From: a virus
DNA length: 39,608 nucleotides
IMG/VR virus record: IMGVR_UViG_3300031643_000005
Span: 1-39,608 of that record
Reading direction: 5' to 3' (one strand)
Below the pieces are notes generated by a model, which worked only from the letters and a program-made list of their open reading frames with translations, was not told the DNA's origin and made no database searches. Positions 1 through 39,608 of the stretch are shown in pieces (positions within the stretch are counted from its first letter, which is position 1; every line of letters starts with the position of its first letter). Both the position numbers and the translations under genes were made by a program.

Positions 1-834
1 GTTCCAGTGTCCTGCTAGACATACATCTGTCCCAAACAATTCCTCTGGGCCAGAATCGATCTTCAACACCGTGGTGCTGTTGCGCGGGATGCCATAGATC
101 ATGCCGTTCGGGGCGAGTACGCCGCCCCACCACTTGGCGCTCCCCGATAGCGAGCCAAAGGTGCTCGCCGTGTCGGTCGCCGGGTCGATCTTCAACACCG
201 TGGTGCTGTCGTATGGGATGCCATAGATCATGCCGTTCGGGGCGAGTACGCCGCCAACCCACTTGTAGGTCCCCGATAGCGAGCCAAAGGTGCTCGCCGT
301 GTCGGTCGCCGGGTCGATCTTCAACACCGTGGTGCTCCTGTCTGGGATGCCATAGATCATGCCGTTCGGGGCGAGTACGCCGCCAACCCACTTGATGTCC
401 CCCGATAGCGAGCCAAAGGTGCTCGCCGTGTCGGTCGCCGGGTCGATCTTCAACACCGTGGTGCTGCTGTCTGGGATGCCATAGATCATGCCGTTCGGGG
501 CGAGTACGCCGCCAACCCACTTGTAGGTCCCCGATAGCGAGCCAAAGGTGCTCGCCGTGTCGGTCGCCGGGTCGATCTTCAACACCGTGGTGCTGCTGAA
601 CGGGATGCCATAGATCATGCCGTTCGGGGCGAGTACGCCGCCAACCCACTTGATGTCCCCCGATAGCGAGCCAAAGGTGCTCGCCGTGTCGGTCCCGGCC
701 GTGTTTTTTGCTGCAATGCAGCTTATGTGTCTCGCCCAAGAGTTCCAGAACGATACCGTGATAGAGGCCCAACCAGGTGGCGGATGACACCTATCGCTTA
801 TGCCAAGCCTCCGTACTCTTGTGGGATAGGGCAT
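1..834 (-). CDS. Repeat protein, probable beta-propeller or fibre-like adhesin (3' end beyond window)
   Basis: The reading frame runs from an ATG at 834 (AGGGAG seven bases upstream) through position 1 without a stop, so the C-terminus is missing. After about 48 unique residues (containing PPGWASITVSFWNSW) come five 43-residue repeats, residues 48-257. Each reads FGSLSG-xx-KWVGGVLAPNGMIYGIP-xx-STTVLKIDPATDTAST, where xx marks pairs that differ between copies. Repeats of this short strand-rich kind usually fold as beta-propeller blades; that is inference. The gene is last in the structural operon, behind another probable virion protein, so a receptor-binding or virion-surface role is possible. 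After the fifth repeat the sequence becomes unique again (DSGPEELFGTD). Family assignment is not certain. Confidence 0.8.
   Translation of the reverse strand, partial: MPYPTRVRRLGISDRCHPPPGWASITVSFWNSWARHISCIAAKNTAGTDTASTFGSLSGDIKWVGGVLAPNGMIYGIPFSSTTVLKIDPATDTASTFGSLSGTYKWVGGVLAPNGMIYGIPDSSTTVLKIDPATDTASTFGSLSGDIKWVGGVLAPNGMIYGIPDRSTTVLKIDPATDTASTFGSLSGTYKWVGGVLAPNGMIYGIPYDSTTVLKIDPATDTASTFGSLSGSAKWWGGVLAPNGMIYGIPRNSTTVLKIDSGPEELFGTDVCLAGHWN
55..694 (-). repeat. Five tandem 129-bp (43-codon) in-frame repeats
   Basis: The anchor CTTCAACACC begins at 61, 190, 319, 448 and 577, exactly 129 bases apart. The copies are almost identical in DNA except at two clusters of two codons. One cluster encodes DI, TY, DI, TY, SA before KW; the other encodes FS, DS, DR, YD, RN before STTVL (N- to C-terminal order). 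Variation is therefore concentrated and changes amino acids. Confidence 0.95.
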
Positions 835-845
835 TATCAAACTCC

Positions 846-1424
846 CTAGTTTCGCAGCAGCCCGACACGAACCACGATCCCCGCCGCCGTGTAGGTCTTG
901 GTATCATTCGACAATGCGGCGATGTACAGGTCATCCGCATCACTGGCGGCCTTGATCAGCTTGCCAATGTTGGCGACCTCGGCGATTTGCCAATTGACAA
1001 AGTCCACATAGGCAGAGCTCGAGACCTCTACAGTAGCGATGACCTCATCCGCATCACCATCGGCGATGCTCGGCGCGCCGTTCTCGGTGCCGATGCTCGT
1101 GTTGGAGCGCAGGAACACCAACGTGAGCGCCCCCGCCTGGTCATCCAGGTCGAACACCTGGACGTTATGCAGAATCATGGTGCCGCCATTGGCGCGAAAC
1201 GCGGCGGTCATGACCTGCGTGTCCGCGAGCACGTCGCCAGCGGCGTAGGCGCTAGTATCGAGCGAAAGTATAACCTCAGCAGTGTCGTCCGGCCCAGTGG
1301 CTACGACTTGACTGTCTCCAGCGATGATATCCGCCAGCGCTTCGGTCGCATCAAACACGGTATCATCTGCGCGGCGCAGCTTCCCGGCCGCCGGGGACAT
1401 TTGGTCTCTCTGCGGTGAAGCCAT
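846..1424 (-). CDS. Phage structural protein of unknown role (192 aa)
   Basis: AGGAGG lies five bases before the ATG at 1424. The protein is acidic and rich in A, D, T and V, with the pattern of a beta-sandwich virion protein. It contains AYAAGDVLADTQV in the middle and ends IVVRVGLLRN. Proteins of this look, with YAAGDV and a C-terminal V-R-x-G-L, are common as unnamed virion components in tailed phages; this is from memory of the family style, not a search. It sits between a 38-residue basic protein and the repeat protein at the end of the late operon. It could be a decoration, fibre or tail-tip protein. There is no signal peptide or membrane segment. Confidence 0.8.
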   Translation of the reverse strand: MASPQRDQMSPAAGKLRRADDTVFDATEALADIIAGDSQVVATGPDDTAEVILSLDTSAYAAGDVLADTQVMTAAFRANGGTMILHNVQVFDLDDQAGALTLVFLRSNTSIGTENGAPSIADGDADEVIATVEVSSSAYVDFVNWQIAEVANIGKLIKAASDADDLYIAALSNDTKTYTAAGIVVRVGLLRN

Positions 1425-1456
1425 TCTGCCCTCCTATTGTGCCATTCCCACATTCA

Positions 1457-1493
1457 GGCCCTGGCGGCGAGGATGGCTCCCGCCGCCAGGGCC
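1457..1493. other. GC-rich intergenic hairpin
   Basis: Perfect 13-bp inverted repeat (GGCCCTGGCGGCG at 1457-1469 and its complement at 1481-1493) with an 11-base loop, between the 38-aa gene and the 192-aa structural gene. No T-run follows on either strand, so it is not a classical terminator. It may stabilise or process the mRNA. Confidence 0.7.
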
Positions 1494-1507
1494 GATCACG
1501 AAGCCGA

Positions 1508-1624
1508 TCACTTGCCTCGCCCGGACCTACCGGGCAGGCCGCGACGGGAGCCGCCCGGCCTAGGACCCTTGCCATCATGCCGTGGTTTCCCCGAGGGCGG
1601 GCACGGACTCTTGCGCTTTGCCAT
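1508..1624 (-). CDS. Small basic protein (38 aa)
   Basis: The start is the ATG at 1624, chosen because AGGAGG sits six bases upstream and overlaps the stop of the preceding gene (TAG at 1635-1637). The 38 residues begin MAKRKSPCPPSGKP and are rich in K, R, G and P (about one third basic), with no hydrophobic core. The protein is probably disordered and may bind nucleic acid or another protein. Function is not recognised. The ribosome-binding site is the best evidence that it is translated. Longer in-frame extensions upstream overlap the preceding gene and are less likely. Confidence 0.6.
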   Translation of the reverse strand: MAKRKSPCPPSGKPRHDGKGPRPGGSRRGLPGRSGRGK

Positions 1625-1634
1625 GCTGTACCTC

Positions 1635-2558
1635 CTAGATATGTCGTAACACGTCATCAATGTACCCGATCCACTCGCGTAGCTCTGTCTCCAGGACGGC
1701 CACGCCGCCCTGGATGCTCTGCATCTCTCGGCGCATCCGCCGCAAAGTTTCCTCAACGCCCTCGGGAACCATCGGCCTAGGATCCGGCGTCGGCCCCGCC
1801 TCGGGCCAGTCCGCCTGCTGACAGATGCGTGACCAGACACGAGAGACGTCATAGTCGCGCCACCGGGAGTCGTTGCCGACGGTGAACAGCGTGGCCCCTA
1901 GCACATTGTCCTGTTGCGCCAGAAGCTCACTGTACTGGGCAATCTCCGAAAGATACTGCTCGGCGGAGATGCCCCCTTTGAGCCACCCCTGTGTACCGTG
2001 GCCCTCTACGACGTCACGCCCACACTCGGTGACGACGAGGAGCACGTTCGCGAGCTCGGGGATCAGTCGCCAGCGCCCACAATGCCAGGGATTGGCAATG
2101 TCCTCTTTGCCCGCCCAGTATTCGTGCAGCGCGACACGGTCGGCCCCGCGCATCTGCGAGAATAGAGGCGCGAACGTGCTCCAATAATCCTCTCGGAAGT
2201 TGCCCACCGAGGGCGTCAACAGCGCAGCGTTGTAGCCGTGGCTATGGCAGTTAGCAAGCCACTCCTGTTCGGCCTCACAGAGGCGGGCTGCGTCTCCCAG
2301 GCTGTTGATCGCCGGCTCGTTCCTGCTCTGCAAGAGCACATTCTGGGTGGGCAAGCGCCAGAAGCGTCCCAGGTCGTTGGGCCAGTCAGTGTAACGGACC
2401 ACGACAGTCATGCCCGGCCATGCCTGGAGTATCTTGACGATGTAGGCCGTGCTGCAGTTGGTCAGCGTCACCACTGGCGGCCGCTGATGGCCGGCCGTGG
2501 CCACCACGTTGCCGAGGGGAAGGTTGCCTATAACATGTATGCCGATCTTACTGAACAT
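1635..2558 (-). CDS. Glycoside hydrolase-like protein, clan GH-A type
   Basis: This 307-residue protein shows the two active-site signatures of the (beta/alpha)8 clan GH-A glycosidases. NEP lies at residues 80-82 (Glu81, expected acid/base) and TECG at 177-180 (Glu178, expected nucleophile). LHEYWAGK at 144-151 fits a further barrel strand. The last 60 residues (from about 245) form a charged helical segment likely to be a coiled coil. There is no signal peptide. The start ATG at 2558 follows the 43-aa gene by one base. In the late operon behind the tail fibre, it probably acts on host surface polysaccharide as a virion-associated depolymerase or lysin. The substrate cannot be read from the sequence, and family assignment below clan level is not attempted. 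Confidence 0.75.
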   Translation of the reverse strand: MFSKIGIHVIGNLPLGNVVATAGHQRPPVVTLTNCSTAYIVKILQAWPGMTVVVRYTDWPNDLGRFWRLPTQNVLLQSRNEPAINSLGDAARLCEAEQEWLANCHSHGYNAALLTPSVGNFREDYWSTFAPLFSQMRGADRVALHEYWAGKEDIANPWHCGRWRLIPELANVLLVVTECGRDVVEGHGTQGWLKGGISAEQYLSEIAQYSELLAQQDNVLGATLFTVGNDSRWRDYDVSRVWSRICQQADWPEAGPTPDPRPMVPEGVEETLRRMRREMQSIQGGVAVLETELREWIGYIDDVLRHI

Positions 2559-2559
2559 C

Positions 2560-2691
2560 TTAGCGCCCCTTCACATACCATAGCGCGTGCACATGTGCGT
2601 CATGTCTGTGACGCCACAAGAACCATGCGTTGTACAATGCCACCCGAATCCCAAAGCGTCGCCATTCGAGCAAGAACTCGCGAACTAACAT
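2560..2691 (-). CDS. Small Trp/Arg-rich protein (43 aa)
   Basis: This short frame fills the gap between two larger genes exactly. Its ATG at 2691 lies four bases after the upstream stop, has GGAGG nine bases before it, and its TAA is one base from the next ATG. The protein has four Trp and many Arg and His residues, beginning MLVREFLLEWRRFGIRVALY. It is amphipathic rather than clearly transmembrane. Function is not recognised; a membrane-active accessory or lysis-related peptide is only a guess. Confidence 0.6.
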   Translation of the reverse strand: MLVREFLLEWRRFGIRVALYNAWFLWRHRHDAHVHALWYVKGR

Positions 2692-2695
2692 CGGC

Positions 2696-3802
2696 TCAGT
2701 CCTCCACTATACACCAAATCGTCCGCAACCGTCCATCCGCCCCATATTGCCCTGAGCATCGCCCCCAGAGGACGCGCACCTCCCCCTGGCTCTGCAGCAG
2801 TGCCGCCGTCGTGCCAAAGTGCACCCAGGGGAGTGGCGTTATGCTCGGCTGGGCTGTCGGCGTGGCCATGGGCGTGTTGGTACGCTCCGGCGTCGCCGTC
2901 GGCGTCCGGGTGGGCTCGCGAGTTGCTGTCGGGCTCGGTGTTGCACTGGGCTCCTCCGCTAGAATGCCGATAAACGGGGCCGCGATGTCACCTGAAAGAT
3001 ACACGTTCGCCGCCCACGGGTCAACTTGTGCCCACCCTACAGCGCCCCCCTCTGGGATCACCTGCGCAATCCAGTGACGGCTCCCGCTCTTGAGCCGCAA
3101 CCCCAGCCATACATGCACGGGAAGCGTGAGCGTGCACCCGCCGCATGCGCCGGTGGTGCACTCTGCAACCCGGGTCTTCTGAACCAGAACGAAGGCTTGC
3201 GCTCCCTCAACTTGGCCAAGCCCCCCTTCTGGCAGTTGCTCCTCTGCCTGAACGCGAATCACCGCCGCACTCGGGGTGACTGTTAGCGTGGCGCTTGGGC
3301 GGTCCGTGTATGTCGCCGTGGGAGTCGCGCCGAATGTCTCGGTAACGCTAGGCTCTGCCGTGGGCCCTCCCGGCGTGTCAGTGAGCGTTGGCTCACTCAT
3401 AACAGAGACAACCACCGGCGGGTAGGTTAGGGGCTGGAGTGTCTCCCCGTGTGGCGTGGCAAAGACAAGCGCGATGTAGTGGTCGCTCTTCGGGCCTTCT
3501 GCGAAGGCCCAGGCCCCTATGAGGCTGCACCACTTGTCACCCAAGGCGTTGACCAACCACTGATCGGGTACGCGCAGGGTGACAAAGCCCGCCACCGCTG
3601 TAGCATCGACCTCAAACTGATAGCCCCCTTGCGCATCTGTTGTTACCACTGCCATGGGGGATCCAGTGGGACCAACACCGGAGTAGAGCTCCACTGGGGT
3701 ATCCGCCAACGGGCCGATGCCTGTTGACCAAAGGGCACGCCAGAGCACAATCCCTCCAAACAGGCCGCCGGCGATCATCCGCCTTAGTCTCACAAATACC
3801 AC
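2696..3802 (-). CDS. Putative secreted or virion-surface protein with Thr-Pro-rich linkers
   Basis: The protein is up to 368 residues. The first possible start is GTG at 3802, overlapping the upstream stop; an ATG at residue 9 would give a short basic N-terminus followed by a hydrophobic segment (IAGGLFGGIVLWRALW, about 10-25), a likely membrane anchor. A carboxypeptidase-regulatory or SdrD-like strand module follows (PVELYSGVGPTGSPM through GGYQFEVDA, about 35-75). A first TP-rich stretch is at about 135-175, and an SH3-like segment with four Cys is at about 180-280. A second TP-rich stretch (TPSPTATREPTRTPTATP) at about 287-325 precedes a short C-terminal module. PT/TP linkers of this kind are typical of Chloroflexota extracellular proteins. 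The role in the phage is unknown; it may be an adhesion or host-surface protein. Confidence 0.75.
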   Translation of the reverse strand: MVFVRLRRMIAGGLFGGIVLWRALWSTGIGPLADTPVELYSGVGPTGSPMAVVTTDAQGGYQFEVDATAVAGFVTLRVPDQWLVNALGDKWCSLIGAWAFAEGPKSDHYIALVFATPHGETLQPLTYPPVVVSVMSEPTLTDTPGGPTAEPSVTETFGATPTATYTDRPSATLTVTPSAAVIRVQAEEQLPEGGLGQVEGAQAFVLVQKTRVAECTTGACGGCTLTLPVHVWLGLRLKSGSRHWIAQVIPEGGAVGWAQVDPWAANVYLSGDIAAPFIGILAEEPSATPSPTATREPTRTPTATPERTNTPMATPTAQPSITPLPWVHFGTTAALLQSQGEVRVLWGRCSGQYGADGRLRTIWCIVED

Positions 3803-4062
3803 CCGACGAACATCTCAGGCACATCCTGCGCTGGCCCGAGCACAGAGTCGCCCCCCTCGGCCAACAGGCTCAGCCCCGCCGCCTTGATCTTCTCGCGGAT
3901 GGCGTCAAAGGCCGCAATGTCCTCGGGGGTGAACAATGCTTCATCCCGCATGGTCTGCCAGGCTGCTTGGAGTGCCGCCCCTTGTTCGCGCGCCGCCCCA
4001 AGTTGTAGCCACATGCCGTAAGCCAGCCCACAGAACTCTGCACTGTCGCGAGTGTTAGTCAT
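3790..4062 (-). CDS. Small hypothetical protein (90 aa)
   Basis: A mostly helical, acidic 90-residue protein (MTNTRDSAEFCGLAYGMWLQ) between two tightly packed genes. It overlaps the upstream 129-aa gene by eight bases and the downstream gene's GTG by 13 bases. A stretch near residues 44-60 (FTPEDIAAFDAIREKIKA) looks like a short helical pair. Function is not recognised. Its place behind the hub/fibre gene suggests a tail-tip accessory role. Confidence 0.7.
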   Translation of the reverse strand: MTNTRDSAEFCGLAYGMWLQLGAAREQGAALQAAWQTMRDEALFTPEDIAAFDAIREKIKAAGLSLLAEGGDSVLGPAQDVPEMFVGWYL

Positions 4063-4444
4063 CGTCTGTGCCCTCCGTTATCACGTGCCCCACAAGCGCG
4101 TCGCCTAGCTCTTCTGCCAGGTCCGTGCTCTGGCGCGTCCACGCGGGCACCTGGTCGGGCAGAGGGTCGGCATTCACCATTTGTCGGAGTGCCGCCTGTT
4201 GGCGCTCATCCAACACCCGCTCGACTAATGCAGCGCCGTTGAAACGGTATTGCTGGACTCTGCCCTCCTGGTCTAACACCGGCGTCCATCCAATCCGCGC
4301 TGTCTCCTCTGTCGTCAGATCCAGCAGGTTGCCCAAGTCGCCGATTTGCTTCATCCCGCCGCGCGTCCGCAAGGGCCAATTGTTGACGATCTCCAGTAGC
4401 CGAATATGAGCGCGTGCGGTCAGTACGAGTTCGTGTTCTGGCAT
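4055..4444 (-). CDS. Tail-associated hypothetical protein (129 aa)
   Basis: The frame is open further upstream, but the ATG at 4444 (MPEHELVLTARAHIRLLEI) is preferred. It has GAGGGGG upstream and avoids a deep overlap with the fibre gene that ends at 4456. The protein is helical and charged, with a short EETARIGWTPV...RVQQYRFNGAALVERVL segment in the middle. Small helical proteins after the fibre gene are often tail-fibre assembly or virion accessory proteins, but no family is recognised here. Confidence 0.75.
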   Translation of the reverse strand: MPEHELVLTARAHIRLLEIVNNWPLRTRGGMKQIGDLGNLLDLTTEETARIGWTPVLDQEGRVQQYRFNGAALVERVLDERQQAALRQMVNADPLPDQVPAWTRQSTDLAEELGDALVGHVITEGTDDD

Positions 4445-4455
4445 TGTCGCCCCCT

Positions 4456-7254
4456 CTATGTTGGCGCCCCCGTCGTGCCACTGATGCTGTGATGATGACG
4501 CCCACTTTGGCTGGTCCCATGAGTGTCTGCGTCGATCGCAATGCTGTGACGATGATACCACTCCTCACCATAGCCCTCATAGTCAGTATAGAAAACGAAA
4601 GGATCGCCGGTAGGCCACAAGTGATTATGGCTATCCCCGCCCTCGGTGTCATTTATGACATTACCAGTGCCAGCATTATCCGAAAAGGAATGCGTATGCG
4701 TGCTTATGTCCACTCCATCCACTGTCCCCGACACAGTGATGTCCCCGGCGATGTTCAACGCGGAGCCATAGATGTTAGTCCAGGGACTGCCAGAGGTACC
4801 CAGCGTGGGGGAGCCCGATGCGGCGGCAAAGGAAGAGGTTGTGGCCACATAATAATTTGTGCCACTAACAGCAAGGCTGACCCCGGAATCCCCAGAGACC
4901 TTGGCATAGGTTGCACTACGGAAGTAGTCCCCTCCAGCCCCAACATAGAACCCGGCGGTACGCAAGTAACCGCTAGCATCCGTTTTGAGAAGCATATTGA
5001 CATCTGCATTGCCATCCGCGGTGTTGGTAATGGCATGGGTGTGACTTGTCGTGGTGCGGCCATTGGTCGTCGCCGCCGTCAGTGTGGCGGGCAGTCCGAT
5101 CTGAACCGTCACATCTGAACTGAGCGCGCCGCCGCCTATGAGTCCTAGACCTGCGATGACTTGGACGGTACTCGCCGTGAATCCAGTGATCGCATGGGTG
5201 TGGCTCGTGGCAGTCACAGCGTTGCTGGTCGCCGCCGTCAATGTATCTGGCGTACCCATGGTGATTGTCACGTCTGAACTGAGCGCACCGCCGCCAGTGA
5301 GCCCGTCACCCGCGACGACTTGTCGCGTCAGCGGGACATAGGTAGCGGAGATATCGGGAATGTCTCCCGCCTGCAGCGCTGCTGGTAACCCCCTTGTGCC
5401 ATTACAGCGCCAGACGTAGCCACTGGTGTTCCCGTCGGCGTGCTTGAGCCCCTTGGCGCCAGCGACATAGATATCCTCCCAGCGATCTGCGCTTGTCCCC
5501 AGATTAGTGTGTATGCCTGACTCCGGCTTGAAGGTCCCCGCGCCCATTAGATAGGTAGCAACACCGCCGACCCAAAACTGAAAGTTGGCCGCCGAGACGA
5601 ACTTGAATCCACTGCTATAGTCGAGATAATTGTTCGTGGTGTCCACGTTCAGCCGTGAGACCGTCGGGCTTGTATCCCATGCCACGTCAGTCCCGTTTGC
5701 AGTAAGCACAGAGTTCCCAGCGCCGACGGCTTGCTTATGCCAGTTGCCCCCCGAGCCCACCCATATCAAGTCTCCGCGCGCCGCGGCCCCTATAACCGTG
5801 TCGCCGTGCTGGGCCGAGAGGAGATTGTGTGCCGCCGGTGTGGTGCCCGTAATCAGCACGTCGCTCGCGGCGGTTAGACGTCCCTGCTGATCAGCGGTGA
5901 ATTGCCCTACGTGCGTCGCGTCCCCGTACGTTGCGGGAGTCACCGCCGTGTCGGCCAGCGCGATGATTATCGTGTCCAATGTCCCTGCATCCACTGTGGA
6001 CGTTATCGGCCCCGAGTCACCCACTACGCCAACGGCATTGTCCCTGTCAGCAAGCGCCCAATCGCCCGCGTCGTCTGTTAGTTTCCATGCCTTTTTCTTT
6101 GTATGGCCCGGCCCCGCGCCGCGCATCCCACCACCACGCAGCCGGTCCGTAAAGTCCGGTTCCTCGTCTCCAAGGACCAAGCTCAAAGCCTCGAAGCCGT
6201 CCTCGTCTATGGCAAATTCGATGCGGCCCAATGTATCATTGTAGGGCCCATACCCGAGGCGATGACTTATCCATGTGCATTGGTCCCCTATGTCAAAGGC
6301 GGTGCCCCATGCCTTGCTCGGGCCTTCTGCGAAGGCTTCCATCGAATACCATTCTTTGACTTCCTTCGCAGACCGTTCAACTTGCAGCTCCTTGTCTCCG
6401 GTGTCCTCAATGCTTCCACAGCGCACGAGCCAACTGTCCCGTATCGCCCCGCCAGCAATGACCTCTTTGGCCAACCCGCCATCAAATATTACATTACAAT
6501 GATCCGATGCGTCCCACCCATAACGCTGTTTGGTAATGTTCCCTTCTGCATCGCTGAAAATACACTCCGCGTTGCTCCCGTTCCCTTCTGTGCGATCCAA
6601 CCCACGCCGTGGATACCAGGTTTGAAAGGTAGGCACGCCATCTAGGAAGTAGACATCCCAGTCTACGTCGTATCGCCGCCCAAACTCTTGCAGAAACTCA
6701 TAGATATTGTATCCGCTTGCGTCCAAATCGGGGCTATCCGGATGCTCTGTTTTGTCCGCGGCGATAGCGAGAGGACTCCACTCGAGGGCGATGCTATTCG
6801 TCGGGGTTACTGGCGCGTTGCCGCCCATGGTTAGCCCCACAATATCCTTGAACGCATCATCGACCTTGACTCCGGTAATTGTCAGGTCGCCAGGGGCGGC
6901 CTCATATCCGATGCGCCAGTACAGGATACGCGCCAAAGGGAGAAACTCGAATTCGACCCATTGGTCGTCGGTCGCAATCTCGTCGGTGCGGTCCAGTTTG
7001 ATTTGGTAACCGCTCCAGATATGCGTGCCGTCACGGAGGACCTCCACAAAATGGACTTCCGCCTCTTTGAGGATGGAGACCCAGGGGTCGGCGAATTCGA
7101 GCGAGCACGTGAGGTTGGTACCATATTGCCCAAAACGAGCAGTTGAGCCGCGGAGCTTATAGACGCTACCCAAGGCGCCAAGGTAGGTAGTCGCCTTGTC
7201 GTAAATGCGTACCTGGTAGTCCTCCCAGCGATGCCCAGCAGGCCAATTGACCAT
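4456..7254 (-). CDS. Tail hub (ReqiPepy6 Gp37-like) fused to tail fibre
   Basis: This 932-residue protein joins two parts. Residues 1-390 resemble the siphovirus Gp37-like tail protein family, which makes the tail-tip hub behind the distal tail protein. Features include YQVRIYDKATTYLGAL near the N-terminus, W-S-G-Y and Y-I-W-S strands, and a C-terminal DEDGFEALSLVLGDEEPDF before a GHTKKKAW linker. Residues 400-932 are fibre. Two homologous blocks (GLTGGGALSSDVTI and GLIGGGALSSDVTV) each end in SHTHAIT. The C-terminus is His-rich (HTHSF, SHNH, HRHS, HHHS), like the metal-binding HxH needles of trimeric phage fibres. The last residues (SGTTGAPT) resemble tail-collar ends. It lies two bases from the upstream gene. 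It is the best candidate for the main receptor-binding protein. Confidence 0.85.
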   Translation of the reverse strand: MVNWPAGHRWEDYQVRIYDKATTYLGALGSVYKLRGSTARFGQYGTNLTCSLEFADPWVSILKEAEVHFVEVLRDGTHIWSGYQIKLDRTDEIATDDQWVEFEFLPLARILYWRIGYEAAPGDLTITGVKVDDAFKDIVGLTMGGNAPVTPTNSIALEWSPLAIAADKTEHPDSPDLDASGYNIYEFLQEFGRRYDVDWDVYFLDGVPTFQTWYPRRGLDRTEGNGSNAECIFSDAEGNITKQRYGWDASDHCNVIFDGGLAKEVIAGGAIRDSWLVRCGSIEDTGDKELQVERSAKEVKEWYSMEAFAEGPSKAWGTAFDIGDQCTWISHRLGYGPYNDTLGRIEFAIDEDGFEALSLVLGDEEPDFTDRLRGGGMRGAGPGHTKKKAWKLTDDAGDWALADRDNAVGVVGDSGPITSTVDAGTLDTIIIALADTAVTPATYGDATHVGQFTADQQGRLTAASDVLITGTTPAAHNLLSAQHGDTVIGAAARGDLIWVGSGGNWHKQAVGAGNSVLTANGTDVAWDTSPTVSRLNVDTTNNYLDYSSGFKFVSAANFQFWVGGVATYLMGAGTFKPESGIHTNLGTSADRWEDIYVAGAKGLKHADGNTSGYVWRCNGTRGLPAALQAGDIPDISATYVPLTRQVVAGDGLTGGGALSSDVTITMGTPDTLTAATSNAVTATSHTHAITGFTASTVQVIAGLGLIGGGALSSDVTVQIGLPATLTAATTNGRTTTSHTHAITNTADGNADVNMLLKTDASGYLRTAGFYVGAGGDYFRSATYAKVSGDSGVSLAVSGTNYYVATTSSFAAASGSPTLGTSGSPWTNIYGSALNIAGDITVSGTVDGVDISTHTHSFSDNAGTGNVINDTEGGDSHNHLWPTGDPFVFYTDYEGYGEEWYHRHSIAIDADTHGTSQSGRHHHSISGTTGAPT

Positions 7255-7256
7255 GG

Positions 7257-8087
7257 CTAATACAAATCCCTATAATACTGATAATAACTTATCAGGCATC
7301 CTGCCGTGCCGGAACTTGCGTCGATGCTCACGCCGGTTGTGCCAAGCGGCAGGCTGAGATATTTGCTGGCACTCGTGATCGTGCAATAAGACTTGGCGCC
7401 TGTGCCGTGTATCTGCTTATATACACTCCTTCTATATGTGCCATTCGGTCGCATATCAATGGTGATCGTGTCGTCATTGTTCCCCGCGCTCGAATTGACC
7501 TGGAACTCATCGGCTCCGATAGTTACACGTGGCCTGTCGCAAGCCCCCGTGAACATCACTAGCGGCCAAGCGGAGATGTCTCCCGCATTGCCACAATTCA
7601 CATTGGCAGCAGTCCCGCCGTTGAGTGTCCCCCCCGCGGTGGTCATATTCTCGTCTCGCCACCACGGCATAGCAGCGATGTATTGCTGAGTGATCAGCCC
7701 TGTCACTGGGCTCTCACCATCGGGATCGAATGTCCCCTCCTCGGGGATACAGTCCAGGCACCGCGTGGCCCCGCCATGCGTGATGCGCTTTAGATAGCCC
7801 TCGCCTAGCTCCGTGTCGTGCCAATCCGACCAGTCTCCTTTCAGTGTCTCCAGGTTGGCGGCGCTCGTCCCGTTCAGTAACACTGTGATCTCGTAGGTCC
7901 CCTCTTTGTAGGTCGTGTCGCGATACTGCTGCGAGAGGGCGCTTGGCGTCGCCGAGATGACGTTGTTCACCTTGCGCGCCCAAAGCTCGGTATTCCGTAG
8001 GACAAGATATTGACACCCCGCGCTGTCGGCGACGAAATAGGTGTGTGTGCCCCCGTCCCCATCTGTGTAGGCGTACGTGTTAGTCAT
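7257..8087 (-). CDS. Distal tail protein-like (276 aa)
   Basis: The ATG at 8087 lies four bases after the tape-measure stop. An upstream in-frame ATG at 8177 would overlap the tape measure by 86 bases and is rejected. The protein has YAYTDGDGGTHTYFV at the N-terminus, the KEGTYEITVLLNGTSAANLETLKGDW segment of a tail-tube-like fold, and a later GADEFQVNS...DTITIDMRPNG galectin-like strand pattern. Position between tape measure and hub, length and strand content fit a Dit-type protein that starts the baseplate. Two Cys close together (TRCLDC) might pair or bind metal. The family is inferred chiefly from gene order. Confidence 0.75.
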   Translation of the reverse strand: MTNTYAYTDGDGGTHTYFVADSAGCQYLVLRNTELWARKVNNVISATPSALSQQYRDTTYKEGTYEITVLLNGTSAANLETLKGDWSDWHDTELGEGYLKRITHGGATRCLDCIPEEGTFDPDGESPVTGLITQQYIAAMPWWRDENMTTAGGTLNGGTAANVNCGNAGDISAWPLVMFTGACDRPRVTIGADEFQVNSSAGNNDDTITIDMRPNGTYRRSVYKQIHGTGAKSYCTITSASKYLSLPLGTTGVSIDASSGTAGCLISYYQYYRDLY

Positions 8088-8091
8088 GATC

Positions 8092-11000
8092 CTAGACGCT
8101 CTTTGCCGCAGCGTGCGGCTTGAATTGGACGGCCATGCGCTCTCCCCACGCCGCCAGAACGGAGGCATGTTCGTCAAGAATCTCGAATACCATCCCTAGC
8201 TCTGGACTCTCTAGAGTGCCGGCAAGCGTCATGTCGATCTGGACCTTGGGTGGCGTCTGTGGCGTACCGGCCCCGAGCGGGCCACTCGGGGGGCCCGGGG
8301 TGAATTGTCCCGCCGTGCGCGGAGCCGGAAATTCCATGCTGGCTATCTGCATCGCCAAGGCTTGTAATTCTGCCATGAGGTTCCGGGCCTCAGTTAGATC
8401 GATACCCCCCGCTGCAAGCGCCGACTGTAGAGACGTGACGGTATGTTCCACGCTGTTGAATATCTGCGACAGAAGAACCCCCACATTACTAATCGCCCCC
8501 AGGCTCGTGGCCGCCGCCTCCAGATTGGTCGCGATCTGTTCCAGTTCGCTCCAGGTCGCGAAGTCATTTACTTGTCGCAATAGCTGCTTGGCCGCGTCAA
8601 CATTGAAGCCCCACTTGCGTACATTGGAGATTGCTTCAACGGTGGAGCCAAACGATGTATATGCCCGCGCGATGCTTTCGCCAGATCGCCCGAGCTCCTC
8701 GAAGTAGCCCGAGGCCGACCGCATTTGCGCCGTTATCTCTGGCAACTCGTCCCAAACGCTCAAGACGCCTAGTTGTCTCACCATTGCCTGGGCCGCGGCG
8801 ACATCTATACCGCCAAGCTCCGCAGCGTCCTGCACGGATTTGGAAATCGCCCCTAACGCCCCGTAAGCGGCCTGAACAATGCTCGCTGTCTCGCCCGCGC
8901 TCTTGAGGGCATCTTTGTGGGCCGTCCCGATGCGATCCAAGGTCGGGATCAAGAGATTGGCTGCTATCTCCATCTGCAGGCCAAAATCCCGGACCATGCC
9001 CTGCAGGTCCATTGTCTTGAGCCCGGCCATCTCGGAAAAGACACTGGACAGATTCAACAACGATAAGAGTTGCGTCAGTGGCTCTAGTAGGGGCGCTGCT
9101 GCAGTCAAACGATCTTTGAGGTCGGCTCCCAACCCCTCGATCCCTATGAGAAGTTCGTCTACTGCGAATGCCAAGTCCGCAATGAATGCCTGTATGTCCG
9201 TGGCGAAAAGGGCGTTGCCCATTTTCATCTTGCTCAGGTCGAATTCCGTCAGTTTCAGGATCTTCCCAACGCTCTCTGCCAAGCCAGCCGCTTTTTTCAC
9301 CGAGGCGCTAGTGTCGCTGTCAATAGAGTTGAGCCAGTTATAGATCATGCCGCTGGCATGTTGGATCCGCCGAATGTAGACTGAGAACACCTCCACCCAA
9401 TCCTTGGCCCCAACGTCTATATCCAACTTGGGGCTCAACAAGGCAAGGAGTTTTTGCACGTCTTGTGCTACGGGTGAGGCCAAGGCAAGATTGGCGCGCG
9501 CATCATCACCTATCTCTTCCATCCAGTTGTAAATCGTTCCCGAGATGTGTCTAATCCTGCGCAGCCATTCCTGGAACTTATCTGCCCAATCATAGTCGGC
9601 GCTGGCAAAGTCCAACTTCACCGCGAGAATGCTGACGAGCTTTCGCACGTTCTCCGAGACGGGAGCTGCTAAGGCAACGTTCGCTCGGGCGTCGTCAGCA
9701 ATATCTTGCATCCAGTCATAGATCATCCCACCCGCGTGCCGCAATCTCCTTAGCCAAAGCGCAAAGGTATCCGCCCACAGGGCAGAGCCGGCGTCTATGT
9801 CGAGCTTGATATTTACGAGACCGAGAAGCTTGCGCACATCATCAGCAACGGGCGCCGCAAGGGCTACCGCTGCGCGCGTGTCCGTATCGATCTTTTGGAT
9901 CCAATTGTAGACCATCCCACTGGCGTGTTGGATTCGAGCGATCCACAAGGCAAATTCATCAGCCCAGAGTTTGCCCCCCGCGCCAATCGTTCCCATTTTG
10001 ATGGTCAGAAGCGCCAGGATCCGTTTTATATTGTCTGCCACTGGCCCCGCGAGAGCGAGATTGGTCCGCGTGTCCTGATCTATCTCTTGCAGCCAGCCAT
10101 AGATTACCCCCGATGCATGACGGAGACGCGCCAGGAATAGCGTGACCTGCTCCGCCCAGTCGCCCTCACCCGCCTCTACCCCCAGCTTGATGCTAAGGAC
10201 GGACACAATCTTGCGCAGCGCGTCCGCTATCTCGCCAGCGTCACTCAAGGCCAACTTTGGATCCAGCTCCGCTTTGGCCTTGGCGATCAGGCCGTGCATC
10301 TCAGAAACCGCGTCATAGAACCGTGTCGCCCAGGTGGCCAGGTCGAATTCTTCCGGCCCAACTGAGAAGCTTTTGAGTGCAGCGTTGGCGGCGCTGATCG
10401 CGCCTGAGAGCTTGATGATGGGTTCTAGCAAGAGCTCCACATCGGCCAGCTTGGGCTTCAGCTCTGGCACCCAGCTATAGAATTTGCCAACGGCTAGCTT
10501 CAAATATTCGCCCATGTCGTCCAGGGCCTGACCGACTCCCGCGGGGATGCGCATCGTCATCAGATCGGCTAACGCCTTTTTCGCAGAGGAGACGCCCCGT
10601 TCTATGTCGGCCGACACCTCGGCGAGCCCTTTCGTGGCAGCCTCTTTCGCCTTGGCCATGCCAGATGACATGCCGTCTACGCCGCGAGAGATGGACCCAG
10701 AGAAGGCGCCAGTAAAGTCCGTCTGACGGATGCCGCTCAAAATGTTATTCGTCAAGTCGTCGAATTGCTTCTCCAAGGCGGCGAGCGCGTCATCGGCAGC
10801 GGCGAGTTGGCCCTTTTGCATAGCGAGCAAGGCGTTGACGGCAGTCTGGGCGGCCTTGACATTGTTGCCTGCTAGAGCCGTCGCCACCTTTGCCGATTGT
10901 TCAGCATAGAGCACTTCATTCTGCAATCGCTCGGACTCGCCCTCGCCAGCGATCTTCAGTAGTTGCTTCTCCTGCTCTAGCGTGATTTGCTCAGACGCGT

Positions 11001-12657
11001 AGGCTTTTTTGATCTGCGCTATCAGGACGCGGCGGATCTGAGCGCCCTGCTCCTTGAGCTCGGTCATATAGGCTTTCTGGCGCGTGATTTCCTGCATCAC
11101 CAGGGCACGCCGTTGGATCATCTGGCGACGGCTGTAGCTCACGCTATCATTTGCCTGGTTTTGTTGGAATTTGGCCTGGAGTTTGGCGGCTTCCTCTGTG
11201 GCCCCCGCATCCTGTAAGGTTTGATATTGCGCCTGGAATCGGGCCCGCGCCTCGGTTTGAGCTAGCTGGAAGTGGAAAGCCAGCTCTCCCGCGCGCGTCC
11301 CTGCTAGCTCTTGGCTCTGCAATAGCTGATCGTGGTGCTCCGTGTCCAGGGCAAGCGTGCTCGCTTGCCACTCCCGCTGTGAAGAGAGCAGTTCTTCGTG
11401 ATGGCTGGCAACAATACTGCCGACTCGTCCTAGCGCGGCCTGCATCTCTTCAGAATTGAACGCATCGCGCAGGGCCGCCTGCATTCCATGGGAATGCTCA
11501 TAGGCGGCCTGAGTGCCGATAGCAATATTGGCCTGTATCGCCGCAAAGTTCTGGCCCAACATCTCGGCAGCGGCGGTGCTCTGCGGCCCAAGCGCATCCA
11601 GCATATTCTCGAAGGCTGCGGTATACTCGGGTACAACAGCCCCTACCCCGTCCAGCGCCGTGATAGTCCCCGCCGCCGCCGCGTTGATCTCCCTCAGCTT
11701 CTCGGGTACCTGGGCAGCGGTAATGACGTGATAGTGCAAGTCTGTGGTGAGCTTGCCGAGGGCGTCACTCATTCGCTTGTATTGCTCTTCGGTGAGAGCG
11801 CCCGCCTCGCGTTGGCTGTCCAAGTTGGCGGTAAACGTCTTGATCTGGTCGCCCGTTTGCAGCGACGCCCGAATGCCCTGCGCGAGACCATCAAATGCGC
11901 CTCGCAATACGCCTATGACGCCGCCCGCCTCCATATTGGCGGCGGTTAGCTCGCCCATGGCCGCCTTGAGGTTTTGTATCGAGGTCACCAGGGTTTGTTG
12001 CTGACCTTGCTGGGTGCCCGCCTGATCGCCCAGCTTGGCCATGGAAATGCGAGCTTCTTCCATGACCGCCTGCATGAATGCAGTCTCGCGGGATAGCCCT
12101 TCGGTCTGAGTCTGAAGGGCCGCGATGCGTTCCCGCACGCGGCCAGAGGAGATGCCAAAGTTGTCAAGGCGGGGAATCGATTGGTTTGCGAGGAGAGCTG
12201 CAAAGTCGCCCAAGGACTGGCTCGCGTTCATACCAAAGGCCATGCCAAGCGTAGCGCCCATGTCCGCGAGCTCGGCTGCTTGGTCCGTGGTTTCTGCCAG
12301 CCCCATGCCCAGGAAGCGCGATGACGCTTGCATGAGCGTCATGTCGTCTATGAGCCCGTGCGTGGACTCGCGAAGTGCAGCTAACCCTTGTGCGGATCCG
12401 CCGAGGTTATAGAAGGTCCGCCTGGCCGCCTGAGTCGCGACACCGAGCTGATACATCTCGGCGGTCGCCTTAACGACCATGCCCACCGCAGCGACGCCCA
12501 TGACAGTGCGATAGACGTCGCCCAACTTGCCGAGCGTGGACGACTGAGAGGTTACGGCTTGCTCTGTCTCTTGCGTCTCATTGCGCAAGCGCGCCAGCGC
12601 GTTTTGGGCCTCGCTTGCGTTCTCGACATTGACGACTATCTGCAAAGGGACTGGCAT
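8092..12657 (-). CDS. Tail tape measure protein (1521 aa)
   Basis: This is the longest gene of the window and follows the frameshifted chaperone, the usual place of the tape measure. The N-terminal 250 residues have the classic pattern of helices separated by hydrophobic segments (VYRTVMGVAAVGMVVKATAE about 48-68; LADMGATLGMAFG). Residues about 490-600 are a long charged coiled coil. Residues about 800-1135 hold five 63-64-residue repeats, and the C-terminus is Pro/Gly-rich before VQIDMTLAG. It sets tail length by spanning the tube. At about 0.15 nm per residue (family knowledge) the tail would be near 230 nm. A weak GGGGA lies before the ATG at 12657. No lytic transglycosylase or peptidase motif was seen. 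Confidence 0.95.
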   Translation of the reverse strand: MPVPLQIVVNVENASEAQNALARLRNETQETEQAVTSQSSTLGKLGDVYRTVMGVAAVGMVVKATAEMYQLGVATQAARRTFYNLGGSAQGLAALRESTHGLIDDMTLMQASSRFLGMGLAETTDQAAELADMGATLGMAFGMNASQSLGDFAALLANQSIPRLDNFGISSGRVRERIAALQTQTEGLSRETAFMQAVMEEARISMAKLGDQAGTQQGQQQTLVTSIQNLKAAMGELTAANMEAGGVIGVLRGAFDGLAQGIRASLQTGDQIKTFTANLDSQREAGALTEEQYKRMSDALGKLTTDLHYHVITAAQVPEKLREINAAAAGTITALDGVGAVVPEYTAAFENMLDALGPQSTAAAEMLGQNFAAIQANIAIGTQAAYEHSHGMQAALRDAFNSEEMQAALGRVGSIVASHHEELLSSQREWQASTLALDTEHHDQLLQSQELAGTRAGELAFHFQLAQTEARARFQAQYQTLQDAGATEEAAKLQAKFQQNQANDSVSYSRRQMIQRRALVMQEITRQKAYMTELKEQGAQIRRVLIAQIKKAYASEQITLEQEKQLLKIAGEGESERLQNEVLYAEQSAKVATALAGNNVKAAQTAVNALLAMQKGQLAAADDALAALEKQFDDLTNNILSGIRQTDFTGAFSGSISRGVDGMSSGMAKAKEAATKGLAEVSADIERGVSSAKKALADLMTMRIPAGVGQALDDMGEYLKLAVGKFYSWVPELKPKLADVELLLEPIIKLSGAISAANAALKSFSVGPEEFDLATWATRFYDAVSEMHGLIAKAKAELDPKLALSDAGEIADALRKIVSVLSIKLGVEAGEGDWAEQVTLFLARLRHASGVIYGWLQEIDQDTRTNLALAGPVADNIKRILALLTIKMGTIGAGGKLWADEFALWIARIQHASGMVYNWIQKIDTDTRAAVALAAPVADDVRKLLGLVNIKLDIDAGSALWADTFALWLRRLRHAGGMIYDWMQDIADDARANVALAAPVSENVRKLVSILAVKLDFASADYDWADKFQEWLRRIRHISGTIYNWMEEIGDDARANLALASPVAQDVQKLLALLSPKLDIDVGAKDWVEVFSVYIRRIQHASGMIYNWLNSIDSDTSASVKKAAGLAESVGKILKLTEFDLSKMKMGNALFATDIQAFIADLAFAVDELLIGIEGLGADLKDRLTAAAPLLEPLTQLLSLLNLSSVFSEMAGLKTMDLQGMVRDFGLQMEIAANLLIPTLDRIGTAHKDALKSAGETASIVQAAYGALGAISKSVQDAAELGGIDVAAAQAMVRQLGVLSVWDELPEITAQMRSASGYFEELGRSGESIARAYTSFGSTVEAISNVRKWGFNVDAAKQLLRQVNDFATWSELEQIATNLEAAATSLGAISNVGVLLSQIFNSVEHTVTSLQSALAAGGIDLTEARNLMAELQALAMQIASMEFPAPRTAGQFTPGPPSGPLGAGTPQTPPKVQIDMTLAGTLESPELGMVFEILDEHASVLAAWGERMAVQFKPHAAAKSV
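9290..10255 (-). repeat. Five 63-64-residue repeats in the tape measure protein
   Basis: The codons for the motif IYNW (or IYDW/IYGW) recur with anchors at 9334, 9523, 9712, 9901 and 10093, spaced 189, 189, 189 and 192 bases. The unit reads roughly W-x4-F-x3-RRIRHASGMIYNWM followed by IDDDARAN-ALA-PV-DVRKLL-LL-KLDID. A more diverged copy may lie just N-terminal. The repeats are similar as protein but differ in DNA, so they are old duplications. Confidence 0.9.
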
Positions 12658-12658
12658 T

Positions 12659-13119
12659 CTAGCTTATCCCCAAGTGTGACCGATCTGCCATGGCGGCCCG
12701 GTAGGCCATCTCCCGCCGTCCCCAGATGATATACTCACGGGCATGTATCACGTCCCAGGGGGGCATCCCCCACGACTCGGCACAGCGCAAGACCCCGACC
12801 CACCAAGGCACCTGGCGACCTCGATTATCTGCCCATTGGTTCAGCTTTTTTTTTCCTCGTCCGTGACCGCCTTTTTGCCGACGGACTCTACAACGCGCTC
12901 AAAGAGGGCCATGACCTCTCGCATTTTGAGCCGCCGCAGGCGCGTCTTGTCCCAATCGCTCACGTCGTCGAGCAGATCCAGGATTGTCGACCACACGTGC
13001 TCATTGCCCGGCTCGTTGAAAAGTAGGACATATTCGTAAGGCATCTCGTCCAAATCGCCCAGTATCTCTGCTAGGCGCGCGCCGTCGATGTTGATCGTGT
13101 CTATTACGCTGTCGACCAT
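12659..13119 (-). CDS. Tail assembly chaperone, frameshifted long form (153 aa)
   Basis: The long product is made if ribosomes slip -1 on the nine-A run at 12854-12846. After residue 91 (DEEKK) the new frame continues K-L-N-Q-W-A-D-N-R-G for 62 residues to a TAG at 12661-12659, two bases from the tape measure ATG at 12657. The added part has the W, REYIIW and R-R-E-M-A-Y-R-A-A pattern seen in many tail chaperone extensions. This matches the lambda G/GT arrangement, in which the long form binds the tape measure and the short form coats it during assembly. The -1 frame is free of stops and fills an otherwise empty 180-base gap, which is strong support. Confidence 0.85.
12841..13119 (-). CDS. 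Tail assembly chaperone, short form (92 aa)
   Basis: This is the zero-frame product, from ATG at 13119 to TGA at 12843-12841, between tail tube and tape measure. It is an acidic helical protein (IDGARLAEILGDLDEMPYEY ... LRRLKMREVMALFERVVESV), as expected for a lambda gpG-like chaperone. TCCTCC on the plus strand at 13122-13127, read as GGAGGA on the minus strand, gives the ribosome-binding site. It ends in DEEKKS, with the slippery A-run directly at the stop. Confidence 0.85.
   Translation of the reverse strand: MVDSVIDTINIDGARLAEILGDLDEMPYEYVLLFNEPGNEHVWSTILDLLDDVSDWDKTRLRRLKMREVMALFERVVESVGKKAVTDEEKKS
12846..12854 (-). other. Slippery nine-A run for -1 ribosomal frameshifting
   Basis: The zero-frame codons are GAA AAA AAA AGC TGA, which contain the heptamer A AAA AAA four bases before the stop codon. 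A -1 slip gives AAG CTG AAC CAA and opens 62 further codons. No strong stem-loop directly downstream was worked out. Confidence 0.8.
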
Positions 13120-13147
13120 ATTCCTCCTTTTTTGCTAGGTGTCGAGC

Positions 13148-14164
13148 CTAGCTGTAGGTCGCCTCGTTATTCACCACGATGATCTCGGAGTCACCCGCGC
13201 TTGCGTCATGGCGCAACCGGAATGTCGCCGAAACTGTGTCGTTCCCATCGGCATCACTCATAGGATCGAAGGTCTCGTAAACGCCTACCGCGTTGATAAT
13301 CAAGGACTTGTTCGTGTACGAAGTCCCTCCACTTGTGAGAGCGGCGCCCTCCGTTTTGATCTGTATGATCCGCGGCGTACCGTCCCGCCAGGCGATTTTC
13401 TCGGTCCCCGCCGTATCATTGAGTTCCATAGTCAGGGACAGCGTGGCCTCGTAGCCAACCTGCTTATGATGCGCCCATGCTATGTTGCCGTCTTGGGTCG
13501 GGACGGGCGTGAATCCGGTCGTCACTGCTAGAGACCAGTCGCGCAGCGTCGCAGGCGCTTCGGTTGTACCGGCCGTCCCGCCCTTAGCATCGATATAGAA
13601 CTGACCCTTGTTGGCATAGATTGTCTCGACCGTCGGCGTTTGCACGGACGTACTGTAAAAGGCCCCGGCGGATGTAACCTCACGGCCAATCACCGTCCCG
13701 GACATCCTCACGGATTCGCCGTACGCGGCTGCCAACGTAAACTCCGAGACAAGCCCATAGTCGAATGTCTCAACCAATACATTGTCGCCCGCCTCGAAAC
13801 TGAACGTTTTGGCGGTCTTCACACCTGATGTGCCGAATGGATAGGTGTAGCTGTATTTCCCGACTGTGCCGTCCCCAGCCCCTGTTGATTGCCAATTGAT
13901 TCCGCCGCCAAGGATCCATGGCAGCTCCTCAAACGTGGCATCGCGTTCCTCTAAGCTCAACGAGGCGCGTTTCATGGCCGTATACTGCCGGTCACCACCG
14001 GCCATCCATCCGTCATCCTCTTCCGGAGTTTCTATTGTGCGATCATCCGTGAGGATCGCAGTCCCTCTCCACATATCATCACAACTGACCGCCGTCCCCG
14101 CTGTCGTCTCCGGGCTGAACTGAATCTTGCGCAACCGTCGCACTCCACTCGTTTTCTGTGCCAT
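13148..14164 (-). CDS. Major tail (tube) protein
   Basis: The 338-residue protein begins MAQKTSGVRRLRKIQFSPE, a start typical of phage tail tube proteins, and has GGAGGG before the ATG at 14164. It is strand-rich, with a WILGGGINWQSTGAG segment at about 85-100 and a second domain from about 210 (WAHHKQVGYEATLSLTMEL). Length and position just before the chaperone pair fit. It should polymerise into the tail tube around the tape measure. The start overlaps the upstream 104-aa gene by 86 bases. Confidence 0.85.
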   Translation of the reverse strand: MAQKTSGVRRLRKIQFSPETTAGTAVSCDDMWRGTAILTDDRTIETPEEDDGWMAGGDRQYTAMKRASLSLEERDATFEELPWILGGGINWQSTGAGDGTVGKYSYTYPFGTSGVKTAKTFSFEAGDNVLVETFDYGLVSEFTLAAAYGESVRMSGTVIGREVTSAGAFYSTSVQTPTVETIYANKGQFYIDAKGGTAGTTEAPATLRDWSLAVTTGFTPVPTQDGNIAWAHHKQVGYEATLSLTMELNDTAGTEKIAWRDGTPRIIQIKTEGAALTSGGTSYTNKSLIINAVGVYETFDPMSDADGNDTVSATFRLRHDASAGDSEIIVVNNEATYS

Positions 14165-14393
14165 CGGATCCCTCCATCATGGCTTGTTCGGTAGGCGGTG
14201 CTTCCGCCTGCCCTGATTCACGTTCGTATAGAATCTCATATAGACCGCGCTGCGCTTTGAGGCGCGCAACGCCTATCCGCTCCACTTCCTCGGCGCTCAG
14301 GTCTCTGGCAGGGATTCCGCGAATGGTAACGCTCCTGCCAATGGCACGCGGGCGCCATCGTGCTCCGACCGCTCGCCGTCGTCGCTTTGGCAT
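14079..14393 (-). CDS. Hypothetical protein overlapping both neighbours (104 aa)
   Basis: GGAGG seven bases before the ATG at 14393 supports translation even though the gene overlaps the glycosyltransferase-like gene by 97 bases and the tail tube gene by 86 bases. The N-terminus is very basic (MPKRRRRAVGARWRPR), then comes SVTIRGIPARDLSAEEVERIGVARL, a pattern seen in small phage proteins near the tail tube. The acidic C-terminal third (after about residue 65) lies in the overlap and may be unconstrained. Role unknown. Confidence 0.6.
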   Translation of the reverse strand: MPKRRRRAVGARWRPRAIGRSVTIRGIPARDLSAEEVERIGVARLKAQRGLYEILYERESGQAEAPPTEQAMMEGSDGTENEWSATVAQDSVQPGDDSGDGGQL

Positions 14394-15136
14394 TTGTCGC
14401 CTCCGTTTTCTGGGATATGGGCGCGGGTAGGTTTTGTCACAGTGATTATTTCCCCGTGTGCTTCCGCCGCGCGCAAAAAGGCCTCGCGGACTGCCTGGGT
14501 TATCGTGGTGTGCATTATGTGTGGGGAGGACACCCCACTATAAACCCACTGATCTATATGGGCTTTGTTACACAGCTTTGAAAACCAGACGTCTGTCCCC
14601 GGCCACGTAGCCGCCCTCAGCCCTTCGACTCCGCACTCGGGCCACCCGAGCGCGTCCAGCAAGCTATAGTCATAGCCGAACCAGGGGTAAGGGAGTCGCT
14701 CGAAAACACGCCGATCTATCAAGATGCTTCCAGACCCTAGAACATCAACTTTCAACAATGCGTCATCTGGCCATCGGTGGATTGGCGCTAGCTTTCCATC
14801 GTTCCACATGTAGGCGCAGGGATCATAGGGAACCCCCCGGCGGAAGTTGAGGCCGCCCACCACCATGAACTTGTCTCGGTCTCGCGCTGGCCATTGCGCC
14901 AACTTTGCCACAATGTCCGGAGGGTGTATGTGATCGCTGTCCAGCATGAGGATGTGGGTGAATGTTTGCCTCAGCAGCGTTGCGGCCATTTCGTTGCGCG
15001 TTATGTCAGTCCGCGCATACCCATGCCCCATAAACGAATTGCCTCGCGCGATGATCGTCATCAAGCTATGGACTGCCTCCGCGTACATCATCCGCTCAGA
15101 GGGGATTGCCACCACAACGCTCACGTCATCAGACAA
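14297..15136 (-). CDS. Glycosyltransferase-like protein (GT-A fold)
   Basis: The preferred start is TTG at 15136, two bases after the upstream TAA, with GGTGGGG eight bases before it. An ATG at 15214 would lengthen the protein from 279 to 305 residues but overlaps the previous gene by 76 bases. VVVAIPSERMMYAEAVHSL is the first strand-helix of a GT-A fold, and THILMLDSDHIHPPDIV carries the DxD metal/nucleotide-sugar motif. Later LGSGSILIDRRVFERL and GTDVWFSKLCNKAH match the acceptor half of family-2-like enzymes. The C-terminal 45 residues are charged and overlap the next gene. Its place within the head-tail genes suggests glycosylation of a virion protein or a host surface sugar; the substrate is unknown. 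Confidence 0.8.
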   Translation of the reverse strand: MSDDVSVVVAIPSERMMYAEAVHSLMTIIARGNSFMGHGYARTDITRNEMAATLLRQTFTHILMLDSDHIHPPDIVAKLAQWPARDRDKFMVVGGLNFRRGVPYDPCAYMWNDGKLAPIHRWPDDALLKVDVLGSGSILIDRRVFERLPYPWFGYDYSLLDALGWPECGVEGLRAATWPGTDVWFSKLCNKAHIDQWVYSGVSSPHIMHTTITQAVREAFLRAAEAHGEIITVTKPTRAHIPENGGDKCQSDDGERSEHDGARVPLAGALPFAESLPET

Positions 15137-15138
15137 TG

Positions 15139-15567
15139 TTATAACCCCACCGTCACATTGTACTTTTCTGTTATCTGGAAGGTGAACTCTATCGTTGCGT
15201 ATTCTCCTGCCCAATTGGCCACGGCGTTGATGATCTCGCTTCGGTGTACACCACTCAGCGATCCCAGTTGCACGGCGCCATCGTATGCGTCCAGCACCCG
15301 CTCGAAAAAGGGCTCCAGCCGCTCTTGTCGGGCAGCATGATCGATGTTCTGGCCCAGCGGTTCGCCTACGAGCCGGATCATGATTGTGTGGGTGACTTCG
15401 CGTTGCGTATAGTTCGGATTGGTGATCGCCGAACTTTGCCAGTAGGTGATCAGGGAGGGAATGTCGGCCGTGTCTATGACCTGTGGCGGCCGCGTGAATG
15501 CCTGCGCCACGCCGGTTACGTTACTATTGATCGTCTGCATGGCGGCCAGGACGCTACTCAAGCTCAT
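15139..15567 (-). CDS. Tail terminator/completion-like protein
   Basis: A 142-residue protein that overlaps the connector stop by four bases (ATGA at 15567-15564). It reads MSLSSVLAAMQTINSNVTGV ... ITYWQSSAIT ... THTIMIRLVGEPLGQNIDHA and ends with strands (YATIEFTFQITEKYNVTV). Size, alpha/beta layout and position between head-tail connector and tail tube fit a tail terminator that caps the tube and joins it to the head. The call rests mostly on gene order. Confidence 0.7.
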   Translation of the reverse strand: MSLSSVLAAMQTINSNVTGVAQAFTRPPQVIDTADIPSLITYWQSSAITNPNYTQREVTHTIMIRLVGEPLGQNIDHAARQERLEPFFERVLDAYDGAVQLGSLSGVHRSEIINAVANWAGEYATIEFTFQITEKYNVTVGL

Positions 15568-16433
15568 GATATAGTCTCTCGCCGCGTATAGACGTCCAGT
15601 ACCTGGCGGATGTCCGCTGGCAGCCCAGCGGCCGTTGTCACCATCCCCACCTCGGGGAAGGCTTGCGTTTCAAACGTATCCGAGTCCTTCTGCCGATAGA
15701 GATATGCCCCCCAACGCTGTATGGCAAGCGTGATCTCTGGTTCCGGCTCGAAAACATAGATCGCGGCGCCATCCAGGTGTGTGGCTGCGGTGCTGCCATT
15801 CACGCCCCGGCGCACAGAGAGGCTCGTATTCAGAGGGACCGCATAGACGTATAGGAGCTCATCGTCGATTTTGAGGAGGTGGCATTCCTGGAACCGTGGG
15901 GCTAGACCCTGAACGTTGGCCCCCGCGGCGCTGGTCACTGTGAGCGTCGTCCCCGTTGCATCAGTCACCGCCGCCTGGAGGGTATCGCCCGAACCAACCC
16001 AGGCCCTGGCCCAGTCTGAGTTATATCCCCAAGTCCCAGCCACTGCGTTTGCGCGTTGCGGCGTTCCGCTGAAGCTCAGGGCGACGCCGGTGCTTTCGTC
16101 TATATCGATTCGGGCCTTGGGATAATCGCCGTAGGGCCACAGGATGTATTGCGCCGGTGTGATCGTTGTGCCTGTATTCCCAGTGGTCAGCAAGTTTATC
16201 TCTAGCAGATCATCGTCCAGCCATATCCGCCAACTCTCATCGTCATCATAGTATCGCGTCTCGATGCGCGGATAGAACTTGCGCCGCGTCCAGGTATCGA
16301 TCTTGCGGCTGGCGCTCTCACAGAAGCGCCGGAGCAAGACGTCCTCTCCAGTCACAGATTCCACGACGGCCTTATCGCTGTCGCGTAGGCCGAGATAGTC
16401 TTTCAGTTGCCATGGCGTCGCATATTCGTTCAC
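15564..16433 (-). CDS. Head-tail connector protein (gp6-like)
   Basis: The N-terminal 60 residues (MNEYATPWQLKDYLGLRDSD ... LLRRFCESASRKIDTWTRRKFYP) match the helical phage connector family that docks under the portal. Connectors are usually 100-200 residues, whereas this one has 289. The extra middle (about 85-215: TTITPAQYILWPYGDYPKARI, then VTDATGTTLTVTSA) is a strand-rich insertion, and the C-terminal helix (LAIQRWGAYLYRQKDSD ... LPADIRQVLDVYTRR) returns to the family pattern. Confidence 0.8.
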   Translation of the reverse strand: MNEYATPWQLKDYLGLRDSDKAVVESVTGEDVLLRRFCESASRKIDTWTRRKFYPRIETRYYDDDESWRIWLDDDLLEINLLTTGNTGTTITPAQYILWPYGDYPKARIDIDESTGVALSFSGTPQRANAVAGTWGYNSDWARAWVGSGDTLQAAVTDATGTTLTVTSAAGANVQGLAPRFQECHLLKIDDELLYVYAVPLNTSLSVRRGVNGSTAATHLDGAAIYVFEPEPEITLAIQRWGAYLYRQKDSDTFETQAFPEVGMVTTAAGLPADIRQVLDVYTRRETIS

Positions 16434-16448
16434 TGGCCTTCTCTATGT

Positions 16449-16477
16449 GCGGGGCGGGCTTGGGTCTCCCGCCCCGC
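16449..16477. other. GC-rich intergenic hairpin
   Basis: A perfect 10-bp inverted repeat (GCGGGGCGGG at 16449-16458, complement at 16468-16477) with a nine-base loop lies between the lipoprotein gene and the connector gene. No T-run follows on the minus strand. It may slow or process transcripts between differently expressed structural genes. Confidence 0.65.
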
Positions 16478-16496
16478 CTTACTATGGCCTCTGGCC

Positions 16497-17081
16497 TCAG
16501 TTATTGACGAAGGCGACTTCATTCCAGTTCGTGCCGTCCGCTATGAGCAATAGAGTGTCATTCGCCGAGAGGGCCCTACTACCACCTAGCTTGAGTGTGC
16601 CCGTATCGGTGATGGTCACGCTGTTCGATGCGGGACCGATGAGGACCAGAATGTCGCCCGCCGTTCCCGCAGCGATGCTGCTCGTGTTGACTGCGCCCGC
16701 CGCCCCCAACTGCTGGAAAGTGCCAGTTGGCGTGATGATGCTATCCATCGTCACTGTGATAACTGTCTCTGGGGGGATACGGAGCCAGGTTCCAATGCTC
16801 ACGATCCCCGCTGCCGTAAGCGCCCCATCGACACCCATGGTGGACTCGGCGCTCACCGCGCCCGTTTGAGTACTCGCCCCGGTGATGGTAACGTCCCCGC
16901 CGAAGGTGCTGGTCACGCCCGATTGAACATCTAGCGTGGCGCCGCTTTGCATCTCTAGCTCACCACCGCTAGCGACCACCATCTTCGCACCGCCCTGCTC
17001 CGTATAGACCAGAGTGGCATAAGAGCACCCGGCCAGAACCGCAATGACCAGTCCCGCGATCAAAAGTTTTCGCATGTTCAA
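16497..17081 (-). CDS. Lipoprotein with beta-rich, fibre-like body
   Basis: The N-terminus is a textbook lipoprotein signal: MNMRK, a hydrophobic stretch LLIAGLVIAVLA, then lipobox LAGC with Cys19. The mature 176 residues show stacked short strands (MVVASGGELEMQSGATLDVQ) and a C-terminal LLLIADGTNWNEVAFVNN common in phage fibre or head-fibre proteins. The ATG at 17081 has AGGAG upstream. A lipid-anchored protein among head genes is unusual. Phage lipoproteins known elsewhere block superinfection by binding incoming phage, while the body resembles virion fibre proteins; both roles remain open. It is flanked on both sides by GC-rich hairpins, so it may be a separately regulated insert. Confidence 0.8.
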   Translation of the reverse strand: MNMRKLLIAGLVIAVLAGCSYATLVYTEQGGAKMVVASGGELEMQSGATLDVQSGVTSTFGGDVTITGASTQTGAVSAESTMGVDGALTAAGIVSIGTWLRIPPETVITVTMDSIITPTGTFQQLGAAGAVNTSSIAAGTAGDILVLIGPASNSVTITDTGTLKLGGSRALSANDTLLLIADGTNWNEVAFVNN

Positions 17082-17088
17082 CTCCTGT

Positions 17089-17122
17089 CCCGGGCGAGGT
17101 CGCCCTCGCCCGGGCTTTTTCT
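17089..17122 (+). terminator. Hairpin with T-run on the plus strand
   Basis: A 10-bp perfect stem (CCCGGGCGAG at 17089-17098, complement at 17105-17114) with a six-base loop is followed on the plus strand by CTTTTTCTT. Read on the plus strand it has the form of an intrinsic terminator. On the minus strand, the direction of the operon, it has only an A-run before it. It may stop antisense transcripts or simply be one of the intergenic hairpins of this operon. Confidence 0.5.
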
Positions 17123-17586
17123 TAGCTCAGCCATCGCATGATGGCACTGGAACTGATCTGAGTGGCGCTCTGACTCACCGGGATTGACAGCCGACCCTTG
17201 AAGACCATAAAGTCCGCATATGATCCGTTCGTCAGCGTTCCCGCGACTGCGATGCCAAGATAGTGATGATCTGCAGGCAAGGTGTCTACCTTGATATCCC
17301 ACATAATCATTTGGCCATCATCAGTTACGGCTGGGGTGAACTTGAGCGCCGTCGCCGAGATAGCGTCTAGCGTGCCGTCCGCTGCCTCTGCGCATTGCAA
17401 CTCAAACGTTGGGGAATCCGAAGGGTGGATCGTGCCCAGGTGCCCCACAACGTGGACATAGTCGCACATGGACACGTCCCAATAGCCGCCCGAGGCCGGA
17501 ATAGCGGAGACCCCGGTCAGGGCGGTCTCACAGAGCGTGGTTCCAACCTCTACAAAATAGTCCCGACCAAATTCTCGTACATTCAT
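17122..17586 (-). CDS. Putative head decoration or head accessory protein
   Basis: A 154-residue protein directly after the capsid gene, in the usual place of decoration or head-fibre proteins. It is strand-rich with few charges: DYFVEVGTTLCETALTGVSAIPASGGYWDVSMCDYVHVV, then FELQCAEAADGTLDAISATALKF. It ends in SATQISSSAIMRWLS. No named family is recognised. It has no signal peptide, unlike the next gene. Confidence 0.7.
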   Translation of the reverse strand: MNVREFGRDYFVEVGTTLCETALTGVSAIPASGGYWDVSMCDYVHVVGHLGTIHPSDSPTFELQCAEAADGTLDAISATALKFTPAVTDDGQMIMWDIKVDTLPADHHYLGIAVAGTLTNGSYADFMVFKGRLSIPVSQSATQISSSAIMRWLS

Positions 17587-17601
17587 GTTATATACTCCTG
17601 G

Positions 17602-19011
17602 TTAGCTTGTCGCGACCTTGTAGAGGACAAAGCGCCATGGCTCTGTGACCTTACCGCCCAGCCGCCGCCGCATGACGATCTTGACCTGATTCTGGCTGGC
17701 CGTGGTTGAATCGTCATAGCGTTGCACGCTCATACCCACGCGCTCAGCAATCGTATATCCGCTCAGGTCGCCATAAATGGCCACGAAGGCACTGGCTTCC
17801 ACTGAGGGCATAGCTTCCTGCTCCAGTGCAGGCGAGCCCATCAAGCGTTGGTGGAAGCCCTCCGCGACATTATCTCCGAAGCGTTCGCGCCAGAGATATT
17901 GCCCATAACTGTCCTTGAGCTGGGCCACGTCCTCATAAGTCGCTTTTTCCATGATCCAGGCCGCGTTCTGCCTATACTGCTGATCCAGTTTGAACATAGT
18001 ACTGATGAGCCCGTCCCATTCCACAGCGGTGGTAGAACTCGGGTTTATGCCATAGCTCAGGCTCAGGCCATTGGCGCTGTCAGGCACGATCCCCTGCGGG
18101 CCACTCGTGCCATCGCCAGTCAGGAATAGATTATCCTCGTTGATCGCCAATGCCTCGCCAAACACCCTGGTCAGATAGGGCTCGATAGGAAATGCCGCGT
18201 CCTCTAGCATGTTCTTGGAAAGAGTAACGGTCGCCATGCAGGTATGTACCGGGATCTTCTCGAGGCCCGTGCTGAGGTTCGTCGCCGCGGCAGTGCTGCT
18301 CGGCTGCTCATCAACCCAAGTCACCCTAACCGCGTTGGCGTATTGAGAACCCCCGCCCGTCGATTTCGGCAGCTCCAAAGTGTCACGCGACGTTGGGATG
18401 GGCGTGGTGCGTTGGCGTACTTGCGCGACCGCCGCCACTCGCTCGATGAGCCGGGCCTGAAAGTCCACAGGTGCCCAGGCACCACCGAGGGCCTCCGCTG
18501 ATTCGATCATCGTTGCCTTGAGGTTGGCTACACTGTCAAAACCCTTGAGTAGTGCGTTTGCGATGGACTCGGGCGTCCATACCGGATCACGCACAGCCAC
18601 CCAGTCATCAGCGGTCATCCGCGGTGAGCCATAACGCAAGTACTTGAAAAAGGACTGGCGCTGATTCCAATAGCGGGTCATGTAGTCCCCGCCGTGCATA
18701 TCCTTCAGAATCCGGTCCACACCGGCATCGCGCTCCCCGAACCGCTTCTCGTAGAACGCCTTGACGGTATAGGGAACCTCCGGTTCGTCCGCCTTCGCCG
18801 CCTTCTCCTCTGGGGCCCCGCCCGGCATTGGCGGCCGAATCGGGTCCGTCTTGGGAATATCCAGCCCCTTGACGGCCTCCTCGGTCTCAATGAGCGCCTT
18901 GAGGCTTTCCGCCTCCTTGCGCCGCTCCTGCGCCTCTTCAAGGGCGCCCTTCTCGATGGCCTCAAGTGCCTTCGCCTTCGCCACGTTGAACAGTTCTATT
19001 CTCGTCGCCAT
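17602..19011 (-). CDS. Major capsid protein, HK97 fold
   Basis: The ATG at 19011 is preferred (AGGAGA upstream) over an in-frame ATG at 19119, which would overlap the protease. The 469-residue protein begins with a helical scaffold-like delta region (residues 1-60, MATRIELFNVAKAKALEAIEKGALEEAQERRKEAESLKAL in pieces), a Pro/Ala/Glu linker to about 80, then the HK97-fold core. Core landmarks are IPVHTCMATVTLSKNMLEDA, the ALAINEDNLFLTGDGTSGPQGI loop and C-terminal GDLSGYTIAERVGMSVQRYDD. The protease encoded just upstream should remove the delta region during capsid maturation. Confidence 0.95.
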   Translation of the reverse strand: MATRIELFNVAKAKALEAIEKGALEEAQERRKEAESLKALIETEEAVKGLDIPKTDPIRPPMPGGAPEEKAAKADEPEVPYTVKAFYEKRFGERDAGVDRILKDMHGGDYMTRYWNQRQSFFKYLRYGSPRMTADDWVAVRDPVWTPESIANALLKGFDSVANLKATMIESAEALGGAWAPVDFQARLIERVAAVAQVRQRTTPIPTSRDTLELPKSTGGGSQYANAVRVTWVDEQPSSTAAATNLSTGLEKIPVHTCMATVTLSKNMLEDAAFPIEPYLTRVFGEALAINEDNLFLTGDGTSGPQGIVPDSANGLSLSYGINPSSTTAVEWDGLISTMFKLDQQYRQNAAWIMEKATYEDVAQLKDSYGQYLWRERFGDNVAEGFHQRLMGSPALEQEAMPSVEASAFVAIYGDLSGYTIAERVGMSVQRYDDSTTASQNQVKIVMRRRLGGKVTEPWRFVLYKVATS

Positions 19012-19027
19012 GTCTTTTCTCCTGTGG

Positions 19028-20056
19028 TTATAAATCCAATAACACAATGCGTTCCCGCTCCAATGCCAATGCCCGTCGCCGCGATTCCTCATCGCCTTCT
19101 GGTTCTGGGCCTTCGTCATTTGGGAACGCGATATTCAGCGCCTTGTAAACTGCTTTCAGCTCCTCAACAGGCCGGTCTATCATTCGCGCGTCCGCGGGCG
19201 ACGGGGTCAGGCTGCCCTCGGCGATCACCCACTGTTTGATTTCGCCGTCGGCCGCCACCTGCCTGGCGCTCGCCAACGTCTGAGATGATTGGCCTAGCAC
19301 GCCTATTCGTATGAGGTCCTGGACCGCCTGATAGTATCGGTTAGCCTTGTCGAGTTGGCCCTCAGCCCAAAGCCCAGTGGCGTCTGGCAATAGGACATCA
19401 TAGGCCCCAACCAGCTCAAACCCCGGAGCGTCCTTCCCGTGCGCATACAGCATTGGCAGCTTGCCCACCGCGTCATATATGCGCGTCAGTCCCGCCGTCT
19501 GCGGCGTGAACCATTCCCCAGTGAGGTCCTTCTCCTCGGGGCCTCCCCAAAGAGCGAGATAGCCGCCGACGCGTTGCTCGCCCAGCGCCTTTACGGTGAG
19601 ACGCACGTCCCACGAGGGCGCATCCTTCTTTTGTGTCGCCTCTTCCAGCAGGGCCTGGGCCTTGCGAGTCACCCGGGCCTTTACGTCTGCCGGGGCCTGG
19701 CTCTGAGGGATCCGCCCCAGCGCATTGCGCAAGTGTGGCAGGTCTATATCTCCAGCTTCGTTGCGATATGGGAAGTGACGCAATGCCCGCGACGTGGTCT
19801 TGCCCTCATCATCTTTTTCCCCGCCCGGTTCGATCCAGAGGAAGGCCGAATCGGGGAGCTGATTGATTGTGGCCACAGACCACGCGGCCTTGGTTTCCAG
19901 GGCGGCCTCGGGCTCATTCGCATATAGCGCCGCCATCTGTTTGTCCGCCTCGGCGCGTGAATCATGGCAACCCAGCGTCTCGCCTGTCGGCTCTCCGTCC
20001 GGCCCGATTTTGTAGACACAGAACTCATCATGCTCTTTGATGGCCTGATATGGCAT
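19028..20056 (-). CDS. Prohead maturation protease
   Basis: The 342-residue protein has two parts. Residues 1-50 (HDEFCVYKIGPDGEPTGETLGCHDSRAEADKQMAAL) are a small domain often fused to phage prohead proteases. A spacer with RHFPYRNEAGDIDLPHLRNAL follows. Residues about 148-320 are the HK97-like serine protease (GGYLALWGGPEEKDLTGEWF, then PMLYAHGKD with the expected catalytic His and IGVLGQSSQT with the expected Ser). GGAGG lies before the ATG at 20056, and the gene sits immediately before the capsid gene. The C-terminal Glu/Arg-rich tail is probably removed or flexible. Confidence 0.85.
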   Translation of the reverse strand: MPYQAIKEHDEFCVYKIGPDGEPTGETLGCHDSRAEADKQMAALYANEPEAALETKAAWSVATINQLPDSAFLWIEPGGEKDDEGKTTSRALRHFPYRNEAGDIDLPHLRNALGRIPQSQAPADVKARVTRKAQALLEEATQKKDAPSWDVRLTVKALGEQRVGGYLALWGGPEEKDLTGEWFTPQTAGLTRIYDAVGKLPMLYAHGKDAPGFELVGAYDVLLPDATGLWAEGQLDKANRYYQAVQDLIRIGVLGQSSQTLASARQVAADGEIKQWVIAEGSLTPSPADARMIDRPVEELKAVYKALNIAFPNDEGPEPEGDEESRRRALALERERIVLLDL

Positions 20057-20074
20057 CGCTCACCTCCGACATAA

Positions 20075-20097
20075 CAAAAGCGCCCACCAGAGGCGCT
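20075..20097 (-). terminator. Intrinsic terminator-like hairpin upstream of the protease
   Basis: On the minus strand AGCGCC, seven bases and GGCGCT are followed by TTTGTT. The stem is at 20097-20092 and 20084-20079. It lies between the 83-aa gene and the protease and may reduce read-through, or act as an attenuator, before the protease-capsid genes. Confidence 0.55.
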
Positions 20098-20133
20098 CAA
20101 AGGCGCTCCTATAGCAGGCGCTCGCAGGCGCTC
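20091..20133. repeat. Four copies of the octamer AGGCGCTC
   Basis: Identical octamers begin at 20091, 20101, 20116 and 20126, spacing 10, 15 and 10 bases. The first overlaps the terminator-like stem. They lie in the leader of the protease-capsid genes and could be a protein-binding array or arise from slippage. Confidence 0.8.
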
Positions 20134-20165
20134 AGATATTCAATTGTGCGGATGCAGCCTATGCT

Positions 20166-20417
20166 TTAGCCCGGCCTCAACACCAACCCAAGCCACGCGG
20201 CATTATTATCTATGATGACCGCGTGGCCCAAGATGGTACCGGCCGCTGCCGTTACACTTGGTTGAATTACCTTCGCCCCGGTCCAGGGCGCCGGGGCATC
20301 GTCGCTGAATCGCGCGTTCCGTAATAGTTCCCATTGCGTGAGGGGCATTACCCATTCCCAATTATGCCGCCGTCGATCCCTCGCCAGCATCTCCATCAGA
20401 TCATTATATAGACTCAT
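20166..20417 (-). CDS. Hypothetical protein (83 aa)
   Basis: The start ATG at 20417 overlaps the upstream stop by four bases (ATGA). Longer in-frame starts lie inside the upstream gene and are rejected. The N-terminal half is helical and basic (MSLYNDLMEMLARDRRRHNWEW), the C-terminal half hydrophobic (TAAAGTILGHAVIIDNNAAW). Function is not recognised. Position before the protease suggests a small head accessory protein. Confidence 0.65.
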   Translation of the reverse strand: MSLYNDLMEMLARDRRRHNWEWVMPLTQWELLRNARFSDDAPAPWTGAKVIQPSVTAAAGTILGHAVIIDNNAAWLGLVLRPG

Positions 20418-20707
20418 TGTGGGAACACATCCCATATCGCGCCACAATGGACGCATTGCCACTTCCCGCGCGAAATGCTTGTGGCCGGGCGGCGCTCGGC
20501 AAACGGCCGACAGTTGTGGTATATATCCAGTCCTATGGTATACCAAACATATCGTTCCACAAAAAGCGCCTCTAGTTCTGGGATAGTGATCCGATTTTCG
20601 TGCGTCTCGCCGTTGTGCCGCTGATAAACATATAGCGCATCATCGCGAACATACGCCCAGCTATGCGCACAATGAGCACACTTGATCGGTCTTCCCGCTG
20701 GTTTCAT
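20414..20707 (-). CDS. Small zinc-ribbon protein (97 aa)
   Basis: Start at ATG 20707, overlapping the upstream stop by four bases. CAHC at residues 10-13 and CVHC near residue 86 form a split four-cysteine zinc site, each followed by an aromatic (HSWAYV and GAIWDV). About 70 residues lie between the knuckles, including ITIPELEALFVERYVWYTIGLD. Probably a zinc-binding structural or DNA-binding protein; the exact role is unknown. Confidence 0.65.
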   Translation of the reverse strand: MKPAGRPIKCAHCAHSWAYVRDDALYVYQRHNGETHENRITIPELEALFVERYVWYTIGLDIYHNCRPFAERRPATSISRGKWQCVHCGAIWDVFPQ

Positions 20708-21186
20708 GCCCCGTGTCTCCTTAGAATATCCCGCACATAGTTCTCCAGCCCCGCCTGAATGCTCGGGAGCGCTTCGCGTATGACGCCTTGGGCCGTACGC
20801 CAACCGCGGGCCTTGTGGAATCCCGCCTGCTTCGTTTCGTCTTGAACGTAGGGCGCATACGTTGCATTATTGCCAATGATGGCCTTGCGCGGCTCCACGC
20901 GATATGTCCATCGCTGGCCGAGCGCTTGGGATGTCTGTCGCCCGCCGACGCTCCCGTCTTTGCGCGCCCACCGAGGCCCATAATGTCTCTCATACCAGGT
21001 ATTATTTGCCCCCGAACGCCACGCCCTGGCGCGATTCGCCCCTGTTGCCGGGGGATAGGGGGCCACGCGAGCCTTGAGGTCGGACGCTATGGCCAGCAGA
21101 GCCGGACGCAGAAAGGACGCGCTTGCCAATTCGCCCAGCACCCGATCTAAGAGCCCAAGACCCCTTACCTCAATGTGATAAGACAC
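20704..21186 (-). CDS. Phage virion morphogenesis protein (HK97 gp10 / Mu gpG-like)
   Basis: The 160-residue protein starts MSYHIEVRGLGLLDRVLGEL and has the helical segment RPALLAIASDLKARVAPYPP followed by WYERHYGPRWARKDGS. An RAIIGNNATYAPYVQ-like segment and a C-terminal helix follow. This is the layout of small head-tail joining or tail completion proteins that have the YAPYVE/YAPYVQ motif. It starts four bases downstream of the MuF stop codon. Confidence 0.75.
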   Translation of the reverse strand: MSYHIEVRGLGLLDRVLGELASASFLRPALLAIASDLKARVAPYPPATGANRARAWRSGANNTWYERHYGPRWARKDGSVGGRQTSQALGQRWTYRVEPRKAIIGNNATYAPYVQDETKQAGFHKARGWRTAQGVIREALPSIQAGLENYVRDILRRHGA

Positions 21187-21189
21187 AGC

Positions 21190-22932
21190 CTATGCCTTCC
21201 ATCTGTGGACAATGAAGCATCTGCAGTTTTTGACAATCACCCCAGATGCCATGTATATCCCTCCCACACCAGCTTGGAGGTCATAGACATGTCCCGAATA
21301 GTCGAAATGCCGAACATCTACGATTTGCATCGGCGCTATATGGCCGGCGAGACTGCCAGTCAGCTGGCCCTGGAGTATGGCTGTCATGCCAATACGATCC
21401 TCGGGCGCTTCCGTCGCGCGGGATTGCCACGGCTGCCGACGGGAGGCCAACAGCGCGACCGGATCGCTATTCCTGGGCTCGACTTGTTGTTGGCCCGCTA
21501 TTTGGCCGGAGAGTCTGAGAATGCCCTCGCGCATGAGGCCGGGGCCAATCGCTCGACTTTCCGCCGTCGCTTGTTGAAGGCGGATATTACTCCTCGCGGC
21601 CGCAGCCTGGCCGGACACCTCAAATGGGACCGGATGTCTGCTCTTCAGCGAGAGGCCCAGGTTAGAGCCGCCCATGCCGCCAATGTCGGGCGCATCCCGT
21701 CGTGGGAGGAACGGCGCCATCAGGCCCAAACCCGCCAGAGCCGGCTGTTGACCATTAGCCCTGTAGAGCGCACGCTGGCCACCGGGCTGGCTGCCCACGG
21801 GCTTATCCCCATCGCACAATATGCTCTTGGGATATACAATATTGACATCGCCCTCGATGCAAGCGCCCTCGCCGTGGAGGTCTTCGGTGGCAAGTGGCAT
21901 GCGTTTGGTCGCCATCGCAGCCGATTCTTTGAGCGTACGATATATATCCTCAACAGCGGCTGGCACCTCTTGGTCGTTTGGGTCGACGGGAAACATTATC
22001 CCTTGGGCGCTGCCGCCGTAGAATATATAATCGCCCTCGCGAAGGACATCAGCCGCAACCCAGCCACGCCCCGTCAATATCGGGTGATTCTTGGTAACGG
22101 TGAGCCTGCTCCCGTTCTCAAGACGCATCTCAACCGCCCCGCCGACATAGAACGATTGCACTGCCGCTTCCGCGCCCCCGGGCACTATGACTATATTCCC
22201 GGGTAGAATGCATCCTGGATGCCGAGGCACCCAGTCCGCGCCTGGCGAGAGTTCAGCCCACCTGTTTTGCGGCTGCCCATCCAGGGGGGCACAGAGAGGA
22301 CACACCTTTTCGTCTTTCACTGTCTGCCAGTAGGCCGTGAGTTCTAATCCCGCCTCCTGGGCCCGCGCTGCCATCATGCGCTCGCCCTCACCATATGCTC
22401 GGGTAACCTCGGTCACCGCGATACTCTCGGCGCGTTGCGGGCCGAACGTCGGCGTTAGCTCGCGTCGGAGGTCGCCAATCGTCTGCCCCGGCGTGTCTAT
22501 GAACTGTGGCACCTTCTGGCGCAAAACCTTCTGACTATATTCGTTCAAGCCCGTCACTAGATCATAGCTATAGGTCGTCGCCCATTCTGCTGCATCGAGA
22601 GCCACTAGCGCCCAGTCCACGCCCACGGGCAGGGCTGCATAGGTTGTCGCCGCCGCTACCAAGGCCATACGCTCCAACTCGGGCCGGAGTATCCGCACGA
22701 CCTCTTGCAATTCCGCCGACCAGAAGATGGCATCACTGAGCCCCGCTATGTCCGGGGGCCATCCCAGGAGTGCTAGAACCCGACGCAGTTGTTGGCCCAA
22801 CGACAGCCGCAGAGTCCGTTCCAGTTTCGTCTCGTCTTGATCCTTCGCGTCCGCGTTCGGGTCTTTTTCCCCGCTCGCCGTCTCTCGGACGGCTTTGGCG
22901 AAAAAAGGGCGACTGGAAAGCCGCGCGCACAT
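21190..22932 (-). CDS. MuF-type head morphogenesis protein interrupted by an intein
   Basis: The 580-residue precursor has extein residues 1-240 and 570-580. The N-extein contains the helical region (ALVALDAAEWATTYSYDLV, IGDLRRELTPTFGPQRAESIAVTEVTRAYGEGE) and the DEKVCPLCAPLDGQ half of the SPP1 gp7/MuF zinc motif. The other half, HPG|CRC, is split by the intein (residues 241-569). After splicing, the protein would be about 251 residues, within the family range. MuF proteins bind the portal and sit inside the head. The start is uncertain: the ATG at 22932 has only a weak AGAGG and overlaps the portal frame by 200 bases, and portal and MuF may be joined by a +1 shift near 22900. The stop is at 21190-21192. 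Confidence 0.9.
   Translation of the reverse strand: MCARLSSRPFFAKAVRETASGEKDPNADAKDQDETKLERTLRLSLGQQLRRVLALLGWPPDIAGLSDAIFWSAELQEVVRILRPELERMALVAAATTYAALPVGVDWALVALDAAEWATTYSYDLVTGLNEYSQKVLRQKVPQFIDTPGQTIGDLRRELTPTFGPQRAESIAVTEVTRAYGEGERMMAARAQEAGLELTAYWQTVKDEKVCPLCAPLDGQPQNRWAELSPGADWVPRHPGCILPGNIVIVPGGAEAAVQSFYVGGAVEMRLENGSRLTVTKNHPILTGRGWVAADVLREGDYIFYGGSAQGIMFPVDPNDQEVPAAVEDIYRTLKESAAMATKRMPLATEDLHGEGACIEGDVNIVYPKSILCDGDKPVGSQPGGQRALYRANGQQPALAGLGLMAPFLPRRDAPDIGGMGGSNLGLSLKSRHPVPFEVSGQAAAARSNIRLQQATAESRAIGPGLMREGILRLSGQIAGQQQVEPRNSDPVALLASRRQPWQSRATEAPEDRIGMTAILQGQLTGSLAGHIAPMQIVDVRHFDYSGHVYDLQAGVGGIYMASGVIVKNCRCFIVHRWKA
21230..21259 (+). promoter_or_regulatory. Sigma70-type promoter of the antisense endonuclease gene
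   Basis: On the plus strand TTGACA (21230-21235) is followed after 18 bases by TATATC (21254-21259), preceded by TG one base before it. GGAGG at 21276-21280 and the ATG at 21289 follow at proper distances. Everything lies inside the intein. The -35 is antisense to codons I-V-K just before the terminal Asn, and the -10 is antisense to G-I-Y. Confidence 0.65.
21289..22206 (+). CDS. Putative Vsr/DUF559-like homing endonuclease, encoded antisense within the intein
   Basis: This is the only convincing plus-strand gene in the window, 305 residues. The ATG at 21289 follows GGAGG by eight bases; an earlier in-frame ATG at 21175 lies outside the intein and is rejected. Residues 8-45 and 62-105 are two related HTH modules (YMAGETASQLALEYGCHANT and YLAGESENALAHEAGANRST). 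Residues 157-255 are a PD-(D/E)XK-type core resembling Vsr/DUF559 nucleases: Glu160 (SPVERTL), Asp186 (YNIDIAL), Glu197 (AVEVFGG), His204 (KWHAFGRH), and GWHLLVVWVDGKHYPL. The C-terminal 50 residues lie opposite intein blocks A and B. It stops with TAG antisense to the third intein codon. It presumably cuts intein-free MuF alleles to drive homing. The nuclease family is inferred from motifs, not from a search. Confidence 0.85.
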   Translation: MSRIVEMPNIYDLHRRYMAGETASQLALEYGCHANTILGRFRRAGLPRLPTGGQQRDRIAIPGLDLLLARYLAGESENALAHEAGANRSTFRRRLLKADITPRGRSLAGHLKWDRMSALQREAQVRAAHAANVGRIPSWEERRHQAQTRQSRLLTISPVERTLATGLAAHGLIPIAQYALGIYNIDIALDASALAVEVFGGKWHAFGRHRSRFFERTIYILNSGWHLLVVWVDGKHYPLGAAAVEYIIALAKDISRNPATPRQYRVILGNGEPAPVLKTHLNRPADIERLHCRFRAPGHYDYIPG

Positions 22933-24550
22933 CTGCCTCTGTGTCCGCCAAAGTGAGGGCTTGCATAATCCCTTCCTTCAGGCCCGACGGGAGCACATCA
23001 CTCTCAAAGGCGCGTTCCCCAGGCGCGCGCCCCTCTTTGATCTCCTTAGCCGCCACATGCTCCCAGCGCTTGAGTTCAGTCGCTATACCAAGCTGAGCCG
23101 CCTTTTCGGCCAGTGTAGAGGCGGTAACCGCGGACGGCGCCTCAAGTTGGGGCAAGCTCGCTATAGGTACGTCATCTCCGACGGCCGGGGTGTTCGCCTG
23201 TGGCGTTGTCACTGCTGGCGTTGCTGCCCCTGCCATGGTGGACACAAGCGAGCCTGGCGGCAAAAGTTCCAAAAGCCGGACGGGGACATCTGTGATGTCC
23301 AGGTCGCCAATCTGGGCTGGGAACCCCATTATCGGGGCCAGGCTCCGCTCGGCCCGATTCTCGTTCAGCGTCCGGTCCCTGCTGTATGCTTGATATTCCG
23401 CTATCTCAAGTGACCGGTCTTGCGGGACCACGGAAGGCGCGGCGATAACGATCCCCTCGCCGTAGAATGGCCCGACCTTGGCGGTCAGCTCATCTGCGAA
23501 ATAATCGAGCATCGGCTGGACCGTGTTACGCCCGAAAGTGATTTCTATGGCCTGCTGGGCATCACCGGAATTGCCCCCGTCCAGGAGGCCGGTCGGAACG
23601 CCGTATATCTTATCAATTTCTCCCTTGGTAAAGGCACGGCTTTCGACAAACTGCATATCCGCCATGGCCTGTTGGATCACATCTACGGAAAGACCGCCCG
23701 CCCGCGTAAAGAACAGGCGTTTGCCATTCTGAATGTCTTGTTGGATGTGCGCCGTAATGCGATCAAAGTCCACTGGCAGCATGTTTTCCGGTAAGCTCAC
23801 CACGGCGGCGGGGATAGCATTATCGTTTCGATAAAAGTCTCTTTGCCACCGACGCGCGCCCAAATCGAGGGTGATGCCGTCCATTGCCGCGCTCAGGGGT
23901 GAGAGCCCCCGCCAATAATCGAATGGGTTCGGCGTGCGAAAATGCACGACGTTCTCGCCGGGGAGGAGGAACGACTCATTGCCCACATTGTAGGCGTAGT
24001 CCACAATCGGCATGCCCGTCAGGGCACTCTTGCGCAAGGTCTCGACATTGGGCTTGCAGGCACTAGCGACCAGGGGCCATAGCTCCCTGGGCTCACCGCG
24101 ACCAGGAGCATCCGAGCTCACGAATAGGAAGGCCTCCCCGCGAAGCAAGTACCACCACGTGAGATATTGAGCGAGCAGCCCACCCGTAAATGTCCCGCCC
24201 GGCCTGGCCCAGAGCCGCTCAAAGGGATGGTTCCCCAGATCAATCAGCTCCTCGCCCTGGCGGTCCTTCACCTCCCATTTGGCAGAAGCGATTCGCCGCG
24301 AGATGAGCATCAGATCGGCATAGACCCAGGATGCACAGACAGCATTGCGATATGCCGCATCAGTGTCAACGGCATCCGATTGCCAACGCGACGCCTTGCT
24401 ATGCGCCTGCAATGGCAGGCCGTACATCCCCGCCGCCGACGTATTCGTCTTGTCGTTCTCTCGGGCCCCATAACGTACGCCGTCAATGGCATAACGCAAG
24501 ACGCGCCCCAACAGGTTCGGCTTGATGGTCACTGCGAGGCTCCCTGGCAC
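22733..24550 (-). CDS. Portal protein, HK97-type
   Basis: Starts with GTG directly after the terminase stop. Characteristic parts are RNAVCASWVYADLMLISRRIA (about 68-90), LLRGEAFLFVSSD, ENVVHFRTPNPFDYWRGLSPL and FTKGEIDKIYGVPTGLLDGG, typical of the dodecameric portal through which DNA is packaged. Residues about 485-550 (ELKRWEHVAAKEIKEGRAPGERAFES ... DTEADVRAAFQSPFF) look genuine. After codon 551 (CCC TTT TTT, near 22900) the frame turns into low-complexity R/G/S/P sequence, while the +1 frame continues plausibly as AKAVRETASGEKDPNAD, the N-terminus of the MuF frame. The last 55 residues of this 605-residue frame are therefore doubtful. Confidence 0.9.
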   Translation of the reverse strand: MPGSLAVTIKPNLLGRVLRYAIDGVRYGARENDKTNTSAAGMYGLPLQAHSKASRWQSDAVDTDAAYRNAVCASWVYADLMLISRRIASAKWEVKDRQGEELIDLGNHPFERLWARPGGTFTGGLLAQYLTWWYLLRGEAFLFVSSDAPGRGEPRELWPLVASACKPNVETLRKSALTGMPIVDYAYNVGNESFLLPGENVVHFRTPNPFDYWRGLSPLSAAMDGITLDLGARRWQRDFYRNDNAIPAAVVSLPENMLPVDFDRITAHIQQDIQNGKRLFFTRAGGLSVDVIQQAMADMQFVESRAFTKGEIDKIYGVPTGLLDGGNSGDAQQAIEITFGRNTVQPMLDYFADELTAKVGPFYGEGIVIAAPSVVPQDRSLEIAEYQAYSRDRTLNENRAERSLAPIMGFPAQIGDLDITDVPVRLLELLPPGSLVSTMAGAATPAVTTPQANTPAVGDDVPIASLPQLEAPSAVTASTLAEKAAQLGIATELKRWEHVAAKEIKEGRAPGERAFESDVLPSGLKEGIMQALTLADTEADVRAAFQSPFFRQSRPRDGERGKRPERGREGSRRDETGTDSAAVVGPTTASGSSTPGMAPGHSGAQ

Positions 24551-25750
24551 TTATATGGCTGCATAGGCAAACCCCTGCGTCTCACGGATCCCCAGGCACA
24601 CATAACGTAACGAGTCTGCAAAGTGATCATTTTGCTTTACCGGCCTATCAAGAGCCCGCCCCTGGCGATCTTGCGCCCAGGGATACGACTCCATCTCGGA
24701 TATGCCGTTTACACACGTGGGGGCGAATGTCAGTCGCGGCATCCCGTCCCCAGCGATTGCCAACCGCGACTTGACTTCTTGGATCCCATCATTCACCCGG
24801 TTATCCGCCGGGATCACGCGCAGCTCCGCCACCCGCATGGCCGCTATCAATCCCGCTGCTGACGGATCAACAAAAAACTCAGGAGCATTGTAGCGCCGGC
24901 TAATATCAGCGCAGACCTCAACAAACCGTGGTTGCAGGACTCGCCGCTCGTAGAATTCTTCGACGATGTGGATCCGTCCGTCATTGTCGAGGGCTCCGAC
25001 CAGTACGACGCCGGGATTGGTATATCCCTCGTCAACGCCGGCGACATAGCGTACCACGGGGCTTTCACCGTGCTGCTCGACCACGTGAATGGCTCTATCA
25101 AACTCATCATACACTAACCCCTCGAATGCGACAAACTTGCCCTCTAACTCCTGTTGCGCGAAGAGGCCCGTGTAGGCTGCCTCCAAGGAGCCCACAAACT
25201 CCTCGTTTAGATAGGGATTGTCGCGCGTACGTACCCGCCACGTACGCATTTCGCCCCGTCGTTCGTATACCCAGTTGCGGCCCCTCGGCGTCGTCGTGAT
25301 CCAACAATCCCCGGCCTTGCCATCGGCGCGTAACCGGGCAATGAGCACATCCCAGGCCCGGGCATTACAAAGCGCAGCCTCGTCGAGCCATGCCCAGTGG
25401 AGATTGTCGCCACGTAGGCGATCCGGATTGTCCGCTGTCCGGAACAATATCTCTGCGCCCGTGCTCATATGAGCAATCATGTCCGCACGCGCATAGTCTA
25501 CAATCCACGGCCCGCATGCCTCTTGGAACTTGCGCAGCGTCGCGTCCTGGAGCATCCGGTAGGTCGGCGCCGCGATGAGTCCGAGAGTGCCTGGCTGTGC
25601 GTGTATGAGGGCCTTGTAGGATCCGGCGGTCGTCTTGCCAGACCCTGTCCCACCGATGAAGCCAGTGAACCGCTCCGGGGCCGCCAGGAACTCCGCCTGC
25701 TTCTCGAATACCTCTATATCAGCGGATGACCCAGCCGTTGCTACTGACAC
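24551..25750 (-). CDS. terL: Terminase large subunit
   Basis: A 399-residue packaging motor. Walker A is GGTGSGKT (residues 33-40), Walker B WAWLDEA (119-125, with Asp123 and Glu124), and the coupling motif ITTTPRG is at 151-157. The RNase H-like nuclease half begins VAGVDEGYTNPG (Asp240) and has a second acidic site in FFVDPSAAG and a final DHFADSLRY near the C-terminus. The start is GTG at 25750, overlapping the upstream gene by ten bases. It cuts concatemers and pumps DNA into the prohead through the portal encoded next. Confidence 0.95.
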   Translation of the reverse strand: MSVATAGSSADIEVFEKQAEFLAAPERFTGFIGGTGSGKTTAGSYKALIHAQPGTLGLIAAPTYRMLQDATLRKFQEACGPWIVDYARADMIAHMSTGAEILFRTADNPDRLRGDNLHWAWLDEAALCNARAWDVLIARLRADGKAGDCWITTTPRGRNWVYERRGEMRTWRVRTRDNPYLNEEFVGSLEAAYTGLFAQQELEGKFVAFEGLVYDEFDRAIHVVEQHGESPVVRYVAGVDEGYTNPGVVLVGALDNDGRIHIVEEFYERRVLQPRFVEVCADISRRYNAPEFFVDPSAAGLIAAMRVAELRVIPADNRVNDGIQEVKSRLAIAGDGMPRLTFAPTCVNGISEMESYPWAQDRQGRALDRPVKQNDHFADSLRYVCLGIRETQGFAYAAI

Positions 25751-26142
25751 TTATTCACGGCCCTCCGAATAATACTCAGGAATTCAGAGACGCCCACGAT
25801 CTGATACAACTCGCCCCATCCCTCCCTGGCCGTTGTTTCGCGACCTGGCCCCCAGCGCAGCCATGCAACAGGGGATAGCTTATACACCCGTTTTTCTGCA
25901 TCAGCCTTGGCCTCTGCTATAGCCGTCTCTATGTCCACATAGAACAGGCGGCACTCCAAGGGCCATTCTGCGGGCCATTCTGCGGCGTTTCTGCACCATT
26001 GCCAAAACGATTCTTCGGGAATGCCCACTGTGCGCGCCGCGACGGCTGGCGACACCCCGTTACGAATCGCAAGCAGGAGCTTCTCTTGGCCATCCGCCCC
26101 GATTTGCTTGGGCCACCCCTCAGTGCATTCAGATTCTGCCAT
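25741..26142 (-). CDS. Terminase small subunit-like HTH protein (133 aa)
   Basis: Begins MAESECTEGWPKQIG; residues 15-50 (EKLLLAIRNGVSPAVAARTVGIPEESFWQWCRNA) form a helix-turn-helix of the type found in small terminases and related phage DNA-binding proteins. FYVDIETAIAEAKADAEKRVYK is the following amphipathic helix, and SPVAWLRWGPGRE is also typical. GGGGGGGG precedes the ATG. With terL directly downstream it is probably the DNA-recognition subunit or its partner. Confidence 0.75.
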   Translation of the reverse strand: MAESECTEGWPKQIGADGQEKLLLAIRNGVSPAVAARTVGIPEESFWQWCRNAAEWPAEWPLECRLFYVDIETAIAEAKADAEKRVYKLSPVAWLRWGPGRETTAREGWGELYQIVGVSEFLSIIRRAVNKCQ

Positions 26143-26154
26143 GCGCCCCCCCCT

Positions 26155-26496
26155 TTACTCACTCGCCTTGCGTTTGAATACAATCGTCAGCGGAGCGCCC
26201 TCGGCGCCGGTAAGCTCCTGGCGCTCAGTGTATCCCCGGTGCTTGCCAATAGTCGTCAGATAAAACTTGACGGCCCACGGCTCGCCCTGCTTGATCGTTT
26301 TGTGCAACTCGGTTTCTGCGAGATCAAGGACATTCTCGCGCTCGGCCTCATAAGCCCGACGCACGGTGGGGTGAACGTCAATGTACCGTTTAGCCGTGTG
26401 CCACTGACAACCGACCCGCCGCGCGATATCCGAGATGATACCACCGGTGCCGGGGATGACGTCGATAAATTGCCGCGCGGTATATCGCTCGCCCAT
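26155..26496 (-). CDS. Second terminase small subunit-like HTH protein (113 aa)
   Basis: RQFIDVIPGTGGIISDIARRVGCQWHTAKRYIDVHPTVRRAYEAERE is an HTH with the helical extension seen in small terminases, and KFYLTTIGKHRGYTERQELTG is a common follow-on motif in that family (GKxRGYxER). It may be the true TerS, with the following 133-aa gene as its partner, or both may act together. The start overlaps the stop of a possible 30-aa leader ORF (TAATG). The nearest promoter is about 220 bases upstream. Confidence 0.8.
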   Translation of the reverse strand: MGERYTARQFIDVIPGTGGIISDIARRVGCQWHTAKRYIDVHPTVRRAYEAERENVLDLAETELHKTIKQGEPWAVKFYLTTIGKHRGYTERQELTGAEGAPLTIVFKRKASE

Positions 26497-26588
26497 TAGC
26501 CCTTAGTCACTTTATGTAAGGCCGCCGCCACTTTCAGCGTCCGTCTCTCTCGCATCATTCGCCATCCCCAGAAACAAAACGCGACCAT
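26496..26588 (-). CDS. Possible leader peptide or small protein (30 aa)
   Basis: A short frame begins ATG at 26588 and ends TAA overlapping the next ATG (TAATG), an arrangement typical of translational coupling. The C-terminal part is basic and helical (MMRERRTLKVAAALHKVTKG). The start codon lies inside one arm of a 9-bp inverted repeat, and the nearest purine-rich site (GGGAGG) is 14 bases away, so translation is uncertain. An internal ATG-ATG pair may be the real start. Confidence 0.3.
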   Translation of the reverse strand: MVAFCFWGWRMMRERRTLKVAAALHKVTKG

Positions 26589-26626
26589 AACACCAGGGGC
26601 TTACCTCCCCCAGCCACATGGTCGCG
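26580..26626. repeat. Inverted repeat in the late-operon leader
   Basis: CGCGACCAT (26580-26588) and ATGGTCGCG (26618-26626) are perfect complements around 29 bases that include runs of G and C. It lies about 90 bases below the promoter on the transcript and could fold in the mRNA leader or bind a regulator. Confidence 0.6.
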
Positions 26627-26718
26627 CCAATTCTTCTGCCTCAGATTGGCCACAATCACAATATTGTCGCTCCGCCCGCCCTCCCAACCGCCACTGGAGC
26701 TTCCCAATTGTCAACCCC

Positions 26719-26747
26719 AGTATAACATATTATCTTGCCAATGTCAA
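26719..26747 (-). promoter_or_regulatory. Consensus sigma70-type promoter for the packaging/structural operon
   Basis: Read on the minus strand, TTGACA (26747-26742), 17 bases and TATACT (26724-26719) form a near-perfect promoter in the only long AT-rich gap of this region. It faces the small terminase genes. With the 26796-26500 leader, this explains the 309-base stretch without a confident gene. Confidence 0.8.
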
Positions 26748-26772
26748 CACTACAGACCAGTAATCTTGCCAA
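26732..26772. promoter_or_regulatory. Direct repeat ATCTTGCCAA flanking the -35 box
   Basis: ATCTTGCCAA occurs at 26732-26741 (inside the promoter spacer) and again at 26763-26772, 31 bases apart, about three helical turns. The placement suggests operator half-sites for a regulator of the late promoter; the binding protein is unknown. Confidence 0.45.
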
Positions 26773-26805
26773 AGCACCGGCAATGAAACTTGCGTTCTCA
26801 AGACA

Positions 26806-27486
26806 TTAGTGCTGCTCAGCATGCGCCAAGACCCGGGCCACATCCGTCAAGTCCACCGTCACCTGATGACCACACCTTGCGTCCATTGCCACCCAGGTCT
26901 TGTATCCGGCCATGCCGGCCCTTCGGCAAAACTCAAAATCGTGGCCGCTCACTCTGAATCCCCGTCCATCGAAACGGTCTGCAAAAGGCGCCGCCATGCT
27001 TGGGTCCTCTAACACGCGTCTATGGATCAGAAGCGCCCCCGAGCCAACCAGGTCCCAACGCAATAGCCCGGGGGCATTCAGTTTCGCTTTGTCCTGCACG
27101 AGTCGTCCTTCTGGCGAAAGGTCGAACGCCATCCACCGCAACGGCGCATCCGGATACGTTATGGGCTGCCACGCAGGGCAGAGCATCCCGATGATGTCGT
27201 AGGGCCTATCCTGTTCGCACATCTTGAGCGCATATGGTATCGGGCTCGGCGCCGCAATGTCCGCGTCTATCATGAACAATACCTCGGGCTTGTCGGGGTG
27301 CGCCAAAAACCGCGAACAGGTTCGGTTGCGATTGTCGCTTGTGGGCTTGCTGTTGGCATCGGGATCTATGAGCACTCGAAGTCTGTCGCCCCCAGTCAAC
27401 ACCCAGTGTGCTATAGCATAGGCGAGCTCGGGGCGAATCATGCCCAAGTTGAGCGGCGCCACGACCACTATCGGATGCTCACTCAT
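26806..27486 (-). CDS. Glycosyltransferase-like protein (GT-A fold)
   Basis: The ATG at 27486 overlaps the preceding stop; a GTG-rich extension upstream is rejected. The 226-residue protein has VVVAPLNLGMIRPELAYAIAHW (first Rossmann-like unit), VLFMIDADIAAPSPI carrying the DxD-type metal motif (DAD), and LVGSGALLIHRRVLEDPSM plus GHDFEFCRRAGMAGYKTWV for the acceptor half. This resembles the glycosyltransferase at 14297..15136 (SGS-LIDRRV versus SGA-LIHRRV). It is the last gene of a modification cluster with a second GT and a sulfotransferase. Substrate unknown. Confidence 0.8.
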   Translation of the reverse strand: MSEHPIVVVAPLNLGMIRPELAYAIAHWVLTGGDRLRVLIDPDANSKPTSDNRNRTCSRFLAHPDKPEVLFMIDADIAAPSPIPYALKMCEQDRPYDIIGMLCPAWQPITYPDAPLRWMAFDLSPEGRLVQDKAKLNAPGLLRWDLVGSGALLIHRRVLEDPSMAAPFADRFDGRGFRVSGHDFEFCRRAGMAGYKTWVAMDARCGHQVTVDLTDVARVLAHAEQH

Positions 27487-28093
27487 TGCCCCACCGCCCA
27501 TAGAATAACTTTCGGTCCTCTTGCCATAGGTCCATTAGTTTTGGCGCATGTGCCTCCCTATCAACCCAGACATGTGGGCACCATGCGCTCTTCCAGCCAA
27601 ACGCCCTGGCGCGATATTGATGATCCGTATCCGACGCATAGTGCCGGAATCTCTCATCCAATAAGCCGACGTCCCTAAAGACACTGCGCCGAATCAGCAC
27701 GCATCCGAAGGGGACAGCGAATATTTCCTTGATTTGGGGTGTCTCGGTTGGCCCTGTCGCTTCCATCATCCCTTCGGTGCGGCATGGCTGGCCCGGTGCG
27801 ACATAGCCCAGGCTTTCGTTCTGAGCCATAGCCCAGATCAACTCTGCGATCCAATTGGCCGTCTGTGGCTGGCAATCATCATTTGCCAATAAGATATATT
27901 CCAGTTCCTTATCGTAAACATCCGCACGTGCTCGCTGCAATGCTATCCGAATGCCTCGATTCACTGTCCTTGTATAGCGCTGACATTTCGTATCCCAGAC
28001 TACGATCTGCTCCAATATCTCCTCGTCACCCCAACGCCTTATGGCGGATTCTGGCAAGGCCGGTGTCACCATTACGACTGGCAGAACGCTCAT
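27479..28093 (-). CDS. Family 2-like glycosyltransferase
   Basis: Start ATG 28093 overlaps the sulfotransferase stop by four bases. The 204-residue protein has the GT2 landmarks: VVMVTPALPESAIRRW start, NRGIRIALQRARADVYDKEL, YILLANDDCQP (DD metal motif), FAVPFGCVLIRRSVFRDVGLLDERF and HYASDTDHQYRARAFGWKSAWCPHVWVDREAH. The last carries the usual ED-like catalytic segment as SDTDHQYRA. It is cytosolic, with no membrane segment. Together with its neighbours it probably decorates a virion protein or changes host surface sugars. Confidence 0.85.
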   Translation of the reverse strand: MSVLPVVMVTPALPESAIRRWGDEEILEQIVVWDTKCQRYTRTVNRGIRIALQRARADVYDKELEYILLANDDCQPQTANWIAELIWAMAQNESLGYVAPGQPCRTEGMMEATGPTETPQIKEIFAVPFGCVLIRRSVFRDVGLLDERFRHYASDTDHQYRARAFGWKSAWCPHVWVDREAHAPKLMDLWQEDRKLFYGRWGNE

Positions 28094-28722
28094 TGCTTTC
28101 TCCTCACATGCTGAATCGCCTCTTCGGTACAAGGAACCCCAAGCCACTCGGCGAGCCTCTCGACGCCCTGGCGTGGCTCCCCAGTGATCTCCTTATAATG
28201 CGCGACGCACACATCCGCTTCTGATTCATCAATCAGCCCGAGGCTAATCGCTGCGATGTAATGCGCCCAAAGCTCTATTGCCTCCGACTCCGGCATTTGA
28301 TTCCGCTTCGCGAGTGAGGCGCAGATTTCATTTAGAGGACGCCTAACAATAATCCATCGTGCCCCGCCCAGCAATGGCAACCAAACGTGCAGCGTTAGAG
28401 CCATGCGTGGGTCCTTAGCACCCCAGTACGCATCCTTTCCTATATCTTCTTCCCGCCGGGCGATATATTCACGCGCCCGGGAGGCCATGCCCGCGCCGCT
28501 AATCGCCCAAGGCAAGGGCGGATGCCGCCAGTCTCCACCGGCTGCCCGCAAGCCGTCCCGATTGATGGCCGTGAACTGTTTGTCCTCATAATGACCATAT
28601 GGATTGGACCAGTCTGCCGCTGTCAGGTTATGCCCCATGGGAATCCCCAGATGCGCCAATATCCCTGCCACCATGCTGGTGCCGCTGCGGTGCATGCCGA
28701 CCACAAAGACCGGTCTAGCCAT
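28090..28722 (-). CDS. Sulfotransferase
   Basis: The start ATG at 28722 has GGAGG five bases upstream. VFVVGMHRSGTSMVAGILAHLG (residues 5-26) is the P-loop-like 5'-phosphosulfate motif of PAPS-dependent sulfotransferases. WIIVRRPLNEICASL is the 3'-phosphate binding segment. The 210-residue length is near the lower end for the family. It would move sulfate from PAPS to a sugar or protein hydroxyl. Co-transcription with two glycosyltransferases (four-base overlap) suggests a sulfated glycan. A ten-codon ORF with a perfect AGGAGG (28744-28715) overlaps its start and may couple or tune translation. Confidence 0.85.
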   Translation of the reverse strand: MARPVFVVGMHRSGTSMVAGILAHLGIPMGHNLTAADWSNPYGHYEDKQFTAINRDGLRAAGGDWRHPPLPWAISGAGMASRAREYIARREEDIGKDAYWGAKDPRMALTLHVWLPLLGGARWIIVRRPLNEICASLAKRNQMPESEAIELWAHYIAAISLGLIDESEADVCVAHYKEITGEPRQGVERLAEWLGVPCTEEAIQHVRRKQ

Positions 28723-28755
28723 CACGCCCTCCACTGTCCGTCATTCGGCCGCCTC

Positions 28756-29409
28756 CTAATCCGTCGGTAGTTCGCGCTTGCGCGGGCGATAGTTTAGCAC
28801 GAAAAAACCCCGTATGCCCGCACCCGATTTGCTGTGTTGTGGTGCCTCCTCTCGGTGTGCTGGCGACAGATTCAGCGTCAGCTCCGGCGTCTCGCCCGGG
28901 TAGTTTGGGTCGTATAGCGAAATGCGCAGGCCCTGAGTCGTCTCATCAAGGACGTACCCGGTCGCCACGACCTGGTGGTTTACCGTGGGGCTGCTGACCC
29001 CGGCACCCCGGATCAACAGCAAGACCGCGGGCTCCATCTTGTCGATCCTTCGACGCACCTTGGGGAACTCGCGCATGCAGGTCCGCCGAGCCACGTCCGC
29101 ATCCTTTCGAAGCATCCATTCCAAAATGCGCATAGGCACATCGGGCCATCTGAGGGTGTCCAGTTGCCGACGCCACAGGTAGGCGTAGAGGGGGTCGCCA
29201 AAGGCGGGCTGGGTGTCCACAGTGGGAACTGAGATGTCCGCGTGAAAATAGTCCAGCGCCGCATAGCTCATCCCGCCACAGAGCCCGTAGATGATCCGTC
29301 CTATGTCGATCGGTCCGACCAGGGGCAGCTCGAAGCACAGCGAGACCTCGAAAAAGTTGGGGAAGCGGAACCCATGGACGATCGCATCGAACGATGTGTG
29401 CCTCTCCAT
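28756..29409 (-). CDS. Papain-like (C39-type) cysteine peptidase-like protein
   Basis: GGAGG lies before the ATG at 29409. In the 217-residue protein, YGLCGGMSYAALDYF (about 42-56) has the expected catalytic Cys within a G-x-C-G-G-M motif. VNHQVVATGYVLDE (about 142-155) has the expected His, and SLYDPNYPGET (about 162-172) the Asp/Asn position. This triad spacing matches papain-fold bacterial proteins. Without a signal peptide, it might act in the host cell or be delivered with the virion. It is the first gene of the modification cluster; whether it cleaves proteins is inference. Confidence 0.75.
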   Translation of the reverse strand: MERHTSFDAIVHGFRFPNFFEVSLCFELPLVGPIDIGRIIYGLCGGMSYAALDYFHADISVPTVDTQPAFGDPLYAYLWRRQLDTLRWPDVPMRILEWMLRKDADVARRTCMREFPKVRRRIDKMEPAVLLLIRGAGVSSPTVNHQVVATGYVLDETTQGLRISLYDPNYPGETPELTLNLSPAHREEAPQHSKSGAGIRGFFVLNYRPRKRELPTD

Positions 29410-29464
29410 CGCGCTTTACCTCCTGTTGCGGGGAACGCCATGGGCAATATATCGTCTTTCATCA

Positions 29465-29920
29465 TCACCCCCCCAATCCCTTTACAAGGCTGGCCACGCG
29501 CTCCGGATCCAGCTCCGCCAGAGCGATCCAGAACTGGCCATCCGCTGCAAGCTCCGCGTCCTCTCCGAGGCCAAAGAACTCTCGGTCCGCCGCTGCACGG
29601 GCGGAGGCAATGACCGCCCCCGCCAACCGCTGAACAGGATCAACGTCAGCGGTTAGGTTCTGGATCCGCGCCGCCATCCCCTTCACGTTACCACCTTGCC
29701 CGTCCCACCAAGCAGAGATGGCCCTGGTGCGCCTCGGCCCCCACGAGATCAAGCCTTCTTTGACAGTCGGCATCCCCACATGATTGGTTCTATGGCGCCG
29801 CAAGGATTCCTTGGGAAGGCCATACCGCTGAGCCAACTTGTATGGCGTAACGCCCTCGCGCAATGCCTTGTCGATGGCTTCGCGGTCCGGATGCTCACAA
29901 ACGCTACACGATTTAGCCAC
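29465..29920 (-). CDS. HTH DNA-binding protein with N-terminal Cys pair
   Basis: The 151-residue protein starts SCSVCEHPDREAIDKALREG and continues VTPYKLAQRYGLPKESLRRHRTNHV. This motif set (C-x2-C-x-HP, then HTH, then a His-rich end) is common in phage-encoded DNA-binding proteins. The C-terminal half is helical (LAGAVIASARAAADREFFGLG). The start is probably GTG at 29920, with GAGGAGG 15 bases upstream. It could be a regulator or a terminase-like recognition protein. It follows the pentanucleotide array. Confidence 0.75.
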   Translation of the reverse strand: MAKSCSVCEHPDREAIDKALREGVTPYKLAQRYGLPKESLRRHRTNHVGMPTVKEGLISWGPRRTRAISAWWDGQGGNVKGMAARIQNLTADVDPVQRLAGAVIASARAAADREFFGLGEDAELAADGQFWIALAELDPERVASLVKGLGG

Positions 29921-29975
29921 TGGGATTCCGTCGGCCTCCTCTCACATTTTAGGGCCTGTTTCCGCCACTCGTCAA

Positions 29976-30565
29976 CGTTGCCATCGCTGTGCCTATGCTG
30001 GGCTGCGCGTCGCCCCGCAGCGCCTCGCCCTTGCTGTGCTGCGCGCTGCTGCGCCGTGCCCCGCCTTTGCTGTGCCGCGCGCTGCAGCGCCCCGCCACGC
30101 CTTTGCTGTGCCACGCATTGCCGCGCTGTGCCCTTGCTGTGCTGCGCGCTGCTCCGCCGTGCCCCGCCTTTGCTTTGCTCGGCACCGCGGCGCAACGCCG
30201 CGCTTGGCCTTTGCTGCGCTTGGCTCTGCGTTGCCATTGCTGTGCCCTTGCTGTGCTGTGCCCAGCCGCGCCCAGCCCCGCCCCGCCTTTGCTATGCCGC
30301 GCCCAGCCCCGCCACGCGCTGCCTTTGCTTTGCCCTGCCTCGCTTTGCTCCGCACCGCGCAGCCGCGCCCCGCCTTTGCTGTGCCTTTGCTTTGCTCGGC
30401 ACCGCGGCGCATCGCCGCGCTGCGCCCCGCCTTTGCTGTGCGACGCATCGCCGTGCGTCGCCCTTGCTGTGCTGCGCGCTGCTCCGCGCTGCAGCGCGTC
30501 GCCCGGCCACGCCTTTGCTGTGCAGCGCGTCGCCGCGGCGACGCGCTGCATTGCATCGCTATCGC
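29976..30565. repeat. Pentanucleotide-phased array, (NNNGC)n on the plus strand
   Basis: On the plus strand GC recurs every five bases for about 590 bases (for example TGTGC TGCGC GCTGC TGCGC CGTGC CCCGC). About every 2-10 units one extra C precedes a unit of type TTTGC, CTTGC or ATTGC. The other three positions vary widely, so this is not a simple microsatellite. All six frames are largely open, because TA is rare, and give five-residue-periodic A/Q/R/K or A/C/P/L peptides. No frame is a convincing gene. This stretch accounts for the gap between the genes at 29920 and 30559. Confidence 0.9.
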
Positions 30566-31227
30566 TTTGTCAACTCATACTCGAAGGAACCCCACCCCCC
30601 GTTTCTCCACTGCCCGAGACCACGCAGCGCGCCGTAAGTGAACCATTCCTCTAGCAGGCTTTGCTTCACCACCCCGAGAATCAATACGCGAAATTCCATG
30701 GTGGTGCCTGCCGGGACGGCGATGCTCCTTGCCAATGCGACGCGCTCGCCTTGTGCCGTTTGTCCACGCAATGGCCGCGTAAGCACGCCCTCGTCGCCTG
30801 CCCATTCCCAGAGCCCCATTGTCGATACGGGCGACTCACTGGCGTCTTGCCCCTTCAGGCCCAGAGGAATTAGCCGTGGCTCTACAAATACCATCCCATC
30901 GATGACCTTCTTGTAGGCCCGCACCTTGGCGCTTGCCGAGCTAGTATCGCGCCGAAGCATCCCGCAGGCGTCCTTGAAAAACCCTTTCAGCACGTAGTCA
31001 TACAATGCAGGCTCCCCGACAGGTGTCCTGTGGAATCCTGTCGTGCCCTTCGTCGTCTCCTCATCGATCCCCTCAAATCCCAATGCCGCCGATTCGAGTT
31101 CGTCCGCCGCCTGCTCTGGGTCGATCCCCCGATGATCTATAATCCATCTCCGATAGAGCTCAGGATCAAGTGGCACTGCGCCTAGCAGCGCCCTTGTGAA
31201 TGTCAGTTGCACATCGTAGCGGTCCAT
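30559..31227 (-). CDS. Conserved phage protein with RAMP-like glycine-rich C-terminus (222 aa)
   Basis: GGGGAGG precedes the ATG at 31227. The N-terminus MDRYDVQLTFTRALLGAVPLDPELYRRWI has a form I know from many unnamed phage proteins (LTFT-x-LLG-x-VP-x-DP). The C-terminus reads YGALRGLGQWRNGGWGSFEYEL, a Gly/aromatic loop reminiscent of RAMP-fold RNA-binding proteins. Similarity to Cas RAMPs is only a resemblance, and there is no CRISPR array here. The last codons overlap the first units of the pentanucleotide array. Confidence 0.75.
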   Translation of the reverse strand: MDRYDVQLTFTRALLGAVPLDPELYRRWIIDHRGIDPEQAADELESAALGFEGIDEETTKGTTGFHRTPVGEPALYDYVLKGFFKDACGMLRRDTSSASAKVRAYKKVIDGMVFVEPRLIPLGLKGQDASESPVSTMGLWEWAGDEGVLTRPLRGQTAQGERVALARSIAVPAGTTMEFRVLILGVVKQSLLEEWFTYGALRGLGQWRNGGWGSFEYELTKR

Positions 31228-31341
31228 TGTTCCTCCCCTTTTTTGATTGCCGTCGCTTCGCCCCCAATCTCGCGCCCTTATCTTCTATGCCGCCTCCTCC
31301 ATATAGCGATGATCCACAGCTCTGCAACCACGCCCTATGCG

Positions 31342-31641
31342 TCATCCTCCTTCTCCTTCTGCAGGGGGCTTCTGGTATCGTGTCTGGTCTTGCCGTTTCC
31401 CCTCTGACTCGGCACACGACGCTAAGCCAAGGTCCCGATAGAGCTTCGCTAAGGCCCGCGCGTTGTGTTCTCTAACTTCCAGTTTCCTCTCTTTTTTCAC
31501 CCACTTCTCCCAAGGGTTATTGACCCATGTTACCTCGAACTTGTCATCCATCACGCCCAGCGCCTGAAGCAATTCCAGTTCGCCCTCTCTCGCCACCAAC
31601 ACTACTTTTTGCGCCTGGGGATCCGCCCCAATCCATTCCAT
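31342..31641 (-). CDS. Small paralogous protein A (99 aa)
   Basis: GGAGGGGAGGGG precedes the ATG at 31641. The core KVVLVAREGELELLQALGVM followed by DKFEVTWVNNPWEKWVKKER is clearly related to the protein at 31742..31960. The C-terminal 45 residues are charged and unlike the paralogue. Function is not recognised. The conserved W-V-x3-P/Q-x-EKW patch suggests a protein-interaction helix. The 114 bases after it hold no confident gene, only a weak 57-codon frame overlapping the next start. Confidence 0.7.
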   Translation of the reverse strand: MEWIGADPQAQKVVLVAREGELELLQALGVMDDKFEVTWVNNPWEKWVKKERKLEVREHNARALAKLYRDLGLASCAESEGKRQDQTRYQKPPAEGEGG

Positions 31642-31741
31642 CGCCCCTCCCCTCCATATCGTTCATGACGTCACCGTCAGCCCTGTGCTCGCTACCACTG
31701 CCACGCGGGGTCCCTAGCCGCCCGATAAGCCCCTCAACAAT

Positions 31742-31960
31742 CTACCATCCCAGCAATAGACGCCTTAGCCAAACCACAAACCCGCCCTCTGTAACTTCCG
31801 GTTCCCTCCGTGTCTGCAACCACTTCTCACACTGCGTCTCCACCCATGTTACGTTGAACTCCTCATTCAGTAACCCCAACTTGGCGAGCAACTCGAATTC
31901 GCCCTGCGTCGCCAGCAAAGCCACTTTCCCCGCCAAATCCGTCCTGAGCAACTCTCTCAC
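31742..31960 (-). CDS. Small paralogous protein B (72 aa)
   Basis: Start GTG at 31960 with GGGGG just upstream. Residues 10-58 (KVALLATQGEFELLAKLGLL, then EEFNVTWVETQCEKWLQTRR) align with protein A without gaps in the core. It ends in a short hydrophobic VVWLRRLLLGW tail that protein A lacks. It appears to be a tandem duplicate that has diverged in the last third. The 100-base gap to protein A holds no clear gene. Confidence 0.65.
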   Translation of the reverse strand: MRELLRTDLAGKVALLATQGEFELLAKLGLLNEEFNVTWVETQCEKWLQTRREPEVTEGGFVVWLRRLLLGW

Positions 31961-32024
31961 CCTACCCCCTATGTCATCCGTAACGTCGCTTCCGTCTACA
32001 AATCGCCCTGCTAGCTTTCATCTC

Positions 32025-32111
32025 TCAGACATCCATGCCCCGTCGCGAATACTCCACCGCCAACACGACTAACAGCGCCCAAGCCACGATTGCCACAGGC
32101 CACACCATCAT
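32025..32111 (-). CDS. Single-pass small membrane protein (28 aa)
   Basis: GGAGGAG lies directly before the ATG-ATG pair at 32111. The peptide MMVWPVAIVAWALLVVLAVE is one hydrophobic membrane segment followed by a short basic tail (YSRRGMDV), which predicts the N-terminus outside. It lies 13 bases below the zinc-ribbon gene. Function unknown. Confidence 0.55.
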   Translation of the reverse strand: MMVWPVAIVAWALLVVLAVEYSRRGMDV

Positions 32112-32124
32112 ACTCCTCCATGAT

Positions 32125-32280
32125 TCATGCTGTGCCACGCGCCGCCCTCACAGACATAGTCTCCCTGTGGCAACGCGCGCACACCCACCACACACCACTG
32201 CCCAGCGAGCCCTTGCGTAGGTGCACGGTCTTCTTCTTACAGGTGCGACAATAGCGCAGCCGCGCCGCGATACGCCTCAT
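32125..32280 (-). CDS. Very small zinc-ribbon protein (51 aa)
   Basis: GGAAGGAG lies before the ATG at 32280. CRTC (residues 11-14) and CARC (34-37), 19 residues apart, form a compact zinc ribbon in an Arg/Lys-rich protein (MRRIAARLRYCRTCKKKTVH). It ends with TGA at 32125. Probably a nucleic acid-binding accessory of the replication region; its partner is unknown. Confidence 0.65.
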   Translation of the reverse strand: MRRIAARLRYCRTCKKKTVHLRKGSLGSGVWWVCARCHRETMSVRAARGTA

Positions 32281-32295
32281 CGTGTTCTCCTTCCA

Positions 32296-32889
32296 CTATC
32301 TCTGGCCATCGTTCTCCCGCACATACGACAATAGCGCACGTCCATCAGCATCTGCCTCATGTTCGCTACCCCCGTCTGTCAACGCCCCGCCTACACGACT
32401 CCGTGTCATGACGGGGAGCATTATACGATAGCGCTCTCGTTTTATCAGGCTCTCATAACTCTGGTAAAATCGGGCCCGCCAAGCACTCGTCTGGTCCACC
32501 GGCGACAGGCCATAGGCTTGCATCCCACCAATGCCGTCCATGGCCAACGGAATCAGTTCGTTCGACCAGTTGCGTTGCCCGGGGCAGCGGCGCACCTGCT
32601 TGGTCACCTCTGCCCATGCTTCAAATGCCGTAGGGACCCCGTCGCGTCTGGCCGACAGCTCCGCACATGACTCGCGCAGCTCGGATACCTTTGGCCACCA
32701 CTTGCTATGCGCGATGTGCGCTTCAGTCCCCGCTATCAGCATCGTGTCATCAAGGTCCGCCAGGAATCTGGAGTAGAGGCGTTTCGTCTCTACTAGATCG
32801 GTTCCCCTTTGGAGCCATTTCGCCACGTGGTCGGGATACGCCCGCATCAATATCCTGAACACTGTGGTCAGCGTTTCCTCTGTCGCCAT
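32296..32889 (-). CDS. Putative helicase-loader-like replication protein (197 aa)
   Basis: The N-terminus FRILMRAYPDHVAKWLQRGTDLVETKRLYSRFLADLDDTML, followed by SKWWPKVSELRE, matches the pattern of phage helicase loaders. That pattern is Y-P start, short helices, then K-W/F-P-x-V-x-E-LRE. It directly follows the replication initiator-like gene, which it overlaps by 140 bases. It would bring the replicative helicase to the origin. No ATPase motif is present, as expected for this small class. The assignment is by pattern and context. Confidence 0.7.
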   Translation of the reverse strand: MATEETLTTVFRILMRAYPDHVAKWLQRGTDLVETKRLYSRFLADLDDTMLIAGTEAHIAHSKWWPKVSELRESCAELSARRDGVPTAFEAWAEVTKQVRRCPGQRNWSNELIPLAMDGIGGMQAYGLSPVDQTSAWRARFYQSYESLIKRERYRIMLPVMTRSRVGGALTDGGSEHEADADGRALLSYVRENDGQR

Positions 32890-33826
32890 GATTGCCTAGG
32901 TCCTCCAGTAGGATGCGGTCCATCCGTTCAAACATCGATTCGGACCCGTCTGCGACAGGAGAGGCGCGCGCCCCCCTATGCTTCGCTGGCACGCCTGCTG
33001 TGTACCACTCGGTTAGCCATTTGTAACTATTCCCATTGTATCCTCTCTCAAGCCATTCACAATAGCATGAGGACAGTCGCTTCAGATCTGGCGTTTCTCC
33101 CAGCGCCTCTATGATGACATCGTACAAAGCTTTTTTCGGGTATCTTTTCACCACGGAGCGGAACGCCTGAATAGCGGGGCTATCGGATCGGGGATCGGGG
33201 GCGCGACGTCGCCGTTTTTGCGGCGCGTCCTCCACCGGTACTCCGGTGGAGTCTTTCCCCTCCCGACCGGAAGGGAGGGAGGCTACTATGTCTGTAATCT
33301 CTGTAGTAATCTCTGGTATTGCTCGCGCAGGGTGCACTGTCGATTCGTCACCTTGCGTTATCGACGCTGCAAGGTGACTATCGGAAGCCTCTGGGAGCCC
33401 TCCCTGCTCTACAAAACGCCACCCCCCTAGCGGATAGCCAAGCCCCGCGAGGCCATCACGAAGGCATTCCAAGTTGACTCGGTACTGCCAGGTTCGGTCC
33501 CACTTATATTCGGGGTTGCGCCGACGCCAGAGGATCCCAGCCCGTACAAGGCCCTGTAGACGTCTGCTAATGGTGCTCTCCGAGGCCGTGGACATGATTT
33601 CTTCCCGGAGCTGCGCGGCGGTTTTGTAGATCCAGCCGTGAGTCGGCGGCATCTGCAAGCCCGGGTCGCGTTTCTTCTCCTCTGCGATGAACTTGTCAAA
33701 GTCGCGGACCCGCTCGGACCAGTAGAGAAACTGGTTCAAGATCAACGCTGACAGAGTGTCCCCTGTCAGCGCGACTAGTTCTTCACGGATAATGGCGCGC
33801 TTGAGTCTTCGCGCTGTGCCTGTCAT
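32750..33826 (-). CDS. Replication initiator-like protein (winged helix, DnaD-like)
   Basis: The ATG at 33826 (residue 7 of the longest frame) has AGGAG eight bases upstream and is preferred over the ATG at 33844, giving 358 residues. The N-terminal 120 residues are a winged-helix domain (ALILNQFLYWSERVRDFDKF, GWIYKTAAQLREEIMSTASESTISRRLQGLVRAGIL), as in phage replication initiators. A basic Pro-rich linker (APQKRRRRAPDPRSD) leads to a helical region with WLERGYNGNSYKWLTEWY, a DnaD-like end motif. The last 45 residues overlap the next gene and may be unconstrained. It likely binds the phage origin. Confidence 0.8.
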   Translation of the reverse strand: MTGTARRLKRAIIREELVALTGDTLSALILNQFLYWSERVRDFDKFIAEEKKRDPGLQMPPTHGWIYKTAAQLREEIMSTASESTISRRLQGLVRAGILWRRRNPEYKWDRTWQYRVNLECLRDGLAGLGYPLGGWRFVEQGGLPEASDSHLAASITQGDESTVHPARAIPEITTEITDIVASLPSGREGKDSTGVPVEDAPQKRRRRAPDPRSDSPAIQAFRSVVKRYPKKALYDVIIEALGETPDLKRLSSCYCEWLERGYNGNSYKWLTEWYTAGVPAKHRGARASPVADGSESMFERMDRILLEDLGNHGDRGNADHSVQDIDAGVSRPRGEMAPKGNRSSRDETPLLQIPGGP

Positions 33827-33840
33827 GCTTTCGTCTCCTA

Positions 33841-34164
33841 TCATCGCTCGCGCCTTCCCTCATACTGTGGCTCCAGCACGTCGCCCTCTGGCGTCATCGC
33901 CACTATCCCCGCCTTCCTGAGCCGGGCCATATACTTGGCCACCGTCTGCCTGTTGGCCCCCAGCAATCTGCCCAGTTCTGCATATGAGGGGCGGTCCCTA
34001 GCGGCCCAGTGATGCCATCCCAACCGGCTCTCGGCTGCCTCCGCATCATGAATGGCCAGCACGCAATAGAGCGCTATGCCCAGCCCGCCAAGTTCCCGCC
34101 CATGCTCGGTGATGACGGTCTTGTCTATACAGATCCGGCCCGGGTCTAGACAATCTGCTGCCAT
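33841..34164 (-). CDS. Winged-helix replication/regulatory protein (107 aa)
   Basis: GGAGGG precedes the ATG at 34164. ICIDKTVITEHGRELGGLGIALYCVLAIHDA, followed by PSYAELGRLLGANRQTVAKYMARLRKAGIVAM, is a single winged helix similar in layout to the N-terminus of the next gene. It may be a partner or regulator of the initiator. Its stop is two bases upstream of a possible start of that gene. Confidence 0.75.
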   Translation of the reverse strand: MAADCLDPGRICIDKTVITEHGRELGGLGIALYCVLAIHDAEAAESRLGWHHWAARDRPSYAELGRLLGANRQTVAKYMARLRKAGIVAMTPEGDVLEPQYEGRRER

Positions 34165-34232
34165 GATCCCTCCTTCATATCCCTCCCCTCTCCAATACGA
34201 ATGGCCGCCTTCTCTGCATTGCCCTCTTGTGC

Positions 34233-34547
34233 TTACTCAACCCTCATGTAGAAATGCAGTACTATTACGGCGGAATCATCGACATGCTTGACGCGCCAGA
34301 TTCTCCTCTCTGTCAAAAGCAGAGTCCTGTCTTCTTCGCGTGGCGAGACCCACCTGTATGCGTGGCCACTCACGAAGCTGTTATAAATGGCAAGCATGTC
34401 ATGGATAGATCCTATCCATGACATGCTGCAGCAGTGGGGGTCAGCATAGCACGCACCGTATTGTGTGGACTCTGCCCTGCGCACATCCGGCCACGGGGCG
34501 GGGTCTGGGATGTCGCGCATGATCTTTTCAGCCCTTGTCTCCATCAT
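34233..34547 (-). CDS. Hypothetical protein containing a coding hairpin (104 aa)
   Basis: The start MMETRAEKIMRDIPDPAPWP at 34547 has GGAGG eight bases upstream; a longer frame to 34670 is rejected. YGACYADPHCCSMSW has three Cys in a cluster, and the C-terminus RRIWRVKHVDDSAVIVLHFYMRVE is strand-like. Its codons 42-52 form the perfect 35-base hairpin. Function not recognised. Confidence 0.6.
   Translation of the reverse strand: MMETRAEKIMRDIPDPAPWPDVRRAESTQYGACYADPHCCSMSWIGSIHDMLAIYNSFVSGHAYRWVSPREEDRTLLLTERRIWRVKHVDDSAVIVLHFYMRVE
34393..34427. repeat. Perfect 35-base hairpin (16-bp arms, 3-base loop)
   Basis: AGCATGTCATGGATAG (34393-34408), ATC and the exact complement (34412-34427) lie inside the coding region of the 104-aa gene near the replication genes. 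Such a stable stem could act as a single-strand origin, a regulator site or an mRNA pause. No T-run follows on the minus strand. Confidence 0.85.
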
Positions 34548-34551
34548 AACA

Positions 34552-34740
34552 TTATCCTCCACCACGTCTCCTCTCTCGCCGCGGTCGCAGACAAACAGCA
34601 ACCCGCCCCTCAGCGATGTCCTTTGTCCTAGTGGCAATCCCGTGTCTGGCACCGGGCGACAAAAGGACATCGCTCAAGAGCGGGTCCCATTGCCAGACAT
34701 ATCTATGGGCGTTGCCAGCGCCGTTTGCAAAAGAGCTCAT
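34552..34740 (-). CDS. Possible short protein at the promoter-proximal end (62 aa)
   Basis: A frame starts ATG at 34740, only about seven bases after the likely transcription start, and ends TAA four bases before the next ATG, whose ribosome-binding site overlaps this end. The first 25 residues (MSSFANGAGNAHRYVWQWDP) look protein-like, but the end is Arg/Gly-rich and no ribosome-binding site is visible. The stretch may instead be an untranslated leader containing the long inverted repeat. Confidence 0.3.
   Translation of the reverse strand: MSSFANGAGNAHRYVWQWDPLLSDVLLSPGARHGIATRTKDIAEGRVAVCLRPRRERRRGGG
34612..34674. repeat. 13-bp inverted repeat in the early-operon leader
   Basis: AGCGATGTCCTTT (34612-34624) and its complement (34662-34674) enclose 37 bases; the complementarity extends by four more pairs with one bulge. 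On the transcript it lies about 75 bases after the promoter and could control read-through. Confidence 0.65.
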
Positions 34741-34753
34741 CTAACGTAACTGT

Positions 34754-34782
34754 AGTATACCCGATATCGCTCGGGTTGTCAA
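34754..34782 (-). promoter_or_regulatory. Consensus sigma70-type promoter with palindromic spacer
   Basis: On the minus strand TTGACA (34782-34777), 17 bases and TATACT (34759-34754) match the late promoter in both boxes and spacing. The spacer holds CCCGA and TCGGG as inverted arms (34771-34775 and 34760-34764), a likely operator. It should drive the replication genes that follow. Confidence 0.8.
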
Positions 34783-34797
34783 TGGCTTTCGCGCCTA

Positions 34798-35652
34798 TCA
34801 TCGCCCATTCGCGAACAGTGGCAATCGCTCGATAGCCCAGGGCTTCACCCAGGCCACCTCGGTACGCGGCTGCATGCGCAGCGCAGACCCCTTGCCCTGG
34901 ATCCCTGTGGCCCGCGTTTTGGCTGCTGCAAAAGAGACAGTTTGCCATTCATAGCGTTTCCAGTCGGCATCGTCCAGCGCGCGGTAAATCGGATGTTCAT
35001 ACCCGGACACGACCGCCATGCCCTCAGTCTCCAACAACTTGGCGATGAACATCTCGTGATCTTCATCCGTCATTTCGTGATCATATTTCCCAGAAGAACG
35101 CGTGCTATGCACATACGGCGGGTCGCAGTAGAACAGCGTTTCTGGCGTGTCATAGCGTTCCAGGATGGTCTGCCAGTCCTGATGCTCTATCTGCACCCGC
35201 ATAAGCCGTTCGTGGGCTTCGGGCAGGCCCTTTATGGCGGACAGCCATGGACTCGCCGTGGCGGCCTTGCCGGACCTCGATAGGGTGACGACGCTGCCCC
35301 AACTGTGCCCAAAATGGCCGCCGAATGACATCCTCGCCACGACGAACCACTGCCAGGCGCGCCGCACAGGGTCAGTCTCCTCCTGCCAGTGGGCTCGACA
35401 GTAGTCATATTCCTCCCGTGCATAGGGCGTGAGTGAGGCGAGCCGTTGTAGCTCTTTTGCCTGTTCGGGATCCCGGAGGGCGCGGAAGAATTCTACCAGC
35501 CCCGAGTCCAGATCGTTGTAGACCTCGACCGGCGACGGTTTCTTGCCGAACAGCATCGAGGCGGCGCCGCCGAAGGGCTCGACATAGGTGTGGTGAGGCG
35601 GGAAAAGAGGAAGCAGCTTCGCTCTCATATTCCCTTTGCCCCCGAACCACAC
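34798..35652 (-). CDS. D12-class adenine-N6 DNA methyltransferase (Dam-like)
   Basis: WFGGKGNMRAKLLPLFPPHH (motif X) leads into TYVEPFGGAASMLFGK (motif I, residues 22-37). VYNDLDSGLVEFFRAL is the next cofactor motif, and FYCDPPY (174-180, DPPY at 177-180) is the catalytic motif of adenine methylases. At 284 residues (GTG start at 35652) the length matches Dam relatives. It uses S-adenosylmethionine to methylate adenine in a short site, commonly GATC for this family. No restriction partner is adjacent, so it probably protects phage DNA or regulates it. Confidence 0.9.
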   Translation of the reverse strand: MWFGGKGNMRAKLLPLFPPHHTYVEPFGGAASMLFGKKPSPVEVYNDLDSGLVEFFRALRDPEQAKELQRLASLTPYAREEYDYCRAHWQEETDPVRRAWQWFVVARMSFGGHFGHSWGSVVTLSRSGKAATASPWLSAIKGLPEAHERLMRVQIEHQDWQTILERYDTPETLFYCDPPYVHSTRSSGKYDHEMTDEDHEMFIAKLLETEGMAVVSGYEHPIYRALDDADWKRYEWQTVSFAAAKTRATGIQGKGSALRMQPRTEVAWVKPWAIERLPLFANGR

Positions 35653-35670
35653 TATCGGCGACCTCGCCGG

Positions 35671-35916
35671 CTACTCACCGTCCCCGAGCCATTCTCCCAT
35701 CTCCCATGCCCGGCGGCGGTCCTCCTTATGAGGGCTACGGAAGGCTTGGGCATATGCTTCCCTCAGTGCCATGGTATACTTGTACAGGGCCAATTCTAGC
35801 GTCGGGGCCCCGGCACTGGCCCAAGACCTGGAGACGCCACCCTGATCGTCCGCTACGACAGGGTCTCCAAACACGTCCGTGGTTACAACAAGCGTCAATG
35901 AACTATCATCGCCCAC
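35671..35916 (-). CDS. Small hypothetical protein (81 aa)
   Basis: The GTG at 35916 is preferred because GGAGGGG lies four bases before it; a TTG at 35991 would overlap the previous gene. The acidic strand-rich start (VGDDSSLTLVVTTDVFGDPV) is followed by a helical segment (ALYKYTMALREAYAQAFRSP). It ends 18 bases from the methylase start. Function not recognised. Confidence 0.6.
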   Translation of the reverse strand: MGDDSSLTLVVTTDVFGDPVVADDQGGVSRSWASAGAPTLELALYKYTMALREAYAQAFRSPHKEDRRRAWEMGEWLGDGE

Positions 35917-35950
35917 GTCGCCCCTCCTCTCCTTGAGCCATTGTGCCCCC

Positions 35951-36142
35951 TCACTTCCACAGGCGCGGCTCACCTTGCCCCCACCTAACAAGCGCTACGA
36001 CATTGCCTGCAAGCAGGGCTAGGAATAGGAGTTGTATCCAGAGCTCGTCGGCGCCGAGCGCGGCTGCCATAAGCACCATAGATATAACCAGATGTGTTAT
36101 TATACGCCACGTCGGGTCCAGATTCCCCCACCGACCCATCAT
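35951..36142 (-). CDS. Small two-helix membrane protein (63 aa)
   Basis: Starts at 36142 or the adjacent ATG at 36139 (AGGAGG upstream). Two hydrophobic segments, IITHLVISMVLMAAAL (about 14-29) and LWIQLLFLALLAGNVVALV (about 34-52), flank a short acidic turn, with a basic C-terminus. The size and shape fit a holin-like protein, but no endolysin is adjacent, so a lysis role is only a possibility. Confidence 0.65.
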   Translation of the reverse strand: MMGRWGNLDPTWRIITHLVISMVLMAAALGADELWIQLLFLALLAGNVVALVRWGQGEPRLWK

Positions 36143-36147
36143 GCCTC

Positions 36148-36498
36148 CTACACCCGAATCACTTTGTAAACCTTGTCCGGATACTGTGCCCGAAAGAGCC
36201 GCGCCTTCAACTTATAGAGCGGCGTGGCCCTTCCCTTCACCTCCTCGACGACATGCTCGTCGTCCTCATAATAGGCAAAGTCCGCCACGTAGCGAATGGG
36301 ACCACGTTCCTTGCCGAGCCAATCCCGTCCGGGCGTGATGATGACAAAGGCCGGCTGAAGCGTCAGCTTGCTGATCTTGCCGGCTTTCTCCAGCATCCGC
36401 AATTCGCTATATCGGGTTGCCTCGGCCTTGGAGTCAAAAGTGATCCCGTCCACAACAGTCTTCACATTCCCGTACTTGCTCCTACTTCGCTGTGCCAC
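36148..36498 (-). CDS. DUF1064-family phage nuclease-like protein
   Basis: The 116-residue protein matches the DUF1064 pattern: SKYGNVKTVVDGITFDSKAEATRYSEL at the N-terminus, then ISKLTLQPAFVII and YVADFAYYEDDEHVVEEVKG. The last has the D-(x)n-E-x-K arrangement of the PD-(D/E)XK nuclease fold, and PLYKLKARLFRAQYPD is also typical. The family is common next to phage replication genes and is thought to process DNA, perhaps recombination junctions. The GTG start at 36498 overlaps the upstream gene by 17 bases. Confidence 0.85.
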   Translation of the reverse strand: MAQRSRSKYGNVKTVVDGITFDSKAEATRYSELRMLEKAGKISKLTLQPAFVIITPGRDWLGKERGPIRYVADFAYYEDDEHVVEEVKGRATPLYKLKARLFRAQYPDKVYKVIRV

Positions 36499-36694
36499 GC
36501 ACCCACTCCTCTATCAATCTCTCGCATTCTAAATGGCTCAGCGCTTGCGGCACGGCAAGGAACCGTCGCATCACGCCCCTGGCCTTGACGCGATCTTCTT
36601 GTCGCCCCCGTCCTGACGGGACTTGCATCTCTAACATCCCCAGAAGGATACGCTTCGAGGCTTCCATCATCGACAGCTTTGGTTTCTTGCTCAT
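36482..36694 (-). CDS. Small hypothetical helical protein (70 aa)
   Basis: AGGAGA lies before the ATG at 36694; the frame is also open further upstream but that part overlaps the membrane protein gene. MSKKPKLSMMEASKRILLGM is followed by RVKARGVMRRFLAVPQALSH and a final acidic helix (LECERLIEEWVRG). Function not recognised. Confidence 0.65.
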   Translation of the reverse strand: MSKKPKLSMMEASKRILLGMLEMQVPSGRGRQEDRVKARGVMRRFLAVPQALSHLECERLIEEWVRGTAK

Positions 36695-36936
36695 TGGTCT
36701 TCTCCTGTCGGCTCATCCCGCTCCGGCCCGGTGTCGTTTTCGAGATTGCTGAGCGGTGCAACGCCAGTGAGGCATCGTTCAACCCACTCCCCATGCTCCT
36801 TTATGACTTGGCCAACAATAGCCACAGCCACGGCCGCGCCTGCAAAACACGCACCGATTAGCACAACGTCAATGATGCCACCCGGCCGCCGGAGGGTCCC
36901 CTTTCTGCCATTCCGGCACCTGTCGCAGTTCCCCAC
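36691..36936 (-). CDS. Single-pass membrane protein (81 aa)
   Basis: A basic N-terminus is followed by IIDVVLIGACFAGAAVAVAI (about 21-40), one membrane segment, and a hydrophilic acidic tail (NDTGPERDEPTGEDQ). It overlaps the next gene by four bases. The start is doubtful: GTG at 36936 has no good site, and a separate 28-codon frame with a strong site begins 19 bases earlier. A start closer to the membrane segment is possible. Confidence 0.55.
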   Translation of the reverse strand: MGNCDRCRNGRKGTLRRPGGIIDVVLIGACFAGAAVAVAIVGQVIKEHGEWVERCLTGVAPLSNLENDTGPERDEPTGEDQ

Positions 36937-36955
36937 TCTCCCAACCCTGGGTCAT
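36869..36955 (-). CDS. Possible 28-aa protein overlapping the membrane protein start
   Basis: AAGGGAG lies six bases before the ATG at 36955. The frame MTQGWESGELRQVPEWQKGD ends in TGA at 36869, inside the membrane protein gene and in another frame. It may be a small gene or a coupling leader. Confidence 0.35.
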   Translation of the reverse strand: MTQGWESGELRQVPEWQKGDPPAAGWHH

Positions 36956-37003
36956 TGTTCTCCCTTCGTGTCTCTGTGCCCCAATTCCCTGTGGTTACCT
37001 GCC

Positions 37004-37028
37004 AACCAGTAAGCAGTCCTTACTGGTT
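37004..37028. other. Hairpin at the end of the ASCH-like gene
   Basis: AACCAGTAAG (37004-37013) and its perfect complement (37019-37028) with a five-base loop include the TAA stop of the ASCH-like gene. No T-run follows on the minus strand. It may mark a transcript 3' end or slow read-through into the 36955 gene. Confidence 0.55.
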
Positions 37029-37604
37029 CAATTGGTCATCTCTCGGCATCGTAGTCTTAGGATAAAATGTGCCTAGCCGGAACTTGATTACCCATACCCA
37101 GGGATTGTCTCCCCACTGCCCCCGCTTCGGGTGCAGGGTGCGCCAGGTAGCGACGAACTCGTCGCCGCTCTCCGCCCCCTCGGCCTCCACATCATCTGGC
37201 GACATATGCCAAAGCCGCTTTGCCTCGACATCGGTGCAGGTCAGCCACAATCGCGCGCAGCTCTTGGGCATGTATCTCGCAGGTAACGCTAGGCGAGCCC
37301 ATGCCCACATGGGTTGTGCCGGAGTCCCGTCGTATGTGTATATGGCGTAGGGAGAGGGGCCAGACGCGCGAGTGGCTCGGCGCAGCGCCTCTCGCACCCA
37401 CAATCGGTCGCCTCGCGTGTATGGAGGCCGCGCCTCCATCAATCGATGGCTCCCTGCGCCCATTCCGACCCAGTACTCTCCCGCCAAGAATTCCACCACA
37501 TCTGCAGGCACATCCGCGCGCATGACCCGTCGCGTTTGCGTCTTCACGCCCGTAAGGATTCGCCTGATCGACCACGCCGACATAATAATCGGTTTCTCAC
37601 TCAT
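37020..37604 (-). CDS. ASCH-domain-like phage protein (194 aa)
   Basis: Start ATG 37604, overlapping the regulator's stop. EKPIIMSAWSIRRILTGVKTQTRRVM, followed by PYTRGDRLWVREAL, is the hallmark of a widespread family of phage proteins with an ASCH-like fold (IIFS-x4-ILxGxKTQTRR). LPARYMPKSCARLWLTCTDVEAKRLWHMSPDDVEAEG and the closing W-GDNPWVWVIKF also fit. ASCH domains are thought to bind RNA or modified nucleotides. Its first 33 bases are duplicated about 900 bases away at 38470-38502. Confidence 0.8.
   Translation of the reverse strand: MSEKPIIMSAWSIRRILTGVKTQTRRVMRADVPADVVEFLAGEYWVGMGAGSHRLMEARPPYTRGDRLWVREALRRATRASGPSPYAIYTYDGTPAQPMWAWARLALPARYMPKSCARLWLTCTDVEAKRLWHMSPDDVEAEGAESGDEFVATWRTLHPKRGQWGDNPWVWVIKFRLGTFYPKTTMPRDDQLNQ
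37572..37604 (-). repeat. 33-bp direct repeat, copy 1 (5' end of ASCH-like gene)
   Basis: Identical to 38470-38502. It encodes MSEKPIIMSAW, the first 11 residues of the ASCH-like protein, and has an inner inverted repeat CCGA/TCGG. Confidence 0.9.
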
Positions 37605-37876
37605 CGAGACTGCTCCCTTTCTGCTGCCAGCGCAGCACGATAGTTGGCCTCCAACGCATCCCACATCCGCACCGGGACTGTCGTGGCTTCCTCCAGCAGG
37701 AGCGCTATGCCCGGCGTAAGCATTCGCTCCCCTTTCAAAATCCCACGAACGTACTGCCGAGAAAGACCAGTCCTCTCACACAGCTCTTCATAACTCATCT
37801 TGAGTGCCGTGAGGGTCTCCGCTAGAGTGTAGCCCGGGGGCACTGCGTAGTCCGGCCGATACCCATTCGTGGTCAT
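37601..37876 (-). CDS. XRE/HigA-type HTH regulator
   Basis: A 91-residue HTH protein. DYAVPPGYTLAETLTALKMSYEELCERTGLSRQYVRGIL, followed by KGERMLTPGIALLLEEATTVPVRMWDALEANYRAAL, closely follows the HigA-type antitoxin/XRE layout. No toxin gene of the HigB type is adjacent, so it is more likely a phage regulator. It could bind the palindromic spacer of the 34754-34782 promoter, but that is only a suggestion. It overlaps the next gene by four bases. Confidence 0.8.
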   Translation of the reverse strand: MTTNGYRPDYAVPPGYTLAETLTALKMSYEELCERTGLSRQYVRGILKGERMLTPGIALLLEEATTVPVRMWDALEANYRAALAAEREQSR

Positions 37877-38225
37877 GAGAATGCTCCTCTGATTCGCATT
37901 GCTCTTGCGCCAGCTCCAGCAGGCGGGTGATGAGCGAACCCCCGGAGCGAGGGGGCCCGTCCTTGCTGTCTAGTAACCAGTTGCCGTCCTCATAGTGCCG
38001 CAAGCTCTCTGGCCATATGATCGACGCCCAATGCACATACTTGGCTTGTACCCCCGTTCGGCTTGGCGCAGAGACGTCCCGCTCCCAGCGATTGTCAGAC
38101 CATCGTGCGACGGCACGCACCCCGTCGTCACACACCAGATATAGCCCCTCGTCTGGCGGTTCACCTTCTTGCCCTTCCGGCTGCAACACAAACCCCGGCC
38201 CCTTCTGCCACCCCGTGTCAGGCAT
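37788..38225 (-). CDS. Hypothetical protein with GLY/WA-IIWPE module (145 aa)
   Basis: The ATG at 38225 overlaps the upstream TGA by one base (TGATG). GEPPDEGLYLVCDDGVRAVARWSDNRWERDV, followed by KYVHWASIIWPESL, is related to GKPPRQGLY and YWAPIIWPED in the protein at 38840..39409. This resembles DUF551-like phage proteins (W-G-x2-P x(n) WxxPP). The C-terminal 30 residues overlap the regulator gene by 89 bases and look unconstrained. Function unknown. Confidence 0.65.
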   Translation of the reverse strand: MPDTGWQKGPGFVLQPEGQEGEPPDEGLYLVCDDGVRAVARWSDNRWERDVSAPSRTGVQAKYVHWASIIWPESLRHYEDGNWLLDSKDGPPRSGGSLITRLLELAQEQCESEEHSHDHEWVSAGLRSAPGLHSSGDPHGTQDEL

Positions 38226-38434
38226 CACTTCGTTGCGCTCTGTCGACGCATCCACCGCTCTTCCTCCTGCCGCACTACCCAAGCCAGGCGCTCCACTGCG
38301 AGCCGCAGGTTGGCTAGCCGCTCCGCCTGCGCCTTGCAGTACCAGTTTTCGTTACGCAGGCTCGACTCTTCCTCTTGCTCCACTCTGTACTCCAGGGAGA
38401 CCACATCCTTGTAAGCGTCTCGTAGCTCCTTCAT
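38225..38434 (-). CDS. Small coiled-coil protein (69 aa)
   Basis: AGGAGAGG precedes the ATG at 38434. Almost the whole protein is a charged helix (MKELRDAYKDVVSLEYRVEQ ... KAQAERLANLRLAVERLAWV), a likely coiled coil that dimerises. It overlaps the short ORF upstream by four bases and the next gene by one base. Role unknown. Confidence 0.7.
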   Translation of the reverse strand: MKELRDAYKDVVSLEYRVEQEEESSLRNENWYCKAQAERLANLRLAVERLAWVVRQEEERWMRRQSATK

Positions 38435-38502
38435 CGTCCTCTCCTATATCCGTGAAAGATGGCTTCCAGCCACGCCGACATAATAATCGGTTTCTCACTC
38501 AT
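38431..38502 (-). CDS. Truncated ASCH-gene start (23 aa), coupled cistron or remnant
   Basis: The frame begins MSEKPIIMSAW, identical in DNA to the ASCH-like gene start, then diverges to LEAIFHGYRRGR and stops. It overlaps both neighbours by a few bases (stop/start at 38495-38502 and 38431-38434), as a working cistron would. It is most likely the remnant of a second ASCH gene or a recombination scar kept for translational coupling. Confidence 0.5.
   Translation of the reverse strand: MSEKPIIMSAWLEAIFHGYRRGR
38470..38502 (-). repeat. 33-bp direct repeat, copy 2
   Basis: Perfect copy of 37572-37604, about 900 bases away, on the same strand and at the same place relative to a start codon. Confidence 0.9.
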
Positions 38503-38716
38503 GCTTTCCCTTCCGTCGCACCCACAATGTGAGGCACTGCCTTGGCAGGCTCGCCGATGTAGATGTACTCCCTCGATACAGCGACCAGCTCTCAAAGTGC
38601 GCCGCATAGCACGCCCAGGCTCGGGACGCATTGATTGTGCCTGTGAACGTCCGTGGCGTCTCCTCTATGATCCACTCGCTTGGCCTCTCCGGTCTACTTG
38701 TTCTCATGAGATTCAC
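38495..38716 (-). CDS. Hypothetical protein (73 aa)
   Basis: GTG at 38716 overlaps the upstream TGA (GTGA); an ATG at 38707 is the alternative. The protein is Arg/Ser/Trp-rich (RTSRPERPSEWIIEETPRTF, then INASRAWACYAAHFESWSLY) and not recognised. It ends inside the ATG region of the short ASCH-like ORF. Confidence 0.5.
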   Translation of the reverse strand: MNLMRTSRPERPSEWIIEETPRTFTGTINASRAWACYAAHFESWSLYRGSTSTSASLPRQCLTLWVRRKGKHE

Positions 38717-38814
38717 AAGCGGCCCCGCCTACTGGCCTCTGCCAAGATAGCAACGACTGTGGCCACAAGCACAATGCCCGCCGCCGCCAAATTCTGTATC
38801 ATTAGCTGTGTCAT
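38713..38814 (-). CDS. Single-pass small membrane protein (33 aa)
   Basis: AAGGA lies seven bases before the ATG at 38814. MTQLMIQNLAAAGIVLVATV, then VAILAEASRRGRL, is one membrane segment with a basic tail, similar in design to the 28-aa protein at 32025..32111. Function unknown. Confidence 0.55.
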   Translation of the reverse strand: MTQLMIQNLAAAGIVLVATVVAILAEASRRGRL

Positions 38815-38839
38815 CCTGAGTCCTTCCCCTCGTACCTCA

Positions 38840-39409
38840 TCATTCTCTCACCTTGCTGACCTGGTATGCGGCCTCCCACGCCTCATCAATCGCTTCGCGA
38901 GGGCTACGATGTCCAGCAGTAGAGTAGACGGGATCATCCTCCACGACGGCCACCACCCTCCAGCGCTCGGTATAATCGTTGCAGATATTCATCTTCAGCC
39001 AGACCTCCTGTGGCTCCGTATATGTCCATGTCCCCGTTCTGTTACTATCCTCCTCGAAGGCGACGTACCCGAGCGCCTCAAGCGATTCGCCAATCTCCTC
39101 TGGCTCGGGCCTTGACAATAGGGCAGCGTCGTCGGGGGCCTGCTCCTTGGGCTCATCCCATCCGGGCTGCGTCTCGTCGGGCTTTGCCCCATCCTCTGGC
39201 CAAATAATTGGGGCCCAATACTCCGGAGATATGCTGGCATGCAACCCTAACTCCTTAGAATCCATGACCCTCGCCACCCAGTGCCCCCAGGCCGGCGTCT
39301 TGTGCCACCAAGCAATGCCCTGGGATCCATCCCGAAAGCGCGCCTTGTAGAGGCCCTGTCGCGGCGGCTTGCCTTCTTGCCACTTCGTCCCTGCCAATTC
39401 TTCTGTCAT
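38840..39409 (-). CDS. Hypothetical protein with GLY/WA-IIWPE module (189 aa)
   Basis: The ATG at 39409 overlaps the upstream stop (ATGA). The first 80 residues share the GKPPRQGLYKARFRDGS ... YWAPIIWPEDG pattern with the protein at 37788..38225. An acidic middle (PDETQPGWDEPKEQAPDDAA) follows. A second part (EIGESLEALGYVAFEEDSNR ... VWLKMNICNDYTERWRVVAV) looks like a small alpha/beta domain ending in a helical AIDEAWEAAYQVSK, as in phage ABA-sandwich proteins. Function unknown. Confidence 0.7.
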   Translation of the reverse strand: MTEELAGTKWQEGKPPRQGLYKARFRDGSQGIAWWHKTPAWGHWVARVMDSKELGLHASISPEYWAPIIWPEDGAKPDETQPGWDEPKEQAPDDAALLSRPEPEEIGESLEALGYVAFEEDSNRTGTWTYTEPQEVWLKMNICNDYTERWRVVAVVEDDPVYSTAGHRSPREAIDEAWEAAYQVSKVRE

Positions 39410-39608
39410 CCGCTATCTTCCTCCATCTCTTTCCCTATAGCATCCGCCGCGGCTTCGGCTTCCGCCAGAGCAGCCTCCGGATCATGATGTTCGTCAGTTA
39501 TATAGTCAGTGCCGATACGGGCCCCGGCCCGCACGAACCAACCGCCGCCCAGGCCGGCCTCGTAATGGATCCCGGCCCATCCCATCTTTTTGGAGAGATC
39601 CCAAAACG
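39406..39608 (-). CDS. Hypothetical protein, N-terminus beyond window
   Basis: The frame is open to the right edge and ends TGA at 39408-39406, overlapping the next ATG. The visible 66 residues contain KKMGWAGIHYEAGLGGGWFV, then RAGARIGTDYITDEHHDPEA, and a C-terminal acidic/Ala-rich helix. Not recognised. Confidence 0.6.
   Translation of the reverse strand, partial: FWDLSKKMGWAGIHYEAGLGGGWFVRAGARIGTDYITDEHHDPEAALAEAEAAADAIGKEMEEDSG

Follow-up and report, generated by a model that had tools for sequence, protein, structure and literature searches.

A phage intein with a putative homing endonuclease gene nested antisense and in codon register

The intein-bearing MuF gene and its opposite strand

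The window, which is the whole stretch of DNA analysed (IMGVR_UViG_3300031643_000005, positions 1 to 39,608; 39,608 nucleotides), contains on its minus strand a gene for a MuF-like head protein that is interrupted by an intein. The features of this gene are as follows.

21190-22932, minus strand: gene for the MuF-like head protein, 580 aa, interrupted by the intein (Pfam Phage_Mu_F, E 2e-8)
22213-22932 and 21193-21225, minus strand: MuF N-extein and C-extein, respectively
21226-22212, minus strand: intein, 329 aa, from Cys1 to Asn329, followed by the +1 Cys; equivalent to MuF residues 241-569
22084-22101, minus strand: intein block B, TVTKNH, with T40, N42, and H43 invariant in 12 aligned relatives
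21274-21294, minus strand: intein block F, GHVYDLQ; in reverse complement, it forms the Shine-Dalgarno sequence and start codon of the nuclease gene
21226-21243, minus strand: intein block G, GVIVKN, then Cys

An earlier note on this DNA had placed the intein at these coordinates and had listed Cys1, block B (TVTKNH), block F (VYDLQ), the terminal Asn, and the +1 Cys; all of these hold. The Cys1 codon occupies 22210-22212, and the nucleophiles are Cys1 and the +1 Cys, with the terminal Asn. Cys1 and the terminal Asn are unchanged in 12 of 12 aligned inteins, in which T40, N42, H43, and block F are likewise invariant. When residues 241-569 were compared with intein HMMs, as the note had proposed, the intein alone matched Pfam Intein_splicing (E 2.4e-8), but its score of 34.4 bits falls just below the gathering cutoff of 35.8. 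Domain-family searches of the MuF/intein frame, including Pfam, returned no endonuclease family, in agreement with the note's reading of that frame. The window intein ends in V-K-N, without the usual penultimate His; this His is common in block G, albeit neither universal nor strictly defining for inteins, and relatives end in VHN or AHN in many cases and in SN or KN in others.

AF2 predicted a Hint fold for the intein, with a match to a RecA mini-intein at probability 1.00. Most of residues 1-130 and 290-329 is modelled as folded with confidence, and these segments match mini-inteins; the linker between them (residues 131-289) is unfolded in the model, with pLDDT below 50. Elsewhere in the window, positions 29465-31227 hold several long overlapping frames on both strands, which may be ordinary at such GC content.

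On the plus strand, the intein segment contains a second gene, with the following features.

21289-22206, plus strand: predicted antisense homing endonuclease gene, 305 aa, with stop codon TAG at 22204-22206
21276-21280, plus strand: Shine-Dalgarno sequence GGAGG, 8 bases before the ATG at 21289, conserved in relatives
21316-21417, plus strand: first HTH module, residues 10-43, helices in the AF2 model
21478-21579, plus strand: second HTH module, residues 64-97, helices in the AF2 model; a resolvase-type HTH in relatives
21760-22056, plus strand: nuclease core of the Vsr/I-Bth0305I type, residues 158-256, with invariant D186 (21844-21846) and E197 (21877-21879)

This gene lies wholly inside the intein. 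The 305-residue protein with two HTH modules and a nuclease core that had been read from the sequence stands, with one correction: its stop codon is separated from the Cys1 codon by 3 bases rather than 4. Codons on the two strands share triplets, with intein residue i opposite nuclease residue 309 - i, so position 1 of a codon on one strand is opposite position 3 on the other.

Structure models and scans were based on alignments of 9 and 12 sequences, as the alignment of 18 relatives was too diverse for collection scans. Based on Pfam, the window nuclease matches MTES_1575, a Vsr-like nuclease family (E 5.5e-5); this family was also found in 11 of the 18 relatives (best E 4.3e-8), alongside DUF559 in three, Vsr in one, and HTH families in many. 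Neither PHROGs nor NCBIfam returned a specific match to the nuclease. The AF2 model, built from nine sequences, has a mean pLDDT of 78 and shows two HTH modules and an alpha/beta core. Using Foldseek against the PDB, we identified the I-Bth0305I catalytic domain (probability 1.00, with a modest E of 3e-3), Vsr (probability 1.00), and NGO0050 (probability 0.99) as the best matches. A phmmer search of the PDB with the single protein found no match, whereas a profile of the 18 relatives matched NGO0050 (E 4e-6) and I-Bth0305I (E 0.003). A nuclease fold had been set as a check on the earlier interpretation, and the predicted structure is of the homing endonuclease type (I-Bth0305I/Vsr). Residues Y183, N184, D186, E197, R216, and G224 are invariant across the 18 relatives, and D186 and E197 are, from the Vsr-type fold, the putative catalytic residues.

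Coding and selection on the two strands

The intein frame is open across the nuclease in 43 of 45 scored nuclease ORFs (GC 0.33-0.68), and the remaining two antisense frames of these ORFs contain many stops. The exceptions are L037, with one stop in the intein register, and the free-standing nuclease of Acinetobacter phage BUCT629 (L055), with 12. We calculated expected stop counts from each locus's own Leu and Ser codon usage. In the window nuclease gene, ~10 in-register stops were expected and none was seen (log10P -4.9); across 26 nuclease genes, ~207 TTA, CTA, or TCA codons, which are stops on the other strand, were expected and none was found. The log10P summed over the 26 loci is -108, a value that overstates independence as the loci are related. 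The nuclease's own stop codon arises opposite a TTA, CTA, or TCA codon close to where the intein begins; in all of the 26 loci for which both ends were mapped, it falls within the intein, at a distance of 3-96 bases from the intein end.

Among close relatives, differences in the exteins fall at MuF codon position 3; across the nuclease gene, they move to intein position 1, which is nuclease position 3. We scored amino-acid change as observed/expected against random substitution, with pooled counts. For the two exteins, this ratio was 0.45 and 0.55 in the MuF frame and 1.08-1.09 antisense. Over the nuclease core, it was 0.83 in the intein frame and 0.67 in the nuclease frame, and over the HTH part, it was 0.96 and 0.52, respectively. 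Amino-acid constraint changes strand: it lies in the MuF frame in the exteins and in the nuclease frame opposite the intein linker. The values of 0.96 and 0.52 suggest that the stretch of intein facing the HTH modules is an unconstrained linker, required only to remain open, whereas the nuclease is conserved; the unfolded linker in the intein model agrees with this neutral intein frame. Conservation of the antisense frame, on which the earlier interpretation depended, was thus found in related loci both as a frame kept open and as purifying selection.

A shadow ORF, the conservation of which merely mirrors that of the intein, might look similar, given that in GC-rich genes the antisense frame in the same register often lacks stops; at a P. 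aeruginosa phage locus (L022, GC 0.62), no stop interrupts the plus frame for 1054 codons. However, the frame is also open at GC 0.33-0.48, 207 stops were expected against none found, and over the HTH part it is the nuclease frame that is more constrained and the intein frame that is neutral. The protein also has a recognisable nuclease family and fold, as well as a free-standing relative in phage BUCT629. We consider a shadow ORF extremely improbable: its chance occurrence is ruled out by the stop, codon-position, and substitution tests, and a mirror of intein conservation is ruled out by the HTH part, where the nuclease frame is constrained and the intein frame is neutral. At the sequence level, the evidence for dual coding is strong.

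Block F is where the two readings meet. In reverse complement, the codons for G-H-V-Y-N/D-L-Q/E supply a Shine-Dalgarno sequence, a spacer, and ATG: TTGGAGGTTATAAACATG. The His codon is CAT or CAC in 29 of 35 distinct block F sequences, which yields ATG or GTG. For the Leu, CTC was used in 18 of the 23 cases examined, against an expected 4.4 (P 1e-10), even at loci where CTC is nearly unused in the rest of the gene (L018, L020, L031). At L057, the Shine-Dalgarno sequence is made from other codons. The earlier note had suggested that the nuclease can be made without late transcription; a promoter scan of the plus strand found no sigma-70-like site for the nuclease gene, so that such independent expression is at most a possibility. 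The contigs L012 and L013 are near-identical; a His to Tyr substitution in block F sets them apart and removes the nuclease ATG from L012, a decay state.

Relatives, empty alleles, and transfer

We used tblastn to identify 107 phage records with a relative of the nuclease; in almost all of them, it lies opposite a gene whose annotation is head morphogenesis, minor capsid, or hypothetical protein. A second query added more records. Further relatives came from IMG/VR loci, a Chloroflexota plasmid/phage, and a cyanobacterial contig. The host genes are of at least three kinds, namely MuF, a UDG-DNA polymerase A fusion (L010, L042), and dCMP deaminase (Rctr197k), and in kagunaviruses MuF is interrupted at two different sites. 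The arrangement is far more widespread than the single case that the earlier note had described: it extends to roughly 100 phages with sequenced genomes, in host genes of three kinds. L043 represents another decay state, with a stop in the nuclease and an intein frame that is still open. The records of phages Snoke and fEg-Eco06 annotate the intein but not the nuclease, and those of BUCT629 and vB_StyS-sam list an unnamed plus-strand ORF.

In BUCT629 (L055, 2501-4101), a free-standing nuclease gene is convergent with an intein-free MuF gene, with a 7-base overlap, and could be an ancestor or a derivative of the antisense unit. In a Scytonema contig (L046, 2115-4904, minus strand), MuF carries two consecutive Hint elements, one PT-HINT/intein-like and the other an intein with an antisense nuclease. 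In Virus Rctr197k (L051, 365-1717), the dCMP deaminase that carries the intein has been given the name head morphogenesis protein, apparently on account of its similarity to MuF inteins. In Rhodococcus phage REQ3 (L052, 1179-2957), the intein begins with Ala rather than Cys (HPN-AVLEG) and the nuclease match is partial; this intein may be class-3-like or decayed.

Intein-free alleles, which had been named as something to look for, were found as precise in-frame absences. At the Snoke-type site, they are present in KMB35, ER7, fEg-Eco06, and 12 IMG/VR loci; for the window MuF, a distant intein-free relative (L077) reads PPAHPR-CRC across the junction. The inteins of Snoke (E. coli, Kagunavirus) and vB_StyS-sam (Salmonella, Jerseyvirus) are 95.7% identical within flanks that are 67% and 78% identical, which indicates that the unit moves; the Snoke flanks are ~90% identical to those of the intein-free KMB35. 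The first codon after the insertion is a TCN serine codon in 5 of 5 intein-bearing alleles and AGY in 14 of 15 intein-free ones, a split that, resting on five intein-bearing alleles, fits a short co-converted flank. The intein ends and the nuclease, with the overlapping tail excluded, co-diverge (Mantel r 0.79, 0 of 2000 permutations).

These observations bear on two other explanations. The first is that the intein has lost its splicing activity although the nuclease is genuine, a dead insertion being kept open because the head protein works with the insert. The missing penultimate His in the window and the Ala in place of Cys1 in phage REQ3 would fit such a state; however, Cys1, T40, N42, H43, block F, and the terminal Asn are invariant over very divergent inteins, and the frame has been kept open over thousands of phage generations. 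Moreover, the insertions interrupt conserved motifs in MuF, in UDG-PolA, and in dCMP deaminase, at positions where failure to splice would be expected to do harm, and the intein-free alleles join precisely. We judge loss of splicing to be very unlikely.

The second explanation, which we likewise consider very unlikely, is that both genes are active and the nuclease serves in exclusion of co-infecting phages or in regulation of the late operon, rather than in homing of this intein. Phage homing-type nucleases can act in marker exclusion, and the HTH modules could also repress. Nevertheless, the closest fold is that of a homing endonuclease, and the patchy presence, precise empty alleles, intergenus transfer, and short co-converted flank fit homing.

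Proposed mechanism and comparison with known systems

The element is very probably a mobile intein that carries a whole homing endonuclease gene antisense, nested between its splice ends and in codon register. Splicing, cleavage of the empty site, and expression of the nuclease are what we infer from these sequences, and the cycle would be as follows. The minus strand would be translated as MuF-intein-MuF, and the Hint ends (about residues 1-130 and 290-329) would excise the intein, the middle of which would serve only as an unfolded linker in which no stop may occur. Translation from a separate ribosome-binding site on the plus strand, formed by block F in reverse complement, would yield the Vsr/I-Bth0305I-type endonuclease and its two HTH modules. 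During co-infection, the endonuclease would cleave MuF alleles that lack the intein, close to the insertion site, and the whole unit would be copied into the cut allele by repair. The earlier note's proposal that splicing and homing functions lie on opposite strands of the same DNA is supported by the antisense-frame conservation, the predicted fold, and the intein-free alleles; minimal length may be an advantage of this layout.

With good confidence, we interpret the relatives as a large and old family of mobile inteins with splicing and homing in fully overlapping, in-register antisense genes and with block F doubling as the ribosome-binding site and start of the nuclease, kept in phages of Actinobacteria, Proteobacteria, Chloroflexota, Cyanobacteria, and others. 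Such a family would represent a second way to build a mobile intein, in which the endonuclease is uncoupled from the splicing polypeptide within the same DNA segment. It would also provide a case of full antisense dual coding that has been replicated many times in nature, with measurable selection on each strand, so that it could be tested how overlapping genes arise and what limits them. An unannotated nuclease gene would be hidden in phage inteins so far regarded as endonuclease-free, and in capsid genes recorded as coding for a single long protein; examples include culturable E. coli and Salmonella phages that have intein-free sister phages.

Searches of the open-access literature returned no account of a nuclease encoded antisense inside an intein and no earlier description of a fully overlapping antisense homing gene in a mobile intein. 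InBase lists a MupF intein of phage Aaphi23, so single members of the family were already known as inteins. Canonical large mobile inteins, such as the TerL inteins of mycobacteriophages, carry an in-frame LAGLIDADG or HNH endonuclease (PMC5050341). The elements described here resemble them in having Hint blocks at both ends with endonuclease sequence between blocks B and F, and in their insertion into conserved phage genes, intein-free sister alleles, and lateral transfer. They differ in that the endonuclease, a separate polypeptide of the Vsr/PD-(D/E)XK type, is encoded by the opposite strand and has a ribosome-binding site, start, and stop of its own.

I-Bth0305I, reported as a protein of a phage mobile intron, is an EDxHD/Vsr-type homing endonuclease with tethered DNA-binding modules (PMC3943268). 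The window protein, as known from its model, shares the catalytic fold (Foldseek probability 1.00) and the tethered modules; however, proteins of the window type are antisense within inteins, and their sequence likeness to I-Bth0305I is detected by profile only (E 0.003). The I-Bth0305I family is said to be linked to split inteins. In the fractured genes reportedly described by Dassa et al. in 2009, a separate Vsr-type nuclease gene lies between the halves of a split intein. There too the intein and a Vsr-type nuclease are separate products of one locus, whereas the window intein is unbroken and every base of the nuclease gene lies within it.

A parallel in layout comes from group I introns in the nuclear rDNA of Porphyra, in which the endonuclease gene is on the complementary strand (PMC2585584). 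Both systems place a splicing element and a homing gene on opposite strands of one mobile unit. Because introns splice as RNA, their sense strand needs no open frame; in the inteins described here, the sense frame is open and encodes the intein blocks, and since both strands must be translated, true dual coding is forced.

Follow-up and report, generated by a model that had tools for sequence, protein, structure and literature searches.

A phage head gene in the virus record IMGVR_UViG_3300031643_000005 very probably carries a mobile intein whose homing endonuclease has a gene of its own, located on the opposite strand and in the mirror frame, the start codon and Shine-Dalgarno sequence of this gene being the complement of intein block F and its promoter, in many members of the family, that of block G and of the linker between blocks F and G. 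The window, i.e. the whole stretch of DNA analysed, comprises 39,608 nucleotides, and the features concerned are listed in Table 1. The original prediction had placed a TTGACA-N18-TATATC promoter, a GGAGG and an ATG of an antisense gene inside the intein, and all of these elements, as well as the codons opposite them, were found where it had put them; 18 bases (21236-21253) separate the candidate -35 from the candidate -10, and 8 bases separate GGAGG from ATG.

Table 1. Positions in the window of the head gene, the intein and the antisense nuclease gene with its candidate signals
Feature	Position	Strand	Basis
MuF-like head morphogenesis gene (host), intein-interrupted, 580 aa ORF	21190..22932	-	PF04233 and phrog_15127 matches
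Intein Cys241-Asn569, 329 aa, in host HPG|CRC motif	21226..22212	-	PF14890; blocks A, B, F, G
Penultimate intein residue Lys568 (AAA)	21229..21231	-	usual (non-universal) His absent
Candidate -35 TTGACA (6/6), antisense of Lys568-Val567-Ile566	21230..21235	+	direct reading; family evidence
Candidate -10 TATATC (4/6, final T missing), antisense of Tyr560-Ile559-Gly558	21254..21259	+	direct reading; weak alone
Core of block F, His548-Val549-Tyr550-Asp551-Leu552-Gln553, read on both strands	21274..21291	-	block F codons
GGAGG as Shine-Dalgarno, opposite block-F codons Asp551-Leu552-Gln553	21276..21280	+	direct reading and codon bias
Start ATG, antisense of block-F His548 (CAT)	21289..21291	+	direct reading and family counts
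Antisense nuclease gene, 305 aa, TAG stop opposite Leu243 (CTA), wholly within intein	21289..22206	+	PF18741, AlphaFold2
Linker of the intein, for the most part predicted to be disordered (pLDDT below 50); nuclease residues 29-178 lie opposite	21373..21822	-	model
Invariant Glu160 codon	21766..21768	+	66-sequence alignment
Doubly coded zone, the folded N-terminal part of HINT (-) facing the C-terminus and Vsr-like catalytic core of the nuclease (+)	21829..22212	both	pLDDT, substitutions, codon constraint
Zone of invariant Asp186 (codon 21844-21846) and Glu197 (codon 21877-21879)	21844..21879	+	66-sequence alignment

The host gene is recognized by a PF04233 match to residues 149-241 of its ORF (E 2e-8, above the cut-off) and by a match to the head protein family phrog_15127 (E 1.2e-22). 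Within it, the intein, whose residue numbers are obtained by arithmetic from position 22932, matches PF14890 (Intein_splicing) with E 2.5e-8 and 34.3 bits, just below the cut-off of 35.8, and of 40 family members, 39 match the same domain with E no higher than 0.001. It shows the features of a class 1 intein, including blocks A and B, Cys241 as Cys1, the terminal Asn569, and Cys570 as the +1 residue, and both of its ends are modelled at high pLDDT. A group I intron was rejected, as no Rfam match reached its gathering score in the window. No tRNA lies within the window, and no intrinsic terminator stands out between 20500 and 23500, where both strands together hold 3 terminator-like sites with 2.2 expected.

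The antisense gene occupies 93% of the intein DNA, and its predicted product consists of tandem HTH units followed by a Vsr/I-Bth0305I-like nuclease. Its match to PF18741 (MTES_1575; E 5.5e-5, 23.6 bits) falls below the curated cut-off of 38.2, and a match to this family at E 0.001 or better is found in 38 of 66 members; profile matches were also obtained to 3hrl (E 4.3e-8) and 3r3p (E 0.0014), while no NCBIfam entry matched the nuclease at E 1, and no PHROGs entry did so at E 0.01. The AlphaFold2 model of the nuclease has a pLDDT of 88.4 (the structure models drew on 66 and 40 members), and aligns with Vsr (1cw0) at Z 11.9 over 116 residues and with I-Bth0305I (3r3p) at Z 10.1. The top Foldseek rows, 3r3p and 1vsr, have a probability of 1.00 with E 0.012-0.013, and the search gave zero matches at E 0.001 or less. 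Such genes have been overlooked in annotation: in the 13 phage records examined among 115 and 129 matching records, the nuclease opposite the intein is annotated in none, and one of the 13 has a short hypothetical protein there.

The family comprises at least 156 loci, 117 of them distinct after removal of copies; from the second alignment-based viral scan, the analysis covered 80 of the 211 confirmed stretches. In 116 of the 117, down to a GC content of 33%, the codon-register mirror frame has no stop across the nuclease, and the other two frames are interrupted by stops. A scored intein C-terminus lies opposite the nuclease in 115 of the 117 (the exceptions are L064, whose linker holds a single stop in the sense frame, and L124, truncated by the contig end), and all 115 also have the N-terminal blocks. 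The sense codons TTA, CTA and TCA, which are the complements of the stop codons, occur 0, 1 and 1 times in the overlap zone among 2656 Leu and 2708 Ser codons, compared with shares of 7.6, 9.3 and 14.5% outside it. The nuclease tree and the nuclease codon map cover 113 of the 115 loci; opposite the linker, changes are in excess at the wobble position of the nuclease codons, and in the doubly coded zone they are balanced between nuclease codon positions 1 and 3. As judged from sequence comparison, these patterns show that both frames, that of the intein and that of the antisense nuclease, are coding.

The proposal that block F serves as the ribosome-binding site and start of the antisense gene has been borne out by codon bias and compensation in 115 loci, with control inteins for comparison. 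The block reads His-Val-Tyr-Asp/Asn-Leu-Gln in the family. The block-F His is encoded by CAT in 84 of 94 cases (38.8 expected), and the block-F Leu by CTC in 82 of 105 (24.6 expected, z 14). Opposite the His site, 93 of the 115 loci have ATG or GTG and 22 do not, and the Shine-Dalgarno core is missing from its usual site in 35. The two signals are tied to each other, the core being found in 71 of the 93 loci with the start vs 7 of the 22 without it (p 1.9e-4). Furthermore, where the start has been lost, a His two residues off restores it in 7 of 22 loci, an arrangement seen in 0 of the other 93 (p 3.9e-6). Control cyanobacterial inteins have His at the block-F site in 0 of 40 cases and CTC in 1 of 32. 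The evidence that block F forms an antisense ribosome-binding site and start codon across the 115 loci seems very strong to us, and sequence comparison shows that synonymous codons, and even residues, of a splicing motif have been selected for an antisense start, a ribosome-binding site and, in many members, a promoter.

A promoter inside the intein is likewise supported at the level of the family. Scored with sigma-70 weights that were approximate frequencies, the family reaches a mean z of 1.78 (se 0.15) relative to synonymous recoding, i.e. the same protein written in other synonymous codons, vs -0.27 to 0.45 in five controls, and the value is still 1.54 when averaged within 68 clusters. 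The codon bias falls exactly on the codons of the -35 and the -10, and six members carry a perfect TTGACA-N17-TATAAT, with 0.01 expected. The member in the E. coli phage vB-Eco-KMB36 (L026) has TTGACT-N16-TATAAT. By contrast, the scores of three Gordonia phages related to one another, L018, L019 and L027, lie close to their null, the codon usage of which includes the overlap.

The penultimate residue of the intein is His in 60 of the 115 loci, Ser in 41, Arg in 6, Lys in 5, Gln in 2 and Ala in 1, and it matches the layout of the promoter. In each of the five Lys loci, the place of the -35 is occupied by TTGAC or TTTAC; the Ser loci have their -35 at the same place, over the splice junction, and the strongest of them use codons of the AGY-TCA-TTG type that complete TTGACA. 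The His loci tend to have a -10 in block G. An exact TTGACA over the junction is present in 9 of 46 Ser/Lys loci vs 0 of 60 His loci, His codons hardly permitting the motif there, and the TGGACA that His in place of Lys was predicted to give is found in the homologue L091, which has His. The match of residue and layout fits the suggestion that Lys is the price of the promoter, but not independently of descent: the nuclease tree offers 4 well-supported independent contrasts of residue vs promoter type, too few for a test, and the link is confounded by descent. Similarly, autonomous expression of the nuclease gene agrees with the Lys/Ser layout, in which the whole promoter lies in the intein, but not fully with the His layout, in which the -10 is within the intein and the -35 would lie in the host gene.

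The penultimate residue might instead be tuned for splicing, the -35 being a consequence rather than a cause of Lys or Ser, and we regard this as a serious possibility, though somewhat short of an even chance. Phage inteins elsewhere are described as varying at this position for other reasons, with Gly, Lys or Ser in place of the penultimate His in phage class 1 inteins and slower splicing of one phage intein upon a Gly-to-His change (PMC5050341); the small number of independent contrasts points the same way. On the other hand, the TTGAC or TTTAC of all Lys loci, the codons of the strongest Ser loci and the distribution of the exact junction motif (with the limit on His codons given above) argue against tuning alone. 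We lean towards, without being confident of, the reading that even the amino acids of a catalytic motif have been changed so that it can act as the regulatory DNA of another gene. The block-F His, absent from the ordinary inteins examined, would then be there because its complement is ATG; the penultimate His would have been traded for Lys or Ser for the sake of the -35, the His lineages using a (often extended) -10 in block G, and the nuclease would be scheduled apart from the late head operon.

For the window itself, TTGACA-N18-TATATC is likely to be the promoter of the nuclease gene, with Lys568 forming part of its -35. The claim of a promoter within the intein is sustained for the family but not by the window alone, whose sigma-70 score is equalled or beaten in 19.5% of synonymous recodings (p 0.195) and whose -10 matches at 4 of 6 positions; it is the homologues, not the window match, that exceed chance. 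A standard promoter scan, tried as support for the window, found 0 promoters at this site, with 1.1 expected in shuffles, since its rule demands the final T of the -10. The original prediction had named homologues with the antisense gene but no promoter-like sequence as evidence that would count against it, and a subset of this kind exists, as in 42 of the 115 homologues neither of the usual sites holds a -10 of 5/6. These homologues, the score of the window and the missing T would all fit a situation in which the gene, its start and its Shine-Dalgarno sequence are real, but transcription in the window reads through from elsewhere and the promoter-like sequence is a by-product of intein codons. 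We consider this rather unlikely in view of the family-wide excess with clean controls, the six perfect consensus promoters and the codon bias lying precisely on the -35 and -10 codons.

The lack of the penultimate His in the window could also mean that the intein no longer splices and is an insertion which the head protein tolerates, comparable to the ShiLan domain considered below. This seems very improbable, since Cys1, block B, the terminal Asn and the +1 Cys are retained (the latter two in 115 of 115 loci), the N-terminal part of the intein is modelled mostly at pLDDT above 85, and the sense residues of blocks A and B are under codon-level constraint. That the antisense frame is a mirror artefact of intein codon usage is scarcely credible and was rejected, for although a long open frame requires merely the avoidance of Leu TTA/CTA and Ser TCA, control inteins have, at the median, 7 mirror stops in every 100 codons, and the Pfam nuclease matches, the confident Vsr-like model, the invariant E160/D186/E197, the excess of wobble changes in the nuclease gene across from the linker and the selection on Shine-Dalgarno sequence and start all speak against it.

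An intein with an antisense nuclease was not found in the literature searched by title and abstract opening, with bioRxiv and most subscription journals outside the scope. Gosselin et al. (bioRxiv 2025, doi 10.1101/2025.01.02.630785) reportedly surveyed PhagesDB for actinobacteriophage inteins with non-canonical architecture; the title suggests overlap, the survey could include the Gordonia phage members, and antisense nucleases may have been reported there already. Class 1 inteins of the PI-SceI type have an in-frame homing endonuclease. They likewise possess blocks A, B, F and G and are mobile insertions in a conserved host motif; in the window, unlike in these, the nuclease is a separate opposite-strand gene and the intein-frame linker is mostly predicted to be disordered. 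The catalytic domain fold of the modelled nuclease appears to be common to I-Bth0305I (EDxHD) and the Vsr endonucleases, but the model has two N-terminal HTH units, and its gene lies antisense inside an intein. The ShiLan element and further HNH insertions that lie out of frame in phage methylases are described as mobile phage insertions too, which leave the host frame without stops and hide a nuclease in another frame; ShiLan itself uses the third frame of the host gene and HNH, and has no splicing domain and no detectable ribosome-binding site (PMC11855218). An insertion of this type was rejected for the window element, which has a Vsr-like nuclease on the opposite strand, an intein domain and a ribosome-binding site within a splicing motif. 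Nuclear rDNA group I introns similarly carry homing endonuclease genes opposite a self-splicing element, for which an own promoter has been proposed; these are eukaryotic RNA introns with the gene in a peripheral segment (PMC9548176), whereas the window element is a protein intein in which motif codons are the antisense signals.

Presence or absence of the element at one site in near-identical host genes, a mark of homing elements, was observed in relatives of the window element: Gordonia host genes with and without it are ~97% alike (with coverage of at least 80% in 7 of 152 records), and the corresponding count for Salmonella phages is 58 of 349. In the mechanism that we propose, the intein would splice out of the head protein, the nuclease would cut intein-less head genes, and the break would be repaired from the intein copy, while an antisense promoter of the nuclease gene itself would free nuclease synthesis from the late head operon. 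Since members occur in cultured Escherichia, Salmonella, Pseudomonas, Vibrio and Gordonia phages, the family is open to experiment, and it offers a testable reason why phage inteins have lost the penultimate His. It further provides more than 100 natural cases in which opposite strands of one DNA stretch would encode two folded proteins, a splicing motif doubling as ribosome-binding site, start codon and, often, promoter, so that two genes are packed in one selfish element.

The minus strand of the 39,608-base virus record carries a head morphogenesis gene interrupted by an intein, and a putative nuclease gene lies within the intein on the plus strand, taking up 918 of its 987 bases. As the stop codon of this gene falls opposite Leu243, the gene is contained wholly within the intein. 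The two promoter-like hexamers (spaced by 18 bases), the GGAGG and the ATG that the original prediction had proposed for this gene were all located on the plus strand at the predicted places.

Features of the head gene, its intein and the plus-strand gene, with repeat regions of the window
Feature	Position	Strand	Remark
MuF-like head morphogenesis protein ORF	21190-22932	minus	PF04233; head PHROGs
Intein	Cys241 to Asn569 of head protein	minus	insertion point HPG|CRC motif
TTGACA	opposite Lys568-Val567-Ile566	plus	read in sequence
TATATC	opposite Tyr560-Ile559-Gly558	plus	read in sequence
GGAGG	opposite Gln553-Leu552-Asp551	plus	read in sequence
ATG, gene start	21289, opposite His548	plus	read in sequence
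Plus-strand gene	21289-22206	plus	
His353-Gly354-Asp355	21868-21876	minus	
Tandem repeat	56-698		five copies of 129 bases (94% matches), in long minus-strand ORF at left end; 43-residue repeat protein
Imperfect tandem repeats	29991-30478		G+C-rich; periods 36, 67, 103; long open frames on both strands with odd Ala/Cys/Arg-rich translations

The 305-residue plus-strand protein matches MTES_1575 weakly, scoring under the curated cut-off (E 5.5e-5). Its AlphaFold2 model, built with 66 sequences as input (mean pLDDT 88.4), is predicted to comprise two groups of helix-turn-helix-like helices, more helices and one mixed domain. VIA-align matched the model to Vsr (Z 11.9), 3hrl (10.5) and the homing endonuclease I-Bth0305I (10.1) over about residues 155-256 or more, and Foldseek ranked I-Bth0305I first and Vsr second, with E values of only 0.012-0.013. 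Residues M1, G74, A146, E160, D186 and E197 are invariant in the 66-sequence alignment. EDxHD enzymes and intein catalytic positions are treated in the available parts of PMC3943268 and PMC4031507, respectively.

In a protein search, 115 phage records turned out to encode the antisense protein; among the 40 matches listed, 23 fall under features called head, minor head or minor capsid protein, and the remainder mostly under hypothetical proteins. Viral-contig scans returned 15 loci, 45 loci and 80 of 211 loci, and a genome scan returned a single cyanobacterial MAG with a family member; with 13 opened phage records, these scans gave 156 loci, or 117 once copies were removed. In 116 of the 117 loci, at GC contents from 33 to 70%, the frame that exactly mirrors the nuclease codons has no stop anywhere in the matched stretch, while the other two frames contain stops. 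The mirror strand encodes a scored intein C-terminus in 115 of the 117; the other two are a locus truncated where its contig stops and a locus (L064) with a single in-frame sense stop in the linker, and both keep the N-terminal blocks. L064 retains the nuclease and the intein ends, and its stop is either an error or the mark of a host gene that was disrupted recently. All 115 loci with a scored C-terminus also have the N-terminal blocks; among these, L029 and L114 have no Cys at the expected first intein position; in L029 (Rhodococcus phage REQ3) Ala replaces it (HPNAVLEG) and the nuclease frame is short, possibly marking a decaying copy. The intein contains the nuclease stop in 107 of 113 loci, and the share of intein DNA taken up by the nuclease gene has a median of 91%. 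In virus Rctr197k (L030), the host gene of an intein from this family is annotated as head morphogenesis and has the flanks PCVAC|AKRL, which look like a deaminase zinc motif; this locus gave no match to the window's nuclease at E 0.001 and was matched by the nucleases of other members. In L011 and L070, the host protein continues as CCRP at the junction and is very long downstream, unlike the MuF members, and these two probably sit in another host gene.

Several lines of evidence indicate that both strands code. The overlap holds 2656 Leu and 2708 Ser codons, and among them the sense codons TTA, CTA and TCA, which are the complements of stops on the nuclease strand, number 0, 1 and 1; outside the overlap they make up 7.6, 9.3 and 14.5%. 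In 27 non-overlapping homologue pairs, the changes opposite the linker fall mostly on the nuclease wobble base (0.50 per codon vs 0.35 at position 1), whereas opposite the folded N-terminal part these two positions change about equally (0.315 and 0.335) and position 2 is conserved (0.15). The intein model predicts two well-folded ends and a linker mostly below pLDDT 50. Codon-level constraint on the sense residues has two peaks, one in the stretch with splicing blocks A and B, the other at His353-Gly354-Asp355, which is held at the level of codons (His 97 of 113, 25.7 expected). As this triplet of the folded part lies beside the complement of the invariant nuclease Glu197, it is constrained from both strands.

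The mobility data come from relatives; for the window itself, an identical contig was the only such match. A Gordonia head gene with this intein matched 152 phage records, seven of which covered at least 80% of it at one place; most other listed records matched about 71% of it, split into two pieces with 96-98% identity, a pattern that fits a copy of the gene which lacks this intein or carries a different insertion. With a Salmonella phage member as query, the corresponding figure was 58 of 349 records. In three Salmonella phages (H112, H113, H124) the head gene is annotated as NAD+-asparagine ADP-ribosyltransferase. A 2025 preprint on actinobacteriophage inteins of 'non-canonical architecture', cited in PMC11855218, may already describe antisense nucleases; literature searches, judged by titles and the opening lines of abstracts, turned up no paper on an intein with a nuclease gene on its antisense strand. 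Group I introns of nuclear rDNA have been described with homing endonuclease genes in antisense orientation (PMC9548176), and phage methylases carry an insertion with an out-of-frame HNH, described there as having no splicing domain and no detectable ribosome-binding site (PMC11855218).

The family consensus of block F is G-H-V-Y-N/D-L-Q/E, which, when written CAT GTN TAY RAY CTC CAR, has the complement YTG GAG RTY RTA NAC ATG, that is, a Shine-Dalgarno (SD) sequence eight bases ahead of a start codon. Of 115 loci, 93 have ATG or GTG at the His site and 80 have an SD core upstream of it. With expectations calculated from the codon usage and composition of the individual locus, the His is CAT in 84 of 94 cases (38.8 expected, z 10) and the Leu is CTC in 82 of 105 (24.6 expected, z 14). 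The SD at Leu is coupled to the start at His (71/93 vs 7/22 without a start, p 1.9e-4), and in loci that lack this start, ATG or GTG is provided by a His placed two residues before the site in 7 of 22, vs 0 of the other 93 (p 3.9e-6); both tests assume independent loci, an assumption that holds only in part. Among 40 control cyanobacterial block F/G matches, one of which (L158) is the MAG member itself, His never occupies the His site, Leu is CTC in 1 of 32 (2.5 expected), and all 40 have His as their penultimate residue. An antisense nuclease gene with its start and ribosome-binding site in block F is as well supported as sequence comparison allows.

A promoter inside the intein is supported for the family. 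Scored against synonymous recodings using extein codon usage, the stretch upstream of the start has a mean z of 1.78 (se 0.15, n=115), or 1.54 (se 0.14) when loci are first averaged by cluster (68 clusters, 50% nuclease identity), vs 0.45 for the sense strand of this stretch, -0.02 for mid-nuclease, 0.11 near the N-terminal block, and -0.27 (n=114) and -0.13 (n=113) for two host-gene stretches. Sixteen loci score at least 14 (0.56 expected) and six at least 17 (0.01 expected), each of the six with a perfect TTGACA-N17-TATAAT, and five of them coming from one group of loci with penultimate Ser. The window itself scores 10.5, a value that 19.5% of recodings attain, and its TATATC lacks the final T; here the promoter is a plausible candidate.

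The position of the promoter elements differs with the penultimate residue. A -35 matching at least 5 of 6 bases lies over the splice junction in 20 of 46 Ser/Lys loci vs 2 of 60 His loci, and an exact TATAAT lies in the F-G linker in 13 vs 5; the two aliphatic residues of block G have a -10 of at least 5/6 as their complement in 37 of 60 His loci (21 of these with an extended TGN) vs 7 of 46 Ser/Lys loci. A linker -10 of at least 5/6 does not separate the classes (21/60 His vs 22/46 Ser/Lys, p 0.23), and 42 of 115 loci have a 5/6 -10 at neither usual site. Codon bias matches these layouts: the Ser/Lys class favours Leu TTA and Ser TCA, the His class Ile ATT-ATA together with Thr ACA or Ala GCA. 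By tree path, the window's nearest relatives are L034 and L003, both with His and with TATAAT in block G, and L035, with Lys, TTTACG and TATAAT. It had been argued that a His codon in place of Lys568 would turn TTGACA into TGGACA, and L091, which has His, indeed reads TGGACA there. In mycobacteriophage class 1 inteins the penultimate His is often replaced by Gly, Lys or Ser, which the available part of that work explains as splicing tuning (PMC5050341). The two layouts are best read as a probable trade-off, in which the promoter would be gained at the cost of the splicing residue. The advantage of such an arrangement would be that the nuclease may be expressed separately from the late head operon.

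Follow-up and report, generated by a model that had tools for sequence, protein, structure and literature searches.

The window analysed here, that is, the whole 39,608-nucleotide stretch of the viral record IMGVR_UViG_3300031643_000005, carries on its minus strand the gene of a small predicted RAMP-fold protein, directly followed by an array of GC-led five-base units. The features of this locus are listed below.

30559..31227, minus strand: gene of a 222-aa protein with a predicted RAMP fold (Vipr-like, Cas7/Csm3 superfamily), directly upstream of the array and in the same orientation
30580..30621, minus strand: C-terminal glycine-rich loop region of the predicted RAMP protein, RGLGQWRNGGWGSF, nearly invariant in the family alignment
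29977..30565, minus strand: pentad array of 114 GC-led units, with the minus strand as RNA sense, read from 30565 to 29977
30468..30512, minus strand: hexamer-free run of nine pentads (GCGTG GCCGG GCGAC GCGCT GCAGC GCGGA GCAGC GCGCA GCACA), the candidate guide for the target search
30462..30467, minus strand: example of a block-ending hexamer, GCAAGG; the consensus is GCAANG then GCA, and 19 six-base steps delimit the blocks

Anatomy of the pentad array

A previous sequence-only reading of this DNA reported a GC every five bases over 29976-30565 and proposed autocorrelation at lag 5 as a check. The periodicity persists on computation: lag-5 identity over this interval is 0.556, whereas 500 first-order Markov controls averaged 0.324 +/- 0.023 and reached 0.390 at most, and the window as a whole averages 0.26. 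The minus-strand parse is complete, with 114 consecutive GC steps, of which 94 measure five bases, 19 measure six and none has any other spacing; first-order Markov controls give a mean of 30 consecutive GC steps and a maximum of 86. A chance origin of the five-base rhythm is excluded. What was first described as an extra C before a (T/C/A)TTGC unit is, on the minus strand, a six-base step resembling GCAAAG (GCAAAG ten times and GCAAGG four times, besides GCAATG, GCATAG, GCGATG, GCGATA and GCCGCG). Since the six-base steps are mostly of this kind, the array consists of blocks of 5n+1 bases. The same organization is observed across 104 loci, the window included, where the hexamer consensus is GCAANG, then GCA, and the inter-hexamer blocks again measure 5n+1 bases, most commonly 26, 31, 36 or 41, and hold mainly four to seven pentads. 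Random slips do not account for the six-base steps.

The three positions outside GC were initially taken to be free. They do vary, but not equally, as the first base after GC in the window array is a purine in 85 of 95 units and the remaining two positions are mixed. Over the 104 loci, the relaxed pentad consensus is composed of a G (about 0.91), a C (0.52-0.68, otherwise mostly A), a position rich in purines and then two mixed positions. The base preceding GC is not fixed, G making up only 0.27-0.33 at p5. The overlap with a stop codon was also correctly seen: the array, on the same strand as the 222-aa gene, starts over the last two codons and the stop of that gene (TAG, 30561-30559), so that this stop lies inside the first units. 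The partner gene itself, the hexamer punctuation and the block hierarchy were absent from the sequence-only reading.

The window blocks are partly duplicated. A comparison of related genomes for expansion or contraction of units, also proposed at the outset, identified a contig (L179/L005) whose flanks, where compared, are identical to those of the window but which lacks one 330-bp array piece, a difference that could also stem from repeat collapse in assembly. No Rfam family was detected in the window, and no CRISPR-like repeats were found at the locus. Folding of the array RNAs revealed no excess over pentad shuffles (z about 0) and no structured 3' tail; a selected hairpin, considered as a candidate, was rejected on this z value.

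Elsewhere in the window, two small ORFs upstream of the RAMP gene (about 31342-32040, minus strand) resemble tandem paralogues sharing E-L-L-x-x-L-G ... F-x-V-T-W-V ... E-K-W, and five near-identical 129-bp tandem repeats with 94% matches occupy positions 56-698, near the contig start.

The adjoining gene and its linkage to arrays

The AlphaFold2 model of the 222-aa protein (pLDDT 86, pTM 0.83) retrieved type VII Cas7 (8yhd_B, E 2e-8) and Csm3 (E 3e-7) in Foldseek, and a VIA structural comparison with Csm3 (6xn3_F) gave a Z of 12.5 over 171 residues. The BFVD match, A0A8S5R426, is a phage 'Cas system-associated RAMP superfamily protein' with 44% identity. At the sequence level, a profile of 24 relatives searched against the PDB pointed to type VII Cas7 (E 0.0085) and Csm4 (E 0.014), and seven of these 24 family members have weak matches to Csm4 models. 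Pfam, PHROGs, NCBIfam and PADLOC contain no family for the 222-aa protein, its relatives reaching weak Csm4-like matches only. The glycine-rich loop has the form GLGQWRN(S/G)GxG, of the GLGQWRNSGKGRF type. On the strength of the model, the 222-aa product is predicted to be a RAMP protein with a glycine-rich loop.

Relatives of this protein were collected from 23 loci in bacterial assemblies and 80 viral loci, giving 103 loci, or 104 with the window. The bacterial loci belong mainly to Oscillospiraceae and other Clostridia, and also to Coriobacteriia, Synergistaceae, Sedimentisphaerales and Verrucomicrobiota. With the unit parser, a pentad array was found at most 2.5 kb from the RAMP relative in 102 of the 103 loci (103 of 104 counting the window). 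A stricter lag-5 profile places the array mostly directly 3' of the RAMP stop or 5' of the RAMP start; it detected no array at two loci (L177 and L188) and none near the gene at a third (L190). The relative at L177, without a strong array, is among the most diverged members of the family. In five phages (L248, L255, L160, L167 and L175), the RAMP gene has an array on each side. The same rhythm and the same hexamer recur in distant phages of 0.39-0.72 GC. Neighbouring gene families recur in at most 29 of 96 loci, and the recurrent ones are general temperate-phage genes; none of the window's neighbours is conserved.

The search of viral contigs for GC-phased arrays, suggested by the sequence-only reading, was performed on DNA alone with the pattern GC(NNNGC)x9 and returned at least 120 viral loci. 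Among the matches listed, a RAMP ORF adjoins the arrays or lies between them in 88 of 120, many of them members of the Vipr family of phage SUSP1, and the 32 without a RAMP match include plain microsatellites (L078, L091). In the controls, none of 17 unrelated loci had a RAMP ORF, and a set of 882 ORFs yielded the Vipr of phage SUSP1 itself and nothing else. Read in the orientation of the RAMP gene, 65 of the 88 RAMP-linked arrays among the matches listed are of the GGC/NN form. A window-family profile search of 16 pattern-found contigs gave no match because these contigs carry another Vipr lineage.

The pattern-found loci (L036-L155) also display other Vipr-linked cores, namely CGC/NN (for instance in L046, L069, L112 and L145), which is largely confined to one clade of the RAMP tree, and GCA/NN (L040, L055, L081, L144). 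In some canonical arrays, separators recur periodically: GGCACCGCA in L070 (5699-6008) and GGCTACCTCAA in L131 (464-958). Five loci (L066, L093, L101, L109 and L147) have four-base units, GCCT as printed, which together with separators represent other guide punctuation.

Comparison with VIPR and other RNA-guided systems

According to a 2026 preprint (PMC13142463 / bioRxiv 2026.04.26.720920), the Viral Interference Programmable Repeat (VIPR), exemplified by Escherichia phage SUSP1, combines a small phage RAMP protein, which has an RRM-like core and a glycine-rich loop, with vrRNAs of 9-16 GGY/NN pentads, then a structured 3' tail; through their NN dinucleotides, these RNAs read double-stranded DNA, skipping one base per unit. 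In the same preprint (PMC13142463), VIPR silences competing phages and is shown to be programmable, an accessory vap gene beside vipr is typical, and seven types are distinguished, some with 'a related consensus', staggered overlapping arrays being reported as well. Since an HMM built from three pattern-found loci with canonical arrays finds the SUSP1 Vipr (E 4e-32), whose gene is flanked by GGYNN arrays, and since the VIPR description agrees, we assign the window locus to the VIPR kind. Profile-profile comparison of the window family with the pattern-found, canonical Vipr family gave E 2.3e-7, with a probability of 93.5% over 127 columns; with a single profile, the window family matches the SUSP1 protein weakly (E 0.011). 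In the RAMP tree, the window clade is split from canonical Viprs by a branch of 3.4 changes per column, with a support of 100/100. Canonical-type Vipr is also present in 129 phage records (H5-H44), mostly of Felix O1-like Escherichia and Salmonella phages, plus Gordonia, Mycobacterium and Pseudomonas phages, and is called 'hypothetical protein' wherever annotated.

Like the SUSP1 system, the window locus has a small phage RAMP with a G-loop, remotely homologous to Vipr, and tandem pentanucleotide repeats in flanking non-coding DNA, in which a fixed core alternates with hypervariable bases. The core itself differs, being NGC/NN with a relaxed first position instead of the GGY/NN (YNNGG) of VIPR. 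Since GC is kept but the preceding base is not fixed to G, the locus is classed as a VIPR variant. Further differences concern the splitting of the window array by GCAANG hexamers into 5n+1 blocks, mostly of four to seven pentads and with no separate structured tail seen, whereas vrRNAs have 9-16 repeats and a tail. The window lineage has no conserved vap gene, and its RAMP clade stands on a long branch separate from canonical Viprs. The window system may be one of the seven published VIPR types. It could otherwise form a VIPR-like lineage outside these seven, with continuous NGC/NN arrays, GCAANG punctuation, no discrete GGY/NN guides and tails and no accessory protein, in phages and prophages of Clostridia, Coriobacteria, Synergistes, Planctomycetes and others; this assignment is tentative and we consider it rather doubtful.

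The window RAMP also shares its fold (Z up to 12.5) and glycine-rich loop with Cas7/Csm3 of class 1 CRISPR-Cas (types III and VII), whose subunits align along the guide RNA. Unlike class 1 CRISPR-Cas, the window has a single gene, no CRISPR repeats and a pentad rather than a six-base periodicity. No cas family was found for the RAMP and nine nearby genes, one HTH protein weakly matching Csa3 and CARF models (E at least 0.0024). The effector of TIGR-Tas is not known to be a RAMP protein, and the anatomy of its array differs from that of the window array. Set side by side by description, from general background and a review (PMC12385481), TIGR-Tas and the window locus are alike in having a compact guide array beside one effector gene.

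Candidate reading register, rival explanations and proposed mechanism

When the GC of the window units is aligned with the GC of GGC, the reading dinucleotide falls at positions 3-4. At these positions, TA is depleted in this lineage, with an observed/expected ratio of 0.59 (0.50-0.69), to be compared with 0.59 at codon positions 1-2, 0.62 in canonical NN and 0.82-0.84 in other registers (0.84 at positions 4-5). The dinucleotide distribution at positions 3-4 is closest to that of sense codon positions 1-2. Through composition rather than pairing, and hence indirectly, this supports positions 3-4 as the reading dinucleotide, with coding DNA read while the wobble base is skipped.

A target search in 2 Mb of phage DNA, with skip rules 0-3 and several registers, gave no excess over shuffles; it lacked power, since the canonical GGC/NN positive control likewise gave none. 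A scan of viral contigs with the gapped guide in register p4p5 returned no match, nor did a 20-base gapped pattern from a third locus. Read in register p3p4, the block 30512-30468 hit one conserved gene, about 1300 codons long, in eight contigs, and there the skipped base is the wobble base. A second window block in the same register, however, matches two unrelated sites, so that these results are at chance level and such single 18-base matches are not evidence.

We favour the interpretation that the array and the RAMP gene belong to a tailed phage and form an RNA-guided system resembling VIPR, divergent from the published core, with a probability of roughly 0.86. Several other explanations were weighed against it. 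If the array were a functionless pentanucleotide microsatellite that had slipped and decayed, this would account for whole-block changes, as with the 330 bp absent from a near-identical contig and the partly duplicated window blocks. This explanation, already discounted by the sequence-only reading, is rejected and has a negligible probability because the GC rhythm persists across phages of 0.39-0.72 GC; moreover, every unit retains its GC despite the diversity of the other three positions. It is likewise extremely improbable that the array codes for protein, whether as a repeat with pentapeptide periodicity or independently of frame. Long open frames do cross the window array, three of the six frames being open over its extended length, and the near absence of stops in all six frames was rightly noticed in the window, where it results from composition. 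This is not a trait of the relatives: among 91 long arrays, none is open in all six frames, roughly half are closed in every frame, and the lengths fall evenly into the three classes mod 3. No single protein frame common to these relatives explains the pattern, the five- and six-base steps rotate the frame, and the tested array frames have no Pfam match.

A cis-acting DNA element, such as a replication origin or a recombination or packaging site, would fit the mean GC step of about 5.17 bases, near half a helical turn, and the position of the array between phage replication and terminase genes. The strict linkage is, however, to the RAMP gene and not to replication or packaging genes, and the array lies on either side of the RAMP gene in unrelated phages, making this option very improbable. 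Half-turn helical phasing, one of the initial hypotheses, was dropped. The RNA could also be bound by the RAMP without guiding it, as a scaffold, a sponge, a store of RAMP or a decoy, for instance one occupying host Cas7-type complexes in the manner of an RNA anti-CRISPR. RNA binding alone would suffice for the RAMP linkage, and the target searches established no natural target. On the other hand, a scaffold would not need freely varying non-GC positions or a codon-like signature at positions 3-4, and the related VIPR is programmable according to the preprint (PMC13142463); we therefore hold this explanation to be unlikely. The earlier proposal that the five-base rhythm itself is selected is partly supported: its RNA version fits the linkage in more than 100 phage loci to a RAMP-fold protein, of an RNA-binding type, and the VIPR architecture, but its frame-independent coding version is not supported, as the arrays share no open frame.

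In the favoured RNA-guided system, the array would be transcribed from the minus strand, either together with the RAMP gene upstream of it or from a separate promoter. RAMP subunits would line the RNA, one per pentad, each holding the NGC core and exposing the next two bases. By analogy with VIPR, these dinucleotides could pair with DNA pentad by pentad, with one target base skipped, usually the codon wobble, and the bound complex could repress genes of rival phages or satellites that share the host. The GCAANG hexamers, recurring every 26-41 bases, would punctuate the array, probably as guide ends, processing sites or guide overlaps.

The system is of a known kind, VIPR, described in 2026; what may be new is the variant grammar and the RAMP clade, possibly already included among the seven types. 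The rhythm alone suffices to find such arrays in raw DNA, and more than 100 loci are provided for decoding guide ends and targets. VIPR breaks the rule of uninterrupted guide-RNA pairing, and CRISPR has been proposed to descend from it. With a second grammar of arrays, tied to a RAMP lineage of its own, the essential parts of the code (GC core, two reading bases, one-base skip) could be told apart from those that are free.
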